64,000 nucleotides of DNA, taken from contig NZ_CP011144.1 in NCBI RefSeq assembly GCF_000972865.1, positions 1,364,001 to 1,428,000 of the forward strand. Reading direction: 5' to 3'. Positions 1-64,000 of this stretch are shown piece after piece. Made by a program: the position numbers and the translations under genes. The stretch's first letter is position 1; each line of letters begins with the position of its first letter. Below the pieces are notes generated by a model. It searched no databases, was not told where the DNA came from, and saw only the letters and a program-made list of their open reading frames with translations. The DNA comes from Pseudoxanthomonas suwonensis. Lineage in GTDB: Bacteria > Pseudomonadota > Gammaproteobacteria > Xanthomonadales > Xanthomonadaceae.

Positions 1-351
1 CTGGATTAGTTCGAGCTCCGCGAGCTTTTGCTGCAGAGATTGAGCACACAGGCCGAAAGCTCCGTCAACCTCCATTGCCACCTTGGCGCCGGTTCCGTTG
101 GGAGTAGCCGTCGCACCGACAATTGTGTTCACAGCAAAAATCTCGGGCCGACGGGCCTTCGCAGCAGCCAGCCACTCCCTAAGCTCCCCCGCTTGGGGAT
201 GCGACTCCGCTTGTAGTGCTGCGCACTGTTGGAGCAGCTCATACGCTGTTACCCCGGTGAAGGCGGCACGAGTGCCATAGTTCAGGTACAGGCCATACAA
301 GCCGCCGCCGACTGCCACAGACAGCAAAGCGCCAAGAACTCCCGCCTTCAA
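1..351 (-). CDS. Unknown membrane-anchored protein, 5' part only (runs off the window)
   Basis: The frame is open for 117 codons from a TTG at 351 down to base 1 with no stop, so the gene continues outside the window. The product starts with a short basic residue and a hydrophobic stretch (about residues 3-24, Ala/Gly/Leu/Val-rich), read as a signal anchor. A soluble, Ala/Glu/Leu-rich part follows that could be helical. An AAGGAGAG Shine-Dalgarno-like stretch lies about 11-12 bases upstream of the TTG, a rather long spacing, so the exact start is unsure. I do not recognise the family; no enzyme motif is visible. Confidence 0.55.
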   Translation of the reverse strand, partial: MKAGVLGALLSVAVGGGLYGLYLNYGTRAAFTGVTAYELLQQCAALQAESHPQAGELREWLAAAKARRPEIFAVNTIVGATATPNGTGAKVAMEVDGAFGLCAQSLQQKLAELELIQ

Positions 352-741
352 GTCCAGTGAAATCTCTCCTTGACCGCCAACAATCTATTAGCCCGATCCG
401 TCGGTCCGGTTACGATTCATCCACAGCGCGCCGTATAGTGGACCACCCGCTCGATACAGCTCGATCTTAGGGTTGCCGAACCCGACTAACAAGCCAACGC
501 ATAACCGGACCGAGCGGCCGGCCAAAATAGGCGTCTCCGGTAGGCCGGGCGATGTCCGCTTTGGGTCGTTGGACGCCCACCGGCCAGAAGCGGACGCTCT
601 CCCTATCATCTCGGCTCCAAATCCAAACCGAAATAACGCCTGCAAACCGAGTGCGGATTGCCAACTGGCTGGCTAAGCTTTAAAAGGCCAACTGCAGGGA
701 CCATCCCTGCCTAGTTCACGCTTCCGCCAGGAGAACCACAC
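352..741. other. Gene-poor stretch with an imperfect GTCCGCTT/AAGCGGAC inverted repeat
   Basis: No convincing gene is seen. Short open frames on both strands lack a usable start or codon bias. GTCCGCTT (554-561) and AAGCGGAC (588-595) form an 8-base inverted repeat with a 26-base loop. The same arm sequence returns as a tighter hairpin at 1263-1290, which suggests a dispersed repeat family. Confidence 0.45.
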
Positions 742-1077
742 ATGCTTCGGCAATTCTCAATCAGTGCTGCTTTGCTTCTTGGCGCTACCGCTTGTCAGCC
801 GCAACAGAGCACTGAGCCGGCCGCGACCATCGGGGGAAGTGGCCCCGCTCACCCGATCTCCGAGTATCGCTGCGGCGAAATGAAACTTGCCGTGCAGCTG
901 CTCGGGGAGAGCGCCTCGGTTTCCGTCGACGGCGGTGCCCCAGTCAACTTGACGCAGCAGGAATCTACAAACGAGCGGACCATTTTTTCCGATGGCCGGC
1001 AGACGCTGACTATCGAGGCCGGTCAGCTGGCGTGGGCGCCGCCGCAGAGCTCGCCCGTCGCGTGTTCCGGGGGTTAA
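742..1077 (+). CDS. Small lipoprotein, MliC/PliC-like (c-type lysozyme inhibitor fold)
   Basis: This 111-residue protein has a type II signal peptide with lipobox L-G-A-T-A-C (Cys18), so it should be a lipid-anchored envelope protein. After a Pro/Gly-rich linker comes a roughly 65-residue domain with EYRCGE, a SDGRQTLTI strand and a final PVAC. This spacing (early Cys, F-S-D-G, late Cys) resembles the MliC domain, which binds host c-type lysozyme and protects peptidoglycan. The assignment rests on pattern memory. AGGAGAA lies 8 bases upstream of the ATG. Neighbours give no functional hint. Confidence 0.6.
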   Translation: MLRQFSISAALLLGATACQPQQSTEPAATIGGSGPAHPISEYRCGEMKLAVQLLGESASVSVDGGAPVNLTQQESTNERTIFSDGRQTLTIEAGQLAWAPPQSSPVACSGG

Positions 1078-1262
1078 CTACAAACCTCTGGATTCAAGGA
1101 GCGACGGCCGACAACAAGTTGGAGTAGCTCGGCACTCCAACGTTCTGGCGGCAGCTAAAGGGAACAGCGCAATACCTCGCTCGCCCGTTAAGGTCTGCCG
1201 CATCTTTTTATAGCGGCCCATGCTGGTTAGTTCGCATGCTACCAATTGGATCGCGGGTGCAG

Positions 1263-1290
1263 ATGTCCGCTTTTGCTCGCAAGCGGACAT
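1263..1290. repeat. Perfect hairpin ATGTCCGCTT-N8-AAGCGGACAT
   Basis: Two 10-base arms pair perfectly around an 8-base loop. The arm core GTCCGCTT is shared with 554-561/588-595. There is no T-run, so a repeat element is more likely than a terminator. The rest of 1078-1402 holds no gene I can support. Confidence 0.6.
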
Positions 1291-1402
1291 CCGGAAATTA
1301 AGCTGGCCCATATTGCACAGATTCTCACGTGATATTGGCAACACTGGATGATGGTCCGGATGTGTCATGCTCCGGTGCCACAACCACGATGAAGGCACGG
1401 CA

Positions 1403-1519
1403 ATGGCCAAGAGCCTGGACAAGAAGAAGGAACAGAAGAAGAAGCCTTCCAGGACGATGAAGGAAAAGCGCGCGGAGAAGAACGAGAAGAAGGCCACGCG
1501 CGGCTTCATGCCCCGCTGA
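1403..1519 (+). CDS. Tiny lysine-rich basic protein (38 aa)
   Basis: ATG at 1403 is preceded by GAAGG 7 bases upstream and the frame ends with TGA at 1517-1519. The 38-residue product begins MAKSLDKKKEQKKKPSR and is more than one third Lys/Arg, with a KEKRAEKNEKKA stretch that should be helical. Short proteins of this style occur widely in Xanthomonadaceae, from memory, with no known role. Nucleic-acid or ribosome binding would suit the charge but is inference. It is too short for usual gene-calling thresholds. Confidence 0.6.
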   Translation: MAKSLDKKKEQKKKPSRTMKEKRAEKNEKKATRGFMPR

Positions 1520-1573
1520 TCGATCTGATTTCCCCGCTGCCCTGCCTGCGCGCAGGGCAAGGGCGGCCCGGAC

Positions 1574-1840
1574 TCAGCGCCGGCCGCACCCGCATCCGCA
1601 ACTGCCGCCGCCCGCCATCACGCCGGTTTCTTCGCCCGGCAGTTCGACGGCTTCACCGAGCGTTCGCAGCAACCGCAACACCTCCTCCGGCGACAGCACC
1701 GTCAGCACCCGCATCTTCCCGTTGCCCGGATCCAGTGCGACCTGGGCATCGGGTTCGCTCTGGCGCAGGGCGGCATTGATCGCCGACAGGCGCGAGAGCC
1801 CGGCGGAAGCGCCAAGTGGTGAAATCGGGTCGGTGAACAT
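1574..1840 (-). CDS. Small HMA-like protein with Cys-rich C-terminal tail (paralogue A)
   Basis: The 88-residue product starts MFTDPISPLG and ends SCGCGCGRR. The middle (about residues 20-65) has a beta-alpha-beta pattern: an A-I-N-A-A-L helix, a V-A-L-D-P-G-N-G-K-M-R-V hairpin, then a P-E-E-V-L-R-L-L helix. It aligns with the protein at 10269-10508 (shared A-I...L...D-P...V...L-D...G...R-V...P-E). The classical N-terminal CxxC of HMA domains is absent; Cys lies only in the tail. A copper-binding or metallochaperone role in the nitrite island is inferred. It is divergent from nnrS and shares its promoter region with two FNR/DNR-type palindromes. Confidence 0.6.
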   Translation of the reverse strand: MFTDPISPLGASAGLSRLSAINAALRQSEPDAQVALDPGNGKMRVLTVLSPEEVLRLLRTLGEAVELPGEETGVMAGGGSCGCGCGRR

Positions 1841-1933
1841 GGCGTTTTCTCGGGTGTTGGGGCGGACTGAACGGCGCACCCTCGCACGGTGTCCGGACCG
1901 CAGGGACTGTAGGCAACCATTCCGGCAGCGGTC

Positions 1934-1947
1934 TTGACCGCGGTCAA
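1934..1947. promoter_or_regulatory. FNR/DNR-type site TTGACCGCGGTCAA
   Basis: A perfect 14-base palindrome of the form TTGA-N6-TCAA, the half-site spacing used by CRP/FNR-family regulators such as FNR, DNR and NNR. It lies about 93 bases from the small-protein start (1840) and about 80 from nnrS (2027), so it could serve both directions. Confidence 0.65.
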
Positions 1948-1977
1948 GCCGCCGCAATCGGGCCGATCGCCGCCGGC

Positions 1978-1991
1978 CTGACCCAGGTCAA
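1978..1991. promoter_or_regulatory. Second FNR/DNR-type site CTGACCCAGGTCAA
   Basis: One mismatch from TTGA-N6-TCAA and still symmetric through TGAC-N4-GTCA. It lies 35 bases before the nnrS start codon, so it may overlap the core promoter; whether it activates or represses cannot be told. Confidence 0.5.
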
Positions 1992-2026
1992 GGCACCGCC
2001 GTGGCGCCCACCGCAGACTGCGGCCC

Positions 2027-3286
2027 ATGCACATCGAGGTCGTTCCCCCGTCACCTGCCCGCCCCGCTGCCGCCTCGCCGCGCTGGCTGGCGCACGCGCC
2101 GCACCGGCTGATGTTCTTCATCGGCGCGGCCAACGTGCTGCTGGCGATGGGATGGTGGGCGCTGTGGCTGGTGTCGGCGCGCTGGGGCCTGTGGTCGATG
2201 CCGCAGCTGGCGGTGCCGCCGGGCTGGCTGCACGCATTCCTGATGCAGTACCTGGTGCTGCCCAGCTTCGTGTTCGGCTTCCTGCTGACCGTGTTCCCGC
2301 GCTGGATGGGCCTGCCGGACCTGGAACGCTGGCACTACCTGCCGGTCGGTGCGGGACTGATGGGCGGGCAGTTGGCGATCCTGCTCGCCGCAGCCGGTTG
2401 GGAAGCCGGGCTGACCGTGGGCCTGTGGATGGCGCTGGCCGGCTGGAGCGCGGGACTGGCGATCCTGGGGCGGCTGGTGGCCGACGAACAGGGCCGCACC
2501 TGGCATGCGCTTTCGTGCTTCGCCGCGCTGGTGCTGGGCTGGCTGGGCGTGGCGATGTTCCTGGCCTTCGTGCTCGGCGCGCCGGCGCAATGGGCCTTCG
2601 CCAGCATCAAGCTCGGCGGCTTCGGCCTGCTGCTTCCGGTGTACGCGACCGTGGCGCACCGGATGTTCCCGTTCTTCGCCGGCAACGCGGTGCCCGGATA
2701 CCGGCCGTGGCGGCCGCTGGGCTGGCTGGCCGCGCTGTGGGCGCTGGCGCTGGCGCACCTGGGTCTGGAACTGGTGCACGGCTACGCCTGGCTGTGGCTG
2801 GCCGACGCGCCGCTGCTGGTACTGACCGGCTGGGCGGTGGTCCGCTGGTGGCCGCGCCGCAATCCGACCGGCACGAAGATGCCGGGGCTGCTGGCGGTGC
2901 TGTTCGTCGGCACGCTGTGGCTGCCGGTGACCTTCGCCCTGTACCTGGTGCAGAGCCTCACCTACCTGCTCGGCGGCGAGTTCATCCTCGGCCGCGCGCC
3001 GATGCACGCGCTGTTCGTCGGCTTCTTCGGCAGCCTGCTGGTGGCGATGGTGACGCGGGTGACCCAGGGCCATTCCGGGCGGCCGCTGCGGATGTACGGC
3101 ATCGCCTGGTTCGCCTTCGTCGCGGTCCAGGTGGTGGCGACCGTGCGCATCCTCGCCGACGTGCTGCCCGATCCGGGGCTGTGGCAGGCGCTGGCCGCGG
3201 TCGGCTGGCTGCTGGCGCTGTCGCCGTGGGTGGCGCGGATCGGCCATATCTACCTGACTCCACGGCGCGACGGGCGCCCTGGCTGA
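2027..3286 (+). CDS. nnrS: NnrS family membrane protein
   Basis: The 419-residue product is nearly all hydrophobic, with about twelve predicted membrane segments and His/Met residues at segment ends. The start P-H-R-L-M-F-F-I-G-A matches the NnrS signature near the first helix, and the length is typical (about 390-420). NnrS is a haem- and copper-containing inner-membrane protein that eases nitric-oxide stress during nitrite respiration, usually under FNR/NNR-type control. Here it heads a forward operon with the SirB2-like, 55-aa and DUF2249 genes. Two FNR-type palindromes lie just upstream. Confidence 0.9.
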   Translation: MHIEVVPPSPARPAAASPRWLAHAPHRLMFFIGAANVLLAMGWWALWLVSARWGLWSMPQLAVPPGWLHAFLMQYLVLPSFVFGFLLTVFPRWMGLPDLERWHYLPVGAGLMGGQLAILLAAAGWEAGLTVGLWMALAGWSAGLAILGRLVADEQGRTWHALSCFAALVLGWLGVAMFLAFVLGAPAQWAFASIKLGGFGLLLPVYATVAHRMFPFFAGNAVPGYRPWRPLGWLAALWALALAHLGLELVHGYAWLWLADAPLLVLTGWAVVRWWPRRNPTGTKMPGLLAVLFVGTLWLPVTFALYLVQSLTYLLGGEFILGRAPMHALFVGFFGSLLVAMVTRVTQGHSGRPLRMYGIAWFAFVAVQVVATVRILADVLPDPGLWQALAAVGWLLALSPWVARIGHIYLTPRRDGRPG

Positions 3287-3310
3287 GGCAGGCACGAAGA
3301 CGCGCAGCGC

Positions 3311-3712
3311 ATGATCACCTTCTATCCCGACATCAAGCTGGTCCACATCGCCGCGGCGCTGGCCAGCGGCGCGTTCTTCGCACTGCGCGCGCTGGCGCTG
3401 CTGGGCGGCATGCGCTGGCCGCGTGCCGCGCCGGTGCGCTACCTCAGCTACACCGTCGACACGGTGCTGCTGACCGCCGCGTTCATGCTGCTGACGATCC
3501 TGCCGAGCGGCCTGTTCGCCAACGGCTGGCTGTGGGTGAAGCTGCTGCTCGTGGTCGCGTACGTGGTGCTGGGCATCCTCGCGTTCCGCGCGCAGCGTCG
3601 CTGCGTCTGGCGCGCGGCGCTGGTGGCAGCCGCTGGCGCGTGCTTCCTGCAGGTGGTGGGCATCGCCCGCTTCCACCATCCGCTGGGCTGGTTGGTATTG
3701 CTGGGAGGATGA
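3311..3712 (+). CDS. SirB2-like integral membrane protein
   Basis: 133 residues with four predicted helices and a conserved His in the first one (IKLVHIAAALASG), then R-Y-L-S-Y-T-V-D-T and a H-H-P-L-G-W near the end. This matches the SirB family of short four-helix proteins, often found with nnrS and cytochrome genes. The biochemical role is unknown; haem interaction by the conserved His is plausible only. It follows nnrS by 24 bases and precedes the 55-aa gene by 3 bases, so it is operon-borne. Confidence 0.8.
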   Translation: MITFYPDIKLVHIAAALASGAFFALRALALLGGMRWPRAAPVRYLSYTVDTVLLTAAFMLLTILPSGLFANGWLWVKLLLVVAYVVLGILAFRAQRRCVWRAALVAAAGACFLQVVGIARFHHPLGWLVLLGG

Positions 3713-3715
3713 GCC

Positions 3716-3883
3716 ATGGGTGGACTGCACGACATCGCGTTGCCGGAGGCGGCCTGCCCGCAGACCGGATGCCTGCTCGAATCGATGGACGCGGCCGGCA
3801 TGGCACTGGACTGCGGCGCGGAGCTTCACGGCGACGCCGGCAACCCGGCGTGGGACGACGATACGGAGGGCCGTGCGCCATGA
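3716..3883 (+). CDS. Short Cys-containing protein (55 aa), unknown
   Basis: ATG at 3716 lies 3 bases after the SirB2 stop with GGGAGGA upstream; the TGA overlaps the next ATG in an ATGA junction (3880-3883). The product has three Cys (ACPQTGC near residue 16 and LDCG near residue 33) and an acidic tail. It has no membrane segment. I do not recognise the family. The strict coupling to its neighbours argues that it is real and belongs to the same pathway, perhaps a small metal or sulfur carrier. Confidence 0.6.
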   Translation: MGGLHDIALPEAACPQTGCLLESMDAAGMALDCGAELHGDAGNPAWDDDTEGRAP

Positions 3884-4134
3884 CCGCGCTGCACCTGGAC
3901 CTGCGCGACCGGCCGCCGCCGGAGCCGATGGAACGCATCCTCGAGGCGCTGCGGATGCTGCCGCAGGGCTGGCACCTGGTCGCGCTGACGCCGATGCGGC
4001 CGCTGCCGTTGCTGTCGATGCTCGACGCGGACGGGTTCGCCTGGCGCCTGCGCGACCTGGTCCAGGGTGGCGCCGCGCTCACCATCTGCCACGGCGACGA
4101 ACGCCACCTGCTAGATACGCCGGACGACGGGTGA
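3880..4134 (+). CDS. DUF2249 family protein (TusA-like fold)
   Basis: 84 residues, beginning MTALHLDLRDRPPPEPMERIL. The L-D-L-R-D-R-P-P-P-E-P opening, the P-M-R-P-L-P-L-L motif and a G-F-A-W turn are hallmarks of DUF2249, a SirA/TusA-like two-layer fold often linked to haem-copper or NO metabolism. No Cys carrier residue is present at the TusA position. It overlaps the upstream gene by 4 bases and the following truncated gene by 4 bases (GTGA at 4131-4134), so translation is coupled on both sides. Confidence 0.8.
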   Translation: MTALHLDLRDRPPPEPMERILEALRMLPQGWHLVALTPMRPLPLLSMLDADGFAWRLRDLVQGGAALTICHGDERHLLDTPDDG

Positions 4135-4412
4135 GCGGACTGGCGTTCGCGCAGGCGCCGCCGCCCTCGCATCCGCTGCGGTTACTGCTGGCGGCGACCG
4201 GCTGGGGCGTCGTCGCCGGGCTCTGGCTGGCCGTGCACGGCGAGGCGGCGATGCTCACGCGCTGGACACCGGCCACGCTGGTGCTGGTGCACATGCTGAC
4301 GCTGGGCCTGCTCACCCCGGCCCTTTCTCCCGCTTGCGGGAGAAAGGGAGCATCGACTGCACCAGCGAAAGCTTTCCACCGGCTTCACGGACGATTCGCG
4401 CCCGATCCGTAG
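4131..4412 (+). pseudogene. Truncated membrane protein, cut short at a dispersed palindrome
   Basis: A GTG at 4131 overlaps the DUF2249 stop and opens a 93-codon frame. Residues 1-62 look like real membrane protein: an SHPLRLLLAATGWG start, two hydrophobic segments and the TLVLVHMLTLGLLTP motif. This resembles the first helices of the haem-copper-oxidase-like or NnrS-like proteins that often follow DUF2249 genes. At about 4316 the sequence enters the palindrome CCCTTTCTCCCGC-TT-GCGGGAGAAAGGG and the rest is low-complexity read-through to TAG at 4412. Most of the expected several-hundred-residue protein is missing, so it is probably dead. Confidence 0.6.
4319..4346. repeat. CCCTTTCTCCCGC palindromic repeat
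   Basis: Two 13-base arms pair perfectly around TT. Relatives with CTCTCCC/GGGAGAG arms lie near 26300-26330 and CCTCCC-type ones near 35205-35248 and 51899-51955. It sits exactly where the upstream gene loses homology-like sequence. Confidence 0.7.
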
Positions 4413-4443
4413 ATTGGATCGTGTCCCGTCCAGGAGACCCGCC

Positions 4444-4638
4444 ATGCCCAGGAAAGCGCCACCGCCGGCCGTGGCCAACCGCAGGAGCGACGAGGCCAAG
4501 GCCATCGGCCCGGACAAGCTGCGCAACGACAAGGCGCTGTGGAAGGACCACGACCAGCCGGACACGCGGCATCCGCAACGGCCGGATCCGGAGAAGGACT
4601 ATCCGGATGCGGGGGTGGCGGTGCCGCGCAAGCGTTGA
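4444..4638 (+). CDS. Small hydrophilic protein (64 aa), unknown
   Basis: ATG at 4444 follows CCAGGAGACC, a good ribosome site 7 bases away. The product is highly charged and Pro-rich (PRKAPPPAVANRRSDEAKAIG...), without Cys or membrane segment, and looks intrinsically disordered. I do not recognise it with a function. It stands between the end of the nnrS operon remnant and a repeat, so its link to nitrite metabolism is doubtful. Confidence 0.55.
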   Translation: MPRKAPPPAVANRRSDEAKAIGPDKLRNDKALWKDHDQPDTRHPQRPDPEKDYPDAGVAVPRKR

Positions 4639-4705
4639 CGGGGAGCCGATGGCGTGTGCGACGCCCAGGCCCGTTCCCGCTAACCGCCAAGCCCCCCAAA
4701 GTCAC

Positions 4706-4829
4706 CGTCGTCCCGGTGGCCTTCCACAGACGCATGTCTGGTCAAGCCGGGACCCAGCGTCTTTCGCTCGCGGTCCGATAACGTCGAACAACAAGGTCAC
4801 TGGGTCCCGGCGTTCGCCGGGACGACGGG
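4706..4829. repeat. Dispersed GTCGTCCCGG...CCGGGACGACGGG repeat, copy 1
   Basis: The element has inverted ends (CGTCGTCCCGG and CCGGGACGACG) and an internal CAGACGCATGTCTGGTCAAGC block followed by GGGACCCAG and CTGGGTCCCGG. Two more copies lie at 10520-10643 and 41689-41771. This is a small non-coding palindromic element between genes. Confidence 0.75.
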
Positions 4830-4883
4830 AGGTTTCTGGGGCTGGTTCATTGGCGCCATGGGTGCGGCAGCCATCGCACTGGT

Positions 4884-6941
4884 TCAATAGCTGAAGTTGA
4901 GCTTCATCCACGCCGTGCGCCCGGGCTCGCCGATCCGCTCCGGTTCGGCCGGATAGCCGAAGGCGCTGTTGCCGCCCAGGTTCAGGTGCTCGCTGTAGGC
5001 ACGGTCGAACAGGTTGTCGATGCCGGCAGTCAATTGCAGCCTGTCGCCGAAGCGGTAGCCGCCGTTGAGCGAGAACACCGCGAAGCCCGCGCTCGGCCCC
5101 AGGTCGCGGCCGACCACGTTGCCCTGCCCGGTGCTGACCCGGTGCTGCGAATCGACCAGGTGCAGCAGCGCGCCCCACGACCACGCCGCGCGCTCGCCGC
5201 TGGCCGACAGTCGTGCCTCCAGCGGCGGCATCTGCGGCAGCGGGCCCTCGTCGGTCTCGCCCCAGGCGTAGGCCAGCACGCCCGACAGTTTCAGTCCGTC
5301 GCGCGGCTTCCAGTCCACACCCATCTCGCCGCCGGCGATGTCCGCGTCGACGTTGCGCGCGCGGGTGGTGGTACCCATCATCCCACCGGCCAGGTAGTCG
5401 AACAGGATGTAGTCGTCGATGCGCCCGGCGTACACCGAGGCCCAGCCCTCGAGGTCGCCGCGGCGGAACTGCAGGCCCGCGTCCAGCTGGGTGGTGCGCT
5501 CGGGCCGCACGCCGGCGAAGGCGTTGGCCGCGCCAGCCGGGCCGCGGCTGGGCGAGAACAACTCCCAGTAGTCGGGCATGCGCTCGGCGTGGCCGAGGCC
5601 GGCATACCAGCCCAGCGCGCCGGCCATGTCGTGCTCGTAGCGGACGAAGCCGCCGGCCAGGGTCTCGGCGCGGCGCTGGCCAGCGGTGGGATTGGGCATC
5701 GGCATCATGCCGCCGGTATCGGTGCGCAGGTCGTCGACGCTGGCGCGGTCCACGCGCAGGCCGGACATCACGTGGTGCAGGTCACTCAGGTGCCAGTGCG
5801 ACTCGGCGAACGCGCCGACGTTGCGGAAGCGCGCATCCTCGGTCCAGGGCATGTTGCGGTAGTTGCCACGGCCGCTGGCGCTGCGCTTGCGGTGCTCGCT
5901 CTGGCGTCCGTCGATGCCGGCGGTCAGTTCCAGGCGGTCCTGCTGCCAGGTGGCGGCCACGCGCCCACCCTGGCTGGTGTCGCCTACATTGCTGGCCATC
6001 GGCATCGGCATGCCGCCGGCCGGGTCGGGGTCGCGCAGCGTGTAGTTGTCCATCACGTGGTCGACCTGGTTGCGGTACAGGTTGCCGGTGACCGCATCGA
6101 GCACGCCGCCGATGTGCTTCTTCTCGAAACGCAGGCCCAGGCTGTCGCGGCGGAAGCGCGAGCCGTCCATGCCGCGCCCGGCATAGCGCGCTTCGGCGTC
6201 GCCGGCCCCGGCGCTGAGTTCGAGCACGGTGTCCGGGTCCGGCGTCCAGCCCAGCGCCGCGTCGGCGTTCCACTTGTCCCAGGCCGAGGGCACCGGTTCG
6301 CCGTTGCCGTCGCGGTAGTCGTCGGCCTCGGAACGGTTGGCCGCCAGCCGTACGTAGCCGCGCGGCGTGCCGGCGCTGGCGTCGAGCACCTGGTCGTTGC
6401 GGCCGTGGCTGCCGGCCAGCACGCTGCCCTGCGCACGCACGCCAGGGCGGTCGAAATACGGGATCTCGCGCTCGAAGCGCACCGTGCCGGCCGAGGCGCC
6501 GCCGCCCCACAGCACCGTCTGCGGGCCCTTGATGACGGTCAGCCGGTCGTAGGTCTCCGGGGCGATGTAGGACATGGCGTTGTCCATGCGCGAGGGGCAG
6601 GCGCCGCTGAGCGCGCCGTCGTTGGTCAGCAGCGCGATGCGCGAGCCGAACATGCCGCGCAGCACCGGGTCGCCGTTGGTGCCGCCACTGCGCACGGTGG
6701 AGAAGCCAGGGATGGTCTTGAGGTAGTCGGCGCCGTCGCTGGCCGGGACCGGCTGGCGCGGCAGCTTCGGGTCGGTGATGAAGGTGCTGGCGGCAATCGG
6801 CGCCACGCCCAGCACGACCACGCCGTCGAGCGTGGTGACCGCCGCGTCCGCCGCGGCATGCACGTGCTCGGGAGCCGCCACCGCAGGTGGCGGGGCGGCG
6901 AGGGCGCCGGCCAGGGCGCAGGCAAGCAGGGTCTTTCTCAC
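4884..6941 (-). CDS. TonB-dependent copper receptor (OprC/NosA type)
   Basis: Starts with GTG at 6941 behind GAAGAGAA and codes for 685 residues, typical for the OprC/NosA subgroup. A signal peptide ([18 protein letters not shown]) is followed by a plug with [30 protein letters not shown] and [13 protein letters not shown]. The barrel carries Met-rich GGMPMPMAS and GGMMPMPNP loops, fit for copper, and ends in the aromatic NFSY expected of an outer-membrane barrel. OprC/NosA imports copper, first found for nitrous-oxide reductase. Here it is divergent from nirK, a copper enzyme, across a promoter with two FNR-type boxes. Confidence 0.88.
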
Positions 6942-7034
6942 GGCGCGTTCTCTTCTTTTCGTCGTTGGGTCGCCGTCATTGTGGGCAGGTGCGCGCGCGC
7001 GGGAATTGGACAAAACGTCCTTTCCGGGGGGCGC

Positions 7035-7048
7035 TTGACCCATGTCAA
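7035..7048. promoter_or_regulatory. FNR/DNR-type site TTGACCCATGTCAA
   Basis: A palindrome TTGA-N6-TCAA (TTGAC-CCAT-GTCAA) in the region between the copper receptor (start 6941) and nirK (start 7152). It could control either gene. Confidence 0.65.
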
Positions 7049-7073
7049 ACCGATGCATGCAACCACCTCCGGC

Positions 7074-7087
7074 TTGATGCAGATCAA
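7074..7087. promoter_or_regulatory. FNR/DNR consensus site TTGATGCAGATCAA
   Basis: An exact match to TTGAT-N4-ATCAA, the FNR/ANR/DNR consensus, 64 bases before the nirK start codon. With a leader of about 25 bases this would place it near -40, a usual activating position. Confidence 0.75.
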
Positions 7088-7151
7088 TGTGCGCGGGCCG
7101 CGCGGACCGCACCCTTGGCGCCGTAGACCAACGACCCCAAGAGAGAGCGTC

Positions 7152-8222
7152 ATGAAGACCCATCACCACCCCCTGTTCGCCTGCGCCCTGGCCGGCGCGA
7201 TCGCCGCGGCGTTCGCCGGCCAGGCCGTCGCCGCCAAGGCCACGGCCGCCGCGCCGCTGGAGAAGATCCAGGCGGTCCTGACCGCGCCGCCGCACGTGCC
7301 GGCCCCGATCACGCGCAAGACTCCGGCGCACGTCGTCGTCGACCTGGAGATGGTCGAGAAGGACATGCGCCTGGCCGACGGCGTCACCTACAACTTCTGG
7401 ACCTTCGGCGGCACGGTGCCGGGCAGCTTCATCCGCGTGCGCGAGGGCGACACGGTGGAGTTCAAGCTCAAGAACCACCACAGCTCGCACATGGCCCACA
7501 ACATCGACCTGCACGCCGTGACCGGCCAGGGCGGCGGCGCCGAGGCCACCTTCACCCTGCCCGGCCGCGAGACCCAGTTCACCTTCAAGGCGCTCAACCC
7601 GGGCCTCTACGTCTACCACTGCGCCATGGCCCCGGTGGCCATGCACGTGGCCAACGGCATGTACGGCCTGATCCTGGTCGAGCCCGCCGAGGGCATGGAG
7701 AAGGTGGACAAGGAGTTCTACGTCATGCAGGGCGACTTCTACACCGAGGGCGAGCACGGCGAACCCGGCCTGCAACCCTTCAGCCTGGAAAAGGGCATCG
7801 ACGAGAAGCCGACCTACGTGGTGTTCAACGGCTCGGTCGGCGCGCTGACCGGCGACAACGCGCTGGAAGCCAAGGCCGGCGAGAAGATCCGCATGTACGT
7901 CGGCAACGGCGGCCCGAACCTGGTGTCCAGCTTCCACGTCATCGGCGAGATCTTCGACAAGGTCTACGTCGAGGGCGGCACCAAGTACCAGGAGAACGTG
8001 CAGACCACGCTGGTGCCGGCCGGTGGCTCGGCCGTAGTGGAGTTCAAGGCCGACGTGCCGGGCAACTTCGTGCTGGTCGACCACAGCATCTTCCGCGCCT
8101 TCCACAAGGGCGCGCTGGGCATCCTCAAGGTCGACGGCGAGGAGAACCACGGCATCTACACCGGCCAGCAGCACGACGTCGAGTACCCGGAAGGCGTGCC
8201 GCAGGGCAGCCAGTACAAGTAG
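7152..8222 (+). CDS. nirK: Copper-containing nitrite reductase (NO-forming)
   Basis: 356 residues with a signal peptide ending near [13 protein letters not shown]; the mature enzyme acts in the periplasm and reduces nitrite to nitric oxide (EC 1.7.2.1). Both cupredoxin domains and all copper ligands can be read: type 1 His116, Cys157, His165, Met170 and type 2 His121, His156, His311. The catalytic Asp119 (HNIDLH) and His262 (SFHVIG) are present too. The [12 protein letters not shown] loop is shorter than in class I enzymes, which points to class II. It heads an operon with nirV, the SCO gene and azurin, behind two FNR/DNR-type boxes. Confidence 0.97.
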
Positions 8223-8250
8223 GCAGCAAGTCAGCAGCACGACCCCGCAC

Positions 8251-9063
8251 ATGGAACGGAACCTTCCCCCGCTGTCGCTCCCGGCGATCGCCCTGCTCCT
8301 GGCCCTGGCACCGGCGCTGGCCGGCGCCGGCGGCCACGAGGACGGCCAGGAAAACGGCGCGGCCGCCTGGCAGGCGGTCCCCGGCGGGGAGTTCCGTTCC
8401 GCGGTGCGTTTCGAGGAGGCCGCTGGCACCGTGCCGGTGGCCTCCTACGCATTGATGGCCCGGCCGGTGAGCAACGCGCAGTTCGCCGCGTTCCTGCAGC
8501 GCCAGCCGCAGTGGCGGCGCGACCGGGTGCCGGCGGTGTTCGCCAGCCCGGGCTACATCGGCCACTGGGCGGCGGCCGATGCGCCGGGCGCGGGCCTGGA
8601 TCCGGATGCGCCGGTGGTGCATGTGAACTGGTACGCCGCCGACGCCTATTGCCGCGAGCAGCAGGCGCGCCTGCCGAGCTTCATCGAATGGGAATACGCG
8701 GCCGCCGCCGACGCCACCCGCCGCGACGCGCGGCACGACCGGCAATGGCGCATGCGCCAGGTCGACGACGGCACTCCGCGCGCGCCCGACGCGCGTCCCG
8801 ACGCCGTCGCGAACGTCCATGGCATCCACGGCCTGCACGGCGCCCACTGGGAATGGATCGAGGACTTCTCCTCGCTGCTGGGCGACGGCGACCGCCGCGG
8901 CCAGGACGACGGCCAGGCCCTGCGCTACTGCGGCGCCACCGCGCTGGCCTTCAACGATCCCGCCGACTACGGCGTGGTCAAGCGCTTCGTCCTGCTGTCG
9001 GCGCTGCAGCCCGGGGCCACCCTGGGCAACCTCGGTTTCCGCTGCGCAAGGAGCCAGCCATGA
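8251..9063 (+). CDS. nirV: NirV, formylglycine-generating-enzyme-like protein
   Basis: 270 residues with a signal peptide and an FGE-sulfatase (SUMF1-like) domain. Visible family marks are the PGGEFR start, ARPVSNAQFAAFL, VVHVNWYAADAYC, RLPSFIEWEYAA and the final GNLGFRCA. NirV follows nirK in many copper-type denitrifiers; its role is not settled, and maturation of NirK is a guess from linkage. The stop overlaps the next ATG (ATGA at 9060-9063), which couples it to the SCO gene. The ribosome site before 8251 is weak, so it may depend on translation of nirK 28 bases upstream. Confidence 0.88.
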   Translation: MERNLPPLSLPAIALLLALAPALAGAGGHEDGQENGAAAWQAVPGGEFRSAVRFEEAAGTVPVASYALMARPVSNAQFAAFLQRQPQWRRDRVPAVFASPGYIGHWAAADAPGAGLDPDAPVVHVNWYAADAYCREQQARLPSFIEWEYAAAADATRRDARHDRQWRMRQVDDGTPRAPDARPDAVANVHGIHGLHGAHWEWIEDFSSLLGDGDRRGQDDGQALRYCGATALAFNDPADYGVVKRFVLLSALQPGATLGNLGFRCARSQP

Positions 9064-9674
9064 ATATCTCCCTCACTCCCCTGCTGCTCGCCTTGGGCCT
9101 GGGCCTGTGTCTCTCGGGCACTGCCATCGGTGACGCGCAAGCGGCCGGCGTGCCCGCCGCCCCGGCGCAGGTACTGCCCGGTGAGTCGCTGTACCACCTG
9201 CGCGCCGGCCTCACCGACCAGCACGGCCAGGCCCTGCAGTGGGCCGCGCTGCGCGGCCGGCCGCAGCTGGTGTCGATGTTCTACGTCAACTGCCACCTGA
9301 TGTGCCCGCTGATCCTCGAGAACGCCAAGGCACTGCAGAAGCAGCTGCCGGCGGCCGAGCGCGAACGCCTGGGCGTGGCCATCCTCACCCTGGACCCGGC
9401 CCGCGACACGCCCGAGTCCCTGGCCGCGGTGGCGCAGCGCCACCGCGTGCCGGCCGACTGGCGCTTCCTGCGCCCGGCGCCGGACGACGTCCGCGCCCTG
9501 GCCAGCGTGCTGGACGTGCGCTACCGCTTCCGCGAGGACGGCAGCGTCAACCACACCAGCATGCTGGTGCTGCTCGACCCCGACGGGCGCGTGCTGGCCC
9601 GTTCCGAGGTGGTCGGCGCCGCACCCGATCCGGCCTTCCTGCAACAGGTCCGCACGGCGCTGGCCGCGGACTGA
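9060..9674 (+). CDS. SCO1/SenC family copper chaperone
   Basis: 204 residues with an N-terminal signal peptide or anchor and a thioredoxin-like domain. The copper ligands of SCO proteins are present: Cys78 and Cys82 in the CHLMC motif and His165 in VNHTSM. SCO proteins deliver copper to oxidase CuA sites or act as periplasmic thiol reductases. Within a nirK-nirV-azurin operon it more likely loads copper into NirK or azurin. The start codon lies inside the nirV stop region. Confidence 0.9.
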   Translation: MNISLTPLLLALGLGLCLSGTAIGDAQAAGVPAAPAQVLPGESLYHLRAGLTDQHGQALQWAALRGRPQLVSMFYVNCHLMCPLILENAKALQKQLPAAERERLGVAILTLDPARDTPESLAAVAQRHRVPADWRFLRPAPDDVRALASVLDVRYRFREDGSVNHTSMLVLLDPDGRVLARSEVVGAAPDPAFLQQVRTALAAD

Positions 9675-9720
9675 CTCCCATCCACCCCGATCCACGCACG
9701 CAACACCCAAGGAGCATTCC

Positions 9721-10176
9721 ATGAAACTCGCCCCCACCCTGCTCGCCATCGCCCTGTTCGGCGCCGCCGGCATGGCCCACGCCGCCGCCAACTGCACCGT
9801 TTCGCTCAAGGGCGACGACGCGATGAAGTTCGACCTGAAGGAAGCCACGGTCTCGGCCAGCTGCACCACCATCACCATCGAGCTGGTCCACACCGGCAAG
9901 CTGCCGGCCGCCGCGATGGGCCACAACGTGGTCGTGACCACCACGCCCGACCTGGCCGGCGTCGCCCGCGACGCGATCAAGGCCGGCGCGGCCAACGCCT
10001 ACGTGCCCAAGGATGACGCCCGGGTGATCGCGGCTACCCCGTTGATCGGTGGCGGCGAGAAGACCAAGGTCACCGTCCCCGGCAAGAAGCTCACCGCCGG
10101 CGGCGACTACAGCTTCTTCTGCAGCTTTCCCGGCCACTCGACCCTGATGAAGGGCAAGCTGGTCGTGACCAAGTAA
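9721..10176 (+). CDS. azu: Azurin, periplasmic blue copper protein
   Basis: 151 residues with a signal peptide cut near AHA-AAN. Type 1 copper ligands are His68 (MGHN, with Gly67 as axial carbonyl), Cys134, His139 and Met143 in CSFPGHSTLMKG; Cys25-Cys48 should form the usual disulfide. Length and motifs are those of classical azurin. It carries electrons in the periplasm and here most likely reduces NirK. AAGGAGC precedes the ATG. A strong hairpin (10189-10215) follows. Confidence 0.96.
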   Translation: MKLAPTLLAIALFGAAGMAHAAANCTVSLKGDDAMKFDLKEATVSASCTTITIELVHTGKLPAAAMGHNVVVTTTPDLAGVARDAIKAGAANAYVPKDDARVIAATPLIGGGEKTKVTVPGKKLTAGGDYSFFCSFPGHSTLMKGKLVVTK

Positions 10177-10188
10177 CGCGGTGCACCG

Positions 10189-10215
10189 GGCGCCGGCGCG
10201 GATCGCGCCGGCGCC
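10189..10215 (+). terminator. Strong GC hairpin after azurin
   Basis: GGCGCCGGCGCG-GAT-CGCGCCGGCGCC gives a perfect 12-bp stem with a 3-base loop, 12 bases after the azurin stop. There is no T-run, so it may be a partial terminator or an mRNA-stabilising hairpin between azurin and the next small gene. Confidence 0.5.
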
Positions 10216-10268
10216 GCTAACATTTCCCGCCGACCTTCGTAGTCGGCCGGATCCGCCAAGGAGAACCC

Positions 10269-10508
10269 ATGGAATTCCACATCCGCATCGCCGGCCCGCG
10301 GGTCGAGGTCGAGGCGATCAAACGCCGGCTGCTGGACCTGGATCCGGCCGGCCTGGTCGACCTGGATGCCGACTCGGGCGTGTTGCGCGTATCCACCCTG
10401 GCGCAACCGGCGGAACTGGCCGGGGTGCTGGCCGCCGTCGGCCATCCGGTCGCGCAGCGCGACATCGAGCTGCAGCCCTCGGTCTGCTGCGGCGGTTGCA
10501 GCGGCTGA
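10269..10508 (+). CDS. Small HMA-like protein with Cys-rich tail (paralogue B)
   Basis: 79 residues with AAGGAGA 7 bases before the ATG. The body (EFHIRIAGPRVEVEAIKRRL) reads as beta-alpha-beta-beta-alpha-beta, like a heavy-metal-associated domain, but the loop has no CxxC. Instead the tail ends SVCCGGCSG. It aligns with paralogue A at 1574-1840 along the whole ferredoxin-like part. Position after azurin suggests copper handling. The family name is not known to me. Confidence 0.65.
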   Translation: MEFHIRIAGPRVEVEAIKRRLLDLDPAGLVDLDADSGVLRVSTLAQPAELAGVLAAVGHPVAQRDIELQPSVCCGGCSG

Positions 10509-10519
10509 TCCCCGTACCC

Positions 10520-10643
10520 TCGTCCCGGCGTACTTCTCACAGACGAATGTCTGGTCACCCCGGACCCAGTGCCTTTGTCGCCACGCCGATCTGCGCGGCA
10601 AAGCGTCAAGTCGCTGGGTCCCGGCTTTCGCCGGGACGACGGG
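10520..10643. repeat. Dispersed GTCCCGG...GGGACGACGGG repeat, copy 2
   Basis: Shares CACAGACGAATGTCTGGTCA, GGACCCAGTG, GCTGGGTCCCGG and CGCCGGGACGACGGG with copy 1 at 4706-4829, in the same orientation. It separates the nitrite island from the xylan locus. Confidence 0.75.
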
Positions 10644-10702
10644 CAGGTTGAGTAATTCACTGCCAGGTGCGGCTATACGCACGCAGTTGACGCCGATCCG
10701 GC

Positions 10703-11542
10703 CTAGTCCCACTCCATCCGGAACCAGGCCTGCAGCGATTCACCGGGCTCCAGCACGCGCGGGGCCAGGTTGAACGCATCGGCCGGGCCGGTCTGCGGCT
10801 CGATGCAGGTCGAGTGCGCGGTCTCGTCGTAGACCACCCAGTGGTCGCAGTCCGAGGACAGGCGCAGGCGCTGGCCGGCGCGGTGCACGACCACGTCCCG
10901 GGTGTTGACGAAGCAGTCGTCCCATGGCCCCGGTGTCGGCGCCACGGTCGGCAGGCAGGCGATCCCGTCGGCATCGCGCGGGTAGATCGCCGAAGGATGG
11001 AACTCGATGCGCTCGGGCTTGCGGAACCACGGATGCCAGCCCAGCACCACCGGCATCGCCCGCTCCCCGGCCCGCACCGACAGGGTCATCGCCAGGTGCT
11101 GCGGTCCGGCCTCGATCCACTGCAGCGCGCTGCCGCCGAACGGCCAGCGCCGGTCCTGCGGGAGCCGCAGCGCCAGCTCGATGCTGCGCGCGTTGCGCGC
11201 CTCCACCTGCCACGGCAGCCACATCGACACGCCGTGGATGGCATGGCCCTCGAGGTTGGCCGGCAGCTGCCACTCGCGGCCTTCGAACGCGAAGCGTCCG
11301 CGGCGGATGCGCCCGGCCCACGGCAGCATCGGATAGCTGCCCCAGGCGATGGCGGCCGGGAAACCATCGTCGGGACCGACCAGCTGGTCGACGCCGCGGT
11401 AGCGGATCTGGGCGATGCGGCCGCCGGCGTGTGGCGCCAGGTCGACCTCGAGCTCGCCGTCGCCGATGCGCAGCAGCGGCCCGGGCGCCAACGGCGCCTG
11501 CGGGTCGCCCGCCGCGACTCCGGCGCCGGAGTCAGACGCCAT
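10703..11542 (-). CDS. Aldose 1-epimerase (mutarotase) family protein
   Basis: 279 residues without signal peptide. GalM-family marks are SYPMLPWAGRIRRGRF, EGHAIHGVSMW (catalytic His) and VLGWHPWFRKP (second His), with STCIEPQTGPADAFN near the C-terminus (E-P as catalytic Glu region). It interconverts anomers of free sugars; in this context probably xylose or arabinose released in the cytoplasm by the GH43 enzyme. The ATG at 11542 lies 11 bases inside the GH43 gene, so both are translated together. Confidence 0.88.
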   Translation of the reverse strand: MASDSGAGVAAGDPQAPLAPGPLLRIGDGELEVDLAPHAGGRIAQIRYRGVDQLVGPDDGFPAAIAWGSYPMLPWAGRIRRGRFAFEGREWQLPANLEGHAIHGVSMWLPWQVEARNARSIELALRLPQDRRWPFGGSALQWIEAGPQHLAMTLSVRAGERAMPVVLGWHPWFRKPERIEFHPSAIYPRDADGIACLPTVAPTPGPWDDCFVNTRDVVVHRAGQRLRLSSDCDHWVVYDETAHSTCIEPQTGPADAFNLAPRVLEPGESLQAWFRMEWD

Positions 11543-12566
11543 ACGGATCGATCGGAACGATGCGACCCTGCGCGTCGTGGTGCAGCTCGGCGACCTTGAT
11601 CGAACGCAGGTGGGTGACCCCGCCCGACAGCAGGGAGTCGTGATAGAACAGGTACCAGCGGCCCTCGAAATCGCAGATCGAGTGGTGCGTGGTCCAGCCG
11701 ACCACCGGCCGCAGCACCTGGCCCTGGTAGGTGAACGGGCCGTACGGGTTGTCGCCGACCGCGTAGCACAGCAGGTGGGTGTTGCCGGTCGAGTACGACA
11801 GGTAATAGCGGCCCTCGTACTTGTGCAGCCACGGCCCCTCGAAATAGCGCCGGTTGTGGTCGCGCGCGCGCAACGGCTGGCCGTGCTCGTCCAGGATCTG
11901 CAACTCGCGGGTGGGCTCGTCCAGTTCCAGCATGTCCGCCCGCAGCCGCGCGATGCGCGGCCCCAGCGCCGGTTCGTCGTCGGCCGGCTCCTCGTGCGCG
12001 GCGGCGTAGGCGTTGTCGCGGTACTTCTGCAGCTGGCCGCCCCAGATGCCGCCGAACAGCAGGTACTGCTCGCCGTCGTCGTCGGCAAACACCGACGGGT
12101 CGATCGAATAGGTGCCGGCGATCGGCTGCGGCTGCGCCTTGAACGGCCCGGCCGGATGCTCGCCCACCGCCACGCCGATCCGGAACAGGCCGTCGGCGGC
12201 CTTGGCCGGGAAGTACAGGTAATAGTGGCCGTTGCGGTGGGCCGCGTCCGGCGCCCACATCTGCCGCTCGGCCCACGGCACGTCGTCCACGTGCAGCGCC
12301 ACGCCGCGGTCGCTGGCCTCGCCCTGCGGCGAGTCCATCGACAGGACGTGGTAGTCCTCCATGCAGAAGTGGTCGCCGTTGTCGTTGAACGCGACGCCGC
12401 CCTCGATGTCGTGCGAGCAGTAGACGTAGAGCTTGCCGTCGAACACGTGCGCCGACGGGTCGGCGGTGTAGATGTGGGTGACCAGCGGCTGGGAGATGGC
12501 GCGCTCGGCAAGGTCCCGCAGGTCCTCGCTCAGCGTCTTCTCGTCGGTAGGGGGGTGGGCTGCCAT
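11532..12566 (-). CDS. GH43 glycoside hydrolase, cytoplasmic (beta-xylosidase / arabinofuranosidase)
   Basis: 344 residues, no signal peptide. The five-blade GH43 catalytic triad is readable: Asp in YTADPSAHVFDGK (base), Asp in SIDPSVFADDDG (pKa modulator) and Glu in RRYFEGPWLHK (acid). It should trim xylo- or arabinoxylo-oligosaccharides in the cytoplasm after import by the adjacent GPH transporter. Substrate cannot be fixed from motifs alone. The stop overlaps the mutarotase start, and 23 bases separate it from the transporter stop. Confidence 0.88.
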   Translation of the reverse strand: MAAHPPTDEKTLSEDLRDLAERAISQPLVTHIYTADPSAHVFDGKLYVYCSHDIEGGVAFNDNGDHFCMEDYHVLSMDSPQGEASDRGVALHVDDVPWAERQMWAPDAAHRNGHYYLYFPAKAADGLFRIGVAVGEHPAGPFKAQPQPIAGTYSIDPSVFADDDGEQYLLFGGIWGGQLQKYRDNAYAAAHEEPADDEPALGPRIARLRADMLELDEPTRELQILDEHGQPLRARDHNRRYFEGPWLHKYEGRYYLSYSTGNTHLLCYAVGDNPYGPFTYQGQVLRPVVGWTTHHSICDFEGRWYLFYHDSLLSGGVTHLRSIKVAELHHDAQGRIVPIDPYGV

Positions 12567-12589
12567 TGCCGTCTCGGCTCCTCTTGGGT

Positions 12590-14074
12590 TCACGACGCCG
12601 CCCCGGCCAGGGCCCGGCGCTCGCCCAGCTCGCGCTCGATCCGCGATTCCATGGGCTTGTTGATCTCGTAGAAGAACAGCAGCGCGGCGGCGCCCAGGAA
12701 CGGCAGCGAGGTGTACAGGCTGACCGCCAGGCGGATGCCGTCCACGGCCTGCTGCGGCTGGGTCGCGCCGCCCGGCACGTAGGCGTAGTAGGCCAGGATC
12801 CCGGCCACCATGGCCCCGCCGACGCTCAGGCCGACCTTCAGGCCGCACAGGATGGCCGAGAAGATGATCGCGGTGGCGCGGCGATGGTTCTTCCATTCGG
12901 AGTAGTCGGCCACATCGGCGACCATCGCCCACAGCAGCGGGACGGTGATGCCGTAGAAGAAGCCGTGCAGGATCTGCGACCCGAACACCAGGCCGATGGC
13001 GTCCGGCGGAAACACGTAGAAGGCCAGCAGGAACAGCGTCGCCAGGACCAGCGCCACACCGTACACGTCGCGCTTGCCGAAACGGTCGGCCAGCTTCTTG
13101 GAAAAGCCGATGCCGATGATCATGAAGATGATGCCGCCAGCGCTGAACAGACTGAAGGCCGAGGTCGGGGCATCCTCCGGCCAGTGGAACTCGGTCAACC
13201 CCACGCCGGTGAGCGCCGAATTGAGGCCGCCGATGAAGGAATTGAAGCCGACGTTCTGCAGGAACGCGGCCAGTGCCGCCTCGTCCAGGTAGTACTTGAA
13301 GTAGTAGACGTACATGCCGCCCTTCAGCGCCAGGGCGATGAACACCAGGATGGTCACCAGCAGCACCACCAGCCACGGGCGGTTGCGGGCCAGGTCGGCC
13401 AGGTCCTGCGCGATGCTGGACTTCTGCTCCTGCGCCGGAACGATGCGCTCGCGCGTGGTGAAGAAAGTGACCAGCAGGAACACCGTGCCGACCGCCGCGA
13501 ACAGCAGCATCGTGTTGTGGAAGCCCTGCACCTTGTCGCCGCCGCCGAGGATCAGCACCAGCGGCAGCAGCAGCACCTGGATGATGAACTGCGCGATCAT
13601 CACCGCCACGAAGCGGTAGGACGACATGCTGTTGCGATCGGCCATGTTGCCGGTCAGCACGCCGCTGAGCGCCGCATACGGCAGGTTGTTGGCGGCGTAG
13701 ACCAGCACCAGCAGCGTGTAGGTCGCGGCCGCGTAGAAGACCTTGCCCTGCGGGCCCAGGTCCGGGGTGCTGAAGGCCAGCAGCGTGAGCACGCCGAACG
13801 GGACGGCGGTCCACAGGATCCACGGCCGGAACTTGCCCCAACGGGTATTGGTGCGGTCGGCCAGCACCGCCACCAGCGGGGTGAACACGAATGCGCCAAC
13901 CAGGCCGACCACGAAGATGATCGTGGCCGCAGTGCCGGCAGGAATGCCGAACACGTCGGTATAGAAGAACGCCAGGAAGGTGACCAGCGTCTGGAAGATC
14001 AGGTTGGCGGCCAGGTCGCCAAGGCTGTAGCCGACCTTTTCGGTGACGCTGAGTTTTTCCTGGTATGTGCTCAT
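12590..14074 (-). CDS. GPH-family sugar:cation symporter (xyloside importer)
   Basis: 494 residues and about twelve membrane helices. The glycoside-pentoside-hexuronide family is shown by EKVGYSLGDLAANLIFQ near the N-terminus, ADRTNTRWGKFRPWI after helix 2 and VADVADYSEWKNHRR in the C-terminal half. Such carriers (XynP/XylT-like) move oligosaccharides over the inner membrane with a cation. The neighbours, a cytoplasmic GH43 and an outer-membrane receptor, argue for xylo-oligosaccharides. It lies 133 bases after the receptor gene, past a strong hairpin. Confidence 0.9.
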   Translation of the reverse strand: MSTYQEKLSVTEKVGYSLGDLAANLIFQTLVTFLAFFYTDVFGIPAGTAATIIFVVGLVGAFVFTPLVAVLADRTNTRWGKFRPWILWTAVPFGVLTLLAFSTPDLGPQGKVFYAAATYTLLVLVYAANNLPYAALSGVLTGNMADRNSMSSYRFVAVMIAQFIIQVLLLPLVLILGGGDKVQGFHNTMLLFAAVGTVFLLVTFFTTRERIVPAQEQKSSIAQDLADLARNRPWLVVLLVTILVFIALALKGGMYVYYFKYYLDEAALAAFLQNVGFNSFIGGLNSALTGVGLTEFHWPEDAPTSAFSLFSAGGIIFMIIGIGFSKKLADRFGKRDVYGVALVLATLFLLAFYVFPPDAIGLVFGSQILHGFFYGITVPLLWAMVADVADYSEWKNHRRATAIIFSAILCGLKVGLSVGGAMVAGILAYYAYVPGGATQPQQAVDGIRLAVSLYTSLPFLGAAALLFFYEINKPMESRIERELGERRALAGAAS

Positions 14075-14136
14075 GGCCCCTCGGACATCGGGTTGTGCGG
14101 AGGCGGGCCCACGTGCGGCGGGCCCGTCCCCAAGGA

Positions 14137-14174
14137 AGCGGCCCGGCCGGCGCATGACGCCGGGACGGGCCGCT
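14137..14174 (-). terminator. Hairpin between the TonB receptor and the transporter genes
   Basis: AGCGGCCCG (14137-14145) pairs with CGGGCCGCT (14166-14174), continued by GCCGGCG/CGCCGGG around a CATGA loop. No T-run follows on the minus strand, so partial termination or mRNA processing is more likely than a full stop, allowing high receptor and lower transporter expression. Confidence 0.5.
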
Positions 14175-14207
14175 GCTTAACGCTTTGCTATCACCCGGCT
14201 CCCGGGA

Positions 14208-17171
14208 TCAGAAGCTGCCGCGGATGCCGATCATGTACGTGATGCCCGGATCGTACATATCGTTGACCGCGTTCGGGAAGGCGAAGTAGGAACGCCGCTC
14301 CTCGTTGGTGATGTTGATGACGTTGAAGGTCAGCTGCGGCGTACCGGCCACCGCGCGCAGGGTGTACGAGGCCGACAGGTCCAGCTGGCCGCGGTCGTCG
14401 CCGTAGATCTGCGCGAACGGGATGCCCTGCTGGTTCGGACCGGTGCCGACAGCGCCCTGGGCCCAGTTGTAGGACAAGCGCACCGAGGCGTAGTCGTTCT
14501 CCCAGTAGGTGGTGGCGTTCCACATCTTCGGCGAGACGCCGTAGACGTTGCCGGCCAGGGCCGACCTGTCCTTGCCCAGCGTCTTGATGGCGATGTCGGT
14601 GTAGTTGGCCATGAAGCCCAGACCGTTGAACAGGAAGTCCAGCGGCTGCACCCAGATCGCTTCCCAGCCGCGGACCTCGAGCTCGGCGTCGGCGTTGACC
14701 TGCTGGTTCACGTTCACCGTGGCCACGTTCGGGCCGCCGCGGTTGTTGATCGCGGTCTGCTGGGTGTCGGTCAGGTCCTCGAACGGGATGCCCAGGCTCA
14801 GGAACGGACGGGTGGTGACACCCTGGAAGGTGTAGCCCTCCACGCGCTTGTTGAAGAACGTCAGGCCGACGAAGCCCTCGTCGCCGGTGTACCACTCGCC
14901 GCCCAGATCGAAGTTGGTCGAGATGTACGGGGTGAGGTCCGGGTTGCCCTGGTTGGCCACCTGCGCCGACTGGTCGGTGAAGGTGGTGGCCGGCAGCATC
15001 GAGCTGGGGTTCGGGCGGGTCATGGTCCGCGAACCGGACAGACGCAGCACGACGGAGTCGGCCACGTCCCAGGCCAGGTTGAACGACGGCAGCCACTCGC
15101 TGTAGTTGCCGCTCAGGGTCTGCCACTGGCGCACGCCGCCGATGGTGACCGGGCCGCTGATGTTCTGGTCGGTGTCGACCCAGCGCATGCCGGCGTTGAA
15201 GCGCAGGTTGCGGTTCCAGATCTCGGACTCGCCGTTGACCTCAACGTAGGCGGCGATCGTTTCCTCCTGGAAGCCGCCGGTCGCGCCGCCGGTGTTCGGG
15301 CCACCGGACTCCGGCGCGTTGTCGCGCAGGCGGGCATAGTCGGTATCACGCTTGAAGCGATCGGAGTCGACGACGATGAAGCCGTGCGGGCCCGGACGCA
15401 GGTAGCCGGCCAGCGCCGAGTTCGGCACCGCCGCCAGCGGGCCGCCCACGCAGCCCGGGCGCGGATCGGGCACGCTGCCGTCCGGATTCAGGCCGCGGCA
15501 GACCACGTCTTCCCAGGCGCCGCTGTTGTCGAAGCCCTGGATGCGGCGCTGGTTCTCGTCCCAAGCCACGCCGAACTTGACGTTGCTGCGGTCGTCGCCG
15601 AACTGCAGGTCGGCCAGGAAGCTGTTGGTCGTGGTTACGCGCTTCTCGTTCTGGATGTTGACGCGACCGCCGCCGGCCCAGGTCCAGCCCAGGTTCGGGT
15701 CGTTGAGGTCGAGGCTGGTGTTCCAGCTCGGGATGTTGCCGTTGTTGGTGTACTCCAGCGTGGTGAACGGCGAGTTGACCAGGATGGTCGGCGACTCGCG
15801 GAACATCCAGCTGCGGCTGGTGTTGGCGCGCAGGTCCAGCTTGATGTCGGCGTCGTCGCCGAACCAGAAGGTAGCGCCCGGCGACACGTGCCAGTACTGC
15901 ACGTCCTCGAAGTACGGACGGTGCTCGAGGAAGAACTGGGCGTTGGTGAAGGTGGCGCTGGTGACGACGTTGTTGGCGTCCAGCTGCATGTTGATCGGGA
16001 TCATGCCGCCATTGCGGCCGATCAGGTTCATGTCGATGCGGTCGTTGCTGCGGTGCGCCTTGGTGTACAGCGTATCCAGGTAGAAGTTCACGCTGTCGTT
16101 GGGCCGCCACTCGAACGAGCCGAGGAAGGCGTCGCGGTTGCGATCGCCGGACATGTGCACCGGACGACCCAGGCGCGGCATCAGCGCCTCGCCGATCTGC
16201 GCGGTGGTCAGGCCCGGGTTGTTGGCCAGCAGCCAGGCCGCGTCGATCGGGGTGCCCGGGGTCAGGCCCGCGCCGATCGTGGACGGGTTGTTGGGCACGT
16301 TGTCCGGGATGCGCCAGCCGTTGCCGCCGGTCATGTTGCAGGGCGTGCCCATGGCGGGGAAGCCGCCGGCGGGGCCGCCATTGCCGCACTGCGCGTTGGT
16401 CAGGTTGGGGTTGGTCCAGCCAATGGTCTCGTAGCCGACCACGCCGATGCTGCCTCGCACCGAGCTCAGGCCGACCAGCGCGCCGAGGGTGCCCTCGTCG
16501 TTGGTCCAGCTGCCGATGAGCGAACCGGTCGGATTGACCTCGCGCGCGTTGTCGTTGTACGAGCCCTGCAGCGAGTAGGTCAGGTGCGTGCCGGGATTGT
16601 CGAACGGCCGCGAGTTCTGCATGTTGACCACGCCGGCGGCGCCGCCTTCCGGCAGGCTGGCCTGAGGCGACTTGTAGACCGTCAGCTTGTTGAAGAACTC
16701 GGTCGGGAAGATGTTCAGGTCGACCTGGCGGTTCTGGTTGGTCGCGTCCAGGCCGATCGACGCGGTGGCGACCTGGCCGCCGTTGATCAGGGTCTTGGTG
16801 AAGCTGCTGGGCAGGCCGCGGATGGCCACGTTCAGGCCTTCGCCGTTGACGTCACGCGCCAGCTGGATGCCGGGGATGCGCGCCAGCGACTCGGCGATGT
16901 TCATGTCCGGGAACTTGCCGATGTCCTCGGCGAAGATCGAGTCGGTGAAGCCGGTCGCATCGCGCTTGGCTTCGGTCGAATACTGCAGGCTGCGGCGGAA
17001 ACCGCGGACCACCACGCTGTCCAGCTCGGTGACCTGTTCGGCAGGCGCCGCCTGCGCCTGGTCCTGCGTCTGCGGCGCCGGCTGTTCCTGGGCAGTGGCC
17101 GAGGCGGCCATGCCGAGGATCGCCACGCCCAATGCGCGCGAAAGCGTGGTTCTTGCGAGATGCTTGTGCAC
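14208..17171 (-). CDS. TonB-dependent receptor of the xylan locus
   Basis: 987 residues starting with GTG at 17171 behind GGGAGGGGAG. It has a signal peptide, a Gln/Pro/Ala-rich stretch, a TonB-box-like LDSVVVRGFRRSL, and a plug with DIGKFPDMNIAESLARIPGI and VAIRGLPSSFTKTLINGG. The barrel ends GIRGSF. This long form with DATGFTDSIFAEDIGK is typical of carbohydrate receptors in Xanthomonadaceae and Caulobacter. It most likely imports xylo-oligosaccharides. A TGGTAGCGCTACCA operator lies about 120 bases upstream. Confidence 0.92.
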   Translation of the reverse strand: MHKHLARTTLSRALGVAILGMAASATAQEQPAPQTQDQAQAAPAEQVTELDSVVVRGFRRSLQYSTEAKRDATGFTDSIFAEDIGKFPDMNIAESLARIPGIQLARDVNGEGLNVAIRGLPSSFTKTLINGGQVATASIGLDATNQNRQVDLNIFPTEFFNKLTVYKSPQASLPEGGAAGVVNMQNSRPFDNPGTHLTYSLQGSYNDNAREVNPTGSLIGSWTNDEGTLGALVGLSSVRGSIGVVGYETIGWTNPNLTNAQCGNGGPAGGFPAMGTPCNMTGGNGWRIPDNVPNNPSTIGAGLTPGTPIDAAWLLANNPGLTTAQIGEALMPRLGRPVHMSGDRNRDAFLGSFEWRPNDSVNFYLDTLYTKAHRSNDRIDMNLIGRNGGMIPINMQLDANNVVTSATFTNAQFFLEHRPYFEDVQYWHVSPGATFWFGDDADIKLDLRANTSRSWMFRESPTILVNSPFTTLEYTNNGNIPSWNTSLDLNDPNLGWTWAGGGRVNIQNEKRVTTTNSFLADLQFGDDRSNVKFGVAWDENQRRIQGFDNSGAWEDVVCRGLNPDGSVPDPRPGCVGGPLAAVPNSALAGYLRPGPHGFIVVDSDRFKRDTDYARLRDNAPESGGPNTGGATGGFQEETIAAYVEVNGESEIWNRNLRFNAGMRWVDTDQNISGPVTIGGVRQWQTLSGNYSEWLPSFNLAWDVADSVVLRLSGSRTMTRPNPSSMLPATTFTDQSAQVANQGNPDLTPYISTNFDLGGEWYTGDEGFVGLTFFNKRVEGYTFQGVTTRPFLSLGIPFEDLTDTQQTAINNRGGPNVATVNVNQQVNADAELEVRGWEAIWVQPLDFLFNGLGFMANYTDIAIKTLGKDRSALAGNVYGVSPKMWNATTYWENDYASVRLSYNWAQGAVGTGPNQQGIPFAQIYGDDRGQLDLSASYTLRAVAGTPQLTFNVINITNEERRSYFAFPNAVNDMYDPGITYMIGIRGSF

Positions 17172-17291
17172 CGTACTCCCCTCCCGTTTCTGGTGATGAA
17201 CCGCCTGCCGACATGGCCGACGGTGGTTGTCGTCGCGGATGCAGGTTTGGCTGGACGCGTCCTAAACCATCCCCTGCGGACGATGGCGCGG

Positions 17292-17307
17292 ATGGTAGCG
17301 CTACCAT
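17292..17307. promoter_or_regulatory. xyl-box operator ATGGTAGCGCTACCAT
   Basis: A perfect 16-base palindrome with the CG-centred symmetry of LacI-family operators. The Xanthomonas xyl-box is TGGTAGCGCTAACA, so this is that site in fully symmetric form. It should bind the XylR-like product of 47423-48484. Confidence 0.8.
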
Positions 17308-17368
17308 TTCTGAACGTGCACGCTGCATAGCAGCATGACCTTTTTGCGGGGGTGTGCCGGGTCCGCCG

Positions 17369-17385
17369 ATGATGCGTCGCATCAT
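17369..17385. promoter_or_regulatory. Palindrome ATGATGCG-T-CGCATCAT, possible second operator
   Basis: Two 8-base arms around one T, between the two xyl-boxes. The sequence differs from the xyl-box and could be the target of another regulator, for example one sensing hexuronate. No such regulator gene is in the window, so this is speculative. Confidence 0.4.
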
Positions 17386-17459
17386 GGTTTTCAGCGGATT
17401 TTCCCCGGATCCGGGCAAGTGCTGCGACGCGGTGGGCGCGCAGGGGTCGGCTGTGATAA

Positions 17460-17473
17460 TGATAGCGCTATCA
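17460..17473. promoter_or_regulatory. xyl-box-like operator TGATAGCGCTATCA
   Basis: A perfect palindrome differing from the xyl-box at one symmetric position (A for G at arm position 3). It lies 84 bases before the exuT start and probably serves that gene. Confidence 0.7.
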
Positions 17474-17556
17474 GAAATTGCGGCTTGCGCCGTGCCTTGG
17501 GAGGGGCGGGACATGGGTGATCAGCGATACCAGCGGCGGCCGTGCGGGGCACGGGC

Positions 17557-18867
17557 ATGAGCGTGGAAGCCGCCGCCGGCATACCGGCAAGCCGTCCGGG
17601 CGGGCGCTACCGCTGGCGCGTCTGCGCGATGCTGCTGGCCGCCACCACCATCAACTACATCGACCGGCAGGTGCTGGGCGTGCTGGCGCCGTTCCTGCAG
17701 GACGAGATCGGCTGGAACGAGATCCAGTACGGCTACATCGTCACCGCGTTCCAGGCCGCCTACGCGATCGGCCTGCTGTGCGCCGGCGCGATCATCGACA
17801 AGCTCGGCACCCGCATCGGCTACGCGATCGCCATCGCCGTGTGGAGCGTGGCGGCGATGAGCCATGCGCTGGCGGCCACCGTCGTCGGCTTCATCCTCGC
17901 CCGCTTCTTCCTCGGCCTGGGCGAGGCCGGCAACTTCCCGGCGGCGATCAAGACCGTGGCCGAGTGGTTCCCGCGCCGCGAACGCGCGTTCGCCACGGGC
18001 ATCTTCAACTCCGGCTCCAACATCGGCGCGATCGTGGCCCCGCTGATGGTGCCGATCGTGGCCGTGGCCTGGGGCTGGCAGGCCGCGTTCCTGGTCACCG
18101 GCGTGCTCAGCGCCACGTGGCTGGCGACCTGGCTGCTGTGGTACCGCGCGCCGGAGCAGCAGCCGCGCCTGTCTTCGAGCGAACTGCAGTGGATCCGCAG
18201 CGACCCGCCCGAGACGGCGGTGCGCGTGCCATGGGCGCGGATCGTGCGCTTCCGCCAGGCCTGGGCGTTCGTCGCCGCCAAGTTCCTCACCGATCCGATC
18301 TGGTGGTTCTTCCTGTTCTGGCTGCCGAAGTTCCTGCACTCCGAGTACGGCCTGACCCTGACCGGGCTGGGCCTGCCGCTGGTCGTGATCTTCGTGATGG
18401 CCGACGTCGGCAGTATCGCCGGTGGCTGGCTGGCCGGCCGCTTCATCAAGCTCGGCTGGAGCGTGAACCGCGCGCGCAAGGGCGCCATGCTGGTGTGCGC
18501 GCTGTGCGTGGTGCCGATCGTCTTCGCCGTCCGCGCCGACAACCTGTGGGTCGCGGTGGCGCTGATCGGCCTGGCCACCGCCGGCCACCAGGGCTGGTCG
18601 GCCAACGTGTTCACCCTGACCTCGGACATGTTCCCGCGCCACGCGGTCGGCTCGGTGGTGGGCATGGGCGGCTTCGCCGGCGCGGTGGGCGGCATGATGA
18701 TCGCCACCTTCGTCGGCTTCCTGCTGCACACCACCGGCAGCTACGTGCCGGTGTTCCTGATGGCCGGTTCGGCCTACCTGGTCGCGCTGCTGGTGGTGCA
18801 TCTGCTCGCGCCGCGGCTGGAACCGGCACGGCTGGAAACCATTCCGCAGGAGCGGCCGGCCGCCTGA
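17557..18867 (+). CDS. exuT: MFS hexuronate transporter, ExuT-like (ACS family)
   Basis: 436 residues from ATG at 17557; a GTG five codons upstream is possible, and no strong ribosome site marks either. Twelve helices, with the anion:cation symporter marks INYIDRQVLGVLAP in helix 1, GLGEAGNFPAAIKTVAEWFP in helix 4 and TSDMFPRHAVGSVVGM late. ExuT-type carriers import glucuronate and galacturonate. The next genes (GH115 alpha-glucuronidase, uxaC) fit import of (methyl)glucuronate cut from xylan. Confidence 0.87.
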   Translation: MSVEAAAGIPASRPGGRYRWRVCAMLLAATTINYIDRQVLGVLAPFLQDEIGWNEIQYGYIVTAFQAAYAIGLLCAGAIIDKLGTRIGYAIAIAVWSVAAMSHALAATVVGFILARFFLGLGEAGNFPAAIKTVAEWFPRRERAFATGIFNSGSNIGAIVAPLMVPIVAVAWGWQAAFLVTGVLSATWLATWLLWYRAPEQQPRLSSSELQWIRSDPPETAVRVPWARIVRFRQAWAFVAAKFLTDPIWWFFLFWLPKFLHSEYGLTLTGLGLPLVVIFVMADVGSIAGGWLAGRFIKLGWSVNRARKGAMLVCALCVVPIVFAVRADNLWVAVALIGLATAGHQGWSANVFTLTSDMFPRHAVGSVVGMGGFAGAVGGMMIATFVGFLLHTTGSYVPVFLMAGSAYLVALLVVHLLAPRLEPARLETIPQERPAA

Positions 18868-18872
18868 GCCAG

Positions 18873-18898
18873 GCCTGCGTGCCCGCGGGCACGCAGGC
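18873..18898 (+). terminator. Perfect 26-base palindrome between exuT and the GH115 gene
   Basis: GCCTGCGTGCCCG pairs with CGGGCACGCAGGC. It lies 5 bases after the exuT stop. It lacks a T-run; an intercistronic stabilising or attenuating hairpin is the likely role. Confidence 0.5.
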
Positions 18899-18957
18899 GA
18901 TCCTGGCCGCGGCGCACTCGTGCGTCGCGGCCCCGAACGTTACGAGAGTCCATATAG

Positions 18958-21822
18958 ATGACCCGACCTGTCCTTGCCCTGCTGCTGTGTGTCCTCGTCC
19001 TGCCGGGTGCGGCGCACGCCAGCACTGACTGCCGCGCGCCGGCAGCCGTCTGCGAGGCCCGCATCGCGGGTGGCCTGGCCCTGATCGAGCGCGGCACACC
19101 GCTGCCGGTGCTGGTGGAGGAAGACGACTTCGCCGCCGTGCGGCACGCCGCCGAGGCATTGCGCGGCGACCTGGCCGCCGTCGCCGGCAAGCCCGCGGTC
19201 GGCTCGGCGGCACCGCGCATGGCGGTCATCGCCGGCACCCTGGGCCACAGCGCGCGCATCGACCGGATCGTGCGCGAAAAGGCGATCGACACCACCGGCG
19301 TGGCCGGCACCTGGGAGGCCTATCTGCTGCAGGTGGTCGAAAAGCCCGAACCGGGCATCGACCGCGCCCTGCTGGTGGTCGGTGCCGACCGCCGCGGCAC
19401 CGCCTTCGGCCTGTACGAGATCTCGCGCCGGGCCGGCGTCTCGCCCTGGACCTGGTGGGCCGACGTGCCGCCGCCGCGGCATTCCAGCCTGTACGTGGCG
19501 CCGGGGCGCTTCGTCGATGCGCCGAAGGTGAAGTACCGCGGCATCTTCATCAACGACGAGGACCCGGCCCTCGGCGGCTGGCTCAAGGCCCACTACGGCG
19601 GCGTCGCCGACCACCGCTTCTACGAGCGCGTGTTCCAGCTGTTGCTGCGCCACAAGGCCAACTACCTGTGGCCGGCGATGTGGCTTCCGCGCGCGTTCTA
19701 CGACGACGATGCACTCAACGCGGCCACCGCCGACGAGTACGGCATCGTCATCGCCACCACCCACCACGAGCCGATGATGCGCGCCCACGACGAGTGGAAC
19801 CGCTACGGCAAGGGCCCATGGGACTACACCCGCAACGCAGAAACGCTGCAGGCGTTCTGGCGCGGCGGCATCGAGCGCCTGCAGGGGCGCGAGGCGGTGG
19901 TGACCCTGGGCATGCGCGGCGACGGCGACGAGGCGATGGCCGAGGGCACCGCGACCGCGCTGCTGGAGCGGATCGTCGCCGACCAGCGGCGGATCATCGC
20001 CGAGGTCACCGGCAAGCCGGCCGAGCAGACCCCGCAGGTGTGGGCGCTGTACAAGGAAGTGCAGGACTACTTCGACGCCGGCATGCGCGTGCCCGACGAT
20101 GTCATCCTGCTGTTCGCCGACGACAACTGGGGCAACATCCGCCGCCTCCCCGACCCGGCCAGCCGGCGCCCGGGCGGCTACGGCGTGTACTACCACTTCG
20201 ACTACGTCGGCGGACCGCGCAACTACAAGTGGATCAACTCCACCCAGGTCGAGCGCGCCTGGGAGCAGATGCGGCTGGCCTGGGCGCACGGCGTGGAGCG
20301 GCTGTGGGTGGTCAATGTCGGCGACATCAAGCCGATGGAACTGCCGATCAGCGCGTTCCTCGACCAGGCCTGGGACCCGGATGCGGCGGACCTGGACTGG
20401 ATCGGCCGCTATCCGGTCGCCTGGGCCGCCGAGCAGTTCGGTCCGCAGCATGCCAAGGCCATCGGCGAGATCCTCACCCGCTACACCCAGTACAACGCGC
20501 GCCGCAAGCCGGAACTGATCTCGCCCGACACCTGGAGCCTGATCCACGAGCGCGAGGCCGAGCGCGTGCTGGCCGGCTGGGACGCGCTGGTCGAGCGCAC
20601 GCTGGAGACCGGCCGGCGGATCCCCGCCGGCCACCGCGACGCCTGGTACCAGCTGGTCGAGTACCCGGTGCTGGCCAGCGCCAACCTCAACCACCTGCAC
20701 GTGGCGGTGGCGCGCAACCGCCTGTACGCGGCACAGGGTCGGGCCTCGGCCAACGCCTGGGCGGACAAGGCGCGGGAGTTGTTCGCACGTGACGCCGAAC
20801 TGCAGCGGGTGTACGAGCAGGACATCGCCGGCGGCAAGTGGACCAGCATGATGGCGCAGCCGCGGATCGGCTACACCCACTGGCAATCGCCGCAGCGCAA
20901 CGTCCTTCCGTACCTGTCCAGGGTCGACGTGCCCGAGAAGGGCGTGCTCGGCGTGGCGGTCGAGGGCGACGCGCGCGCCTTCCCCTACCCGCTGCACGGA
21001 CCGCGGCTGCCCGAGCTCGACCCGGTCGCAGCGCCCACGCGCGAGGTGGTGGTGTTCAACCGTGGCCGCCAGCCGATCGGCTTCACCGCCGGCAGCAGGA
21101 CGCCGTGGCTGAAGGTCTCGCCGGCGTCCACCGAGGTCAGCGACGCGGTGCCGCTGGGCATCACGGTCGACTGGAACGCGCTGCCCGAGGGCCGGCATGA
21201 GGGCCAGATCCAGATACGCGGCAAGGACTGGACCGAGGTCACCGTCACCGTGCCGGTACACAAGCCGCCGGCGCACCGCGGTGCCCGCGGCTTCGTCGAA
21301 GGCAATGGCGTGGTCGCCATCGAGGCGCAGCACTACAGCCGCGCCGTGGCCCCGGCCGGTGGCCAGTGGCAGGTGGTCCCGCACCTGGGCCGCACCCTGT
21401 CCGGCGTGACCGCATGGCCGGCCACCGGCGCACCGGCAACGCCCGGCGGCGGGAGCGCGCATCTGGAATACCCGCTGGTGATGGACGATGAAGGCGAAGT
21501 CGAGGTACGCGTGGTGATGTCGCCGACGCTGGACATCCACCACCGCGGCGGCCTGCGCTACGCCGTCTCCATCGGCGACGAAGCGCCGCAGGCGGGCAGC
21601 ATGCGCCTGGATCCGACCCCCGGCGATCGCGACTTCCGCGCCTGGGAAGCGGCGGTGATCGACAACTCGCATGCGTCCGTTTCGCGCCACCGGGTGCGCG
21701 CCGGCGCCAACACGCTCAAGCTGTGGCTGGTCGACCCGGGCCTGGTGTTCCAGCGCATCGAAGTCGTGCGCCGCCCGCTGCCGCCCACCACCCTCGGCCC
21801 GGTCGAAAGCACCCGTCGCTGA
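18958..21822 (+). CDS. GH115 xylan alpha-1,2-glucuronidase
   Basis: 954 residues with a signal peptide ending GAAHAS. The layout matches GH115: an N-terminal domain, a TIM-barrel region with KYRGIFINDEDPALGGW, LLLRHKANYLWPAMW, THHEPMMRA and GMRGDGDEAM, then helical and beta-sandwich C-terminal domains. GH115 removes (4-O-methyl)glucuronic acid from internal as well as terminal xylose of long xylan, in contrast to GH67. It acts in the periplasm or outside. Downstream uxaC uses the released glucuronate. Confidence 0.93.
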   Translation: MTRPVLALLLCVLVLPGAAHASTDCRAPAAVCEARIAGGLALIERGTPLPVLVEEDDFAAVRHAAEALRGDLAAVAGKPAVGSAAPRMAVIAGTLGHSARIDRIVREKAIDTTGVAGTWEAYLLQVVEKPEPGIDRALLVVGADRRGTAFGLYEISRRAGVSPWTWWADVPPPRHSSLYVAPGRFVDAPKVKYRGIFINDEDPALGGWLKAHYGGVADHRFYERVFQLLLRHKANYLWPAMWLPRAFYDDDALNAATADEYGIVIATTHHEPMMRAHDEWNRYGKGPWDYTRNAETLQAFWRGGIERLQGREAVVTLGMRGDGDEAMAEGTATALLERIVADQRRIIAEVTGKPAEQTPQVWALYKEVQDYFDAGMRVPDDVILLFADDNWGNIRRLPDPASRRPGGYGVYYHFDYVGGPRNYKWINSTQVERAWEQMRLAWAHGVERLWVVNVGDIKPMELPISAFLDQAWDPDAADLDWIGRYPVAWAAEQFGPQHAKAIGEILTRYTQYNARRKPELISPDTWSLIHEREAERVLAGWDALVERTLETGRRIPAGHRDAWYQLVEYPVLASANLNHLHVAVARNRLYAAQGRASANAWADKARELFARDAELQRVYEQDIAGGKWTSMMAQPRIGYTHWQSPQRNVLPYLSRVDVPEKGVLGVAVEGDARAFPYPLHGPRLPELDPVAAPTREVVVFNRGRQPIGFTAGSRTPWLKVSPASTEVSDAVPLGITVDWNALPEGRHEGQIQIRGKDWTEVTVTVPVHKPPAHRGARGFVEGNGVVAIEAQHYSRAVAPAGGQWQVVPHLGRTLSGVTAWPATGAPATPGGGSAHLEYPLVMDDEGEVEVRVVMSPTLDIHHRGGLRYAVSIGDEAPQAGSMRLDPTPGDRDFRAWEAAVIDNSHASVSRHRVRAGANTLKLWLVDPGLVFQRIEVVRRPLPPTTLGPVESTRR

Positions 21823-21866
21823 GCGCCACCCACGCTTACCCGCACACCCAACCCGGTCTCGCCGCC

Positions 21867-23288
21867 ATGAACGACGCCAAGCCCCTGGCACTGCACCCCG
21901 ACCGCCTGTTCCCGTCCGATCCTACGCAACGGATGATCGCGCGCCGGCTGTACCTGCAGGTGGCCGGGCTGCCGATCGTCAGTCCGCACGGCCACACCGA
22001 CCCGGCCTGGTTCGCGCAGGACGAGGCCTTCGCCAACGCCACCGAACTGTTGCTGGTGCCGGACCACTACGTGTTCCGCATGCTCTACAGCCAGGGCGTG
22101 CCGCTGGACGCGCTGGGCATCCCGCGCGCGGACGGTTCGCGCGCCGCGGTCGACCCGCGCGCGGCCTGGCGGACCTTCGCCGACCGCTTCCACCTGTTCC
22201 GCGGCACGCCGTCGTCGATGTGGCTCAACCATGTCTTCCACGACGTGTTCGGCCTGCGCGTGCGCCTGGACGCCGGCACCGCCGACGAGTACTACGACAC
22301 CATCACCGCCGCGCTGCAAACCCCGCAGTTCCGCCCGCGCGCGCTGTTCGAGCGCTTCGGCATCGAGGTGATCGCCACCACCGAATCGCCGCTGGACCCG
22401 CTGGACCACCACGCGGTGATCCGCGCCAGCGGCTGGAAGGGCAAGGTCATCACCGCCTACCGGCCCGACCCGGTGGTCGATCCCGAGCACGAGCAGTTCC
22501 CCGATGCGTTGCGCCGCTTCGGCGAGATCACCGGCGAGGACGTGCACAGCTGGGAAGGCTACCTGCGCGCGCACCGCCAGCGCCGCGCATTCTTCGCCTC
22601 GATGGGTGCCACTTCCAGCGACCACGGCCACCCGACCTGCGCCACCGCCGACCTGTCGCCGGCCGAGGCGCGGGTGCTGTTCGCCAAGGTCGTGTCCGGG
22701 CGCTCCACCCCGGACGAGGCCGAGCTGTTCCGCGCCCAGGTGCTGACCGAGATGGCGGCGATGAGCCTGGACGACGGGCTGGTGATGCAGATCCACCCGG
22801 GCTGCTACCGCAACCACAACCGCGGGCTGTTCGAGCGCTACGGCCGCGACAAGGGCGCCGACATCCCGCTGCGCACCGAGTACGTGCACGCGCTCAAGCC
22901 GCTGCTGGACCGCTTCGGCAACGAGCCGCGCTTCACCCTGATCCTGTTCACCCTGGACGAGAGCACCTATTCGCGCGAGCTGGGCCCGCTGGCCGGGCAC
23001 TACCCGTGCCTGTTCCTCGGCCCGGCCTGGTGGTTCCACGACGCGCCCGAGGGCATGTGGCGCTTCCGCGAGCAGACCCTGGCGACGGCCGGCTTCTACA
23101 ACACCATCGGCTTCAACGACGATACCCGCGCGTTCCTGTCGATCCCGGCCCGGCACGACGTGGCCCGGCGCATCGACTGCGCGGTGCTGGCCAAGCTGGT
23201 GGCCGAGCACCGGATCGACGAGGACGAGGCCACCGACGTGGCCATCGACCTGGCCTACCACCTGCCCAAGCGTGCCTACCGGCTGTGA
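21867..23288 (+). CDS. uxaC: Glucuronate isomerase (uronate isomerase)
   Basis: 473 residues, the family length. UxaC marks: LPIVSPHGHTDP with the metal-site His pair, the VPDHYVFRMLYSQG helix, TTESPLDPLDHH, HPGCYRNHN and GPAWWFHDAPEG. It isomerises D-glucuronate to D-fructuronate (EC 5.3.1.12) in the cytoplasm. It follows the GH115 gene by 44 bases and supplies UxuB (35471-36991), so the hexuronate path is split over the two halves of the locus. Confidence 0.95.
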   Translation: MNDAKPLALHPDRLFPSDPTQRMIARRLYLQVAGLPIVSPHGHTDPAWFAQDEAFANATELLLVPDHYVFRMLYSQGVPLDALGIPRADGSRAAVDPRAAWRTFADRFHLFRGTPSSMWLNHVFHDVFGLRVRLDAGTADEYYDTITAALQTPQFRPRALFERFGIEVIATTESPLDPLDHHAVIRASGWKGKVITAYRPDPVVDPEHEQFPDALRRFGEITGEDVHSWEGYLRAHRQRRAFFASMGATSSDHGHPTCATADLSPAEARVLFAKVVSGRSTPDEAELFRAQVLTEMAAMSLDDGLVMQIHPGCYRNHNRGLFERYGRDKGADIPLRTEYVHALKPLLDRFGNEPRFTLILFTLDESTYSRELGPLAGHYPCLFLGPAWWFHDAPEGMWRFREQTLATAGFYNTIGFNDDTRAFLSIPARHDVARRIDCAVLAKLVAEHRIDEDEATDVAIDLAYHLPKRAYRL

Positions 23289-23301
23289 GCATGCGCTCTC
23301 C

Positions 23302-23394
23302 TGTAGGAGCCCGTTCATGGGCGACACGGGCGTCGGAGCCATGAGGGAGTCGCCTGTGCCGGCGTGGCGTGTCGCCGATGAATCGGCTCCTACA
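23302..23394. repeat. TGTAGGAGC...GCTCCTACA repeat, copy 1
   Basis: About 93 bases with inverted ends (TGTAGGAGCC / GGCTCCTACA) and inner GGGCGACACGGGCGTCGG and GAGTCGCCTGTGCCGGCG blocks shared with other copies at 35272, 51789, 56851 and 56971. It lies between uxaC and the GH2 gene. Confidence 0.8.
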
Positions 23395-23436
23395 AAAGGT
23401 CATCCGGCTCTCACCGCCTTCCGCGGCCTGCGGCGC

Positions 23437-26148
23437 ATGGCCCTGCTCCTGGCCCTACCCCTCCTTGCCTCGGCTCTCCTCGTCGTCCCAGCTTCCGCCC
23501 GCGAGCAGATCCGCCTCGATACCGGCTGGCGCTTCCACCGCGGCGACCCGCCGGGCATCGACGGTCGCCTGGACTATGACGTACGCCCGGAGATCGTGCA
23601 GAGCGCCGACGGCAAGGACGCCGATGCGCGTCCCGACGAAGCGGTGAAGACCGACGCTGCGCGCCCGGTGCTCGAGCCGTGGATCCTGCCCACCGCCAAC
23701 GCCTTCATCGCCGACCCGGCGCAACACCACGCGCGCCCGTCCGGCGATCCGGGCAGCGACGTGGCCTTCGTCCAGGCCGCGTTCGACGACAGCGGCTGGG
23801 AGGCGGTCACCCTGCCGCACGACTGGGCCATCGCCGGCCCGTTCATCGCCGAAGGCCCCTACGGCGGCATGGGCCGCCTGCCGAGCTGGGGCGTGGGCTG
23901 GTACCGGCGCACGCTGGATATTCCCGCCGCCATGGCCGCGCGCTCGGTGTTCCTGGACGTCGGCGGCGCGATGTCCTATGCCACGGTCTGGCTCAATGGC
24001 CGCCTGGTCGGCGGCTGGCCCTACGGCTACAACTCCTGGCGCGTGGACCTCACGCCCTACCTCGACTTCGGCGGAACCAACCAGCTCGCCATCCGCCTGG
24101 ACAACCCGCCCGAATCGGCGCGCTGGTATCCCGGCGGCGGCCTGTACCGCGACCTGTGGCTGACCATCGCCGACCCGGTCCATGTCGGCCAGTGGGGCAC
24201 GTACGTCACCACTACCGATGTCTCGGCCAAGGCCGCGACGGTGAACCTGCGCGTGGACGTGGACAACGCCGGCGACCGCAAGGCGCGGGTGCAGGTCGCC
24301 ACCGACATCTTCGCCCTCGACGACGCCGGCGCCGTGTCCGGCAAGCCCGTCGCCCGCATCGCGCCGCAGCGGCTCGAGGTCGCCGCGGGTTCCAGCGCGC
24401 GCCTGCAGTCCTCCACCCGGATCGAGCGTCCGCGCCTGTGGGGCCCGCCGCCGACCCAGCAGCCGCACCGCTACCTCGCCGTCACCACCCTCGCGCGCGG
24501 CGGCCGCACCATCGACCGCTACGAGACCCGTTTCGGCATCCGCGACGTGCACTGGGACCCGGACCGCGGCGTCCTCGTCAACGGCGAGCACATCCCGCTG
24601 CGCGGGGTGAACCAGCACCACGACCTCGGCGCGCTGGGCGCCGCGTTCAACCTCCGCGCGGCCGAACGCCAGCTGGAGATCCTGCGCGGCATGGGCGTCA
24701 ACGCAATCCGGATGGCGCACAACCCACCCGACCCGCAACTGCTCGAACTCACCGACCGCATGGGTTTCCTGGTCGTGGACGAGGTGTTCGACTCCTGGGA
24801 AAGGAAGAAGACGCCGCTGGACTTCCATCGGATCTTCCCGGAGTGGCACGAGGCCGACCTGCGTTCGATGATCCGCCGCGACCGCAACCACCCGTCGGTG
24901 ATCCTGTGGAGCGTGGGCAACGAGGTCGGCGAGCAGTACGACGGCGAGGCCGGCGCTGCGCTCGGCCGCCGCCTGGCCGCGATCGCGCGCGAAGAGGATC
25001 CGACCCGCCCCACCACCGCGTCGATGAACTGGGCCAAGGCCGACATGCCCTTCCCCGCCGCCTTCGACGTGGTCAACCTCAACTACCAGGGCGAGGGCAT
25101 CCGCCAGGAGGCCGAGTTCGAAGGCACCGAGCGGATCCGCACGCCGCCGTCGTACCCGGCGTTCCGCGCCGCGTTCCCGGACAAGGTGATCATCGGCAGC
25201 GAGACCGCCTCGGCCTTCAGCAGCCGCGGCATCTACCTGTTCCCGGTCTCGCCGCTGGCCAGCGCGCCGGTGCGCGACGGCCGCGGCGGCGATTCGAGGA
25301 TCCGCCATGTCAGCAGCTACGAGCTGCACGCGGTGGACTTCGGCTCCACCGCCGACAAGGTGTTCGCCACCCTCGACCGGCATCCGTACGTGGCCGGCGA
25401 GTTCGTCTGGAACGGCTTCGACTACCTGGGCGAACCGACCCCGTACTACGACTCGCGCAGTTCCTACAGCGGCATCGTCGACCTCGCCGGCTTCCCCAAG
25501 GACCGCTACTTCCTCTACCAGTCGCGCTGGCGCCCGGACCTGCCGATGGCACACCTGCTGCCGCACTGGACCTGGCCCGGCCGCGAGGGCCAGGTCACGC
25601 CGGTGCACGTGTTCACCTCCGGCGACGAGGCCGAACTGTTCGTCAACGGCGTCTCGCAGGGGCGCAAGCGGAAGGGACCGTACGAGTACCGGCTGCGCTG
25701 GGACGAGGTGGTGTACCAACCGGGCGAACTGCACGTGCAGGCGTACCGCGACGGCCGGCCCTGGGCCGGCGACACCGTCCGCACCGCGGGTCCGCCGGCG
25801 AAGCTCGAGCTGACGGTCGACCGCGACCGCATCGCCGCCGACGGCCGCGACCTGGCGTTCGCCACCGTGCGCTTCCTCGACGGCGACGGCCATCCGGTGC
25901 CGACCGCCACCGAGCGCATCGTCTTCCGCGTCGATGGCCCCGGCGAGGTCGTCGCCACCGACAATGGCGATCCGACCGACCTGACGCCGTTTCCTTCGCA
26001 CGAGCGCAATGCCTTCAGTGGGCTGGCGCTGGCGATCGTGCGTGGCGTGCCCGGGCAGGCCGGCACGGTGACGCTGCATGCCGGTTCCGGGTCGCTGCAG
26101 GGTGCGAGTGTCGACATCACCACACTGGCCGTTCCGGCGGCGGAGTAA
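23437..26148 (+). CDS. GH2 family glycoside hydrolase, probable secreted beta-galactosidase
   Basis: 903 residues from ATG at 23437, which opens a signal peptide (MALLLALPLLASALLVVPASA). There is no clear ribosome site and the frame stays open upstream into the repeat, so the start is uncertain. GH2 domains follow: sugar-binding (HDWAIAGPF), immunoglobulin-like, and a TIM barrel with LRGVNQHHDLG and catalytic Glu residues in WSVGNEVGE (acid/base) and IIGSETAS (nucleophile). A C-terminal Big-like domain ends it. Galactosyl side chains are a possible substrate; beta-xylosidase or beta-glucuronidase activity is not excluded. Confidence 0.85.
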   Translation: MALLLALPLLASALLVVPASAREQIRLDTGWRFHRGDPPGIDGRLDYDVRPEIVQSADGKDADARPDEAVKTDAARPVLEPWILPTANAFIADPAQHHARPSGDPGSDVAFVQAAFDDSGWEAVTLPHDWAIAGPFIAEGPYGGMGRLPSWGVGWYRRTLDIPAAMAARSVFLDVGGAMSYATVWLNGRLVGGWPYGYNSWRVDLTPYLDFGGTNQLAIRLDNPPESARWYPGGGLYRDLWLTIADPVHVGQWGTYVTTTDVSAKAATVNLRVDVDNAGDRKARVQVATDIFALDDAGAVSGKPVARIAPQRLEVAAGSSARLQSSTRIERPRLWGPPPTQQPHRYLAVTTLARGGRTIDRYETRFGIRDVHWDPDRGVLVNGEHIPLRGVNQHHDLGALGAAFNLRAAERQLEILRGMGVNAIRMAHNPPDPQLLELTDRMGFLVVDEVFDSWERKKTPLDFHRIFPEWHEADLRSMIRRDRNHPSVILWSVGNEVGEQYDGEAGAALGRRLAAIAREEDPTRPTTASMNWAKADMPFPAAFDVVNLNYQGEGIRQEAEFEGTERIRTPPSYPAFRAAFPDKVIIGSETASAFSSRGIYLFPVSPLASAPVRDGRGGDSRIRHVSSYELHAVDFGSTADKVFATLDRHPYVAGEFVWNGFDYLGEPTPYYDSRSSYSGIVDLAGFPKDRYFLYQSRWRPDLPMAHLLPHWTWPGREGQVTPVHVFTSGDEAELFVNGVSQGRKRKGPYEYRLRWDEVVYQPGELHVQAYRDGRPWAGDTVRTAGPPAKLELTVDRDRIAADGRDLAFATVRFLDGDGHPVPTATERIVFRVDGPGEVVATDNGDPTDLTPFPSHERNAFSGLALAIVRGVPGQAGTVTLHAGSGSLQGASVDITTLAVPAAE

Positions 26149-26211
26149 GCCAATCGGAAAAAAGGCACAATCTGGAAGCGGCAAGTGCTCCTCCCTTCCC
26201 CCTCCGGGACT

Positions 26212-26340
26212 AGGTGCCCTCGGGGTAGAAGGTGCCCGAAGGGCGGATGAGGGTACGGCGGAGCGACGCATGCCTGGACCGCCGCAACCTCACCGAACCC
26301 TCTCCCCAACCCCTCTCCCGGAGGGAGAGGGGCTTCAAAG
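26212..26340. repeat. Intergenic repeat with CCCTCTCCC-type palindrome
   Basis: GGTGCCCGAAGGGCGGATGAGGG followed by a region with CCCCTCTCCC-GGAGGGAGAGGGG. Such composite intergenic repeats are frequent in Xanthomonadaceae. It fills most of the 256 bases between the GH2 and xylanase genes; no operator-like palindrome of the xyl-box type is seen here. Confidence 0.55.
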
Positions 26341-26404
26341 CGGGGCAGGTCGAAAATAATCGCCTGCTGTCGCCCGGCAAGCCATCAGTTCCCCAGTTGA
26401 TGCA

Positions 26405-27562
26405 ATGAACAGGACCCTCCCCATGCGCACTCCCCTCCTCGCCCTGGCCGCCGCCCTCGCCCTGGCGCTCCCCGCCAAGGCCGCCGACCGCCCCACCACG
26501 CTCAAGGACGCCTTCGCCGACGCTTTCCTGCTCGGCACCGCGGTCAACGACGACATCGTTTCCGGCCGCGACGCCCGCGCCCAGGCCCTGGTGCCGCTGC
26601 ACTTCAACTCGATCACCGCCGAGAACGTGATGAAGGCCGAGGTGATCAACCCGCAGCCGGATACCTGGGACTTCGCCGCCGCCGACGCCTTCGTCGCCTT
26701 CGGCGAGAAGCACGGCATGTTCATCGTCGGCCACACCCTGGTCTGGCACAACCAGACTCCGGACTGGTTCTTCTTCGGCGCCGACGGCACGCCGGTGGGA
26801 CGCGAGGCGCTGGCCGAGCGCATGCGCCAGTACATCGAGCAGGTCGCCGGCCGCTACACCGGCCGTGTCCACGCTTGGGACGTGGTCAACGAAGTCATGG
26901 GCGAGGACGGCCAGTACCGGCCGACCAAGTGGGTCGAGGGCATCGGCGACGGCGACGAACTGGTGAAGCTGGCCTTCCGCTTCGCCAGCCAGTACGCGCC
27001 CGATGCCGAGCTGTACTACAACGACTTCAACGCCTGGCGCCCGGAGAAGCGCGACGGCATCGTGCGCATGGTCAGGATGCTGCAGGATGCCGGCATCCGC
27101 ATCGACGGCATCGGCATGCAGGGCCACTGGGGCCTGAACTACCCGGCCACCGCCGACATCGAGGCGGCGATCGACGCCTACGCCGCGCTCGGGGTCAAGG
27201 TGATGATCACGGAACTGGACGTGGACGTGCTGCCGCTGACCAGGGAAGGCCAGATCATCGGCCAGGGCATGGCCCATCCGCAGTTCCAGCTGCCGGAGTT
27301 CAAGCGCTTCCTCGACCCGTATCCGGACGGCCTGCCGGCCGAAGTGCAGAAGCGACTGGCCGACCGCTACGCCGAACTGTTCCGTATCTTCCATGGACGC
27401 CGCGACCGGATCGACCGGGTCAGCATCTGGGGCGTGCACGATCCCATGTCATGGAAGAACGACTACCCGATTCCGAACCGCACCAACTATCCACTGCTGT
27501 TCGACCGGCAGTACCGGCCGAAGCCGGCCTTCGACGCCGTGCTGGCGGTTCCGTTCGAGTAG
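26405..27562 (+). CDS. xyn10: GH10 endo-1,4-beta-xylanase
   Basis: 385 residues with a signal peptide (LLALAAALALALPAKAA), so exported. The GH10 TIM barrel is complete: FNSITAENVMKAE, HTLVWHNQTPDW, acid/base Glu163 in WDVVNEVM, nucleophile Glu270 in MITELDVDV, and WGVHDPMSW near the end. No carbohydrate-binding module is attached. It cuts the xylan backbone (EC 3.2.1.8). A damaged copy of residues about 216-277 lies at 28919-29100. Confidence 0.96.
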   Translation: MNRTLPMRTPLLALAAALALALPAKAADRPTTLKDAFADAFLLGTAVNDDIVSGRDARAQALVPLHFNSITAENVMKAEVINPQPDTWDFAAADAFVAFGEKHGMFIVGHTLVWHNQTPDWFFFGADGTPVGREALAERMRQYIEQVAGRYTGRVHAWDVVNEVMGEDGQYRPTKWVEGIGDGDELVKLAFRFASQYAPDAELYYNDFNAWRPEKRDGIVRMVRMLQDAGIRIDGIGMQGHWGLNYPATADIEAAIDAYAALGVKVMITELDVDVLPLTREGQIIGQGMAHPQFQLPEFKRFLDPYPDGLPAEVQKRLADRYAELFRIFHGRRDRIDRVSIWGVHDPMSWKNDYPIPNRTNYPLLFDRQYRPKPAFDAVLAVPFE

Positions 27563-27626
27563 GGCCCCAAGGTGGGATAGTGCTGCCGCGTTCGCGCGGC
27601 AGCGTCAGCCGGGACGATCCATCGCG

Positions 27627-27981
27627 TTACTCGGCGACCAGCGTCAACGGCACGGGTTCTTCTCCCCGGAGTACGACCAGGTCGAGCCTGTCGCCAGGCT
27701 TGACCTTGCCCATCGCCGCGAAGAACTTGCGGCCCGAGCTTCCCGCCACCGGCTCGCCATTGAGCCGCTCCACCACGTCGCCGACCCTCATCCCCGCCCG
27801 TTCGGCCGGCGAAGCCGACGCCACGTCGGTCACCACGATCTGCTTGAGCCTGGCATCCAGGAGCGACCGGTCCGGCGGTCACGCTGACGGTGAAGCCGAG
27901 CCTGCCATCGCGCGCATGCGCCAGCGGCATGAGGAACAGGCCCACGACCAGGATCAGGACGAAACGCGCGGCTGTTTTCAT
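27627..27981 (-). pseudogene. Frameshifted PDZ-domain protein with signal peptide
   Basis: ATG at 27981 opens MKTAARFVLILVVGLFLMPL, a clear signal peptide, and reads DGRLGFTVSV. The matching second part, PDRSLLDARLKQIVVTDV then SPAERAGMRVGDVVERLNG, is in another frame and ends with TAA at 27627. The shift lies near 27870-27890 at GACCGCCGGACCGG, and the 355-base span is one base off a multiple of three. The second part is a PDZ half with the G-M-R-V-G-D-V-V motif. Either a real inactivation or a one-base sequencing error. Confidence 0.7.
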
Positions 27982-28050
27982 CAGAGGGTTGTCCTTGGCA
28001 GATTGGCGGATTCGATCCCGGCCTTGGTTGCACGGCTGCAACCCGGCTCG

Positions 28051-28398
28051 TCAGCGCAGGATCTTCTCGATCGCCCTTCCCTTTGCAAGTTCGTCGACCA
28101 GCTTGTCGAGGTAGCGGATCTGCCGCATCAGCGGGTCATCGACCTCCTCCACGCGAACGCCGCACACCACGCCCTTGATGAGCAACCTGTTCGGATGGAG
28201 TGCAGGCGCCTCGGCGAAGAAGGTCGCAAGATCGCTTTCCTCCTCGATCTGTCGCTGCAGCCCCGCCTGGCTATAGCCGGTCAACCAGCAGATGACCTGG
28301 TCGACCTCCTCCCGGGTGCGGTTCTTGCGCTCCACCTTCTGCACGTACAGCGGATATATCTTCGAGAACTTCGCCTTGAAGATGCGATGGTCGGCCAT
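28051..28398 (-). CDS. DUF2200 family protein
   Basis: 115 residues from ATG at 28398, whose product begins [20 protein letters not shown]. The [20 protein letters not shown] and WLTGY motifs identify DUF2200, a small cytosolic family of unknown function. No signal peptide or Cys pair. It lies in a run of small genes not related to xylan use. Confidence 0.82.
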
Positions 28399-28470
28399 CA
28401 CCTGCCCTCCCATGAACCGGACTGCGAGCATGCCGTCCCCTGGCATCCCAACGCCTGCATCAAGTCGGTG

Positions 28471-28812
28471 TCATTGCGATGCGGCCTGTTGCAGGAGCGC
28501 CTTGATCGCCGGGCTGGCGCAGGCCGCGGCATCCCTGACCTTGACGTGGCGCATCTCCTTGCCGGTTCCCTCCAACAGGTCCTCGGGATCGACCAGCGAA
28601 GCGCCATGGTAGAAGCCCAAGGTCGCATGGCTCCTGGTGCTCTGCAGATAGCAGAACAAACCACGGGCGGTCGAATAGCACGGCCGGCTCCACTTGAACT
28701 CCTCGACAACGTCGGACTGCAGGGACTTCACCAGTTCCCGCAATGCCGACAAGGTCGACTGCTGGGCCACCGGAACAGCCGCGAACCAGGCGTCCAATTC
28801 TTGCTGCGACAT
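28471..28812 (-). CDS. DUF1801 domain protein
   Basis: 113 residues starting MSQQELDAWFAAVP. Family marks are the LRELVKSL helix, EFKWSRPCYS (the W/F-x-x-P-x-Y turn) and LGFYHGASLVDP. DUF1801 proteins have a small YdhG/iron-chaperone-like fold of unknown role. It is cytosolic. It is separated by 72 bases from DUF2200 on the same strand. Confidence 0.82.
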   Translation of the reverse strand: MSQQELDAWFAAVPVAQQSTLSALRELVKSLQSDVVEEFKWSRPCYSTARGLFCYLQSTRSHATLGFYHGASLVDPEDLLEGTGKEMRHVKVRDAAACASPAIKALLQQAASQ

Positions 28813-28918
28813 GGGTTCGACTCCTTGTGCTTCCCGAGCTGACCATGGACCGGCCTTTGGACAAGAAGCATCTAATCGCCCCTCGCTCCGACACAAACAC
28901 CACCGCGGGTACCCATGA

Positions 28919-29100
28919 TACGGGATCGCATGCATGGACAAGGCGCTGCAGGACACCGGTATCCACATCGATGGAATCGGCATGCAAGGCCACTGGCCTG
29001 GACTACCCGGCCACCGCCGACATCGAGGCGGCGATCGACACCTATGCCACGCTCCGGATCAAGGTGATGATCACCGAGCTGGACGTGGATGTGCTACTGC
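28919..29100 (+). pseudogene. Relic of a second GH10 xylanase (about 180 bases)
   Basis: The stretch aligns with 27053-27236 of the intact xylanase: CTGCAGGA(C/T), ATC(C)ACATCGATGG-like, GGCATGCA(A/G)GGCCACTGG, then the near-identical ACCCGGCCACCGCCGACATC and CTGGACGTGGA(T/C)GTGCT. It keeps the nucleophile motif MITELDVDV. About two bases are missing after CCACTGG, which breaks the frame, and both ends are lost. It is a dead fragment of a diverged tandem copy. Confidence 0.85.
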
Positions 29101-29112
29101 CACGCCAGCGAT

Positions 29113-29499
29113 CTAGTCAACGCACCATCCATCCCCGACCCTTCCTTCGCGTATCTCCGACCAGCAACCATCCAGGTGGTCGTCGCGCTGGCACTGCCCG
29201 GCGCTCATTGAGCCGAATGGAAGGTCGCTTTCATGGACCAGGCATTTCCCCAGGCAATCCGAACTATCGGAACACACTTCGCCGGCATCGGCGAACGGAA
29301 TGGCACACACCGGCGTTCCGAACATGCCGAAGGCGCGAATGTGCCCGCCTTTGGCCAGGCAAGCGGGCTGGTCGATCCTGGCAAGTGCAACCGCGCGATC
29401 GTGCTCGGCCTGCGACTGCATCCGATGATCACGCCAGGATTGACAGCTGGTGCCGAGCAGAAGCACCAGTACAGCCGCCAGTAGCCGCACTCCCCGCAT
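29113..29499 (-). CDS. Cys-rich lipoprotein, unknown
   Basis: 128 residues from ATG at 29499. A type II signal ends in lipobox L-L-G-T-S-C (Cys19). The mature part is Cys-rich: PACLAKGGHIR, TPVCAIPFADAGEVC, SDSSDCLGKCL, AGQCQRDD, GCWSEI and a final WCVD. Such spacing suggests a disulfide-stabilised envelope protein. I have seen similar hypothetical proteins in this family but know no function. Confidence 0.65.
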   Translation of the reverse strand: MRGVRLLAAVLVLLLGTSCQSWRDHRMQSQAEHDRAVALARIDQPACLAKGGHIRAFGMFGTPVCAIPFADAGEVCSDSSDCLGKCLVHESDLPFGSMSAGQCQRDDHLDGCWSEIREGRVGDGWCVD

Positions 29500-29565
29500 G
29501 ATCCCTGCATCCAGGTTTTGATGCGCCGCGATGCCGCGCCGGCTCGAATGAACAACTGCCGGCAC

Positions 29566-29784
29566 TCAGGCCACGTACTTCATGACAAGCGAGCCAAGCG
29601 CGAGCACGGCGCCGACGACAAGCGCAGGATTTGCATTCCTGAACGAACCATAGGCCATGAGAGCGAAACCGGCAGCCCCGACCAGACTACGAATGCCTTG
29701 CCCGTAGAACGCGAAGTCCAGAATGTTCACGGCTGCAAACAGGACAAATACAACCACGAATACCTTGTTGCTGGTGGCCATCAT
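29566..29784 (-). CDS. Small membrane protein (72 aa), unknown
   Basis: Two ATGs lie side by side; the first (29784) has GGGAGACC upstream. The product has two or three hydrophobic segments (VFVVVFVLFAAVNILDF and SLVGAAGFALMAYGSF) and ends MKYVA. No motif is recognised. It is flanked by other small envelope genes. Confidence 0.55.
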   Translation of the reverse strand: MMATSNKVFVVVFVLFAAVNILDFAFYGQGIRSLVGAAGFALMAYGSFRNANPALVVGAVLALGSLVMKYVA

Positions 29785-29932
29785 CAGGTCTCCCATTCCG
29801 TCAGTTGAGTGCCAACGCCCGAGCCAATCCGGCTCGCCAAGCGGATTCTTCCTGCATGAATGATCGGGCGAAACCTTCACGCTCCCAGCCGACCTGCGAA
29901 ACAGCCGACCTGAAGGAGCTGTTGGACCGCCC

Positions 29933-30211
29933 TTACCGGAGAAGCTTGGCTACGCACTGGCCAAACGCCGCGCTCTCATCCGTGCGGTCCACTTCGGTGC
30001 CGTCGGAGACCGACATCTCGCCAGACAGCTTCGGTGCGGCCCCGGTAGCATCGACGCTGCCAGTGATCTCGAAGGTGTAGACCTTCCCTTGCGGCAAGAG
30101 CACCGCGCATTGCTCGAAAGTTGACGGAGCAGACTGGGACGCAATAGCCGTGGAAACGGCCGCGATGATGATGCCGGTTGCCGCGATGGCGGTAGCAACT
30201 AGGATGCGCAT
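29933..30211 (-). CDS. Small exported protein (92 aa), unknown
   Basis: AGGAGGATTC directly before ATG at 30211 is a strong ribosome site. A signal peptide or anchor (ILVATAIAATGIIIAAVSTAIA) leads a 65-residue mature part with two Cys (FEQCAVLL and FGQCVAKLL) placed to form one disulfide. No family is recognised. Confidence 0.6.
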   Translation of the reverse strand: MRILVATAIAATGIIIAAVSTAIASQSAPSTFEQCAVLLPQGKVYTFEITGSVDATGAAPKLSGEMSVSDGTEVDRTDESAAFGQCVAKLLR

Positions 30212-30306
30212 GAATCCTCCTGCCAGTGAAATCACGATACTGCCGTGGAGCAGCCCGACACCTGAACCAAGCCGTGTCGGGAAATGCCCCCTCGAACGGG
30301 GCGCGG

Positions 30307-30747
30307 TCATGGCCGTGATTGGCTCAACTCTTCCAGAACGGCCCATTTCCCGCCGTTGCAGGAACCCACAAGAATGGAAATCGGGCTGGAGTACCCCTTG
30401 AGCACCGAGTAGCGGATGGCGGCGATCCGGACATTGCTGCCCTCGGCGTTGAACTCGATATCCGAATAGGTGTTGTGGTCACCCCTGGCCTTTGCCAGCG
30501 GCATGGCCGTCCGGATGAGCTCCTTGTACTTTGGAGCGGGCAGCTCGAGGGTCCGCTGCTGGCCATCCGGATACATGCGCACATTGCGGATGATTGCCGT
30601 GTCGCAATACAGGTCGGCCACGGCCGGGTCGAAAGCCCGTGCACGGGCCTGGTACTCGGCAAATACCTGTTGCGCCCTGGCCTCGCTGGCGTGCGCCGGA
30701 ATGCCGGCGGAGAGCAGGCAGGCAAGGACCGCGATCGTCGATCTCAT
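30307..30747 (-). CDS. Exported NTF2-like protein, unknown
   Basis: 146 residues with a signal peptide (IAVLACLLSAGIPAHAS). The mature part, AQQVFAEYQARARAFDPAVADLY followed by alternating strands, has the helix-then-sheet order of NTF2-like folds. There are two Cys (LYCDTA and VGSCNGG). Function unknown; it closes the patch of small genes, all on the minus strand. Confidence 0.6.
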   Translation of the reverse strand: MRSTIAVLACLLSAGIPAHASEARAQQVFAEYQARARAFDPAVADLYCDTAIIRNVRMYPDGQQRTLELPAPKYKELIRTAMPLAKARGDHNTYSDIEFNAEGSNVRIAAIRYSVLKGYSSPISILVGSCNGGKWAVLEELSQSRP

Positions 30748-30900
30748 GGGGTTACCACTCGGTGGAATGACGGCCAACCATCGGATACCTGCTGTCGTGG
30801 CGCCGAGTATGCATGCCCCGTCGCCGACCGCAACATTGCGCCTCCCGCCGCCCGATGGGCGATCGGGGCTACGCTCCCGGCCGGTTCCGGCCTCGTCTCC

Positions 30901-32214
30901 TCAACCCAGCACCAGGTCCAGCACCAGCACTCCCGCCAGGCCGATGATCGAGATCACCGTCTCCATCACCGTCCACGACAGGAAGGTCTGCTTCATCGAC
31001 AGGTTGAAGAACTCCTTGAACATCCAGAACGCCGAGTCGTTGACGTGCGAGCCGAACACGCTGCCGGCGCCCACCGCCAGCACCGCCAGTTCGGGCGACA
31101 CGCCGGAGGTGGCCAGCAGCGGCGCGACCACGCCGGCGGCGGTGATCCCGGCTACGGTGGCCGAGCCGATCATCACCCGCAGCATCGCCGTCACCAGCCA
31201 GGCGAACACCAGCGGCGGCATGTTCCAGGCCGTGCTCAGGGCGGCGATGTAGTCGCCGGTGCCGCTGTCGACCAGCACCTGCTTGAACACGCCGCCGGCG
31301 GTGATGATCAGCAGGATCACGGCGATGCCGGAGATGGCGGCGTTGAGCCAGCGCGTCTGGGTCCCGAAGTCGACCTTGCGGCGCACGCCGAACTGCCAGA
31401 ACCCCGCCAGCACCGACAGCAGTAGCGCGATCGTGGGGCTGCCGACGAACAGCAGCGCCGATTTCGCCACGCCGTCGGCCAGCAGGCTGTCGGCCAGCAC
31501 CGAGACGCTGATCAGGATCACCGGCATCAGGGCGATCACGAACGAGGGCCAGGCCCCGGGCAGTTGCTTCGGCGCACCGCTTTCCGAGGCGAAGATGTCC
31601 GGCACCGGCGGATTGATCGCCTTCATCCAGCGGCTCAGGAACGGACCGGCCACGATCACCGCCGGGATCGCGATGACGATGCCGTAGAGCAGGACCACGC
31701 CCATGTCGGCGCCGAAGGCGTTGACCAGCACCACCGGCCCGGGATGCGGCGGCAGGAAGCAGTGGGTGGTGCTGAGCGAGGCCACGGTGGGGATGGCGAT
31801 GTACAGCAGCGGCAGCCCGGTCTTGCGCGCCAGGGTCAGCACCAGCGGCACCAGGATGATGAAGCCGGCGTTGTAGTACAGCGGGATGCCGACCAGGAAG
31901 CCGGTCAGCAGCATCGCCCACTGGATGTTGCGCTCGCCGAAGCAGCCGATCAGGGTGGCGGCGATCTTCTCCGCCGCCCCGCTCTCCTCCAGGATCTTGC
32001 CCAGCACCGCGCCCAGGCAGATCACCAGGGCCAGACCGCCCAGGGTGCTGCCGACGCCGGCGTCGATGGTCTTGAGCAGCTGCTCGGGCGACATGCCCAG
32101 GCACAGGCCGGCGAGGATCGCCACCAGCAGCAGCGACAGGAACGGGCTGACCTTGCGCGCGGTCAGGAAGATCTGCAGGGCGATGGCGGCGATGATGACG
32201 AGGATCGGGGACAT
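30901..32214 (-). CDS. GntP family gluconate/sugar-acid permease
   Basis: 437 residues, about twelve helices. GntP marks are GLCLGMSPEQLLKTIDAGVG, GCFGERNIQWAMLLTGFLVG, HCFLPPHPGPV and GSHVNDSAFWMFKEFF. GntP carriers import gluconate and related aldonates with protons. It follows a YjhG-type dehydratase on the same strand, 77 bases downstream; E. coli yjhF-yjhG has the same pairing. D-xylonate is the most likely substrate in this context. Confidence 0.92.
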   Translation of the reverse strand: MSPILVIIAAIALQIFLTARKVSPFLSLLLVAILAGLCLGMSPEQLLKTIDAGVGSTLGGLALVICLGAVLGKILEESGAAEKIAATLIGCFGERNIQWAMLLTGFLVGIPLYYNAGFIILVPLVLTLARKTGLPLLYIAIPTVASLSTTHCFLPPHPGPVVLVNAFGADMGVVLLYGIVIAIPAVIVAGPFLSRWMKAINPPVPDIFASESGAPKQLPGAWPSFVIALMPVILISVSVLADSLLADGVAKSALLFVGSPTIALLLSVLAGFWQFGVRRKVDFGTQTRWLNAAISGIAVILLIITAGGVFKQVLVDSGTGDYIAALSTAWNMPPLVFAWLVTAMLRVMIGSATVAGITAAGVVAPLLATSGVSPELAVLAVGAGSVFGSHVNDSAFWMFKEFFNLSMKQTFLSWTVMETVISIIGLAGVLVLDLVLG

Positions 32215-32291
32215 CGGGTCACGTCCTGTCGCGGTGGAAGGGGTGCGCCCGCAGCGGGCAACGGCAAGGCGGCGGCCCGGCGCGCGCCATG

Positions 32292-34304
32292 TCAGCCCGG
32301 CCCGCCGCCGCGCTTGCGCGCCAGCGCCTCGCGGCCGGCGCGCAGCGTCTCGATGATCGCGTCGGCGTCGTAGACGCATCCGGCCCAGGTACCGCCGCCG
32401 GCTTCCTGCAGCGCGGCCCACAGCCGGGTGTCGTCCGGCAGCCGCGGGTGCGCGGCGATCGCCGGATGCGGTTCGCGCGCGGCCAGCAGCGCCGCGGCCT
32501 GCTGCGGGTCGAGCGGGCGTTGCGGGTCGGCGCCGACGAAGTCGATGCGGCCCTGCAGGGTGTTGCGGTCGATCTCGATCCGGATCACGTCGCCGTCGCG
32601 CAGCCGCCCGATCGGCCCGCCGGCCAGCGCCTCCGGGCCGACGTGGCCGACGCAGGCGCCGGTGGACACGCCGGAGAAGCGCGCGTCGGTGAGTACCGGC
32701 ACGTGCTTGCCCCAGGGCAGGTACTTCAGCGCCGAGGTGAGCTGGTAGGTCTCCTCCATGCCGGTGCCGGCCGGCCCGCAGCCGGCGAGCACGACCACGT
32801 CGCCGGCGCGCAGCGCGTCCTCGCCCTTGCTCTTGATCGCGCGGATCGCCTCGTGCTCGGAGGCGAACACGCGCGCCGGCCCGGTGTGGCGGTAGACATT
32901 GTCGGCATCGACCACCGATGGATCGATGGCGGTGGCCTTGATCACCGAGCCGTCGGGCGCGAGGTTGCCGACCGGGAACACCAGCGCGCTGGTCATCCCG
33001 GCCGCGCGCGCCGCGTCCGGGCCCATGATGACGTGACCCGGGTCGATCCCGTCGAGCTCGCGCAGGCGCGCGCGGGCGGCGGCGCGGGTGGCGCTGCCTT
33101 CCCACCAGGCCAGGTTCTCACCGAGCGTCCGGCCGCTGACGGTCGGCACGTCCAGGTGCAGCAGGCCCATGTCGCGCAGGTGCAGCATCACCTCGGGCAC
33201 GCCGCCGGCCATGAACACCTGCACGGTGGGATGGTGGCGCGGGCCGTTGGGCAGCGCGTCGACCAGCCGCGGGGTGGCGCGGTTGGCGGCGATCCAGTCC
33301 TGCACGGTCGGTCGCGCCACGCCGGCGGCGTGGGCGATCGCCGGCACGTGCAGCAGCAGGTTGGTGGAACCGCCGAAGGCCGCGTGCACCAGCAGCGCGT
33401 TCTCCACCGCCTGGCGGGTCAGGATCGCCGACAGCGGCGTGCCGTCCTGCGCCAGCCGCATCAGTGCCAGCGCCGAGCGTCGTGCCATGTCGGCCCACAC
33501 CGGCTCGCCCGAGGGCGCCAGCGCGCTGTGCGGCAGCGCGATCCCCAGCGCCTCGGCGATCACCTGCGCGGTCGCCGCGGTGCCCAGGAACTGGCAGCCG
33601 CCGCCGGGCGAGCCGCAGGCGCGGCAGCCCATCGCCGCGGCGTGCTCCAGGTCGATTAGGCCATGGGCGAAGCGCGCGCCGATGGTCTGCACCTTGCCCG
33701 CGTCCTCGGCGCCGCGCGCCGGCAGGGTCACGCCGCCGGGCACGATCACGCCGGGCAGGTCGCCGCAGCCGGCCAGCGCCAGCATCATCGCCGGCAGGCC
33801 CTTGTCGCAGGTGGCCACGCCGAGCACGCCGCGGCGCGTGGGCAGCGAACGGATCAGCCGGCGCATGGCGATGGCCGCGTCGTTGCGGTACGGCAGGCTG
33901 TCGAACATGCCGGTGGTGCCCTGGGTGCGGCCGTCGCACGGGTCCGAGCACATCACCGAGAACGGCAGCCCGCCGTGCGCGGCGAAGGTCTCCGCCGCCG
34001 CCTGCACCAGCCGGTCGATCTCCCAGTGGCCGGTGTGCAGGCCCAGCGCGACCGGGCGGCCGTCGGCGGCGCGCAGGCCGCCCTGGGTGCTGACGATCAG
34101 GTACGGGTCGCGCGCCACTTCGCTAGCGCGCCAGCCCATGCCGGCGTTCTGGGTCAGGCCGAACAGGTCGCCGCTGGGCGCCTCGCGCAGCATCCGCGCG
34201 TCGATCGGCAGGTGCCCGTGCGGTCCTTCGCCGGAAGTGCGGGTGGCGGCGATCGGCACGCCATCGCCGAGGATCGCGTCGAGGCCGGCGTCGCGCGCGT
34301 TCAT
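32292..34304 (-). CDS. YjhG/YagF-type sugar-acid (D-xylonate) dehydratase
   Basis: 670 residues, the length of YjhG/YagF in the IlvD/Edd family. Iron-sulfur and active-site motifs: [29 protein letters not shown] and [17 protein letters not shown]. These enzymes turn D-xylonate into 2-keto-3-deoxyxylonate; gluconate or other aldonates are alternatives. The ATG overlaps the FAH-family stop (ATGA at 34301-34304). With the permease downstream it forms a sugar-acid operon. Confidence 0.88.
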
Positions 34305-35119
34305 TGCACGGGGTTCTCGAGCAGTAGGCCGTCGATGTCGATGCGGACCACGTCGCCGGGCCGCAGGCTGAAGTCCTCGCCGGGCACGACCCCGGTGCCG
34401 GTGAACAGGAACGCGCCCTGCGGGAACGCCAGTTCGCGGAACAGGAAGCCGGCCAGTTCGTCCAGGCCGCGCTTGATCTGCGAGGTGCGGGTGTGGCCGG
34501 CGAAGGCCGAGGCGCCGTCGCGGACGATGTCCAGCGCGATCGGCAGGTCGCGCATGGTGTCGGCCGCGCACAGGCGGATGCCGGGGCCGATCGCGCAGGC
34601 GCCGTCGTAGACCTTGGCCTGCGGCAGGTACAGCGGGTTCTCGCCCTCGATGCTGCGCGAGGAGACGTCGTTGCCGACCGTGTAGCCGCGGATCGCGCCG
34701 GCCGCGTCCAGCAGCAGCACCAGCTCCGGCTCGGGCACGTTCCAGCGGCTGTCGCCGCGGATGCGGATGTCCTCGCCGGCGCCACGCACGCGCCAGCCGT
34801 TGGCCTTGAAGAACAGTTCCGGCCGCTCGGCCGAATAGACCTTCTGGTAGACGTCCGCGCTCTGCGACTCGGCCTCGCGCGCCAGCCGGCTGCTGAGGTA
34901 GGTCACGCCGCTGGCCCAGGCTTCCTGCGTGTCCTCGATCGGCGCCAGCAGCGGCGCGTCCGCCGTGTCGCCACGGGTGGCGTCGGCCAACTGCGCCTGC
35001 GCCGTATCCGCCGGCAGCGCCAGCCACTCGCCGAGGATGAAGTCCGCCGGCAAGTAGCGGCCGTCGAGCGCCCACCGCGGGCCGGCAGCGGTGGCATGGC
35101 GGGTGAGGTACGCGGGCAT
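34301..35119 (-). CDS. FAH-family enzyme, probable 2-keto-3-deoxy-pentonate dehydratase
   Basis: 272 residues from ATG at 35119 with GGAG 7 bases upstream. The fumarylacetoacetase fold is seen in [12 protein letters not shown] (metal-binding Glu pair), [16 protein letters not shown] (metal Asp), [20 protein letters not shown] and [13 protein letters not shown]. Such enzymes dehydrate 2-keto-3-deoxy sugar acids to alpha-ketoglutarate semialdehyde in the Weimberg-type route. The semialdehyde dehydrogenase is not in the window, so the route is inferred from the paired dehydratase. Confidence 0.82.
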
Positions 35120-35178
35120 GGCGGACTCCAACGGCTGGGAGGGGAAGCACTACATCCGGTGCGGAAGCTCCACCGACT

Positions 35179-35432
35179 TTGAGGTTGAAGCAACAGCAAG
35201 AGCACCCCTCCCCGGCCCTCCCCTTCGCCTGCGGCGAAAGGGAGGGAAAAGACCTGCGGCGGGTTGTCTCTTGCAGGAGCGGGCATGACCGCGACCCGAC
35301 GCCGTCGGCTCAGGCGACGTCTTCATGATTCCGACGCCCTTGTCGCGGTCATGCCCGCTCCTACGCAAAAAGCCGTGCACCGGTCGTCGCCTGTGAACGG
35401 AGCCGCGACCTGGAAGCTCCCGGAGCCGACTG
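35179..35432 (+). repeat. Composite repeat, left copy
   Basis: Modules in order: TGAGGT...CAACAGCAA, a CACCCCTCCCCGGCCCTCCC block with the CCTTCGCC-TGC-GGCGAAAGG hairpin, GACCTGCGGCGGG, the GCAGGAGCGGGCATGACCGC element (35272-35364) with inverted end GCGGTCATGCCCGCTCCTAC, and GGAGCCGCGACCTGGAAGCTCC. The same modules occur in reverse order and orientation at 51722-51990. Confidence 0.8.
35272..35364. repeat. GCAGGAGCGGGC...GCCCGCTCCTAC repeat, copy 2
   Basis: Inner arms GGGCATGACCGCGAC and GTCGCGGTCATGCCC pair perfectly, giving a long stem. Between them lie GACGCCGTCGG and GGCGACGTC blocks shared with copy 3 at 51789-51882. Confidence 0.85.
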
Positions 35433-35470
35433 CAACTCGGACGCGCAGATGCGGCCGGTGCGCTGCATGC

Positions 35471-36991
35471 TCAGGCCTGCCCGTCCGCGGCCAGCGCGGC
35501 AGCCACCGCCGCCGGGGTACCGTCGCCCAGCGCGGCATAGGCCCGGCGCAGCGCGGCAACGAAGCGCGCGTCGGCCGACAGCGGCGCGAACACCGTGTCC
35601 AGCGCGAGGAACGCGGCGACGTCGTGCTCGGCCTCGCCGGTGGTGCGCAGGCCGATGCCGGCCAACTGGTCGGCCAGCGGATCGACGATGGCCACGCCCG
35701 CGTTCGCCTGCCGGCGCACGAAGCGCATCCAGCCGGCCACCGGCAGGCACAGCCGGTCGATGTCGCGTCCGGCGGCGAGCGCATCGGCGATCGTGCCGAG
35801 CAGGCGCACCGGCAGCTTCTGCGAGCCGTCCCAGGCGATCTGCGCCAGCAGGTGGCGGATGGCCGGGTTGCGGAAGCGGGCCAGGATCGCGGCGACGTAG
35901 GCGTCGGCATCGAAACCGCGCGGCAGTTCCAGCGAAGGCACGATGTCCTGGCCCATCAGCCGCTCGACGAAGCCGGCCAGCGCCGGCGCGCGCATCGCGT
36001 CGGCCACCGTTTCCAGCGCCATCAGCGAGCCGAGGTAGGCCAGCGCCGAATGCGGCGCGTTGAGCAGGCGCAGCTTGGCCCGGTCATAGCCGGCGATGTC
36101 GTTGCTGAGCACCACCCCGGCGCGCTCCAGCGGCGGGCGGCCGTTGCGGAAGTCGTCCTCGACCACCCACTGCGTGTACGGCTCGCGCTGCACCGGCCAG
36201 GCGTCGTCGCGGCCCAGCCGCGCGGCCACGTCGGCGCGCAGCGCGTCGTCGCTGGCCGGGGTGATGCTGTCGACCATCGAACGCGGGAAGGCGACCTCGG
36301 TCTCGATCCAGCCGGCCAGCCCCGCCTCCAGTTGCCGTGCGTCCAGCTGCCGCGCGTACTGCAGCACCGCGCGGCGCAGGCGGCCGCCGTTGTCGGCCAG
36401 GTTGTCGCAGCTGAGCACGGTGTAGGGCTCGGCGCCGCGCTGGCGGCGCAGGCGCAGGCCGGCGACCAGCCAGCCGATGGCACTGACCGGCGCCTCCGGC
36501 GCGGCCAGGTCGTGGACGATGTCCGGGTGGGCCAGGTCGATACCGTCGGCGGACAGGCAGTAGCCCTTCTCGGTGATGGTCAGGGTCACCAGGCGCACGT
36601 CCGGGTCGACCAGCCGCGCCAGCACCGCCTCGCGCTCGTCGGGCGCGCACAGGACCTCGCGGATCGAGCCGACCACCCGCAGCTGCGGCTGTCCATCGGG
36701 TACGAGTTCGCCCAGCAGGACCAGCGTGTACAGCCCGTCCTGCGGGCGCAGTGCATCGCGCACGCCGGTGCTGTGCAGCGACACCGCGCTGATCGCCCAG
36801 TCCGGGTCGGTGGCGAGCAGGTCGTCGACATAGGCCGCCTGGTGGGCGCGGTGGAACGCGCCCGGGCCGAAATGGACGATGCCGATCCGGGTCCTGGCGC
36901 GGTCGTAGGCCGGCAGCGCGACCTGCGCCGGCAGGCCGGCCAGGGTCGCGTCGGAAAGGCGGGGAAGCGTGGGCACGGCCGGTTCGGTCAT
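35471..36991 (-). CDS. uxuB: Fructuronate reductase (D-mannonate oxidoreductase)
   Basis: 506 residues of the long-chain mannitol dehydrogenase family. The Rossmann start RIGIVHFGPGAFHRAHQAAY, the LTITEKGYCL strand, VLSCDNLADNG and the catalytic KLRLLNAPHSALAYLG motif (Lys, Asn, His) are all present. It reduces D-fructuronate from UxaC to D-mannonate with NADH (EC 1.1.1.57). Mannitol dehydrogenase activity is the alternative, but uxaC and manD in the locus favour UxuB. It is the last gene of the long minus-strand operon. Confidence 0.92.
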   Translation of the reverse strand: MTEPAVPTLPRLSDATLAGLPAQVALPAYDRARTRIGIVHFGPGAFHRAHQAAYVDDLLATDPDWAISAVSLHSTGVRDALRPQDGLYTLVLLGELVPDGQPQLRVVGSIREVLCAPDEREAVLARLVDPDVRLVTLTITEKGYCLSADGIDLAHPDIVHDLAAPEAPVSAIGWLVAGLRLRRQRGAEPYTVLSCDNLADNGGRLRRAVLQYARQLDARQLEAGLAGWIETEVAFPRSMVDSITPASDDALRADVAARLGRDDAWPVQREPYTQWVVEDDFRNGRPPLERAGVVLSNDIAGYDRAKLRLLNAPHSALAYLGSLMALETVADAMRAPALAGFVERLMGQDIVPSLELPRGFDADAYVAAILARFRNPAIRHLLAQIAWDGSQKLPVRLLGTIADALAAGRDIDRLCLPVAGWMRFVRRQANAGVAIVDPLADQLAGIGLRTTGEAEHDVAAFLALDTVFAPLSADARFVAALRRAYAALGDGTPAAVAAALAADGQA

Positions 36992-37127
36992 CGGGGTCCT
37001 GCGTGGAAGGCGGCGGCGGATAGAAAACGAGGCGATGGCGAAGCCGACGGCCTGGGAGTTCCGCCGGCTCCGCCCCGCCTCGACCGGCCATCCCCTGGAG
37101 AGAAGAAGGATGGCCGGCTGGAACGCG

Positions 37128-39872
37128 TCATTGCGCCTGCACCTCGAACCGGGCACGGGCGCGGATGTCGGCGCTGGAGGCGCCGACCTGCAGCTCGTAG
37201 CCGCCGGCATCGACGGTGTAGGCCTGCTTCGATTCGTCGTAGTGGCGCAGGTCCCTGTCCGGGACCAGCTCGAAGGCCAGCTCCCGCTCCTCGCCCGGCT
37301 GCAGGTGCACGCGCTGGAACCCGCGCAGCGCCTTCAGCGGCAGCCCCGCGCGCGGTTCGAGCGCGCGCACGTACAGCTGCACCACTTCGTCGCCGGCGCG
37401 CTGGCCGCTGTTGCGCACCTTGACCGTGGCCTTCAGCGCTTCGCCGCGCGTGGTGCCGGCGCGGTCCAGCGCCAGCCCGGAGTAGTCGAACGTGGTGTAG
37501 GACAGGCCGTGGCCGAACGGGTACAGCGGCTCGCCTTCGAAATAGCGGTACGTACGCCCGTCCATCGCGTAGTCCTCGAACGCCGGCAGCTTCTCGTCGG
37601 CCTGGTAGAAGGTCACCGGCAGGCGGCCGGCGGGATTGGCGTCGCCGAACAGGACGTCGGCCACCGCAGTGCCGCCGCGCTGGCCCGGGTACCAGGCCAC
37701 CACGATCCCGGGGACGTGCTCCTTGGCCCAGTCCACGCCGATCGCCGACCCGGTGGTCAGCACCACCACCACCGGCTTGCCGGTCGCGTGCAGCGCCTCG
37801 AGCAGCGTCTGCTGGGTCGCCGGCAGGCGGATGTCGGTGCGGTCGCCGCCGGCGAAGCCCGGGTAGTTGACCGTCATCTCCTCGCCTTCCACGTCGCCGG
37901 TCAGGCCGCCGACGAACACCACCGCGTCCGCGCCGCGCGCGGCGTCCAGTGCCTCCTCGAACGGCGACTTCGCCCCCGGCAGGTCCCAGGCCAGGCGCAC
38001 GGCGGCGTCGCGCTCGTTCTCGTAGTACTCCAGCACCAGGTCGTAGGCGCGGCCGCCTTCCAGCTCGACGCTGGCGCTGTCGGCGCGCAGGCGGTCGGCG
38101 TTCTCCCAGCGTTCGAGCAGCGGTTTGTCGTCCAGGCTCAGGCGGACGCCGTCGTTGGCCGCGGCCTCGATCCGGTAGCTGCCCGACACCGGCGGCAGCA
38201 GCTGGCCGCTCCAGCGGATGCCGAAGCCGTCGTTGGGCAGGACCTGGCCCGGGCCGGCCTCGCCGCGTGCCTGCAGGTTGTCGGTCGGCGAGCCGCGGTC
38301 CCAGCGGAAGCCGATCTGCGGATCCACGCGCACCAGCGTCGGCTCGCCGGACAGGTCCTTGTTGCGGAAGTATTCGCCGCGCAGGCCGCGCTCGGTCGAG
38401 CCGGGCGACGGCCGCAGGTACTGCGGTTCGATCAGCGGCGTGGCCGCCGGATCGTCGCGGCCCTCGACCAGGTCCGCGCCGCGCGCGTACACCACCTCGG
38501 CCTGCGGCAGCGCCTCGCGGATCCCGCGCAGGACGGTGACCGGGTCGGCCGGGGTGCCGTAGTAGTTGCCCAGCAGCGCCATGGTGTCGTCGGCGGTGGG
38601 GCCGACCACGGCGATGCGCCTGAGGTCGCGCGGCAGCGGCAGCACGCCGTCGTTCTTCAGCAGCACGATCGACTCCTGCGCGACCTTGCGCGCCAGCGCG
38701 TCGTGCTGCGGCGACTGGTTCACCGAGTACGGGATCTGCGCCCACTTCACTGTTTCCGGCGGATCGAACATGCCCAGGCGCATGCGCGCGGCGAGCAGCC
38801 GGGTCGCCGCCTTGTCCACTTCGGCCTCCGGCAGCAGGCCCTTGCGCACCGCCACCGGAATCGCGGCGGCGTAGGTGTCGCCGCAGTCGAGCTGGGTGCC
38901 GTTCTTCACCGCCAGCGCCGCGGCCTCCTCGGGCGTGGCCACGATCTTGTGGTTCTTCCAGATGTCGACCACCGCCCAGCAGTCCGACAGCACGTAGCCC
39001 TGGTAGCCCCAGTCGCCGCGCAGGATCTGCTCGGTCAGGAACCTGCTGGCGCTGGCCGACTCGCCGTAGACACGGTTGTAGGCGCCCATCACCGCAGCCA
39101 CGTCGGCTTCCTTCACCAGCGCTTCGAACGCCGGCAGGTAGGTGTCGTAGAGGTCGCGCTTCGACGGATGCACGTCGAAGGTGTGGCGGTCGGCCTCCGG
39201 GCCGCTGTGCACGGCGAAGTGCTTGGCGGTGGCGTCGAGCTTGCGGTGGGTCGGATCCAGCGGCCGGCCGTCGGGCGTGTCGCCCTGCAGGCCGCGCACG
39301 AAGGACACGCCCAGGCGCGAGGTCAGGTACGGATCCTCGCCGTAGGTCTCCTGGCCGCGGCCCCAGCGCGGGTCGCGGAAGATGTTGATGTTCGGCGACC
39401 AGTAGGTCAGGCCCTGGTAGCGGCCGTGCTGGCCCTCGGCGAGGAAGCGGTGGTGCTTGGCGCGGGCCTCGTCGCTGATCACCCTGGAGACCTGGTCCAT
39501 CAGCGGCACGTCGAAGGTCGCGGCCATGCCGATCGCCTGCGGGAACACGGTGGCCGCGCCGGCGCGGGCCACGCCGTGCAGCGCCTCGTTCCACCAGTCG
39601 TAGGCCGGCACCCCCAGGCGCTCGATCGCCGGGGAGTCGTTCTGCATCTGCGCGGCCTTCTCCTCCAGGGTCATCTGCGCGACCAGCGCCGCGGCGCGCT
39701 CCTCGAAGCTGCGCCGGGTGTCCAGCCACGGCCTGGCGTCAGCGGCATGTGCTTGCAGCACCGGCAGCGTGGCCAGCAGCGCGGCGGCGCACCAGCAGGC
39801 CAGCGCGCGCGGGCGCGGCGTGGGGATGGACGACGCATTCGCTCCGGTGACCGCTGCGCTGATCGACTGCAT
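37128..39872 (-). CDS. GH3 beta-xylosidase (beta-glucosidase family) with PA14 insert
   Basis: 914 residues with a signal peptide (ALACWCAAALLATLPVLQAHAA). GH3 parts in order: N-terminal barrel with YDWWNEALHGVARAG, KHFAVHSGPEADRH and nucleophile Asp in GYVLSDCWAV; the alpha/beta domain with ESIVLLKNDGVLPL; an inserted PA14-like domain (GLRGEYFRNKDLSGEP ... WSGQLLPPVSGSYRI); and a fibronectin-III-like end. WWNEALHGV is the bacterial beta-xylosidase variant. It should act in the periplasm on xylo-oligomers. Confidence 0.92.
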   Translation of the reverse strand: MQSISAAVTGANASSIPTPRPRALACWCAAALLATLPVLQAHAADARPWLDTRRSFEERAAALVAQMTLEEKAAQMQNDSPAIERLGVPAYDWWNEALHGVARAGAATVFPQAIGMAATFDVPLMDQVSRVISDEARAKHHRFLAEGQHGRYQGLTYWSPNINIFRDPRWGRGQETYGEDPYLTSRLGVSFVRGLQGDTPDGRPLDPTHRKLDATAKHFAVHSGPEADRHTFDVHPSKRDLYDTYLPAFEALVKEADVAAVMGAYNRVYGESASASRFLTEQILRGDWGYQGYVLSDCWAVVDIWKNHKIVATPEEAAALAVKNGTQLDCGDTYAAAIPVAVRKGLLPEAEVDKAATRLLAARMRLGMFDPPETVKWAQIPYSVNQSPQHDALARKVAQESIVLLKNDGVLPLPRDLRRIAVVGPTADDTMALLGNYYGTPADPVTVLRGIREALPQAEVVYARGADLVEGRDDPAATPLIEPQYLRPSPGSTERGLRGEYFRNKDLSGEPTLVRVDPQIGFRWDRGSPTDNLQARGEAGPGQVLPNDGFGIRWSGQLLPPVSGSYRIEAAANDGVRLSLDDKPLLERWENADRLRADSASVELEGGRAYDLVLEYYENERDAAVRLAWDLPGAKSPFEEALDAARGADAVVFVGGLTGDVEGEEMTVNYPGFAGGDRTDIRLPATQQTLLEALHATGKPVVVVLTTGSAIGVDWAKEHVPGIVVAWYPGQRGGTAVADVLFGDANPAGRLPVTFYQADEKLPAFEDYAMDGRTYRYFEGEPLYPFGHGLSYTTFDYSGLALDRAGTTRGEALKATVKVRNSGQRAGDEVVQLYVRALEPRAGLPLKALRGFQRVHLQPGEERELAFELVPDRDLRHYDESKQAYTVDAGGYELQVGASSADIRARARFEVQAQ

Positions 39873-39894
39873 GTGTCCCTTCCCCCTCGATGGC

Positions 39895-41640
39895 CTAGTT
39901 TCTTGCGCGCTCGTCGCGCGCGAACGGTCCGAGCGTGGCGCCGACGAAACCGCCGGCCACGTCCGTGCTCAGGATGGTGCCGTCGTCGCCTTCCAGCAGC
40001 GGCTGCCAGCCCTGCCCGTCGGCGTCGTAGGCGAAGGAATAGGCGCCCTCGTCGCCGCTGATCCTCAGCTTCAGCTCGCCGGCGGCCGCGATGGCCTGCG
40101 TGGCCACGACCGCGGGCGACGCCTCGCCGCCGCGCTTCTCCAGGAACAGCTCGGCGCCATCGCCCGCGCGGCGCACGCCGAGGAAGTACCAGTACTGCTC
40201 GCTCTGGAACGCGGCCAGTCCGGCGGCGGTGCCCGCTTCCGGCAGTTCCAGCGCCAGGCTGGCGTCGAAACGCAGGTGCTGCTGGCGACGCGCCAGGAAC
40301 GCGGGGTTCTTCAGCGTGTCCAGGCCCTCGGCGAGCGGGTGGATCGTCAGCTGGCCCGGACGCGCGGCGAAGTCGAACCATGCCTGCTTGGGTACCCGCA
40401 CCGACATCCAGCCCAGTCCCAGCTGCGGCTGGTCGAATTCGTCGCGCCAGGTGAAGTTGCCGGTCATCGGTGCCTGCTCGGCCGGGCGCCGCATGAACGA
40501 CGGCCCGGGCAGGACGTAGGGAATGGCCTCGCCCGGCGGCAGGATCGTCGGCCAGCCGTCCTTCCAGGTCACCGGCAGCAGGAAGGTCTCGCGCCCGGTG
40601 TTGTAGTGGTCCACGCCGTAGTTGCGGCTGGCCAGGAACACGGCCCACCAGCTGCCGTCCGGCCCCTGCACCAGGTCGGCGTGGCCGGCGTTGGTCACCG
40701 GCAGCGGGCGCTGCGGATCGAGGTCGCGCTGGGTCAGGATCGGGTTGTGGTCGTAGGACTGGTACGGTCCCCACACGTCGCGGCTGCGCAGCACCACCTG
40801 CGAGTGCTGCGGGCCGGTGCCGCCCTCGGCGTCGGACAGGTAGTACCAGCCGTCGACCTTGTAGATGTGCGGCCCCTCGATCCAGATCGGGTTCTCCTCC
40901 GGCTTGATCCCGCCGTCGATCAGCACCTTGCGCGGGCCGAACGGCCGCTTGCCGGCGATGTCGATCTCCTGCAGCCAGATCGCGCGGTGGCCGTCGTAGC
41001 GCACCGGGACTTCGGGTTCGTCGTTGTTGAGGATGTAGACCCGGCCGTCGTCGTCGAAGAACAGCGACGGGTCGATGCCGCCGATGCCGGGCAGCCAGAA
41101 CGGGTCCGACCAGGGACCGGCCGGGTCGGTCGCGGTGGCGATGAAGTTGCCGCCGCTGTCCACCGCGGTGTTGACCACGTAGAAGGTGCCGTCGTGGTAC
41201 TCGATCGCCGGCGCGAACACGCCGCGCGACACGCGCAGCCCGTCGAAGTCCAGTTGCTCCGGGCGGTGGATGACGTTGCCGACCTGGGTCCAGTGCACCA
41301 GGTCCTCGCTCTCGAACACCGGGATGCCGGGGAAGAAGGTGAAGGTGGAGTGCACCATGTAGAACTTGCCGCGCGCGGCGACGATGCTGGGGTCGGAATG
41401 GAAACCGGCCAGGATCGGGTTGCGGAAGCTGCCGTCGGGCAGTGGCGCCTCGAAGGCTTCGTCGCGGCCGGTGTATTCGAACCAGTCGAAGTACGCGGGC
41501 GCGGCGGTGTCCGCGCCGGCGCGCCCGTCCGCGGACCTGTCGGCGCCGCAGGCGGCCAGCAGCACCGCAAGCGTGCCGACCAGTAACCCCTTCGCTCCTC
41601 GCACCGCCGCTGTTCCTCGCACCGTTCTCGCTCCTCGCAT
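39895..41640 (-). CDS. GH43 beta-xylosidase/arabinofuranosidase, lipoprotein
   Basis: 581 residues from ATG at 41640, though repeated GTGCGAGGA codons downstream offer other starts. The signal ends in lipobox L-L-A-A-C, so the enzyme is lipid-anchored. Catalytic triad: Asp in GFHSDPSIVAARGK, Asp in GGIDPSLFFDDDG and Glu in NPIWIEGPHIYK. A C-terminal beta-sandwich (about residues 370-580, WRDEFDQPQLGLGW) is typical of the longer GH43 forms. It would trim oligosaccharides at the membrane with the GH3 enzyme, 22 bases downstream. Confidence 0.9.
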   Translation of the reverse strand: MRGARTVRGTAAVRGAKGLLVGTLAVLLAACGADRSADGRAGADTAAPAYFDWFEYTGRDEAFEAPLPDGSFRNPILAGFHSDPSIVAARGKFYMVHSTFTFFPGIPVFESEDLVHWTQVGNVIHRPEQLDFDGLRVSRGVFAPAIEYHDGTFYVVNTAVDSGGNFIATATDPAGPWSDPFWLPGIGGIDPSLFFDDDGRVYILNNDEPEVPVRYDGHRAIWLQEIDIAGKRPFGPRKVLIDGGIKPEENPIWIEGPHIYKVDGWYYLSDAEGGTGPQHSQVVLRSRDVWGPYQSYDHNPILTQRDLDPQRPLPVTNAGHADLVQGPDGSWWAVFLASRNYGVDHYNTGRETFLLPVTWKDGWPTILPPGEAIPYVLPGPSFMRRPAEQAPMTGNFTWRDEFDQPQLGLGWMSVRVPKQAWFDFAARPGQLTIHPLAEGLDTLKNPAFLARRQQHLRFDASLALELPEAGTAAGLAAFQSEQYWYFLGVRRAGDGAELFLEKRGGEASPAVVATQAIAAAGELKLRISGDEGAYSFAYDADGQGWQPLLEGDDGTILSTDVAGGFVGATLGPFARDERARN

Positions 41641-41688
41641 CGATTGGGTTCCCCGCACCGCGTTCACCCCTCCGCGCCCCATTCCCCC

Positions 41689-41771
41689 GTCGTCCCCGCG
41701 TAGGCGGGGACCCAGTGGCTTTGGCTTGCAGGCATGAAGTCACTGGGTTCCCGCCTTCGCGGGAACGACGG
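41689..41771. repeat. Dispersed GTCGTCCCCG...CGGGAACGACGG repeat, copy 3 (short)
   Basis: Has the inverted ends and GGGACCCAGTG/CACTGGGTTCCCG inner arms of the copies at 4706 and 10520, but lacks the CAGACG(C/A)ATGTCTGG block. It lies between manD and the GH43 gene. Confidence 0.7.
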
Positions 41772-41803
41772 TAGTGAGATGGCCTGCAGCCGTTCCATCG
41801 CCA

Positions 41804-43057
41804 TCACCAGTCCCACATCGACCCGTCCTCCAGCCGCGCGATCGGCAGCTGCTTGGGCGAGTACGGGTATCGGGCGGCCAGCTTCTCGTCGATGTCCACG
41901 CCGATGCCGGGCGTGTCGCCCACGTACAGGCGGCCATTGCGCAGCGCGTAGTCGTGCGGGAACACCGCGTCGGTCTCCTCGCTGTGGAACATGTACTCCT
42001 GGATGCCGAAGTTCGGAACCCAGGTGTCGAAGTGCAGCGCCGCGCCCATGGTCACCGGCGACAGGTCGGTGGCGCCGTGGAAGCCGGTGCGCACCTGGTA
42101 CAGCGCGGCGAAGTCGGCCAGCCGGCGCACGTGGGTGATGCCGCCGCCGTGCACGATGGTGGTGCGGATGTAGTCGATCAGCTGGTTCTCGATCAGGTAC
42201 TTGCAGTCCCAGATCGAGTTGAACACCTCGCCCACCGCCAGCGCGGTCACCGAGTGCTTGCGGATCAGCTCGAACGACTTCTGGTTTTCCGCGGGCGTCG
42301 AGTCCTCCAGCCAGAACAGCCGGTACGGCTCCAGGTCGCGGGCCAGGCGCGCGGCCTCGATCGGGGTCAGGCGGTGGTGCACGTCGTGCAGCAGCTCGAC
42401 GTTGCCGCCGTGGTCGGCGCGCAGCTGCTCGAACAGCTTCGGCACCACCTCCAGGTAGCGCGGCGTGTTCCACACGGTCTCGGCCGGCAGCTCGCTCTCG
42501 GCCGGCTCGTAGGCCTTGCCGGTGGAGATGCCGTAGGCCTTCTTCACCCCCGGCACGCCGCATTGCGCGCGCACCGCCAGGAAGCCCTGCTCGATGAACC
42601 TGCCGACCGCGTCGCTCGCCTCGGCGATGTCGCGGCCGTTGGCGTGGCCGTAGACCAGCGCGCCTTCGCGCGAGCGGCCGCCGAGCAGCTGGTACACCGG
42701 CAGCCCGGCCATCTTGCCGAGGATGTCCCACAGCGCCACGTCCACCGCGGCGATCGCGCTCATGGTCACCGGGCCGCGCCGCCAGTAGGCGCCGCGGTGC
42801 AGGAACTGCCACATGTCCTCGATCCGGCCGGCGTCGCGGCCGATCAGGTTGGGCACCACGTGGTCCTGCAGGTAGGAGGCCACGGCCAGCTCGCGGCCGT
42901 TGAGGGTGGCGTCGCCCAGGCCGTACACGCCCGAGCGGGTGGTGATCTTCAGGGTGACGAAGTTGCGCCCCGGGCAGGTGACGATGACCCGGGCGTCGAC
43001 GATCTCGCGGTCGTTGCGGGAGCCATGGTTCGTGGTTTCTGAAACGGAAGTGCTCAT
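41804..43057 (-). CDS. manD: D-mannonate dehydratase, enolase superfamily (ManD/RspA)
   Basis: 417 residues. Enolase-superfamily ManD marks: [37 protein letters not shown] (metal Asp and catalytic His), [14 protein letters not shown] (metal Glu), [13 protein letters not shown] (metal Glu) and [11 protein letters not shown]. It dehydrates D-mannonate to 2-keto-3-deoxygluconate (EC 4.2.1.8), here in place of the unrelated UxuA. Its ATG overlaps the esterase stop by 4 bases. Confidence 0.93.
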
Positions 43058-45075
43058 CGTGCGTGGTCGTCGTAGGGGATGGCAGGGATGGGCAGCTCGA
43101 ACGGACCGGCAGGCAGGCCGGCGCCGTCGAACAACGTGCAGACCGGGCCGTCGGCCCAGCAGTAACGGACGCGCGTGGCCTCGTGCGCCGCCGGCGTGCG
43201 CAGGGTGACGCGGTTGTTCCAGATCTCGGCGGCGGCGTAGCGGCAGGAATCCTGCTCTGCGCCGCACAGTTCGAAGCCGATCGGGCCGTCGGCGCCGTAG
43301 CCCCTCAGTCCGTCGGTGACGTTGTCGAAGGTCAGCACCACCGCATCGCCGGCGCGTGCGACCGACGCCGGCACCGGCCCGGACGGCGGCAGCTTCTCGC
43401 CGTAGACCACGTGCCGCGCCAGTCGCGCCAGGCGCCGGCCGAGCTCCTGCTTGTTGGTCGGGTGGATGTCGTAGCGGTCGCCGATGTCGATCGCCACGGC
43501 CAGGCCGCTCCTGGCGTCCTCGACGGCGACCTGGCGCTGCGCCTCGCGCAGCGCGGCCCAGTCGCTCTCGCCCGGCTGCGTGCCCGGCATGCCGTAGTTG
43601 GCCAGCTGCACGACCAGCAGCGGCAGGTCGCCGCCGAACTGCGCGCGCCAGTCGCGGCGCAGGGTGCGCAGCAGCTCGGCGTAGCGGTCGTGCTCGAAGG
43701 TGTTGGACTCGCCCTGGTACCAGAGCGCACCGCGCAGGCCGTAGCGTCCCAGCGGCGCGATCATGCCGTTGTACAACGTCGACAGGCCGGCGGCGGTCTG
43801 CCAGGGCGCGCGCGGCGGCGTGCCGGCTTCCGGCGGGACCATGCGCCAGGTCCAGCCGCGGTCCAGCGGCGCGCTGCCGCCGTCGGCGAAGCGCAGCGCG
43901 TGCAGCGAGGCCGGCCCGCCCAGGCCGCCGTCGCGGTAGGTGTCGAGCACGTTGACCACGACCACGTTCTCGCCGGCGCGCAGCAGGCCCGGCGGCAGCC
44001 GGTATTCGCGGCCCGGACCGGCGCCGTAGGTGCTGCCGACCGCCCGGCCGTTGACCCAGGTCATGTCGATCTCGTCGGCCGGGCCCAGCACCAGCACCGC
44101 GTCCTGCGCCGCCTGCGCGGCGGTCAGGTTCACGGTGGTGCGGTACCAGACCATGCCGTTGAAGTCGGCCAGTTCCGGCACGCCCCAGCGCTCCCACGCG
44201 CCCAGCTGCGGCGGCGCCTTGCGCCAGCTGCCGGCCGGCTTGCGGTCCGCGCGCCACGGCTCATCGCCGGCGGCCACGCCGGGACGGCCCGACCACCAGC
44301 GCTGCCACAGCGCGCCCCAGTCGCCGACCGCGGCCACCGGGTCGTCGGCGTAGCGCGCCAGCACGTCCAGTTCGTCGTCGTACCAGCGCGTGTCGCGCAG
44401 TGCCGGCGCGCCGGTCCAGGCCTGGATCCGCGAGCCGCCCCAGGCGGCGTTGACCAGGCCCATCGGCACGTCGACCGTCTTCTGCAGTTCGCGGGCGAAG
44501 TAGTAGCAGGCGGCGGAGAAGTCGCGCACCGAATCGGAATCGACCGGCCGCCACTGCACCGGGCTGGAGAAGCTCGCCTGCGGCACCGCGCTGCCGGCCT
44601 GCGGCACGGTCAGCAGGCGGATGCGGTCGTTGCCGGCGCCGGCGATCTCGGCGCGCGCGTCGAGCGTGCGCCAGACCTGCAGTTCCATGTTCGACTGGCC
44701 CGAGCACAGCCACACGTCGCCGACCAGCACGTCGGACACGCTCTGCTTCGCATCGCCGGCGCGCGCGGTCAGCGTGTGCGGACCGCCTGCCTTCAGTGCC
44801 GGCAGCTGCGCCTCCCAGCGCCCGTCGGCGCCGGCGCGCGCCTTTGCGCGCTTGCCGGCCAGTTCCACCTGCACGTCCTGCCCCGGCTGCGCCCGGCCCC
44901 AGACCCGCAGCGGCTGGCCGCGCTGCAGGACCGCGTGGTCCTGGAACATGGCGTGCAGCAGCGGCGCCTGCTCCGGCGCGGGATCGTCGCCGGCTGCGTG
45001 CGCCAGCGGCACGAACGCCGCCAGCAGCGCGGCGGCGCAGCGCGCACGCAGCGACCGGATGCCGGCGCGATGCAT
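43054..45075 (-). CDS. Sialate-O-acetylesterase-type carbohydrate esterase (acetyl-xylan esterase)
   Basis: 673 residues with a signal peptide ([16 protein letters not shown]). SGNH-type motifs: nucleophile Ser in [23 protein letters not shown] and the catalytic [15 protein letters not shown] (Asp-x-His). A beta-sandwich jelly-roll is inserted (WYRTTVNL to [13 protein letters not shown]). Proteins of this type in Xanthomonas xylan and xyloglucan loci remove acetyl groups from hemicellulose (family CE20-like), from memory. It shares one base with the GH67 stop codon, so it belongs to that operon. Confidence 0.87.
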
Positions 45076-47315
45076 CACTTGCCGTCTCCCGGTGCGAACG
45101 GGAACTGCAGCGACTCGTAGTATTCGAGGCTGTGCGGCGGCGCGGCCTGGCCCGCCGGCAGCGGCCGCTTCGAGAAAGTCTGGAAGTAGGCGATGCTGGC
45201 ATCGCGCCACCACTGCGCTTCCTTCTCCTGGATCGCCAGGAACGCGGCGACCTGCGCATGGCGCTCCGGATCGACGTGGCCGGCCAGGCCGTCCCAGGTG
45301 CTGCGCATGCCCTTGACGTAGTCCACGCCGCGGCCGTAGCGCAGCACCAGTTCGTCCCACAGGGTGCGGCCGGAGGCCATGCGGTGGTCCCAGGGCACGT
45401 GGTGGAACCAGAGCAGGAACTCCTCCGGCACCGCATCGATGTCGCCGAACTGCGCGGCCACCGGCGGCGCGTACTGGGCCACCGCATCGCTGCCGTTGAC
45501 GCTGCGGTCGAAGCCGATGCCCTTGTCGTCGGCGCGGTGGTAGTAGACCGAGGTCCAGTCCGCGCGCGGGCCGCCGGCGACCCAGGGGCCCGGGCCGTAG
45601 TGGTGGCCGCGTCCCATCAGGTGGTGCAGGCCAAGCGGCGTCATGTAGTCCACCACCGCCTCGCGCGAGCCCATCATCATCGCCACCACCGGACCGACGA
45701 AGGCCGGGTCGGTGGTGAAGGTCATCTTGACCCACTCCTCGGCAATGGCCTGCGCCTCCAGGTACGGGTCCCAGGCCAGGCGGCCGAAGGCGAACCAGTT
45801 GGCCTGGTCGAAGTGCGAGCCGCTCCAGTTGCGGTCCACGCCGATGTTGGCCACGCCGGCCATGCCGGTGAGCGGGCTCCTGCCCGGTTCGCCCGCCTCC
45901 AGCGTGCCGTCGATCACCCGGGCCACGGTCGAACCCGGCCCGCGCACCTGGGTGTCGGCGCGCAGCACCTCCTCGTACAGCGTGCCCTTGTAGGCCAGGT
46001 GGGTGGCGAAGCCCAGGTACTCCTTGGTGATCTGGAACTCCATCATCAGCGGCGTCTTCGGCATCGCGCCGAACAGCGGATGGAACGGCTCGCGCGGCTG
46101 GAAGTCGATCGCGCCGTTCTTGACCTGCACCAGCACGCGGTCGTGGAACTGGCCGTCGAACGGAACGAACTCGTTGTAGGCCTGCTTGGCGCGGTCGTCC
46201 GGCTCCTCGTGCGAGTAGACGAAGGCGCGCCACATCACGATGCCGCCGTGCGGCGCCAGCGCCTCGGCCAGCATGTTGGCGCCGTCGGCGTGGCTGCGGC
46301 CGTAGTCCTGCGGTCCGGGCTGGCCCTCGGAATTGGCCTTGACCAGGAAGCCGCCGAAGTCCGGGATGGTGCGGTAGATCTCCTCGGCCTTGGCCTTCCA
46401 CCAGCGGCGCACCGCCGGGTCGAGCGGGTCGGCGGTCTCCAGCCCGCCGATCTCGATCGGCGCGCTGAAGCGGGCGCTGAGGTAGACCTTGATCCCGAAC
46501 GGACGGAACACCTCGGCCAGCGCCGCCGTCTTCTCCAGGTACGCCGGCGTCAGCGCCTGCGCGCTGGTGTTGACGTTGTTGAGCACCGTGCCGTTGATGC
46601 CGATCGAGGCGTTGGCGCGGGCGTAGTCGGTGTAGCGCGGGTCCTTCCAGTCCGGCAGCCGGTGCCAGTCCCAGATCGACTCGCCGGCGTAGCCGCGCTC
46701 GACGTAGCGGTCCAGGTTGTCCCAGTGGTTGAGCACGCGCACCTGTGTCCGCGGCGCTTCGCGGATGTCCAGCGCCGCCAGCGGCTGCGCGGTCTGGATC
46801 AGGCGCAGGAAATGGAACGCACCGTACAGCGCGCCGACGTCGCTGTTGGCGACGACCACCGTGGCCGGGCGGCCGTCGATGCGCACGCTGCGGACCAGGT
46901 AACCCTCCTCGCCCAGCCCGGACAGGTCCAGCTTCAGCGCCGCCAGCTGCGGCGAGGACGCCGGCGTGCCCACGACCACCGCGCCGTCGCGTCGGGCGCG
47001 GGCGGCGGTCGCCGGCGCCTGGCCGAGCAGGCCGCGCAGGCCGCGCGCCAGTTCGTCGCGGGTGGCGCGGGCGGTGGCGGTGTCCGCCGGCACGACCAGC
47101 TCGGTCGCATGGGCGCGGTAGCCGGCCAGGCGGGACTCGTGCACCGGCGCGTAGCGCAGCCACAGGTCGTAGCCGTCCTCGGCCGCGGCCGGGGCCACGG
47201 GCACGGCGATGCCCAGCAGGAGCAGGGCCAGCCAGCTGGCGGCCAGGCCACCGATCCGACGCAAGGCGGCGGGCACGCGGCCCCCTTCGCCTGTTCCATT
47301 TCTTAGCGCTACCAT
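45075..47315 (-). CDS. agu67: GH67 alpha-glucuronidase
   Basis: 746 residues from ATG at 47315 with CCGGAGGACTTG just upstream, an excellent ribosome site. A signal peptide ([18 protein letters not shown]) follows a longer N-terminus. GH67 marks: [30 protein letters not shown] [16 protein letters not shown] with the catalytic Glu, MWRAFVY and [17 protein letters not shown] with the paired Asp/Glu. It removes 4-O-methylglucuronate from the non-reducing end of aldouronic acids. The xyl-box (47301-47314) covers codons 1-5. Confidence 0.95.
47301..47314. promoter_or_regulatory. xyl-box TCTTAGCGCTACCA overlapping the agu67 start codon
   Basis: Two mismatches to one arm of the xyl-box (reverse strand TGGTAGCGCTAAGA). 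It covers the second and third bases of the ATG and the next four codons. A bound repressor would block elongating polymerase rather than promoter access. It lies 109 bases from the divergent regulator gene and could also autoregulate it. Confidence 0.7.
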
Positions 47316-47422
47316 CAAGTCCTCCGGAGTTCGGGTATGGGGTCGGGGTCCACCGGCCCAGCCGTGGCGCAAGCCACGGCGCCCCGGCGCCGACCGCCGC
47401 AGACCTGCCGAAGGGACCCAAA

Positions 47423-48484
47423 TTGGAGAAGCCAAGGAAATCCGTGCGCCGCAAGGGCCGCGGCGTGACCATCGACGAGGTCGCGGCACTGGCCGGCGTC
47501 TCGCCGATGACCGTCTCCCGGGTCATGAACAACCAGGGCAAGGTCCGCGACACCACCCGCGAGCGGGTGCTGCAGGCCGTGCGCGAACTGGACTACACGC
47601 CCAACCTGGCGGCGTCCTCGCTGGCGGCGGCGCAACACACGCGCATCGCGCTGATCTACACCAACCCCAGCGGCGCCTACCTGCGCGAGATGCTGGTCGG
47701 CCTGCTGCGCGTGGCCTCGCGCACGTCCATCCAGCTGGTGATCGACTACTGGGACAACCTCGACCCGGAGGTCGAGCGCAAGGCCGCGCGCGCCATGTCC
47801 GGCAAGGTCGACGGGGTGATCCTGCCGCCGCCGCTGTGCGAATCGCATGCGGCGGTCAGCGAGTTCGTGCGCGCCGACGTGCCGGTGGTGGCCATTGCCG
47901 CCGGCCGCTCCAGCGACGAGATCTCCTGCGTGCGGATCGACGACCTGCGCGCCGGCAAGGAGCTGGCCGAATACCTGATCGCCCAGGGCCACAGCCGGAT
48001 CGGCTTCATCAAGGGCCGCCCGGACCTGAGCGCCAGCTCCAACCGCTACGAGGGCTTCCAGGCCGCGCTGCACGAGGCCGGCCTGCCGCTGGAAACGGCG
48101 CTGGTGCAGCAGGGCGACTACACCTACCGCTCGGGCCTGAAGGCGGCCGAGAAGATCCTGGCGCACAAGCGCCCGCCGACCGCGATCATCGCCTCCAACG
48201 ACGACATGGCCGCCGCAGCCATCTCGGTGGCACACCGGCGCGGCCTGGACGTGCCGCGTGACCTGGCGGTGGTGGGGTTCGACGACACCTCCGCGGCGAC
48301 CACGGTGTGGCCGGAGCTGACCACCATCCACCAGCCGATCGCCTCGATGGCCAACGCTGCCATCGACATCCTGCTGCGCACCATCCGCCGCAAGGACCGC
48401 AGCACCCGCGTGCTGGTGGACCAGGTGGTGCCGCACCGGCTGGTGGTGCGCGGCTCGGTGGCGGCGCCGGGCAAGCGCGGCTGA
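47423..48484 (+). CDS. xylR: LacI-family regulator of xylan/xylose genes
   Basis: 353 residues from TTG at 47423 with AAGGGA 6 bases upstream. The helix-turn-helix [20 protein letters not shown] sits at residues about 15-34, after a basic leader, followed by the hinge NLAASSLA. The periplasmic-binding-protein-like domain has [21 protein letters not shown] and [10 protein letters not shown]. It is divergent from agu67 and convergent with xylA. The CG-centred TGGTAGCGCTACCA sites fit a LacI protein, so it is the likely repressor; the inducer would be a xylo-oligomer or glucuronate derivative. Confidence 0.9.
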
Positions 48485-48491
48485 GCGCGCG

Positions 48492-48512
48492 GGCCGGGCC
48501 GTGGGCCCGGCC
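48492..48512. terminator. Hairpin between convergent xylR and xylA
   Basis: GGCCGGGCC-GTG-GGCCCGGCC, a perfect 9-bp stem 8 bases after the xylR stop. No T-run follows. A bidirectional transcription end is plausible. Confidence 0.5.
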
Positions 48513-48636
48513 GCCACGGCGGTGCTGGCGATGCGGGCGCTGCCGCCCATCGTTCCCCTCCTCTCTTGCGTACAACGCGCCGCCCCCGCGCCGCGCGTGC
48601 CTCCCTCGGGCACGGGGCAGCGGGGACGGCGCAACC

Positions 48637-49968
48637 TCAGCGCAGCAGGTACTGGTTGAGCAGGTTCTCGTAGCGCTCCTGCTTGCCGCTGGCCTGCTTC
48701 GGCTCGCCCAGCTTGGCGGCCAGCGACGCCAGGTCGGCCAGGCCGAGCTTGCCGCCGGCGAAGTCGGCGCCCGAACCGCTGTCGAAGCTGGCGTAGCGCT
48801 GCTTGCGCCACTGTTCCCACGGCGAGTCGTTGAGCAGCGCGTACGCCACTTCCAGGCCGCGCGCGAACGCGTCCATGCCGCCGATGTGGGCGATGAACAG
48901 GTCCTCCAGGTCGGTCGACTCGCGGCGCGGCTTGGCGTCGAAGTTCAAGCCGCCGACCAGGCCGCCCTGGCGCAGCACCACCATCATCGCGCCGACGGTG
49001 TCGTACAGGTCGGTCGGGAACTGGTCGGTGTCCCAGCCGTTCTGCGCGTTGCCGCGGTTGGCGTCGATGCTGCCCAGCAGGCCGTGGTCGGAGGCCACCT
49101 GCAGGTCGTGCTCGAAGGTGTGGCCCGACAGGGTGGCGTGGTTGGCCTCGATGTTGAGCATGAAGTCCTTGTCCAGGCCATGCTCCTTGAGGAAGCCGGC
49201 CACGGTGGCCGAGTCGAAGTCGTACTGGTGCTTCATCGGCTCCATTGGTTTCGGCTCGATGAAGAACTTGCCCTTGAAGCCGATGCTGCGGGCGTAGTCG
49301 CGCGCAGCGGTGAGGAAGCGGGCGAAGTGCGCCAGCTCGCGCTTCATGTCGGTGTTGTGCAGCGAGGCGTAACCCTCGCGGCCGCCCCAGAACACGTAGT
49401 GCTCGCCGTCCAGCTCGACGGTGGCCTCCAGCGCGGCCTTGACCTGCACCGCGGCGCGGGCGACCACGGCGAAGTCCGGGTTGGTCGAGGCGCCGTTCAT
49501 GTAGCGCGGGTGCGAGAACAGGTTGGCCGTGCCCCACAGCAGCTTGGTGCCGGTGGCCTGCTGGCGCTCCTTGGCCAGGCCGACCAGGTGCGCGAGGTTC
49601 TTCTCGTACTGGCCGATGTCGTCGGCGTCGGGCGCCAGGTCGACGTCGTGGAAGCAGTAGTACGGCACGCCGATCTTGGTGAAGAACTCGAACGCGGCGT
49701 CGACCTTGGCCTCGGCGGTGGCCATGGCGTTGTCGCGCTCCCACGGGAAGCGGCGGGTGCCCGGGCCGAACGGATCGTGGCCGGCGTTGCAGAAGCTGTG
49801 CCAGTAGCACACGCCGAAGCGCAGGTGCTCGCGCATGGTCTTGCCGCCGATCACCTTGTCGGCGTCGTAGACCTTGAACGCCAGCGGGTTGTCCGAGCCC
49901 GGGCCCTCGTAGCGGATGGTGCCGATGCCGGGGAAATATTCCTTGGCGCCGATGAATGCCTTGCTCAT
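48637..49968 (-). CDS. xylA: Xylose isomerase
   Basis: 443 residues, class II length. Motifs: [13 protein letters not shown] (catalytic His and Asp), [26 protein letters not shown], the metal-site [17 protein letters not shown] and [17 protein letters not shown]. It interconverts D-xylose and D-xylulose (EC 5.3.1.5) in the cytoplasm. It follows xylB by 41 bases on the same strand and should share the xylB promoter and its operator. Confidence 0.97.
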
Positions 49969-50009
49969 GTCTGTGCTTCCGTCGATGTGACTTGGGGGGA
50001 TGGAAACGA

Positions 50010-51512
50010 TCAGGCGTACAGCGGCCGGATCGCGTCGAGGTGGGAAAGGAAACGTCGGTACTGGGCCTCGTAGGCGGCGGTGGCCTCGGCGTGCGGGTGC
50101 GCCGACAGGCGCGGCTCCAGGCGCACGTGCGCGGCGGCCAGCGCGGCCAGGTCGGCGCCCGGGTCCTCGGCGCGCTGGGTCGCCCACAGCGCCTGCAGCG
50201 CCGCGCCGAACGCGGCACCCTCGGCCTGCTCGGGCACGTCCACCGGCAGGCCGAACACGTCGGCGATCATCTGCCGCCACACCACGCTCTGGCTGCCGCC
50301 GCCGGTCAGGCGGATCGCCTCGAAGCGCAGACCCGCGTCGACGAAGGCGTCGTAGCCGTTCTTCAGGCTGTAGACCGCGCCTTCCATCGCCGCGCGGTAC
50401 AGGTTGGCCGGATTGAGGTTGGTGGCGGTGATGCCGAACAGGCTGCCGCGGCCGTTGGGCAGGTTGGGCGTGCGCTCGCCGTTGAGGAACGGCAGCATCA
50501 GCAGCCCGCCGGCGCCGGGCCGGGTACCGGCCAGCAGCTCGTCGCCCTGCTTGGTCGAGAAACCGCACAGCCCGGCCACCGCTTCGGTGGCCACGGTGCA
50601 GTTCATGGTGCAGATCAGCGGCAGCCAGCCGCCGGTGGAGTCGCAGAACGCGGCCCAGCGGCCGGCGTCGTCGACCATGGGCCGGTCGGTGTGGGCGAAC
50701 AGGGTGCCGGAGGTGCCCAGGCTCATGCTCAGCACGCCCGGGGAGACGTTGCCGGTGCCGATCGCGGCCATCATGTTGTCGCCGCCGCCGGCCGACACGC
50801 GCACGCCGTGCGGCAGGCCCAGTTCGTCGGCGATGGCCGCGGCGATCGGGAACAGCGCGTCGGCCTCGACCAGCGGCGGCAGGCAGGCGCGCAGGTCGCG
50901 GTCCGGGTCGGTGGCGGCGATCAGTTCGTCGGACCACTGGCGGGTGCGCACGTCCAGCCAGCCGGTGCCGGAAGCGTCGCCGCGCTCCATCCAGCGCTCG
51001 CCGGTGAGCCAGAAGTTCACGTAGTCGTGCGGCAGCAGGATCGTGGCCAGCTGCGCGTAGGCCTGCGAGCGGTGCTCGCGGGTCCACGGCAGCTTGGAGG
51101 CGGTGTAGCCGACCAGGATGGGGTTGCCGGCGATCTCGATGGCGCGCTGCGCGCCGCCGACCGCGTCCATGATCAGGTCGCACTCGGCCGCGGTGCTGGT
51201 GTCGCACCACAGCTTGGCCGGGGCCAGCACGTTGCCGGCGCGGTCCAGCGGCACGAAGCCGTGCTGCTGGCCGGACACGCCGATGGCGGTTACCCGCGCA
51301 CGCAGGGCCGGGTCCAGGCGCGCGAAGCAGGCGCGGATCGCGTCGATCCACCACTCGGCGCGCTGCTCGCGGCTGCCGTCGTCGCCGGCGGCCAGCTCCA
51401 GCGCCTCGCCGACGGTGGCGGCGATCTGCCGCGTCTGCGGGTCGTAGGCCACGAGCTTGACGCTCTGCGTGCCGACGTCCAGGCCGAGGATTACCGGGTT
51501 GTTTTCGCCCAT
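50010..51512 (-). CDS. xylB: Xylulokinase
   Basis: 500 residues, FGGY family. The actin-like ATPase fold shows [63 protein letters not shown] and [14 protein letters not shown]. It phosphorylates D-xylulose to xylulose-5-phosphate (EC 2.7.1.17). The ATG at 51512 has no clear ribosome site; instead an overlapping short frame, [12 protein letters not shown], starts 16 bases upstream inside the operator and ends inside xylB. Confidence 0.96.
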
Positions 51513-51514
51513 CG

Positions 51515-51528
51515 TGTTAGCGCTACCA
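51515..51528. promoter_or_regulatory. xyl-box TGTTAGCGCTACCA before xylB
   Basis: The exact reverse complement of the Xanthomonas xyl-box TGGTAGCGCTAACA, only two bases from the xylB start codon. It replaces the place where a ribosome site would stand. Confidence 0.85.
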
Positions 51529-51721
51529 TCAGATCGAGGGAAAAACGGGCCCCTGGCCCGTTCTGGCCATGGCGGCATCGCGGCCACGGCTGGGTGCGAC
51601 TGTACCAGCACCCCGGAAAATGGCTTGCTGCACTGCGCAAACGTGCAAAAGAGGGTTCTTCGCCGATCCGGGGGATAGGCCTGCACCGCAACGGCAACGG
51701 CAAGAGCGCCGCGCGTGGTCG

Positions 51722-51990
51722 GCTTCGGGGAGCTTCCAGGTCGTGGCTCCGTCCGCCGCCGGATGGCTGGCGCCTGCGGGCTTGCCCTGTAGGAGCGGGC
51801 ATGACCGCGACACGGGCGTCGGAATCAGGACAGCGTCGCCTGTGCCGACGGCGTCGGGTCGCGGTCATGCCCGCTCCTACAGAAGGCAGCCCCGCCGCAG
51901 GTTTCCCCCCTCCCTTTCGCCGCAGGCGAAGGGGAGGGCCGGGGAGGGGTGCCTTTGCTGTTGCACCTCCGATCGAAGCCACGACCTCAA
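51722..51990 (-). repeat. Composite repeat, right copy (inverted)
   Basis: Read on the minus strand it gives the same module order as 35179-35432: GAGGT...CAACAGCAA, CACCCCTCCCCGGCCCTCCC with the CCTTCGCC/GGCGAA hairpin, ACCTGCGGCGGG, TGTAGGAGCGGGCATGACCG with its inverted end, and GGAGCCACGACCTGGAAGCTCC. Confidence 0.8.
51789..51882. repeat. TGTAGGAGCGGGC...GCCCGCTCCTACA repeat, copy 3
   Basis: Perfect inverted ends of about 25 bases (TGTAGGAGCGGGCATGACCG and its complement) around CACGGGCGTCGG and GTCGCCTGTGCCGACGGCGTC blocks. Confidence 0.85.
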
Positions 51991-52005
51991 AGCTCCCGAG
52001 GCCGT

Positions 52006-52107
52006 CGTGCCCAGGGGGTCTGGCGCAAGCAGCACAGGGATGTGCTGCGCTCGCTCCTCGGAGGCAGGACGCCGCAGCGGAGCGATGCGCCAGACCCCCT
52101 GGGCACG
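52006..52107. repeat. 102-base element with 22-base perfect inverted ends
   Basis: The left arm (52006-52027) begins CGTGCCCAGGGGGTCTGGCG; the right arm (52086-52107) is its exact complement. The 58 bases inside have a further CAGCACAGGGATGTGCTG palindrome. No coding capacity; a MITE-like or structured RNA element. Confidence 0.75.
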
Positions 52108-52423
52108 GCGGACCCCGGCCGAAGCTGCGACGCTCTTGCTTAACAGGCGGCGACCCACGCCATGGCCTCGTGGTGGCAGCCGGCTGCCGCGCCGGCCGCG
52201 GATTCCCGTTCCGGCCGCTACGCGTTGATCGCCTGCATCAATGCTTCATGCGCAATTCCCGGCGTATTCGCCCAATGGACCGGCATTGCGGCCGGGTGCG
52301 GCATTGCCCCGCCGTAGAATCGTCGCCATCTCCTTACCTGCACGGCACGTCTCTCCGCGCCGCCCTCCGGGCACCGGACAGCGACGGCCCCGCACACCCC
52401 CACGCCAGCGCCGGACGCCCGCC

Positions 52424-55042
52424 ATGAACACCCAGTACCGCAAGCCCCTGCCCGGCACCCGCCTGGACTGGTTCGACGCCCGCGAAGCGGTCGACGCGAT
52501 CCGCCCCGGCGCCTGGGCCACCCTGTCCTACACCGCGCGCGTGCACGCCGAGGACCTGGTGCGCTGCGCCGAGCCGGCGCGCCTGCACGACTACCTGGCC
52601 CAGCTGATCGAGCGCCGCCGCGACCTGGACTTCCCCTGGTTCCCGGTGCGCGTGGTCTGCCACGACATCCTCGGCCAGACCGCGCTGGTCGACCTGGCCG
52701 GGCTGCGCGACGCCATCGCCGACCAGGGCGGCGACCCGGCCCAGGTCAACCCGGTGGTGCCGGTGCAGCTGATCGTCGACCACTCGCTGGCGGTGGAATG
52801 CGGCGGTTTCGAGCCGGACGCGTTCGCCAGGAACCGTGCGATCGAGGACCGCCGCAACGCCGACCGCTTCGACTTCATCGAGTGGACCCGGCACGCGTTC
52901 CGCAACGTGGAGGTGATCCCGCCGGGCAACGGGATCATGCACCAGATCAACCTGGAGAAGATGTCGCCGGTGGTCTACACCCGCGACGGTGTCGCCTTCC
53001 CCGACACCTGCGTGGGCACCGACAGCCACACCCCGCACGTGGACGCGCTGGGCGTGATCGCGGTCGGCGTCGGCGGGCTGGAGGCTGAGAACGTGATGCT
53101 CGGCCGCGCCTCGTGGATGCGCCTGCCGGACATCACCGGGGTCAAGCTGGGCGGCCGCCCGCAGCCGGGCATCACCGCCACCGACGTGGTCCTGGCGCTG
53201 ACCGAATTCCTGCGCAGGGAGAAGGTGGTCGGCCATTACCTGGAGTTCTTCGGCGAGGGCGCCGCGGCGCTGACCATCGGCGACCGCGCCACCATCTCCA
53301 ACATGTGCCCCGAGTACGGCGCCACCGCCGCGCTGTTCTACATCGACGGCCAGACCCTGGACTACCTGCGCCTGACCGGCCGCGAGGAACAGCAGGTCGC
53401 GCTGGTGGAAACCTATGCCAAGGCCGCCGGGCTGTGGGCCGACGACCTGGCCGCCGCACAGTACGAGCGCGTGCTGGAGTTCGACCTGTCCTCGGTGGTG
53501 CGCAACATGGCCGGGCCGTCCAACCCGCACCGGCGGCTGCCGACCTCGGCGCTGGCCGAGCGCGGCATCGCCGACGGGGCCAAGCTGGACGCAGCCCGCG
53601 ACGAGGAGGCCCGCGGCCTGCTGCCGGACGGGGCGGTGATCATCGCCGCGATCACCTCGTGCACCAACACCAGCAATCCCCGCAACGTGATCGCTGCCGG
53701 CCTGCTGGCGCGCAACGCCAACGCGCGCGGCCTGCTGCGCAAGCCGTGGGTGAAGACCTCGCTGGCGCCCGGCTCCAAGGCGGTGCAGCTGTACCTTGAG
53801 GAATCGGGCCTGCTGCCCGAACTGGAACGGCTGGGCTTCGGCATCGTCGGCTTCGCCTGCACCACCTGCAACGGCATGAGCGGCGCGCTCGACCCGGCGA
53901 TCCAGCAGGAGATCGTCGACCGCGACCTGTACGCGACCGCGGTGCTGAGCGGCAACCGCAACTTCGACGGCCGCATCCACCCCTATGCCAAGCAGGCGTT
54001 CCTGGCCTCGCCGCCGCTGGTGATCGCCTACGCCATCGCCGGCACGGTGCGCTTCGACATCGAGAAGGACGTGCTGGGCGTGGACGCGGAGGGCAACGAG
54101 GTGCGGCTGAAGGACCTGTGGCCGTCGGACGAGGAGATCGACGCGATCGTGAAGTCCAGCGTCAAGCCCGAGCAGTTCCGCAAGGTCTACGGGCCGATGT
54201 TCGACGTGCGGGTGGAGCACGGCGGCGCGGTCGCGCCGCTGTACGACTGGCGCCCGCAGAGCACCTACATCCGCCGCCCGCCGTACTGGGAGGGCGCGCT
54301 GGCCGGTGAACGCACCCTGCGCGGCATGCGCCCGCTGGCGGTGCTGGGCGACAACATCACCACAGACCACCTCTCCCCCTCCAACGCGATCCTGGCCTCC
54401 AGCGCCGCCGGCGAATACCTGGCGAAGATGGGCCTGCCGGAGGAGGACTTCAATTCCTACGCCACCCACCGCGGCGACCACCTCACCGCGCAGCGCGCGA
54501 CCTTCGCCAACCCGAAACTGCTCAACGAAATGGTGCGCGACGAGGCCGGCAACGTGCGCCAGGGCTCGCTGGCGCGGCTGGAGCCGGAAGGCCGGACGAT
54601 GCGCATGTGGGAGGTGATCGAGGCCTACATGGAGCGGCGCCAGCCGCTGATCATCATTGCCGGCGCCGACTACGGCCAGGGCTCCAGCCGCGACTGGGCG
54701 GCCAAGGGCGTGCGCCTGGCCGGGGTGGAGGCGATCGTGGCCGAGGGCTTCGAGCGCATCCACCGCACCAACCTGATCGGCATGGGCGTGCTGCCGCTGG
54801 AGTTCAAGCCGGGCCAGGACCGCCACAGCTTCGGCATCGACGGCAGCGAGACCTTCGACGTGGTCGGCGCACGCGCGCCGCGCGCCGACCTGGTCCTGGT
54901 GGTCCACCGCCGCAATGGCGAGACCGTGGAGGTGCCGGTGACCTGCCGCCTGGACACCGCCGAGGAAGTCTCGATCTACGAGGCCGGCGGCGTGCTGCAG
55001 CGCTTCGCCCAGGATTTCCTCGAGGCGGCGAAGGCGGCCTGA
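52424..55042 (+). CDS. acnD: 2-methylisocitrate dehydratase, Fe-S dependent (AcnD)
   Basis: 872 residues of the aconitase family. The cluster Cys residues lie in ITSCTNTSNP and FACTTCNGMSG; other marks are GTDSHTPHVDALGV, YGQGSSRDWAAKG and GDNITTDHLSP. AcnD rather than AcnA is indicated by the shorter length (about 870) and by prpF downstream. It converts 2-methylcitrate to 2-methylaconitate in propionate breakdown. The usual prpB and prpC genes are not in the window. Confidence 0.92.
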   Translation: MNTQYRKPLPGTRLDWFDAREAVDAIRPGAWATLSYTARVHAEDLVRCAEPARLHDYLAQLIERRRDLDFPWFPVRVVCHDILGQTALVDLAGLRDAIADQGGDPAQVNPVVPVQLIVDHSLAVECGGFEPDAFARNRAIEDRRNADRFDFIEWTRHAFRNVEVIPPGNGIMHQINLEKMSPVVYTRDGVAFPDTCVGTDSHTPHVDALGVIAVGVGGLEAENVMLGRASWMRLPDITGVKLGGRPQPGITATDVVLALTEFLRREKVVGHYLEFFGEGAAALTIGDRATISNMCPEYGATAALFYIDGQTLDYLRLTGREEQQVALVETYAKAAGLWADDLAAAQYERVLEFDLSSVVRNMAGPSNPHRRLPTSALAERGIADGAKLDAARDEEARGLLPDGAVIIAAITSCTNTSNPRNVIAAGLLARNANARGLLRKPWVKTSLAPGSKAVQLYLEESGLLPELERLGFGIVGFACTTCNGMSGALDPAIQQEIVDRDLYATAVLSGNRNFDGRIHPYAKQAFLASPPLVIAYAIAGTVRFDIEKDVLGVDAEGNEVRLKDLWPSDEEIDAIVKSSVKPEQFRKVYGPMFDVRVEHGGAVAPLYDWRPQSTYIRRPPYWEGALAGERTLRGMRPLAVLGDNITTDHLSPSNAILASSAAGEYLAKMGLPEEDFNSYATHRGDHLTAQRATFANPKLLNEMVRDEAGNVRQGSLARLEPEGRTMRMWEVIEAYMERRQPLIIIAGADYGQGSSRDWAAKGVRLAGVEAIVAEGFERIHRTNLIGMGVLPLEFKPGQDRHSFGIDGSETFDVVGARAPRADLVLVVHRRNGETVEVPVTCRLDTAEEVSIYEAGGVLQRFAQDFLEAAKAA

Positions 55043-55043
55043 G

Positions 55044-55619
55044 ATGGCGCAGCCGGGCGAACTGTTCGTCATGGCGCGGGTGCCCGGGCCGGTGCGCGAC
55101 GCGCTGCTGCATGCGCTCTCGCTCGGCGGGCTGGAGGCGAAGCTGGGCCGGGCCCTGTACCCGCCGCGCAACTGGCACCAGACGCTGTCGGCCCTGCAGC
55201 CTGCCGAAGCGCTGGAGCCGATGCGCCGCGCCTGCGCAGGCCTGGACGCCCGCGCCTTCGACATGCCGCTCGACCGGCTGGAGAGTTCCGGCGCCGAGCC
55301 CGGCCGCATCCACTGGCAGTTCGTTCCCTCCGGCGGCAAGCCCGATGGCCTGGCGCTGCTGCTCGCCGACGTGAAGGACCGGCTTCGCGGGCAAGCCATC
55401 GCCGACACCCAGGGCCATCGCGCCCACGTGACCGTGAGCTACAACGCCCACCAGGGCATCGGCCGGCTGGACATGCCACCGGTCCACTGGCCGGTGGATG
55501 CGGTCGAACTGGTACAAGTGGCCGGCCGCGGCGCCGACTACCGCTACGACGTGGTCGAAGCCTGGCCGCTGCGTCCCTCTCCCACGCCCGCGCCGATCCA
55601 GTTCGGTCTGCTGGGCTGA
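55044..55619 (+). CDS. 2H phosphoesterase / 2'-5' RNA ligase-like protein
   Basis: 191 residues with two HxT motifs, His45-Gln-Thr in NWHQTLSAL and His128-Val-Thr in HRAHVTVSY, the pair that defines the 2H superfamily (ThpR-like). Such enzymes act on 2',3'-cyclic phosphate or 2'-5' RNA ends. It begins one base after the acnD stop (TGAGATG) and ends 26 bases before prpF, so it is co-transcribed with two methylcitrate genes, which is unusual. Confidence 0.85.
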   Translation: MAQPGELFVMARVPGPVRDALLHALSLGGLEAKLGRALYPPRNWHQTLSALQPAEALEPMRRACAGLDARAFDMPLDRLESSGAEPGRIHWQFVPSGGKPDGLALLLADVKDRLRGQAIADTQGHRAHVTVSYNAHQGIGRLDMPPVHWPVDAVELVQVAGRGADYRYDVVEAWPLRPSPTPAPIQFGLLG

Positions 55620-55645
55620 GTCCAACTCCCGACTTCGGATCGCCC

Positions 55646-56893
55646 ATGACCGCACTTCCGCAGCCCCATGCGCCTCAACTGGGAATCCCCGCCACCTACA
55701 TGCGCGGCGGCACCTCCAAGGGCGTGTTCTTCCGCCTGGAAGACCTGCCCGCCGCGGCGCAGGTGCCGGGCCGCGCGCGCGACCGCCTGTTCCAGCGAGT
55801 GATCGGCTCGCCCGATCCCTACGGCAAGCAGACCGACGGCATGGGCGGGGCGACCTCCAGCACCAGCAAGTGCGTGATCCTGTCGCCGAGCGCGCGGCCC
55901 GGCCACGACGTGGACTACCTGTACGGGCAGGTCTCGATCGACACCGACTTCGTCGACTGGTCGGGCAACTGCGGCAACCTGTCCACCGCCGCCGGCGCGT
56001 TCGCGATCCATGCCGGCTACGTCGATCCCGCGCGCATTCCCGCCGACGGCGTGTGCACGGTTCGCATCTGGCAGGCCAACATCGGCAAGACCATCCTCGC
56101 CCACGTGCCGGTCACTGGCGGTCAGGTGCAGGAGAGCGGCGATTTCGAGCTGGACGGAGTGACCTTTCCCGCCGCCGAGATCGTGCTGGAGTTCATCGAC
56201 CCGGCCGACGAGGGCGAGGACGGCGGCGCCATGTTCCCCACCGGCAACCTGGTCGACACGCTGGACGTGCCCGGCGTCGGTGCGCTGGAAGCCACGCTGA
56301 TCACCGCCGGCATCCCGACGGTGTTCGTGGACGCCGCCGCCATCGGCTACGACGGCACCGAACTGCAGCCGGCGATCAACGGCGACCCGGCCGCGCTGGC
56401 GAGGCTGGAGGCGATCCGCGTCGCCGGTGCGCTGCGCATGGACCTGATCCGCACACCGGAGGAGGCCGCCACGCGCCAGCACACGCCGAAGGTGGCGTTC
56501 GTCGCCCCGCCCAGGGCGTACGAAGCGTCCAGCGGCAAGGCCATCCCTGTGGACGCCATCGACCTCAACGTGCGCGCGCTGTCGATGGGCAAGCTGCACC
56601 ACGCGATGATGGGCACCGCCTCGGTGGCCATCGCCGCCGCCGCCGCCGTGCCCGGCACCCTGGTCAACCGCGCCGCCGGCGGTGGCGCGCGCGAGGCGGT
56701 GCGCTTCGGCCATCCCTCCGGCACGCTGCGGGTGGGTGCGGCGGTGGCGCAGGTCGACGGCCAGTGGACCGTGACCCGTGCGGTGATGAGCCGCAGCGCG
56801 CGCATCCTGATGGAAGGGCAGGTTCGGGTGCCGGCTGACACGCTCCCGATTGTAGGAGCCCAGCTTGCTGGCGACCGGGTGCCGGAACCATGA
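55646..56893 (+). CDS. prpF: 2-methylaconitate cis-trans isomerase
   Basis: 415 residues. PrpF marks: PATYMRGGTSKGVFF, DPYGKQTDGMGGATSSTSK, VDWSGNCGNLS (active Cys), MFPTGNLVD and HHAMMGTASVA. It isomerises the AcnD product to cis-2-methylaconitate and so joins AcnD in replacing PrpD. The natural end is near MSRSARILMEGQVRVPAD; the last 15 or so residues and the stop are supplied by an inserted TGTAGGAGCC repeat. Confidence 0.93.
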   Translation: MTALPQPHAPQLGIPATYMRGGTSKGVFFRLEDLPAAAQVPGRARDRLFQRVIGSPDPYGKQTDGMGGATSSTSKCVILSPSARPGHDVDYLYGQVSIDTDFVDWSGNCGNLSTAAGAFAIHAGYVDPARIPADGVCTVRIWQANIGKTILAHVPVTGGQVQESGDFELDGVTFPAAEIVLEFIDPADEGEDGGAMFPTGNLVDTLDVPGVGALEATLITAGIPTVFVDAAAIGYDGTELQPAINGDPAALARLEAIRVAGALRMDLIRTPEEAATRQHTPKVAFVAPPRAYEASSGKAIPVDAIDLNVRALSMGKLHHAMMGTASVAIAAAAAVPGTLVNRAAGGGAREAVRFGHPSGTLRVGAAVAQVDGQWTVTRAVMSRSARILMEGQVRVPADTLPIVGAQLAGDRVPEP

Positions 56894-56946
56894 GGACGTC
56901 GCCTGGGCCGAGGTCGTCGCGTCGCCGGCTGAACCCGGCTCCTACA
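56851..56946. repeat. TGTAGGAGCC...GGCTCCTACA repeat, copy 4
   Basis: Inverted ends as in copy 1, with inner GCGACCGGGTGCCGGAACCATGAGG and GTCGCCTGGGCCGAGG variants. It contributes the 3' end of prpF. Confidence 0.8.
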
Positions 56947-56970
56947 ACGGCCACGGCGCGGCCGCCTTTC

Positions 56971-57066
56971 TGCAGGAGCTGACTTCAGTCGGCGACACGG
57001 GCGCCAGGACAACGAGGGCGTCGCCTGTGCCGACGGCGTCGCGTCGCGGGCAAGCCCGGCTCCTAC
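56971..57066. repeat. GCAGGAGCT...GGCTCCTACC repeat, copy 5
   Basis: Follows copy 4 after 24 bases, in tandem. Its right end carries the TAG stop of the convergent flavoprotein gene (complement of CTA at 57063-57065). Confidence 0.75.
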
Positions 57067-57950
57067 CCACGCGGCGCGAACGGCAACTCGCCGTGCACGT
57101 GCAGCGCCGCGACCGCTGCCTGCCCGACCGCGACCGATATCTGGTTCAGGCCGCTGACGATGTCGCCGATCGCGTACAGACCAGAAACCCGCGTGCGCTG
57201 GTGCGCATCGACCGGGATCTCGCCGGCGCCGGTGAGCGCCACCCCCGCTTGCGCGGCCAGGTGCGCACTGCTGCGGCAGCCCAGGAACGGATACACGGTG
57301 TCGAACCAGTAGCAGCCGTCGTCCAGCGCGTATCCGCAGCGTTTGCCGTCGAACACCAGCTGCCCTTTCGCCGGCAGCACGCGCACGTCGATGCCGTCGA
57401 GGTCAGCGGCATCGCCGTCCCTGTCGGTCGGCAACAGCGACAGGCGCGCGGTGTAGCCGCGCAGGAAGCGCGCGTGCGAGACGATGGCGTCCCAGGGACC
57501 GTGGATGCCGATCTCGCGGTCGCTGACCTCGTAGGCGTCGCACACCGGGCACAGCCGCAGCGCGCCGCAGGCCACTGCCTCCTCGACGCAGGGGATGTCG
57601 GGCAGCCGGTCCGCCAACCCGGTGGCGAGGATGACCGCGCGCGCCTGCCAGCACCGCCCGTCCTCGCCCTCGATCCGGAAGCCGGTCGCGGACCGTGCCA
57701 GCGCGGCCACGCTGGCCTGCTCGAAACGCGCACCGAAGGACTCGGCCTGGGTGCGCAGCCGCGCCAGCAGTTCCTCGCCGGAGATGCCGTGCGGGAAACC
57801 TGGGCAGTTGTTGCTCTCCGGTATCCAGCGCGCGCGGCTGCGGCCGGCATCCAGCACCCGGCAGGCGCGGTGCAGCCGGCCCAGGTAGATCGCGGCGGTC
57901 AGCCCGGCCGGGCCACCGCCGATCACGATCACATCCACCACATCGTCCAC
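57063..57950 (-). CDS. Thioredoxin-reductase-like FAD oxidoreductase
   Basis: 295 residues from GTG at 57950 with GGAGG 5 bases upstream. FAD-binding VIVIGGGPAGLTAAIYLGRL at the N-terminus, redox pair in LCPVCDAYEVSD (Cys-x-x-Cys) and the second FAD site SGLYAIGDIVSGLNQISVAVGQA. Length and order match the TrxB/AhpF-C family. The E-V rather than the usual loop after CPVC, and an ALATGL variant of ATG, place it outside typical TrxB; the electron acceptor is unknown. Confidence 0.85.
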   Translation of the reverse strand: MDDVVDVIVIGGGPAGLTAAIYLGRLHRACRVLDAGRSRARWIPESNNCPGFPHGISGEELLARLRTQAESFGARFEQASVAALARSATGFRIEGEDGRCWQARAVILATGLADRLPDIPCVEEAVACGALRLCPVCDAYEVSDREIGIHGPWDAIVSHARFLRGYTARLSLLPTDRDGDAADLDGIDVRVLPAKGQLVFDGKRCGYALDDGCYWFDTVYPFLGCRSSAHLAAQAGVALTGAGEIPVDAHQRTRVSGLYAIGDIVSGLNQISVAVGQAAVAALHVHGELPFAPRG

Positions 57951-58024
57951 GCCCGCCTCCGTCACCGCGTCCACCGCACCATAGAAGGTGCCCGTGAAGA
58001 CCGTGCAGAGCCGCCCCCTCAAAT

Positions 58025-58043
58025 GGGGTCAGGTACATTTTCC
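58025..58043 (+). repeat. GGGGTCAGGTACATTTTCC repeat unit, isolated copy
   Basis: Followed by CTGCGTACCGCAG(A)TCGAACCGG, which recurs at 62358-62382. This is one end of the element that is clustered at 62192-62520. Confidence 0.8.
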
Positions 58044-58142
58044 TGCGTACCGCAGATCGAACCGGAGCCGTCGTTCCCGGCAAGCGATAAGCCTGCCCCT
58101 TGCGGACGACAGGCGTGAAGGCGGTGCGGGTCCGGCGCCTGG

Positions 58143-59285
58143 CTAGCCGGCTGGCGCCAGCACCTCCACCAGCGCGCGCCGGGCGACTGCGTTCTCCTCC
58201 GGCCGGCCGATGGTGATCCGCAGCCAGGTCGCATAGGGCGGGAACGCGCGGGCGACGCGCACGCCGCGCTCCAGCAGCTTCGCCGCCAGTTCGGCATGCG
58301 GCCGGCCGCCGTCGAAGAACACGAAGTTGCCCGCCGGTTCGGCATGGCGCAGGCGCAGGCGTCCGAGCAGCGCCAGCCACTGCCGGCGCTCGGCCGCCAC
58401 CGCCTGCCGCACCGCGGCCACGTGCGCGGTGTCCTCCAGGCTGGCCACCGCGGCGGCGACCGACAGCTGGTTCAACCCGTGCGCCGATCCCACGCCGCGC
58501 GCCGCCAGCTCCCGCGCCAGCGGCAAGGGCGCGATCGCATAGCCGATCTGCAACCCGGCCAGCCCGTGGATCTTGCCGAAGGTGCGGAACACCACGACGT
58601 TGGCGCCTTCGCGCAGCAGCCGCGCCGCGGTCAGGCGGGCGGCATCGTCGCGGTAGTCGAGGTAGGCCTCGTCCACGATCGCCAGGGTCCGTCGCGAGAC
58701 CTCGCGCAGGAACGCGTCGAACGCGCCGCCCTCGCTGAGCGTGCCCGAGGGATTGTGCGGATTGACCACGAACAGGGCGCGGGTGCGCGGCCCGACCGCG
58801 GCCGCCAGTCCCGGCAGGTCGTTATGCAGGCGCGCGTCCAGCGGCACTTCCACCGCGCGGCCGCCGAACGGCGCGGCCGCGTCGACCAGCGCGCCGTAGC
58901 CGGGCACCGAGTAGACGAACTCGCCGCCACCGCCGCCGATGGCCAGGTGCTGCCCCAGCGCCTCCAGCACCTCGCCGACCAGCACCTGCTCCGGCGCCAC
59001 GCCTTCGATGCGGCCGATCTGCGCGCGCAGCGCCTGCGCCTGGTCGGCGGTGACGTAGCGCGGCACCTCCGCCAGCGCGCGCTGGATGGCCTGCACCGCG
59101 CGCGGCGAGGGGCCGAAGCTGCTCTCGTTGAGGTTCAGCCGCAGCGGCGCGGCGGCGTCCGCGCCGGCGGCGGCCGCGCCCGGCCACGAGCGCGCCGCCG
59201 GTGCCCCCAGCAGCGCGGCGCCCGCCGCGCCGAGGACGCCGGCCCGCAGCCACTGCCGGCGCGAGGGGTCGAAGTCGCGCGCCAT
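58143..59285 (-). CDS. Tat-exported PLP aminotransferase, HisC-like
   Basis: 380 residues. GAGGAGG lies 5 bases before the ATG and overlaps the end of the receptor gene. The N-terminus FDPSRRQWLRAGVLGAAGAALLG is a twin-arginine signal (S-R-R-Q-W-L). The fold-type I aminotransferase follows: LRLNLNESSFGPSP, VVNPHNPSGTLS, VDEAYLDY and the PLP lysine in RTFGKIHGLAGLQIGY. HisC-type enzymes are normally cytosolic; here folded export with cofactor is expected, giving a periplasmic enzyme. Histidinol-phosphate is thus an unlikely substrate. Confidence 0.88.
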   Translation of the reverse strand: MARDFDPSRRQWLRAGVLGAAGAALLGAPAARSWPGAAAAGADAAAPLRLNLNESSFGPSPRAVQAIQRALAEVPRYVTADQAQALRAQIGRIEGVAPEQVLVGEVLEALGQHLAIGGGGGEFVYSVPGYGALVDAAAPFGGRAVEVPLDARLHNDLPGLAAAVGPRTRALFVVNPHNPSGTLSEGGAFDAFLREVSRRTLAIVDEAYLDYRDDAARLTAARLLREGANVVVFRTFGKIHGLAGLQIGYAIAPLPLARELAARGVGSAHGLNQLSVAAAVASLEDTAHVAAVRQAVAAERRQWLALLGRLRLRHAEPAGNFVFFDGGRPHAELAAKLLERGVRVARAFPPYATWLRITIGRPEENAVARRALVEVLAPAG

Positions 59286-59295
59286 GCCGGCCTCC

Positions 59296-61944
59296 TCAGA
59301 ACCGCGTTTCGATCCGCGCATAGTAGTAGGCACCGCTCCAGCCGAACGGCGACAGTTCGCTGTACGGGAACACGCCGAAGGTGTCGGCGCCGGACACCTG
59401 TGGGGTGGTGGCGATGTTGCGGGTCGGATAGGTGTTGAAGACGTTGTTGGCACCCAGGACCAGCCGCAGGTGGTCGCTGACGTCGAAATGCACGTCCACG
59501 TCCGCCACCCACTTCGGCTCCAGGATCTGGATCACGTCGAAGTTGCCGGCGGTCCCGGCCTCGGTGGGCCGGGTGACGAAGCGGGTCGACCCTTCCCCGA
59601 AGCGGGCGACGTTGGCCGCGCTCTGGTTGGTGGCGGCCACCCCGCGCACCTCGCCGTAGCGGTGCCCGGACAGGCCCGCGCCCCAGCGCCGCGCGTTCCA
59701 GGCCAGTGCCAGGATCAGGTTGTCGCGCGGCTGGCCGCGCTCGACGCGGGTGCGTTCGATCACGTCGAACAGCGGCGTGCGCACGCCGAGCGCGGTCAGC
59801 TCCGCGGGTGTCGACGCCACCCGGGTCAGTTCGGTCTCGTTGCGGTTCCAGGCGGCGGTGGCGGTCAGGGAACCGGCGTCCAGCTCCCACAGGTAGCGCG
59901 CCGAGACGTCCACGCCGGAGGTGCGGGTGTCGGCGGCGTTGCTGAAGTAGCGCACGCTGGTCACCCCGGGCGAACCGAGCGCGGCCAGATAGTCGCGGAT
60001 CGCGGTGGAACCGGCGGCGTCGACGAAGTTGCTGGACAGGAAGATGCGGTCGTCGATGTCGATCCGGTAGACGTCCACCGAGGCCACCAGGCCGCGCCAG
60101 CCCCAGGTCAGGCCGGCGGTGTAGTTGCGCGCCTCCTCCGGCTCCAGCGGACGCGCGCCGAGCGCGCGCGCCTCCACCGAGTCCACCGGCGCGGTGCGCA
60201 CCAGCACGTACTCGGGCAGGCCGGTGACGACGTTGTTGAGCGTGCGGCTGCTGGTGGAGCTGAAGTACTGCTGCGCCAGCGCCGGCGCATGGAAGCCGCT
60301 GCTGGCCGAGGCGCGCAGCGCCACCCCGCCGCCCAGCGCGTAGCGCAGCGCGAGCTTGCCGTTGGTGGTGTTGCCGAAGTCGCTGTAGTCCTCGAAGCGC
60401 AGCGCGAGCGAGGCCAGCAGCCGTTCGCCCAGTTCGCTCTCGACTTCGGCGTAGGCGGCGACGTTGTGGCGGCTGTAGTCGCCGGCGTCGCCGGGCTGGA
60501 TGCCGGCGAAGCCCTGCGAGCCGATGGTCGGCACGCTGCCGGCGGCCGGTCCGTCCAGCACCCGGTACGGTCCCCAGACGTAGGAGGCCTCCTCGCCGGG
60601 CGAGATGCCGTAGCTGTCGCGGCGGTACTCGGCGCCGAGCACCAGCTGCAGCGGCGCGCTCCAGCCGATCTCGAAGCTGTTGGCGAAATCCAGGTTGGTG
60701 GTCCACTGGCTCGATTCCAGCGCGCCGTTGTAGAACGCGGTCGGGCTGGCCGTGCCCAGGGTGGCGTTGAGCGTGTTGCGGGTGCGGTACTCCAGCTCGT
60801 TGCCGCCATGCACCGTGCTCAGGTCCCAGCGCCAGTCGCCGGCGCGTCCCTTGATGCCGGCCGCCAGCGAATGGTTGGTGCTGGTGGTGTCGACCCAGGG
60901 CAGGAAGCCGTCCGGGTAGATCGCGCGCACGTTCTCCGGCTGCCCGGAGCGGCGCAGCGAGGCGTTGGAACTGCCATCGCTGATCCCGTAGCCGCCGAAC
61001 GCATAGACCTGCAGTTCGTGCCCGCCGCCCAGCGGCTTGTCCAGGTTGCCGAACACGGTGCGCTCCACCGTGTCGGCCGAATCGGCGAAGCGCCACAGCG
61101 CGCCACGGTCGATCGTGGCCTCGCGCGGATCGGCCAGTGCGCCGCCGCCTATCGGCGCCAGGCCCGTGCCCGAACCGTAGCTGCCGGACAGGGCGACCGG
61201 CAGCCCGGTCACCGGATGGATGCCGAAGTACTGCTGGCGCGTGTCGGGCAGCGCGCGGTCGGCCGCCTCGCGGTCGCGGTAGTCGACGGTGAAATGCACA
61301 CCGCCACCTTCGGGGAAGCCGAACCCGGCGTTGAGGCTGGCCTTGCTGGTGTCGCCGCCGCCGTCGCGGGTGCGGCCGTGGCTGGCGACGCCCTCGAAGC
61401 CAGCGTCGTGGCGCAGGACGATGTTGACCACGCCGGCGATGGCGTCGGAGCCGTACTGCGCCGAGGCGCCGTCGCGCAGCACTTCGATCCGCTCGATGGC
61501 GCTGACCGGGATCGCGTTGAGGTCGGTGGACACCGCGCCCTTGCCGACCGTGCCGCCGGTGTTGACCCAGGCACTGGTGTGCCGGCGCTTGCCGTTGACC
61601 AGTACCAGGGTCTGGTCCGGCGACAGGCCACGCAGGGTGGCCGAGCGGATGTGGGTATTTCCGTCCGGCGTGGTCGGGTGCGGGAAGTTGAACGACGGCA
61701 GCAGCGACTGCAGCACCTTGCTGATGTCGGTGTGGCCACTGCGGCGGATGTCCTCGGCGCTGAGCACGTCGATCGGCACCGGCGAAGTCAGCACGGTGCG
61801 CGGCTGGGTGCGCGAGCCGGTGACGGTGACCCGGTCGAGGGTGGCGACCTCGGCCTCCTGGGCGGCGGCGAAGGCGGGAGACAGCAGGGTGGCGATCGCC
61901 GCGGACAGCAGGGTCCGCCGCGAGCCGGAGGCGCGGTAGGTCAT
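59296..61944 (-). CDS. TonB-dependent receptor, substrate unknown
   Basis: 882 residues. Signal peptide (LLSAAIATLLSPAFAAA), TonB-box-like TLDRVTVTGSR, and a plug with IDVLSAEDIRRSGHTDISKVLQSL, TLRGLSPDQTLVLVNGKRRH and IERIEVLRDGASAQYGSDAIAGVVNI. The barrel ends YYYARIETRF. It belongs to the VLVNGKRRH subgroup, common in this family, whose ligands are mostly unknown. Only 10 bases separate it from the Tat-exported aminotransferase, so uptake of an amine or amino-acid-like ligand is a fair guess. Confidence 0.9.
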   Translation of the reverse strand: MTYRASGSRRTLLSAAIATLLSPAFAAAQEAEVATLDRVTVTGSRTQPRTVLTSPVPIDVLSAEDIRRSGHTDISKVLQSLLPSFNFPHPTTPDGNTHIRSATLRGLSPDQTLVLVNGKRRHTSAWVNTGGTVGKGAVSTDLNAIPVSAIERIEVLRDGASAQYGSDAIAGVVNIVLRHDAGFEGVASHGRTRDGGGDTSKASLNAGFGFPEGGGVHFTVDYRDREAADRALPDTRQQYFGIHPVTGLPVALSGSYGSGTGLAPIGGGALADPREATIDRGALWRFADSADTVERTVFGNLDKPLGGGHELQVYAFGGYGISDGSSNASLRRSGQPENVRAIYPDGFLPWVDTTSTNHSLAAGIKGRAGDWRWDLSTVHGGNELEYRTRNTLNATLGTASPTAFYNGALESSQWTTNLDFANSFEIGWSAPLQLVLGAEYRRDSYGISPGEEASYVWGPYRVLDGPAAGSVPTIGSQGFAGIQPGDAGDYSRHNVAAYAEVESELGERLLASLALRFEDYSDFGNTTNGKLALRYALGGGVALRASASSGFHAPALAQQYFSSTSSRTLNNVVTGLPEYVLVRTAPVDSVEARALGARPLEPEEARNYTAGLTWGWRGLVASVDVYRIDIDDRIFLSSNFVDAAGSTAIRDYLAALGSPGVTSVRYFSNAADTRTSGVDVSARYLWELDAGSLTATAAWNRNETELTRVASTPAELTALGVRTPLFDVIERTRVERGQPRDNLILALAWNARRWGAGLSGHRYGEVRGVAATNQSAANVARFGEGSTRFVTRPTEAGTAGNFDVIQILEPKWVADVDVHFDVSDHLRLVLGANNVFNTYPTRNIATTPQVSGADTFGVFPYSELSPFGWSGAYYYARIETRF

Positions 61945-62191
61945 CGGGGGTGTTTCCTGGGGGAGGAAGTGGCGCGGTCCGCGGACGCGGACGCAGTTGC
62001 CCGTCAGCGGCTCATCGGTTTCGACATCGGACGGGAGGCATGGGCATGGCGAGGGAGACCGGATGAATACGCGTAATACCTGCGTAACATTTGTCTCACA
62101 TCGACCGGCCCTGCTACCGGTGCCGAATCATGAGTTTCCGGAATCTGCAAATAACCGCGCACGCGCACGCCGATCGAAAGAGGGCCCGAAA
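61945..62191. other. Upstream region of the receptor gene
   Basis: No gene is seen. It includes the presumed receptor promoter (minus strand) and AT-richer sequence around 62060-62160. No named operator was recognised. Confidence 0.5.
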
Positions 62192-62520
62192 GGGGTCAGG
62201 TACATTTTCCTGGCTAGCGCAGGTTGAGGCCGAAGTCCCTCACGCAAAGCTGCGCAGCAGCCTGATTGCGCGGACGTCCAGTTGCAAAGCAAGGCGCAGA
62301 TCTATCGGCAGAAATAAACCTGACCCCATTTAGCGCGAATGGGGTCAGGTACATTTTTCCCTGCGTACCGCAGGTCGAACCGGGATCCTCACTCCATACT
62401 GCGCAACAACTTGGCCACGCATACAGTCCCTGCAAGACGGACAACCGCGGGCGAGAAAATGAACCTGACCCCATTTAGGCAGGAGGCCTCGTACGCAAGA
62501 AAATGAACCTGACCCCTTTT
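62192..62520. repeat. Cluster of GGGGTCAGGTACATTTT / AAAATGAACCTGACCCC repeats
   Basis: Five copies of an 18-base unit in alternating orientation: 62192-62210 (+), 62311-62327 (-), 62341-62359 (+), 62455-62472 (-) and 62499-62517 (-). Each plus/minus pair encloses about 100 bases. The unit is known from REP-like elements and transposase surroundings in proteobacteria. No transposase gene is in the window. Confidence 0.8.
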
Positions 62521-62535
62521 TGGGGCCACGCGAGG

Positions 62536-64000
62536 TCAGGGGGCGGCGATCGGAAGTTCCACGTCCATCAGTGTGGCGTCGTCGCGGTCGGGGCGGATGC
62601 GGAAGCCCAGTTGCTGGCACATCGTCAGCATGGTCACGTTCTCGCGCAGCACCTGGCCTTCCACCATCTTCAGGCCGATCGAGCCGGCGTACTCGATCAT
62701 GATCCGCATCAGCTGCCAGCCGATGCCGTAGCCCTTCAGGTCCGAGCGCACCAGGATCCCGTACTCGCCGCGCTCGTAGTTGGCATCGGCGAGCAGGCGC
62801 ACCGCGCCGAGCATCTCGCCGCTGTCCGGGTCGATCGCCACCAGCGCGATCGAGCGCGCGTAGTCGAGCTGGGTCAGGCGGGCGATGAACTCGTGGCTGA
62901 AGTGGCGTACCGCCGAGAAGAAGCGCAGGCGCAGGTCTTCGTCGGTCACCTTGTCGAAGAACCGGCGGAACAGTTCTTCGTCCTCCGGCCGCACCGGGCG
63001 CACGAACATGCGCCGGCCGTGGGCCAGCTCCACCTGCCGCTCCCACTCCTTCGGGTACGGCCGGACCACGAAGCGCGAATGCCACGGGCCCTTCTGCACC
63101 GGCCCCTCGTACGCGGCGATGGCCACCCGCGCGTCCACCGCGATCACCCCGTCGCGGTCGGCCAGCAGCGGGTTGATGTCCAGCTCGCGGATCTGCGGGA
63201 TGTCGGCGGCCAGCTGCGCCAGCTTGACCAGCACCAGCGCCACCGCGCGCTCGTCGGCGGCGAGCACGTCGCGGTAGGCCTTGAGGATGCGCGAGACCCG
63301 CGTGCGCGAGATCAGCTCGTGGGCCAGGCGCAGGTCCAGCGGCGGCAGCGCCAGCGCCTTGTCGTCGATCACCTCCACCGCGGTGCCGCCGCGGCCGAAC
63401 ACGATCACCGGGCCGAAGGTGGCGTCGTCGGCCAGGCCGGCGATCAGTTCGCGCGCCTTGGGCCGGGTGATCATCGGCTGCACGGTGACGCCATCGATAC
63501 GCGCCTCCGGGCGCGCCTGGCGGGCGCGCTCGAGGATGCCGGCGGCGGCCTCGCGCACCGATGCCTCGCTGGCGAGGTTCAGGCGCACGCCGCCGACGTC
63601 GGACTTGTGCACGATGTCGGGCGAGAGGATCTTCAGCGCCACCGGCAGGCCCTGCGCCAGCAGCGGCGCGGCGGCGGCCGCGGCGGCATCGGCATCGGTG
63701 GCCAGGGTCACCGGCGTGATCGGGATGCCGTAGGCGCCCAGCAACGCGGTCACCTCAAGCGGATCCAGCCAGCGCCGGCCTTGGGCCAGCGCGCCGGACA
63801 CGATCGCCTGCGCGGCGGCGGCGTCGACCACGAAGTCCTCCGGCAGGCTGGGCGGCGTTTCCATCAGCGCCTGCTGCGCCTCGCGGTGGCGGACCAGGTA
63901 CATGTAGCCGCGCACCGCGTCGGACTCGGTCGCGTAGGTGGGCACGTCGGCGGCATTGAGCGCGGCGATGGCGGCGTCGTGCCCGCCCAGCCACACTCCC
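62536..64000 (-). CDS. Acyl-CoA ligase / GNAT acetyltransferase fusion, C-terminal part
   Basis: The frame is open from 64000 down to a stop at 62536, so the N-terminal part lies outside. The visible 488 residues have an ATP-grasp part (LLGAYGIPITPVTLA, KILSPDIVHKSDVGGV, MITRPKARELIAG, FGRGGTAVEV, LDINPLL) and a C-terminal GNAT domain (RPVRPEDEELFRRFF, GEYGILVRSDLKGYGIGWQLM). This is the Pat/YfiQ layout: an ADP-forming acetyl-CoA-synthetase-like body fused to a lysine acetyltransferase. In Salmonella Pat acetylates acetyl-CoA synthetase. Confidence 0.9.
   Translation of the reverse strand, partial: GVWLGGHDAAIAALNAADVPTYATESDAVRGYMYLVRHREAQQALMETPPSLPEDFVVDAAAAQAIVSGALAQGRRWLDPLEVTALLGAYGIPITPVTLATDADAAAAAAAPLLAQGLPVALKILSPDIVHKSDVGGVRLNLASEASVREAAAGILERARQARPEARIDGVTVQPMITRPKARELIAGLADDATFGPVIVFGRGGTAVEVIDDKALALPPLDLRLAHELISRTRVSRILKAYRDVLAADERAVALVLVKLAQLAADIPQIRELDINPLLADRDGVIAVDARVAIAAYEGPVQKGPWHSRFVVRPYPKEWERQVELAHGRRMFVRPVRPEDEELFRRFFDKVTDEDLRLRFFSAVRHFSHEFIARLTQLDYARSIALVAIDPDSGEMLGAVRLLADANYERGEYGILVRSDLKGYGIGWQLMRIMIEYAGSIGLKMVEGQVLRENVTMLTMCQQLGFRIRPDRDDATLMDVELPIAAP

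What the first reader, a model, noticed from the sequence alone, without database searches (positions are those of the whole stretch)
58143..61944. TonB receptor coupled to a Tat-exported HisC-like aminotransferase
The receptor stop, the GAGGAGG site and the ATG of the aminotransferase overlap closely. A twin-arginine signal (S-R-R-Q-W-L) predicts a PLP enzyme folded before export. A periplasmic aminotransferase fed by an outer-membrane receptor would be an unusual nutrient or signal pathway. It is my best candidate for an undescribed system in the window.
Basis: partly seen in the sequence, partly recalled or inferred. Interest (0 to 1): 0.75.

Follow-up and report, generated by a model that had tools for sequence, protein, structure and literature searches.

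The report
Receptor paired with atypical exported aminotransferase
A bacterial outer-membrane uptake receptor is encoded directly next to an apparently exported enzyme of the aminotransferase family that has lost the parts which normally grip the phosphate of its vitamin B6 cofactor, so the pair may import and handle free vitamin B6, or another amino compound, outside the cytoplasm.

Summary
In detail: an 882-aa TonB-dependent receptor (59296-61944, -) is followed after 10 bases by a 380-aa HisC-like aminotransferase (58143-59285, -) with a twin-arginine signal. The pair is real but patchy: 11 of 395 family genomes sampled carry a close aminotransferase homologue, and 14 of 16 genomes with a signal-bearing homologue have the receptor directly upstream.

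"PLP enzyme" needs revising. In one clade (19 tree rows, support 100/99) the elements that bind the PLP phosphate are gone: the Gly-Ser/Thr helix start, the Ser before the catalytic Lys, and the phosphate Arg. All three are lost in 18 of 18 full-length members; outside, the Ser and Arg stand in 89 of 89 and Gly-Ser/Thr in 87 of 89. Ring- and carboxylate-binding residues are kept.

Best reading: a receptor-fed periplasmic transaminase using a non-phosphorylated B6 vitamer as co-substrate, as pyridoxamine-pyruvate aminotransferase does. Genome support is weak: 2 of 3 PdxJ-lacking genomes among 164 carry the pair, but one has PdxS. The main rival is a rearranged PLP enzyme acting on an imported amino compound, like PtaA or PvdN. 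Export, cofactor and substrate are untested.

The parts
59296..61944 (-). TonB-dependent receptor, 882 aa; plug and beta-barrel; signal peptide judged by eye
   Evidence: close orthologues (76-82% identity) in 8 other genomes of the family sample, each beside the aminotransferase
58143..59285 (-). apparently exported HisC-like (class I/II) aminotransferase, 380 aa, of the clade that lacks the PLP-phosphate site
   Evidence: model pLDDT 90.8
59166..59285 (-). predicted twin-arginine signal region (residues 1-40; R9-R10 in SRRQWLRAG, hydrophobic stretch, Ala-rich end), by eye
   Evidence: mostly low confidence in the model
59291..59295 (-). GGAGG, likely ribosome-binding site directly behind the receptor's stop
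58962..58976 (-). residues 104-108 GEVLE where relatives have a Gly-Ser/Thr helix start: PLP-phosphate element lost
   Evidence: models
58572..58577 (-). G237-K238: catalytic Lys kept, preceding Ser replaced by Gly
58548..58550 (-). Q246 in place of the PLP-phosphate Arg
62139..62156 (-). upstream motif GGYTATNTGNNNATNCCG shared with some orthologues; possible regulator site, regulator unknown

Best explanation
A two-gene uptake-and-conversion unit. The receptor brings a scarce small molecule across the outer membrane; the exported HisC-fold protein acts on it in the periplasm. Shown by sequence: the enzyme keeps the Schiff-base Lys (K238), the residues that hold the pyridine ring (D205, Y208, N175) and the substrate carboxylate Arg (R356), but has lost three elements that grip the 5'-phosphate of PLP, and its gene is linked to the receptor. 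Inferred: export; that its ring-bearing partner is a B6 vitamer without phosphate (pyridoxamine or pyridoxal, free or conjugated), bound and released as a co-substrate as in pyridoxamine-pyruvate aminotransferase, with the amino group exchanged against an oxo acid; and that the product enters the cell and meets a pyridoxal kinase. The receptor would then be a B6-vitamer receptor.
For: All three phosphate elements are lost in 18 of 18 full-length clade members; in 89 homologues outside, Ser before Lys and the Arg stand in 89 of 89 and Gly-Ser/Thr in 87 (the other two have Gly-Ala and Gly-Val) (split by tree clade). K238, D205, Y208, N175, R356 stand in 18 of 18. The losses sit on one branch, 100/99, whose nearest neighbours keep the elements. 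PM-AT of Mesorhizobium loti is a precedent with a Lys-pyridoxal Schiff base and Asp to N1 (PMC9309667 section 7, read); that its Glu68 blocks the phosphate is recalled, that paper is not held. PdxJ is absent from 3 of 164 family genomes and 2 of those 3 carry the pair (p=0.002, post hoc); one of them (G089) also lacks PdxS. All 5 pair carriers in that sample have a pyridoxal kinase over the cut-off, against 42 of 164 overall (p=0.0009, but the kinase follows genera). All 11 pair genomes have a hit of 69-77 bits to PF08543, which in those 5 lies at the kinase. In Actinobacillus a pseudogenised TonB-dependent transporter lies 293 bp downstream of p5pB, a gene of a PLP ABC importer (PMC8427247, passage). 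The Opitutaceae member has a signal that looks Sec-type by eye, without twin arginine, which fits an enzyme needing no cytosolic PLP.
Against: G092, one of the two PdxJ-lacking carriers, has PdxS and so is probably no auxotroph; 8 of 11 pair genomes have PdxJ; G069 lacks PdxJ but is 87% complete and shows a 20.7-bit PdxS-like fragment under the cut-off. The third PdxJ-lacking genome of the sample (G095) has no pair and only a remote receptor homologue with no relative of the window aminotransferase beside it. None of the neighbouring window genes scanned is a B6 gene. Searches listed no paper about a TonB-dependent B6 receptor. Y77, the position of the class I residue that likely touches the phosphate from the other subunit, is kept. 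L046 (cytosolic relative) lies near NMT1-type ABC transporter genes, two amidases and an amidohydrolase, L047 near NMT1-type transporter genes; neither points clearly to B6.
Confidence: 0.4

Rival explanations
1. A periplasmic transaminase that still uses PLP, held by rearranged contacts, and removes or adds an amino group on an imported amino compound (amino acid, peptide or siderophore), as PtaA and PvdN do on pyoverdine.
For: PvdN and PtaA travel folded with PLP through Tat (PMC6206403, passages). Other receptor genes lie near canonical Tat-type aminotransferases or a Tat-type class V enzyme: L126, L129, L131 and L168, L169; in Bacteroidota L059 SusC- and SusD-like genes precede a canonical Tat-type aminotransferase. 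K238 and all ring contacts are kept.
Against: Joint loss of three phosphate elements that relatives keep. No Fur-like box stands out upstream (best 9-12 of 19 in 12 regions, no shuffle control), so no sign of a siderophore link.
Confidence: 0.32
2. A binding protein or pseudo-enzyme: the fold holds an imported ligand, for example an aldehyde or amine through K238, and passes it on without transamination.
For: Lost cofactor-phosphate site; position directly behind a receptor.
Against: K238, D205, Y208, N175, R356 are invariant in 18 of 18, unlike a decayed enzyme.
Confidence: 0.15
3. The linkage is only co-inheritance of two neighbours with unrelated functions.
For: Patchy presence; in G188 only the last 82 residues of the receptor are found beside an intact aminotransferase, and in G069 no receptor lies on the 4,555-base contig.
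Against: 14 of 16 genomes keep the pair while flanks change; most junctions overlap or nearly touch. A remote receptor relative in G300 and G412 is followed by another Tat-type aminotransferase.
Confidence: 0.08

Closest known systems
PtaA, periplasmic transaminase A of Pseudomonas fluorescens (NCBIfam NF051461, with PRK09105)
   Same: HisC-like sequence, Tat-type signal; PtaA is Tat-exported and transaminates in the periplasm (PMC6206403, passages)
   Different: Window protein scores 177.8 against a cut-off of 500, lacks the phosphate elements that PtaA-like relatives keep and groups elsewhere; the genome has a nearer PtaA relative at 3545404-3546489, 449 bits, also under the PtaA cut-off but over that of PRK09105
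PvdN, Tat-exported PLP enzyme of pyoverdine maturation
   Same: Tat-exported enzyme acting in the periplasm
   Different: Relative of the class V proteins beside the remote receptors L168 and L169, which match SufS models best and PvdN weakly, not of the window protein
Pyridoxamine-pyruvate aminotransferase (PM-AT, EC 2.6.1.30) of Mesorhizobium loti
   Same: Fold type I aminotransferase with Lys and Asp contacts to a B6 ring without phosphate (section 7 of PMC9309667); the likeness in function is inferred
   Different: Belongs to class IV in that paper; cytosolic as far as I recall; no receptor link known to me; any likeness would be convergent
Histidinol-phosphate aminotransferase HisC; 3LY1 as nearest solved structure
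   Same: Overall fold (TM 0.79 by query, 29% identity)
   Different: 185.6 bits against the HisC cut-off 276.55; signal sequence; phosphate site lost

Membership tests
HisC (TIGR01141) | Score over the curated cut-off | tested here: not met
   185.6 of 276.55 bits
PtaA (NF051461) | Score over the curated cut-off | tested here: not met
   177.8 of 500 bits
PtaA (NF051461) | Tat export | tested here: inconclusive
   Twin-arginine motif in 13 of 13 loci, absent in L049; no export assay
Class I/II PLP-dependent aminotransferase | Fold and catalytic Lys, Asp, Tyr, carboxylate Arg | tested here: met
   Aminotran_1_2 1.8e-36; residues kept in 18 of 18; fold
Class I/II PLP-dependent aminotransferase | PLP-phosphate site: Gly-Ser/Thr, Ser before Lys, Arg (roles per PMC9309667, passages) | tested here: not met
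   0 of 18 in the clade have any of the three; outside 87, 89 and 89 of 89. Y77 is kept
Pyridoxamine-pyruvate aminotransferase | Turns over pyridoxamine or pyridoxal without PLP | not testable with these tools
   needs an enzyme assay
Pyridoxamine-pyruvate aminotransferase | Sequence membership (class IV in PMC9309667) | tested here: not met
   Only Aminotran_1_2 hits in Pfam at E<=0.01; no model made for PM-AT itself was searched
TonB-dependent receptor | Plug and barrel domains | tested here: met
TonB-dependent receptor of a named substrate (BtuB, FepA, others) | Score over a curated cut-off | tested here: not met
   All 24 NCBIfam families listed at E<=0.01 are below their cut-offs

The most novel reading that the evidence does not exclude
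The pair is a dedicated outer-membrane vitamin B6 (or B6-conjugate) acquisition unit whose periplasmic enzyme is a PLP-independent aminotransferase that arose once inside the HisC/PtaA branch of class I/II aminotransferases, separately from pyridoxamine-pyruvate aminotransferase. In rhizobial relatives the same enzyme stays in the cytosol.
Probability: 0.33. Interest if true: 0.85.

Novelty: new variant of a known kind. Interest (0 to 1): 0.68.

Why it matters
If right, it would name a substrate class for an orphan TonB receptor, show a further origin of transamination with free B6 rings, and give a periplasmic enzyme that need not carry PLP. Even if the B6 reading fails, a clade of aminotransferases that keeps the chemistry but drops the cofactor-phosphate site is testable with one purification.

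Tried and rejected
Known RNA at the locus: Rfam, no match at gathering scores in 57000-63000. Iron regulation: best match to a recalled Fur consensus was 9-12 of 19 in 12 upstream regions; no shuffle control was run. Sulfur/CysB reading of the upstream motif: one paper listed, not read. B6 auxotrophy as a firm correlate: weakened by PdxS in G092 and by G095, which has no pair. Receptor function by solved relatives: mostly plug-level matches to PirA, FepA, CirA and BtuB. Register of the phosphate loop: MAFFT opens a four-residue gap, whereas the two models suggest a gapless start, V106-L107 opposite G107-S108 of L059; both remove the Gly-Ser. Viral and metagenome collections were not searched. 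The receptor was not modelled.

Limits: one search split rows by the loop motif itself, which is circular for that element; one search repeats the count with the split taken from the tree clade and gives the same 18 and 89. In both, 37 duplicates and 5 partial or divergent rows (L049 twice, L090, L091, L004) were dropped; L004, a remote aminotransferase of this genome, has Gly before Lys and Lys for the Arg. The outside rows were found by likeness to the window protein, so they are no census of aminotransferases. One search finds only relatives sharing short peptides, so its 57 loci are no census either.

Literature: PMC6206403 (passages), PMC9309667 (passages; section 7 whole), PMC8427247 (passages), PMC12393044 (passages). 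All others were seen as listings only. Statements on absence from print rest on searches in the held library. Roles of HisC or PM-AT residues not found there are recalled.
Full report
What is there. On the minus strand the receptor gene 59296-61944 ends 10 bases before the ATG of the aminotransferase gene 58143-59285; the stop overlaps GAGGAGG. The receptor has Plug and barrel domains and the enzyme is Aminotran_1_2. The first 40 residues carry SRRQWLRAG and a hydrophobic run.

Is the pair conserved? Of 395 family genomes, 11 have a close aminotransferase homologue (E<=1e-90), in 8 of 54 genera; among the 17 sampled genomes of its genus only the window's own has it. Of these 11, 9 have an intact receptor ORF directly upstream. 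G188 keeps only a stretch matching receptor residues 801-882. G069 shows none on its 4,555-base contig. Junctions run from -4 to +14 bases in 11 of 13 loci and the twin arginine is present in 13 of 13; L049, not in that call, lacks it. Flanking genes differ between the window, L035, L041 and L036-L039, so the pair is the unit. In the three Nitrobacteraceae homologues (50-53% identity) the protein starts without a signal and no receptor homologue lies within the fetched flanks; two of the three, L046 and L047, lie near NMT1-type ABC transporter genes. The Opitutaceae member has the receptor, but both genes are interrupted in that assembly and the signal looks Sec-type by eye.

What is the enzyme? 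Curated models place it near HisC, PRK09105 and PtaA but far below their cut-offs. The genome's best match to PtaA is a different gene, 449 bits, itself under that cut-off of 500. The tree unites 15 rows from Lysobacteraceae and kin (one, L040, from a record titled Bacillus subtilis), 3 Nitrobacteraceae rows and the Opitutaceae row at 100/99. Rows L103-L106, which keep the phosphate elements, join next at 92/89, and the PtaA-like rows form another clade at 100/100. The Opitutaceae row is a long branch and only its C-terminal piece was used.

The unexpected point. In class I aminotransferases R254, G103, T104, S243 and S245 of E. coli AAT contact the PLP phosphate, and Y65 likely does from the other subunit (PMC9309667, passages). 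In the window clade the Gly-Ser at the helix start is replaced (GEVLE), the Ser before Lys is Gly or Ala, and the Arg is Gln or Ala. Over distinct full-length rows, none of the three stands in any of 18 clade members; outside, the Ser and the Arg stand in 89 of 89 and Gly-Ser/Thr in 87 of 89, the other two having Gly-Ala and Gly-Val. The Opitutaceae pieces agree: GDLLS, D before Lys, S for Arg. Residues for the ring and the substrate carboxylate stay in 18 of 18, and so does Y77. Models of the window protein (pLDDT 90.8) and of a canonical relative, L059 (89.0), suggest that V106-L107 stands where the relative has G107-S108; this rests on secondary structure and residue counting, as I had no coordinates.

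Reading. Keeping the Schiff-base Lys and ring contacts while losing the phosphate site is what one expects of a fold type I enzyme that transaminates free pyridoxamine, as PM-AT does. I therefore propose a B6 vitamer as co-substrate, brought in by the receptor. Independent support is modest. PdxJ is missing from 3 of 164 family genomes of at least 95% completeness, and 2 of these are among the 5 pair carriers in that sample (p=0.002, post hoc); G069, 87% complete, lacks it too. Against this, G092 has PdxS, 8 of 11 carriers have PdxJ, and kinase presence (5 of 5 carriers, 42 of 164 overall) follows genera: 9 of 9 genomes of the window's genus in that sample have it, 8 of them without the pair. 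In Actinobacillus a pseudogenised TonB-dependent transporter lies 293 bp downstream of p5pB of a PLP importer (PMC8427247, passage), a hint that such links occur.

Wider pattern. Thirteen remote receptor relatives (42-47%) were found. Two (G300, G412) are followed by a Tat-type class V aminotransferase. Beside the other 11 I saw no relative of the window enzyme by blastp and recognised no aminotransferase from the start of the neighbouring ORFs; they were not scanned with Pfam. Elsewhere in the family a receptor lies with a Tat-type flavin amine oxidase, a RidA-like protein and a canonical Tat-type aminotransferase: L126 by Pfam, with like-looking genes in L129 and L131, some of them confirmed. 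In Bacteroidota L059 a SusC-like receptor, a SusD-like protein and a putative lipoprotein precede a canonical one; in L054 the SusD is confirmed, and L058 was judged from N-terminal sequences. Genes for receptors and periplasmic amine chemistry thus lie together repeatedly; the window clade is the variant without the phosphate site.

What is not shown: export, cofactor, substrate, regulation. The upstream motif GGYTATNTGNNNATNCCG occurs once in the window (0.05 expected with up to one mismatch; 5 of 100 shuffles had one). Among 11 orthologue upstream regions the best match has 0 mismatches in L041, 1 in L036-L039, 2 in L040 and L109, and 3 to 5 in L035, L042, L044 and L045. I defined it after seeing these sequences.

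Noticed in passing
L126:5356-12155, with similar order in L129 and L131: TonB receptor, Tat-type flavin amine oxidase, RidA-like protein, PtaA-like Tat-type aminotransferase and azurin-like protein in one stretch (L131 also has a cytochrome c-like gene); a possible periplasmic amine-oxidation cluster.
   Followed up: partly
L168:5938-10037 and L169:5950-9927: A remote relative of the window receptor is followed by a Tat-type class V aminotransferase, nearest SufS models, weakly PvdN.
   Followed up: partly
L059:589-7143; L054:7381-11912; L058:7369-10313: Bacteroidota SusC/SusD-type genes, a 147-aa putative lipoprotein and a Tat-type HisC-like aminotransferase in a row.
   Followed up: partly
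window 62139-62156 and upstream of L036-L041 and L109: Shared motif upstream of the receptor gene; regulator unknown; weak or absent in L035, L042, L044, L045.
   Followed up: partly
L049:3373-4565: Opitutaceae member of the clade beside the receptor, with a Sec-like signal by eye instead of twin arginine; both genes are interrupted in that assembly.
   Followed up: no
genomes G092, G089, G095: The 3 of 164 sampled family genomes without PdxJ; G092 has PdxS instead, G089 and G095 show neither.
   Followed up: partly
L114 (G188): Intact aminotransferase beside a remnant matching receptor residues 801-882.
   Followed up: partly
L040: Record titled Bacillus subtilis carries a Stenotrophomonas-like pair, probably a contaminated or mislabelled assembly.
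   Followed up: no
L037:7177-8964 and 979-2877, similar ORFs in L039 and L040: A convergent FAD-linked, berberine-bridge-like oxidase with a twin-arginine start lies downstream of the pair in L037 (same start seen in L039 and L040); a DUF885 protein lies divergently upstream in L037.
   Followed up: no
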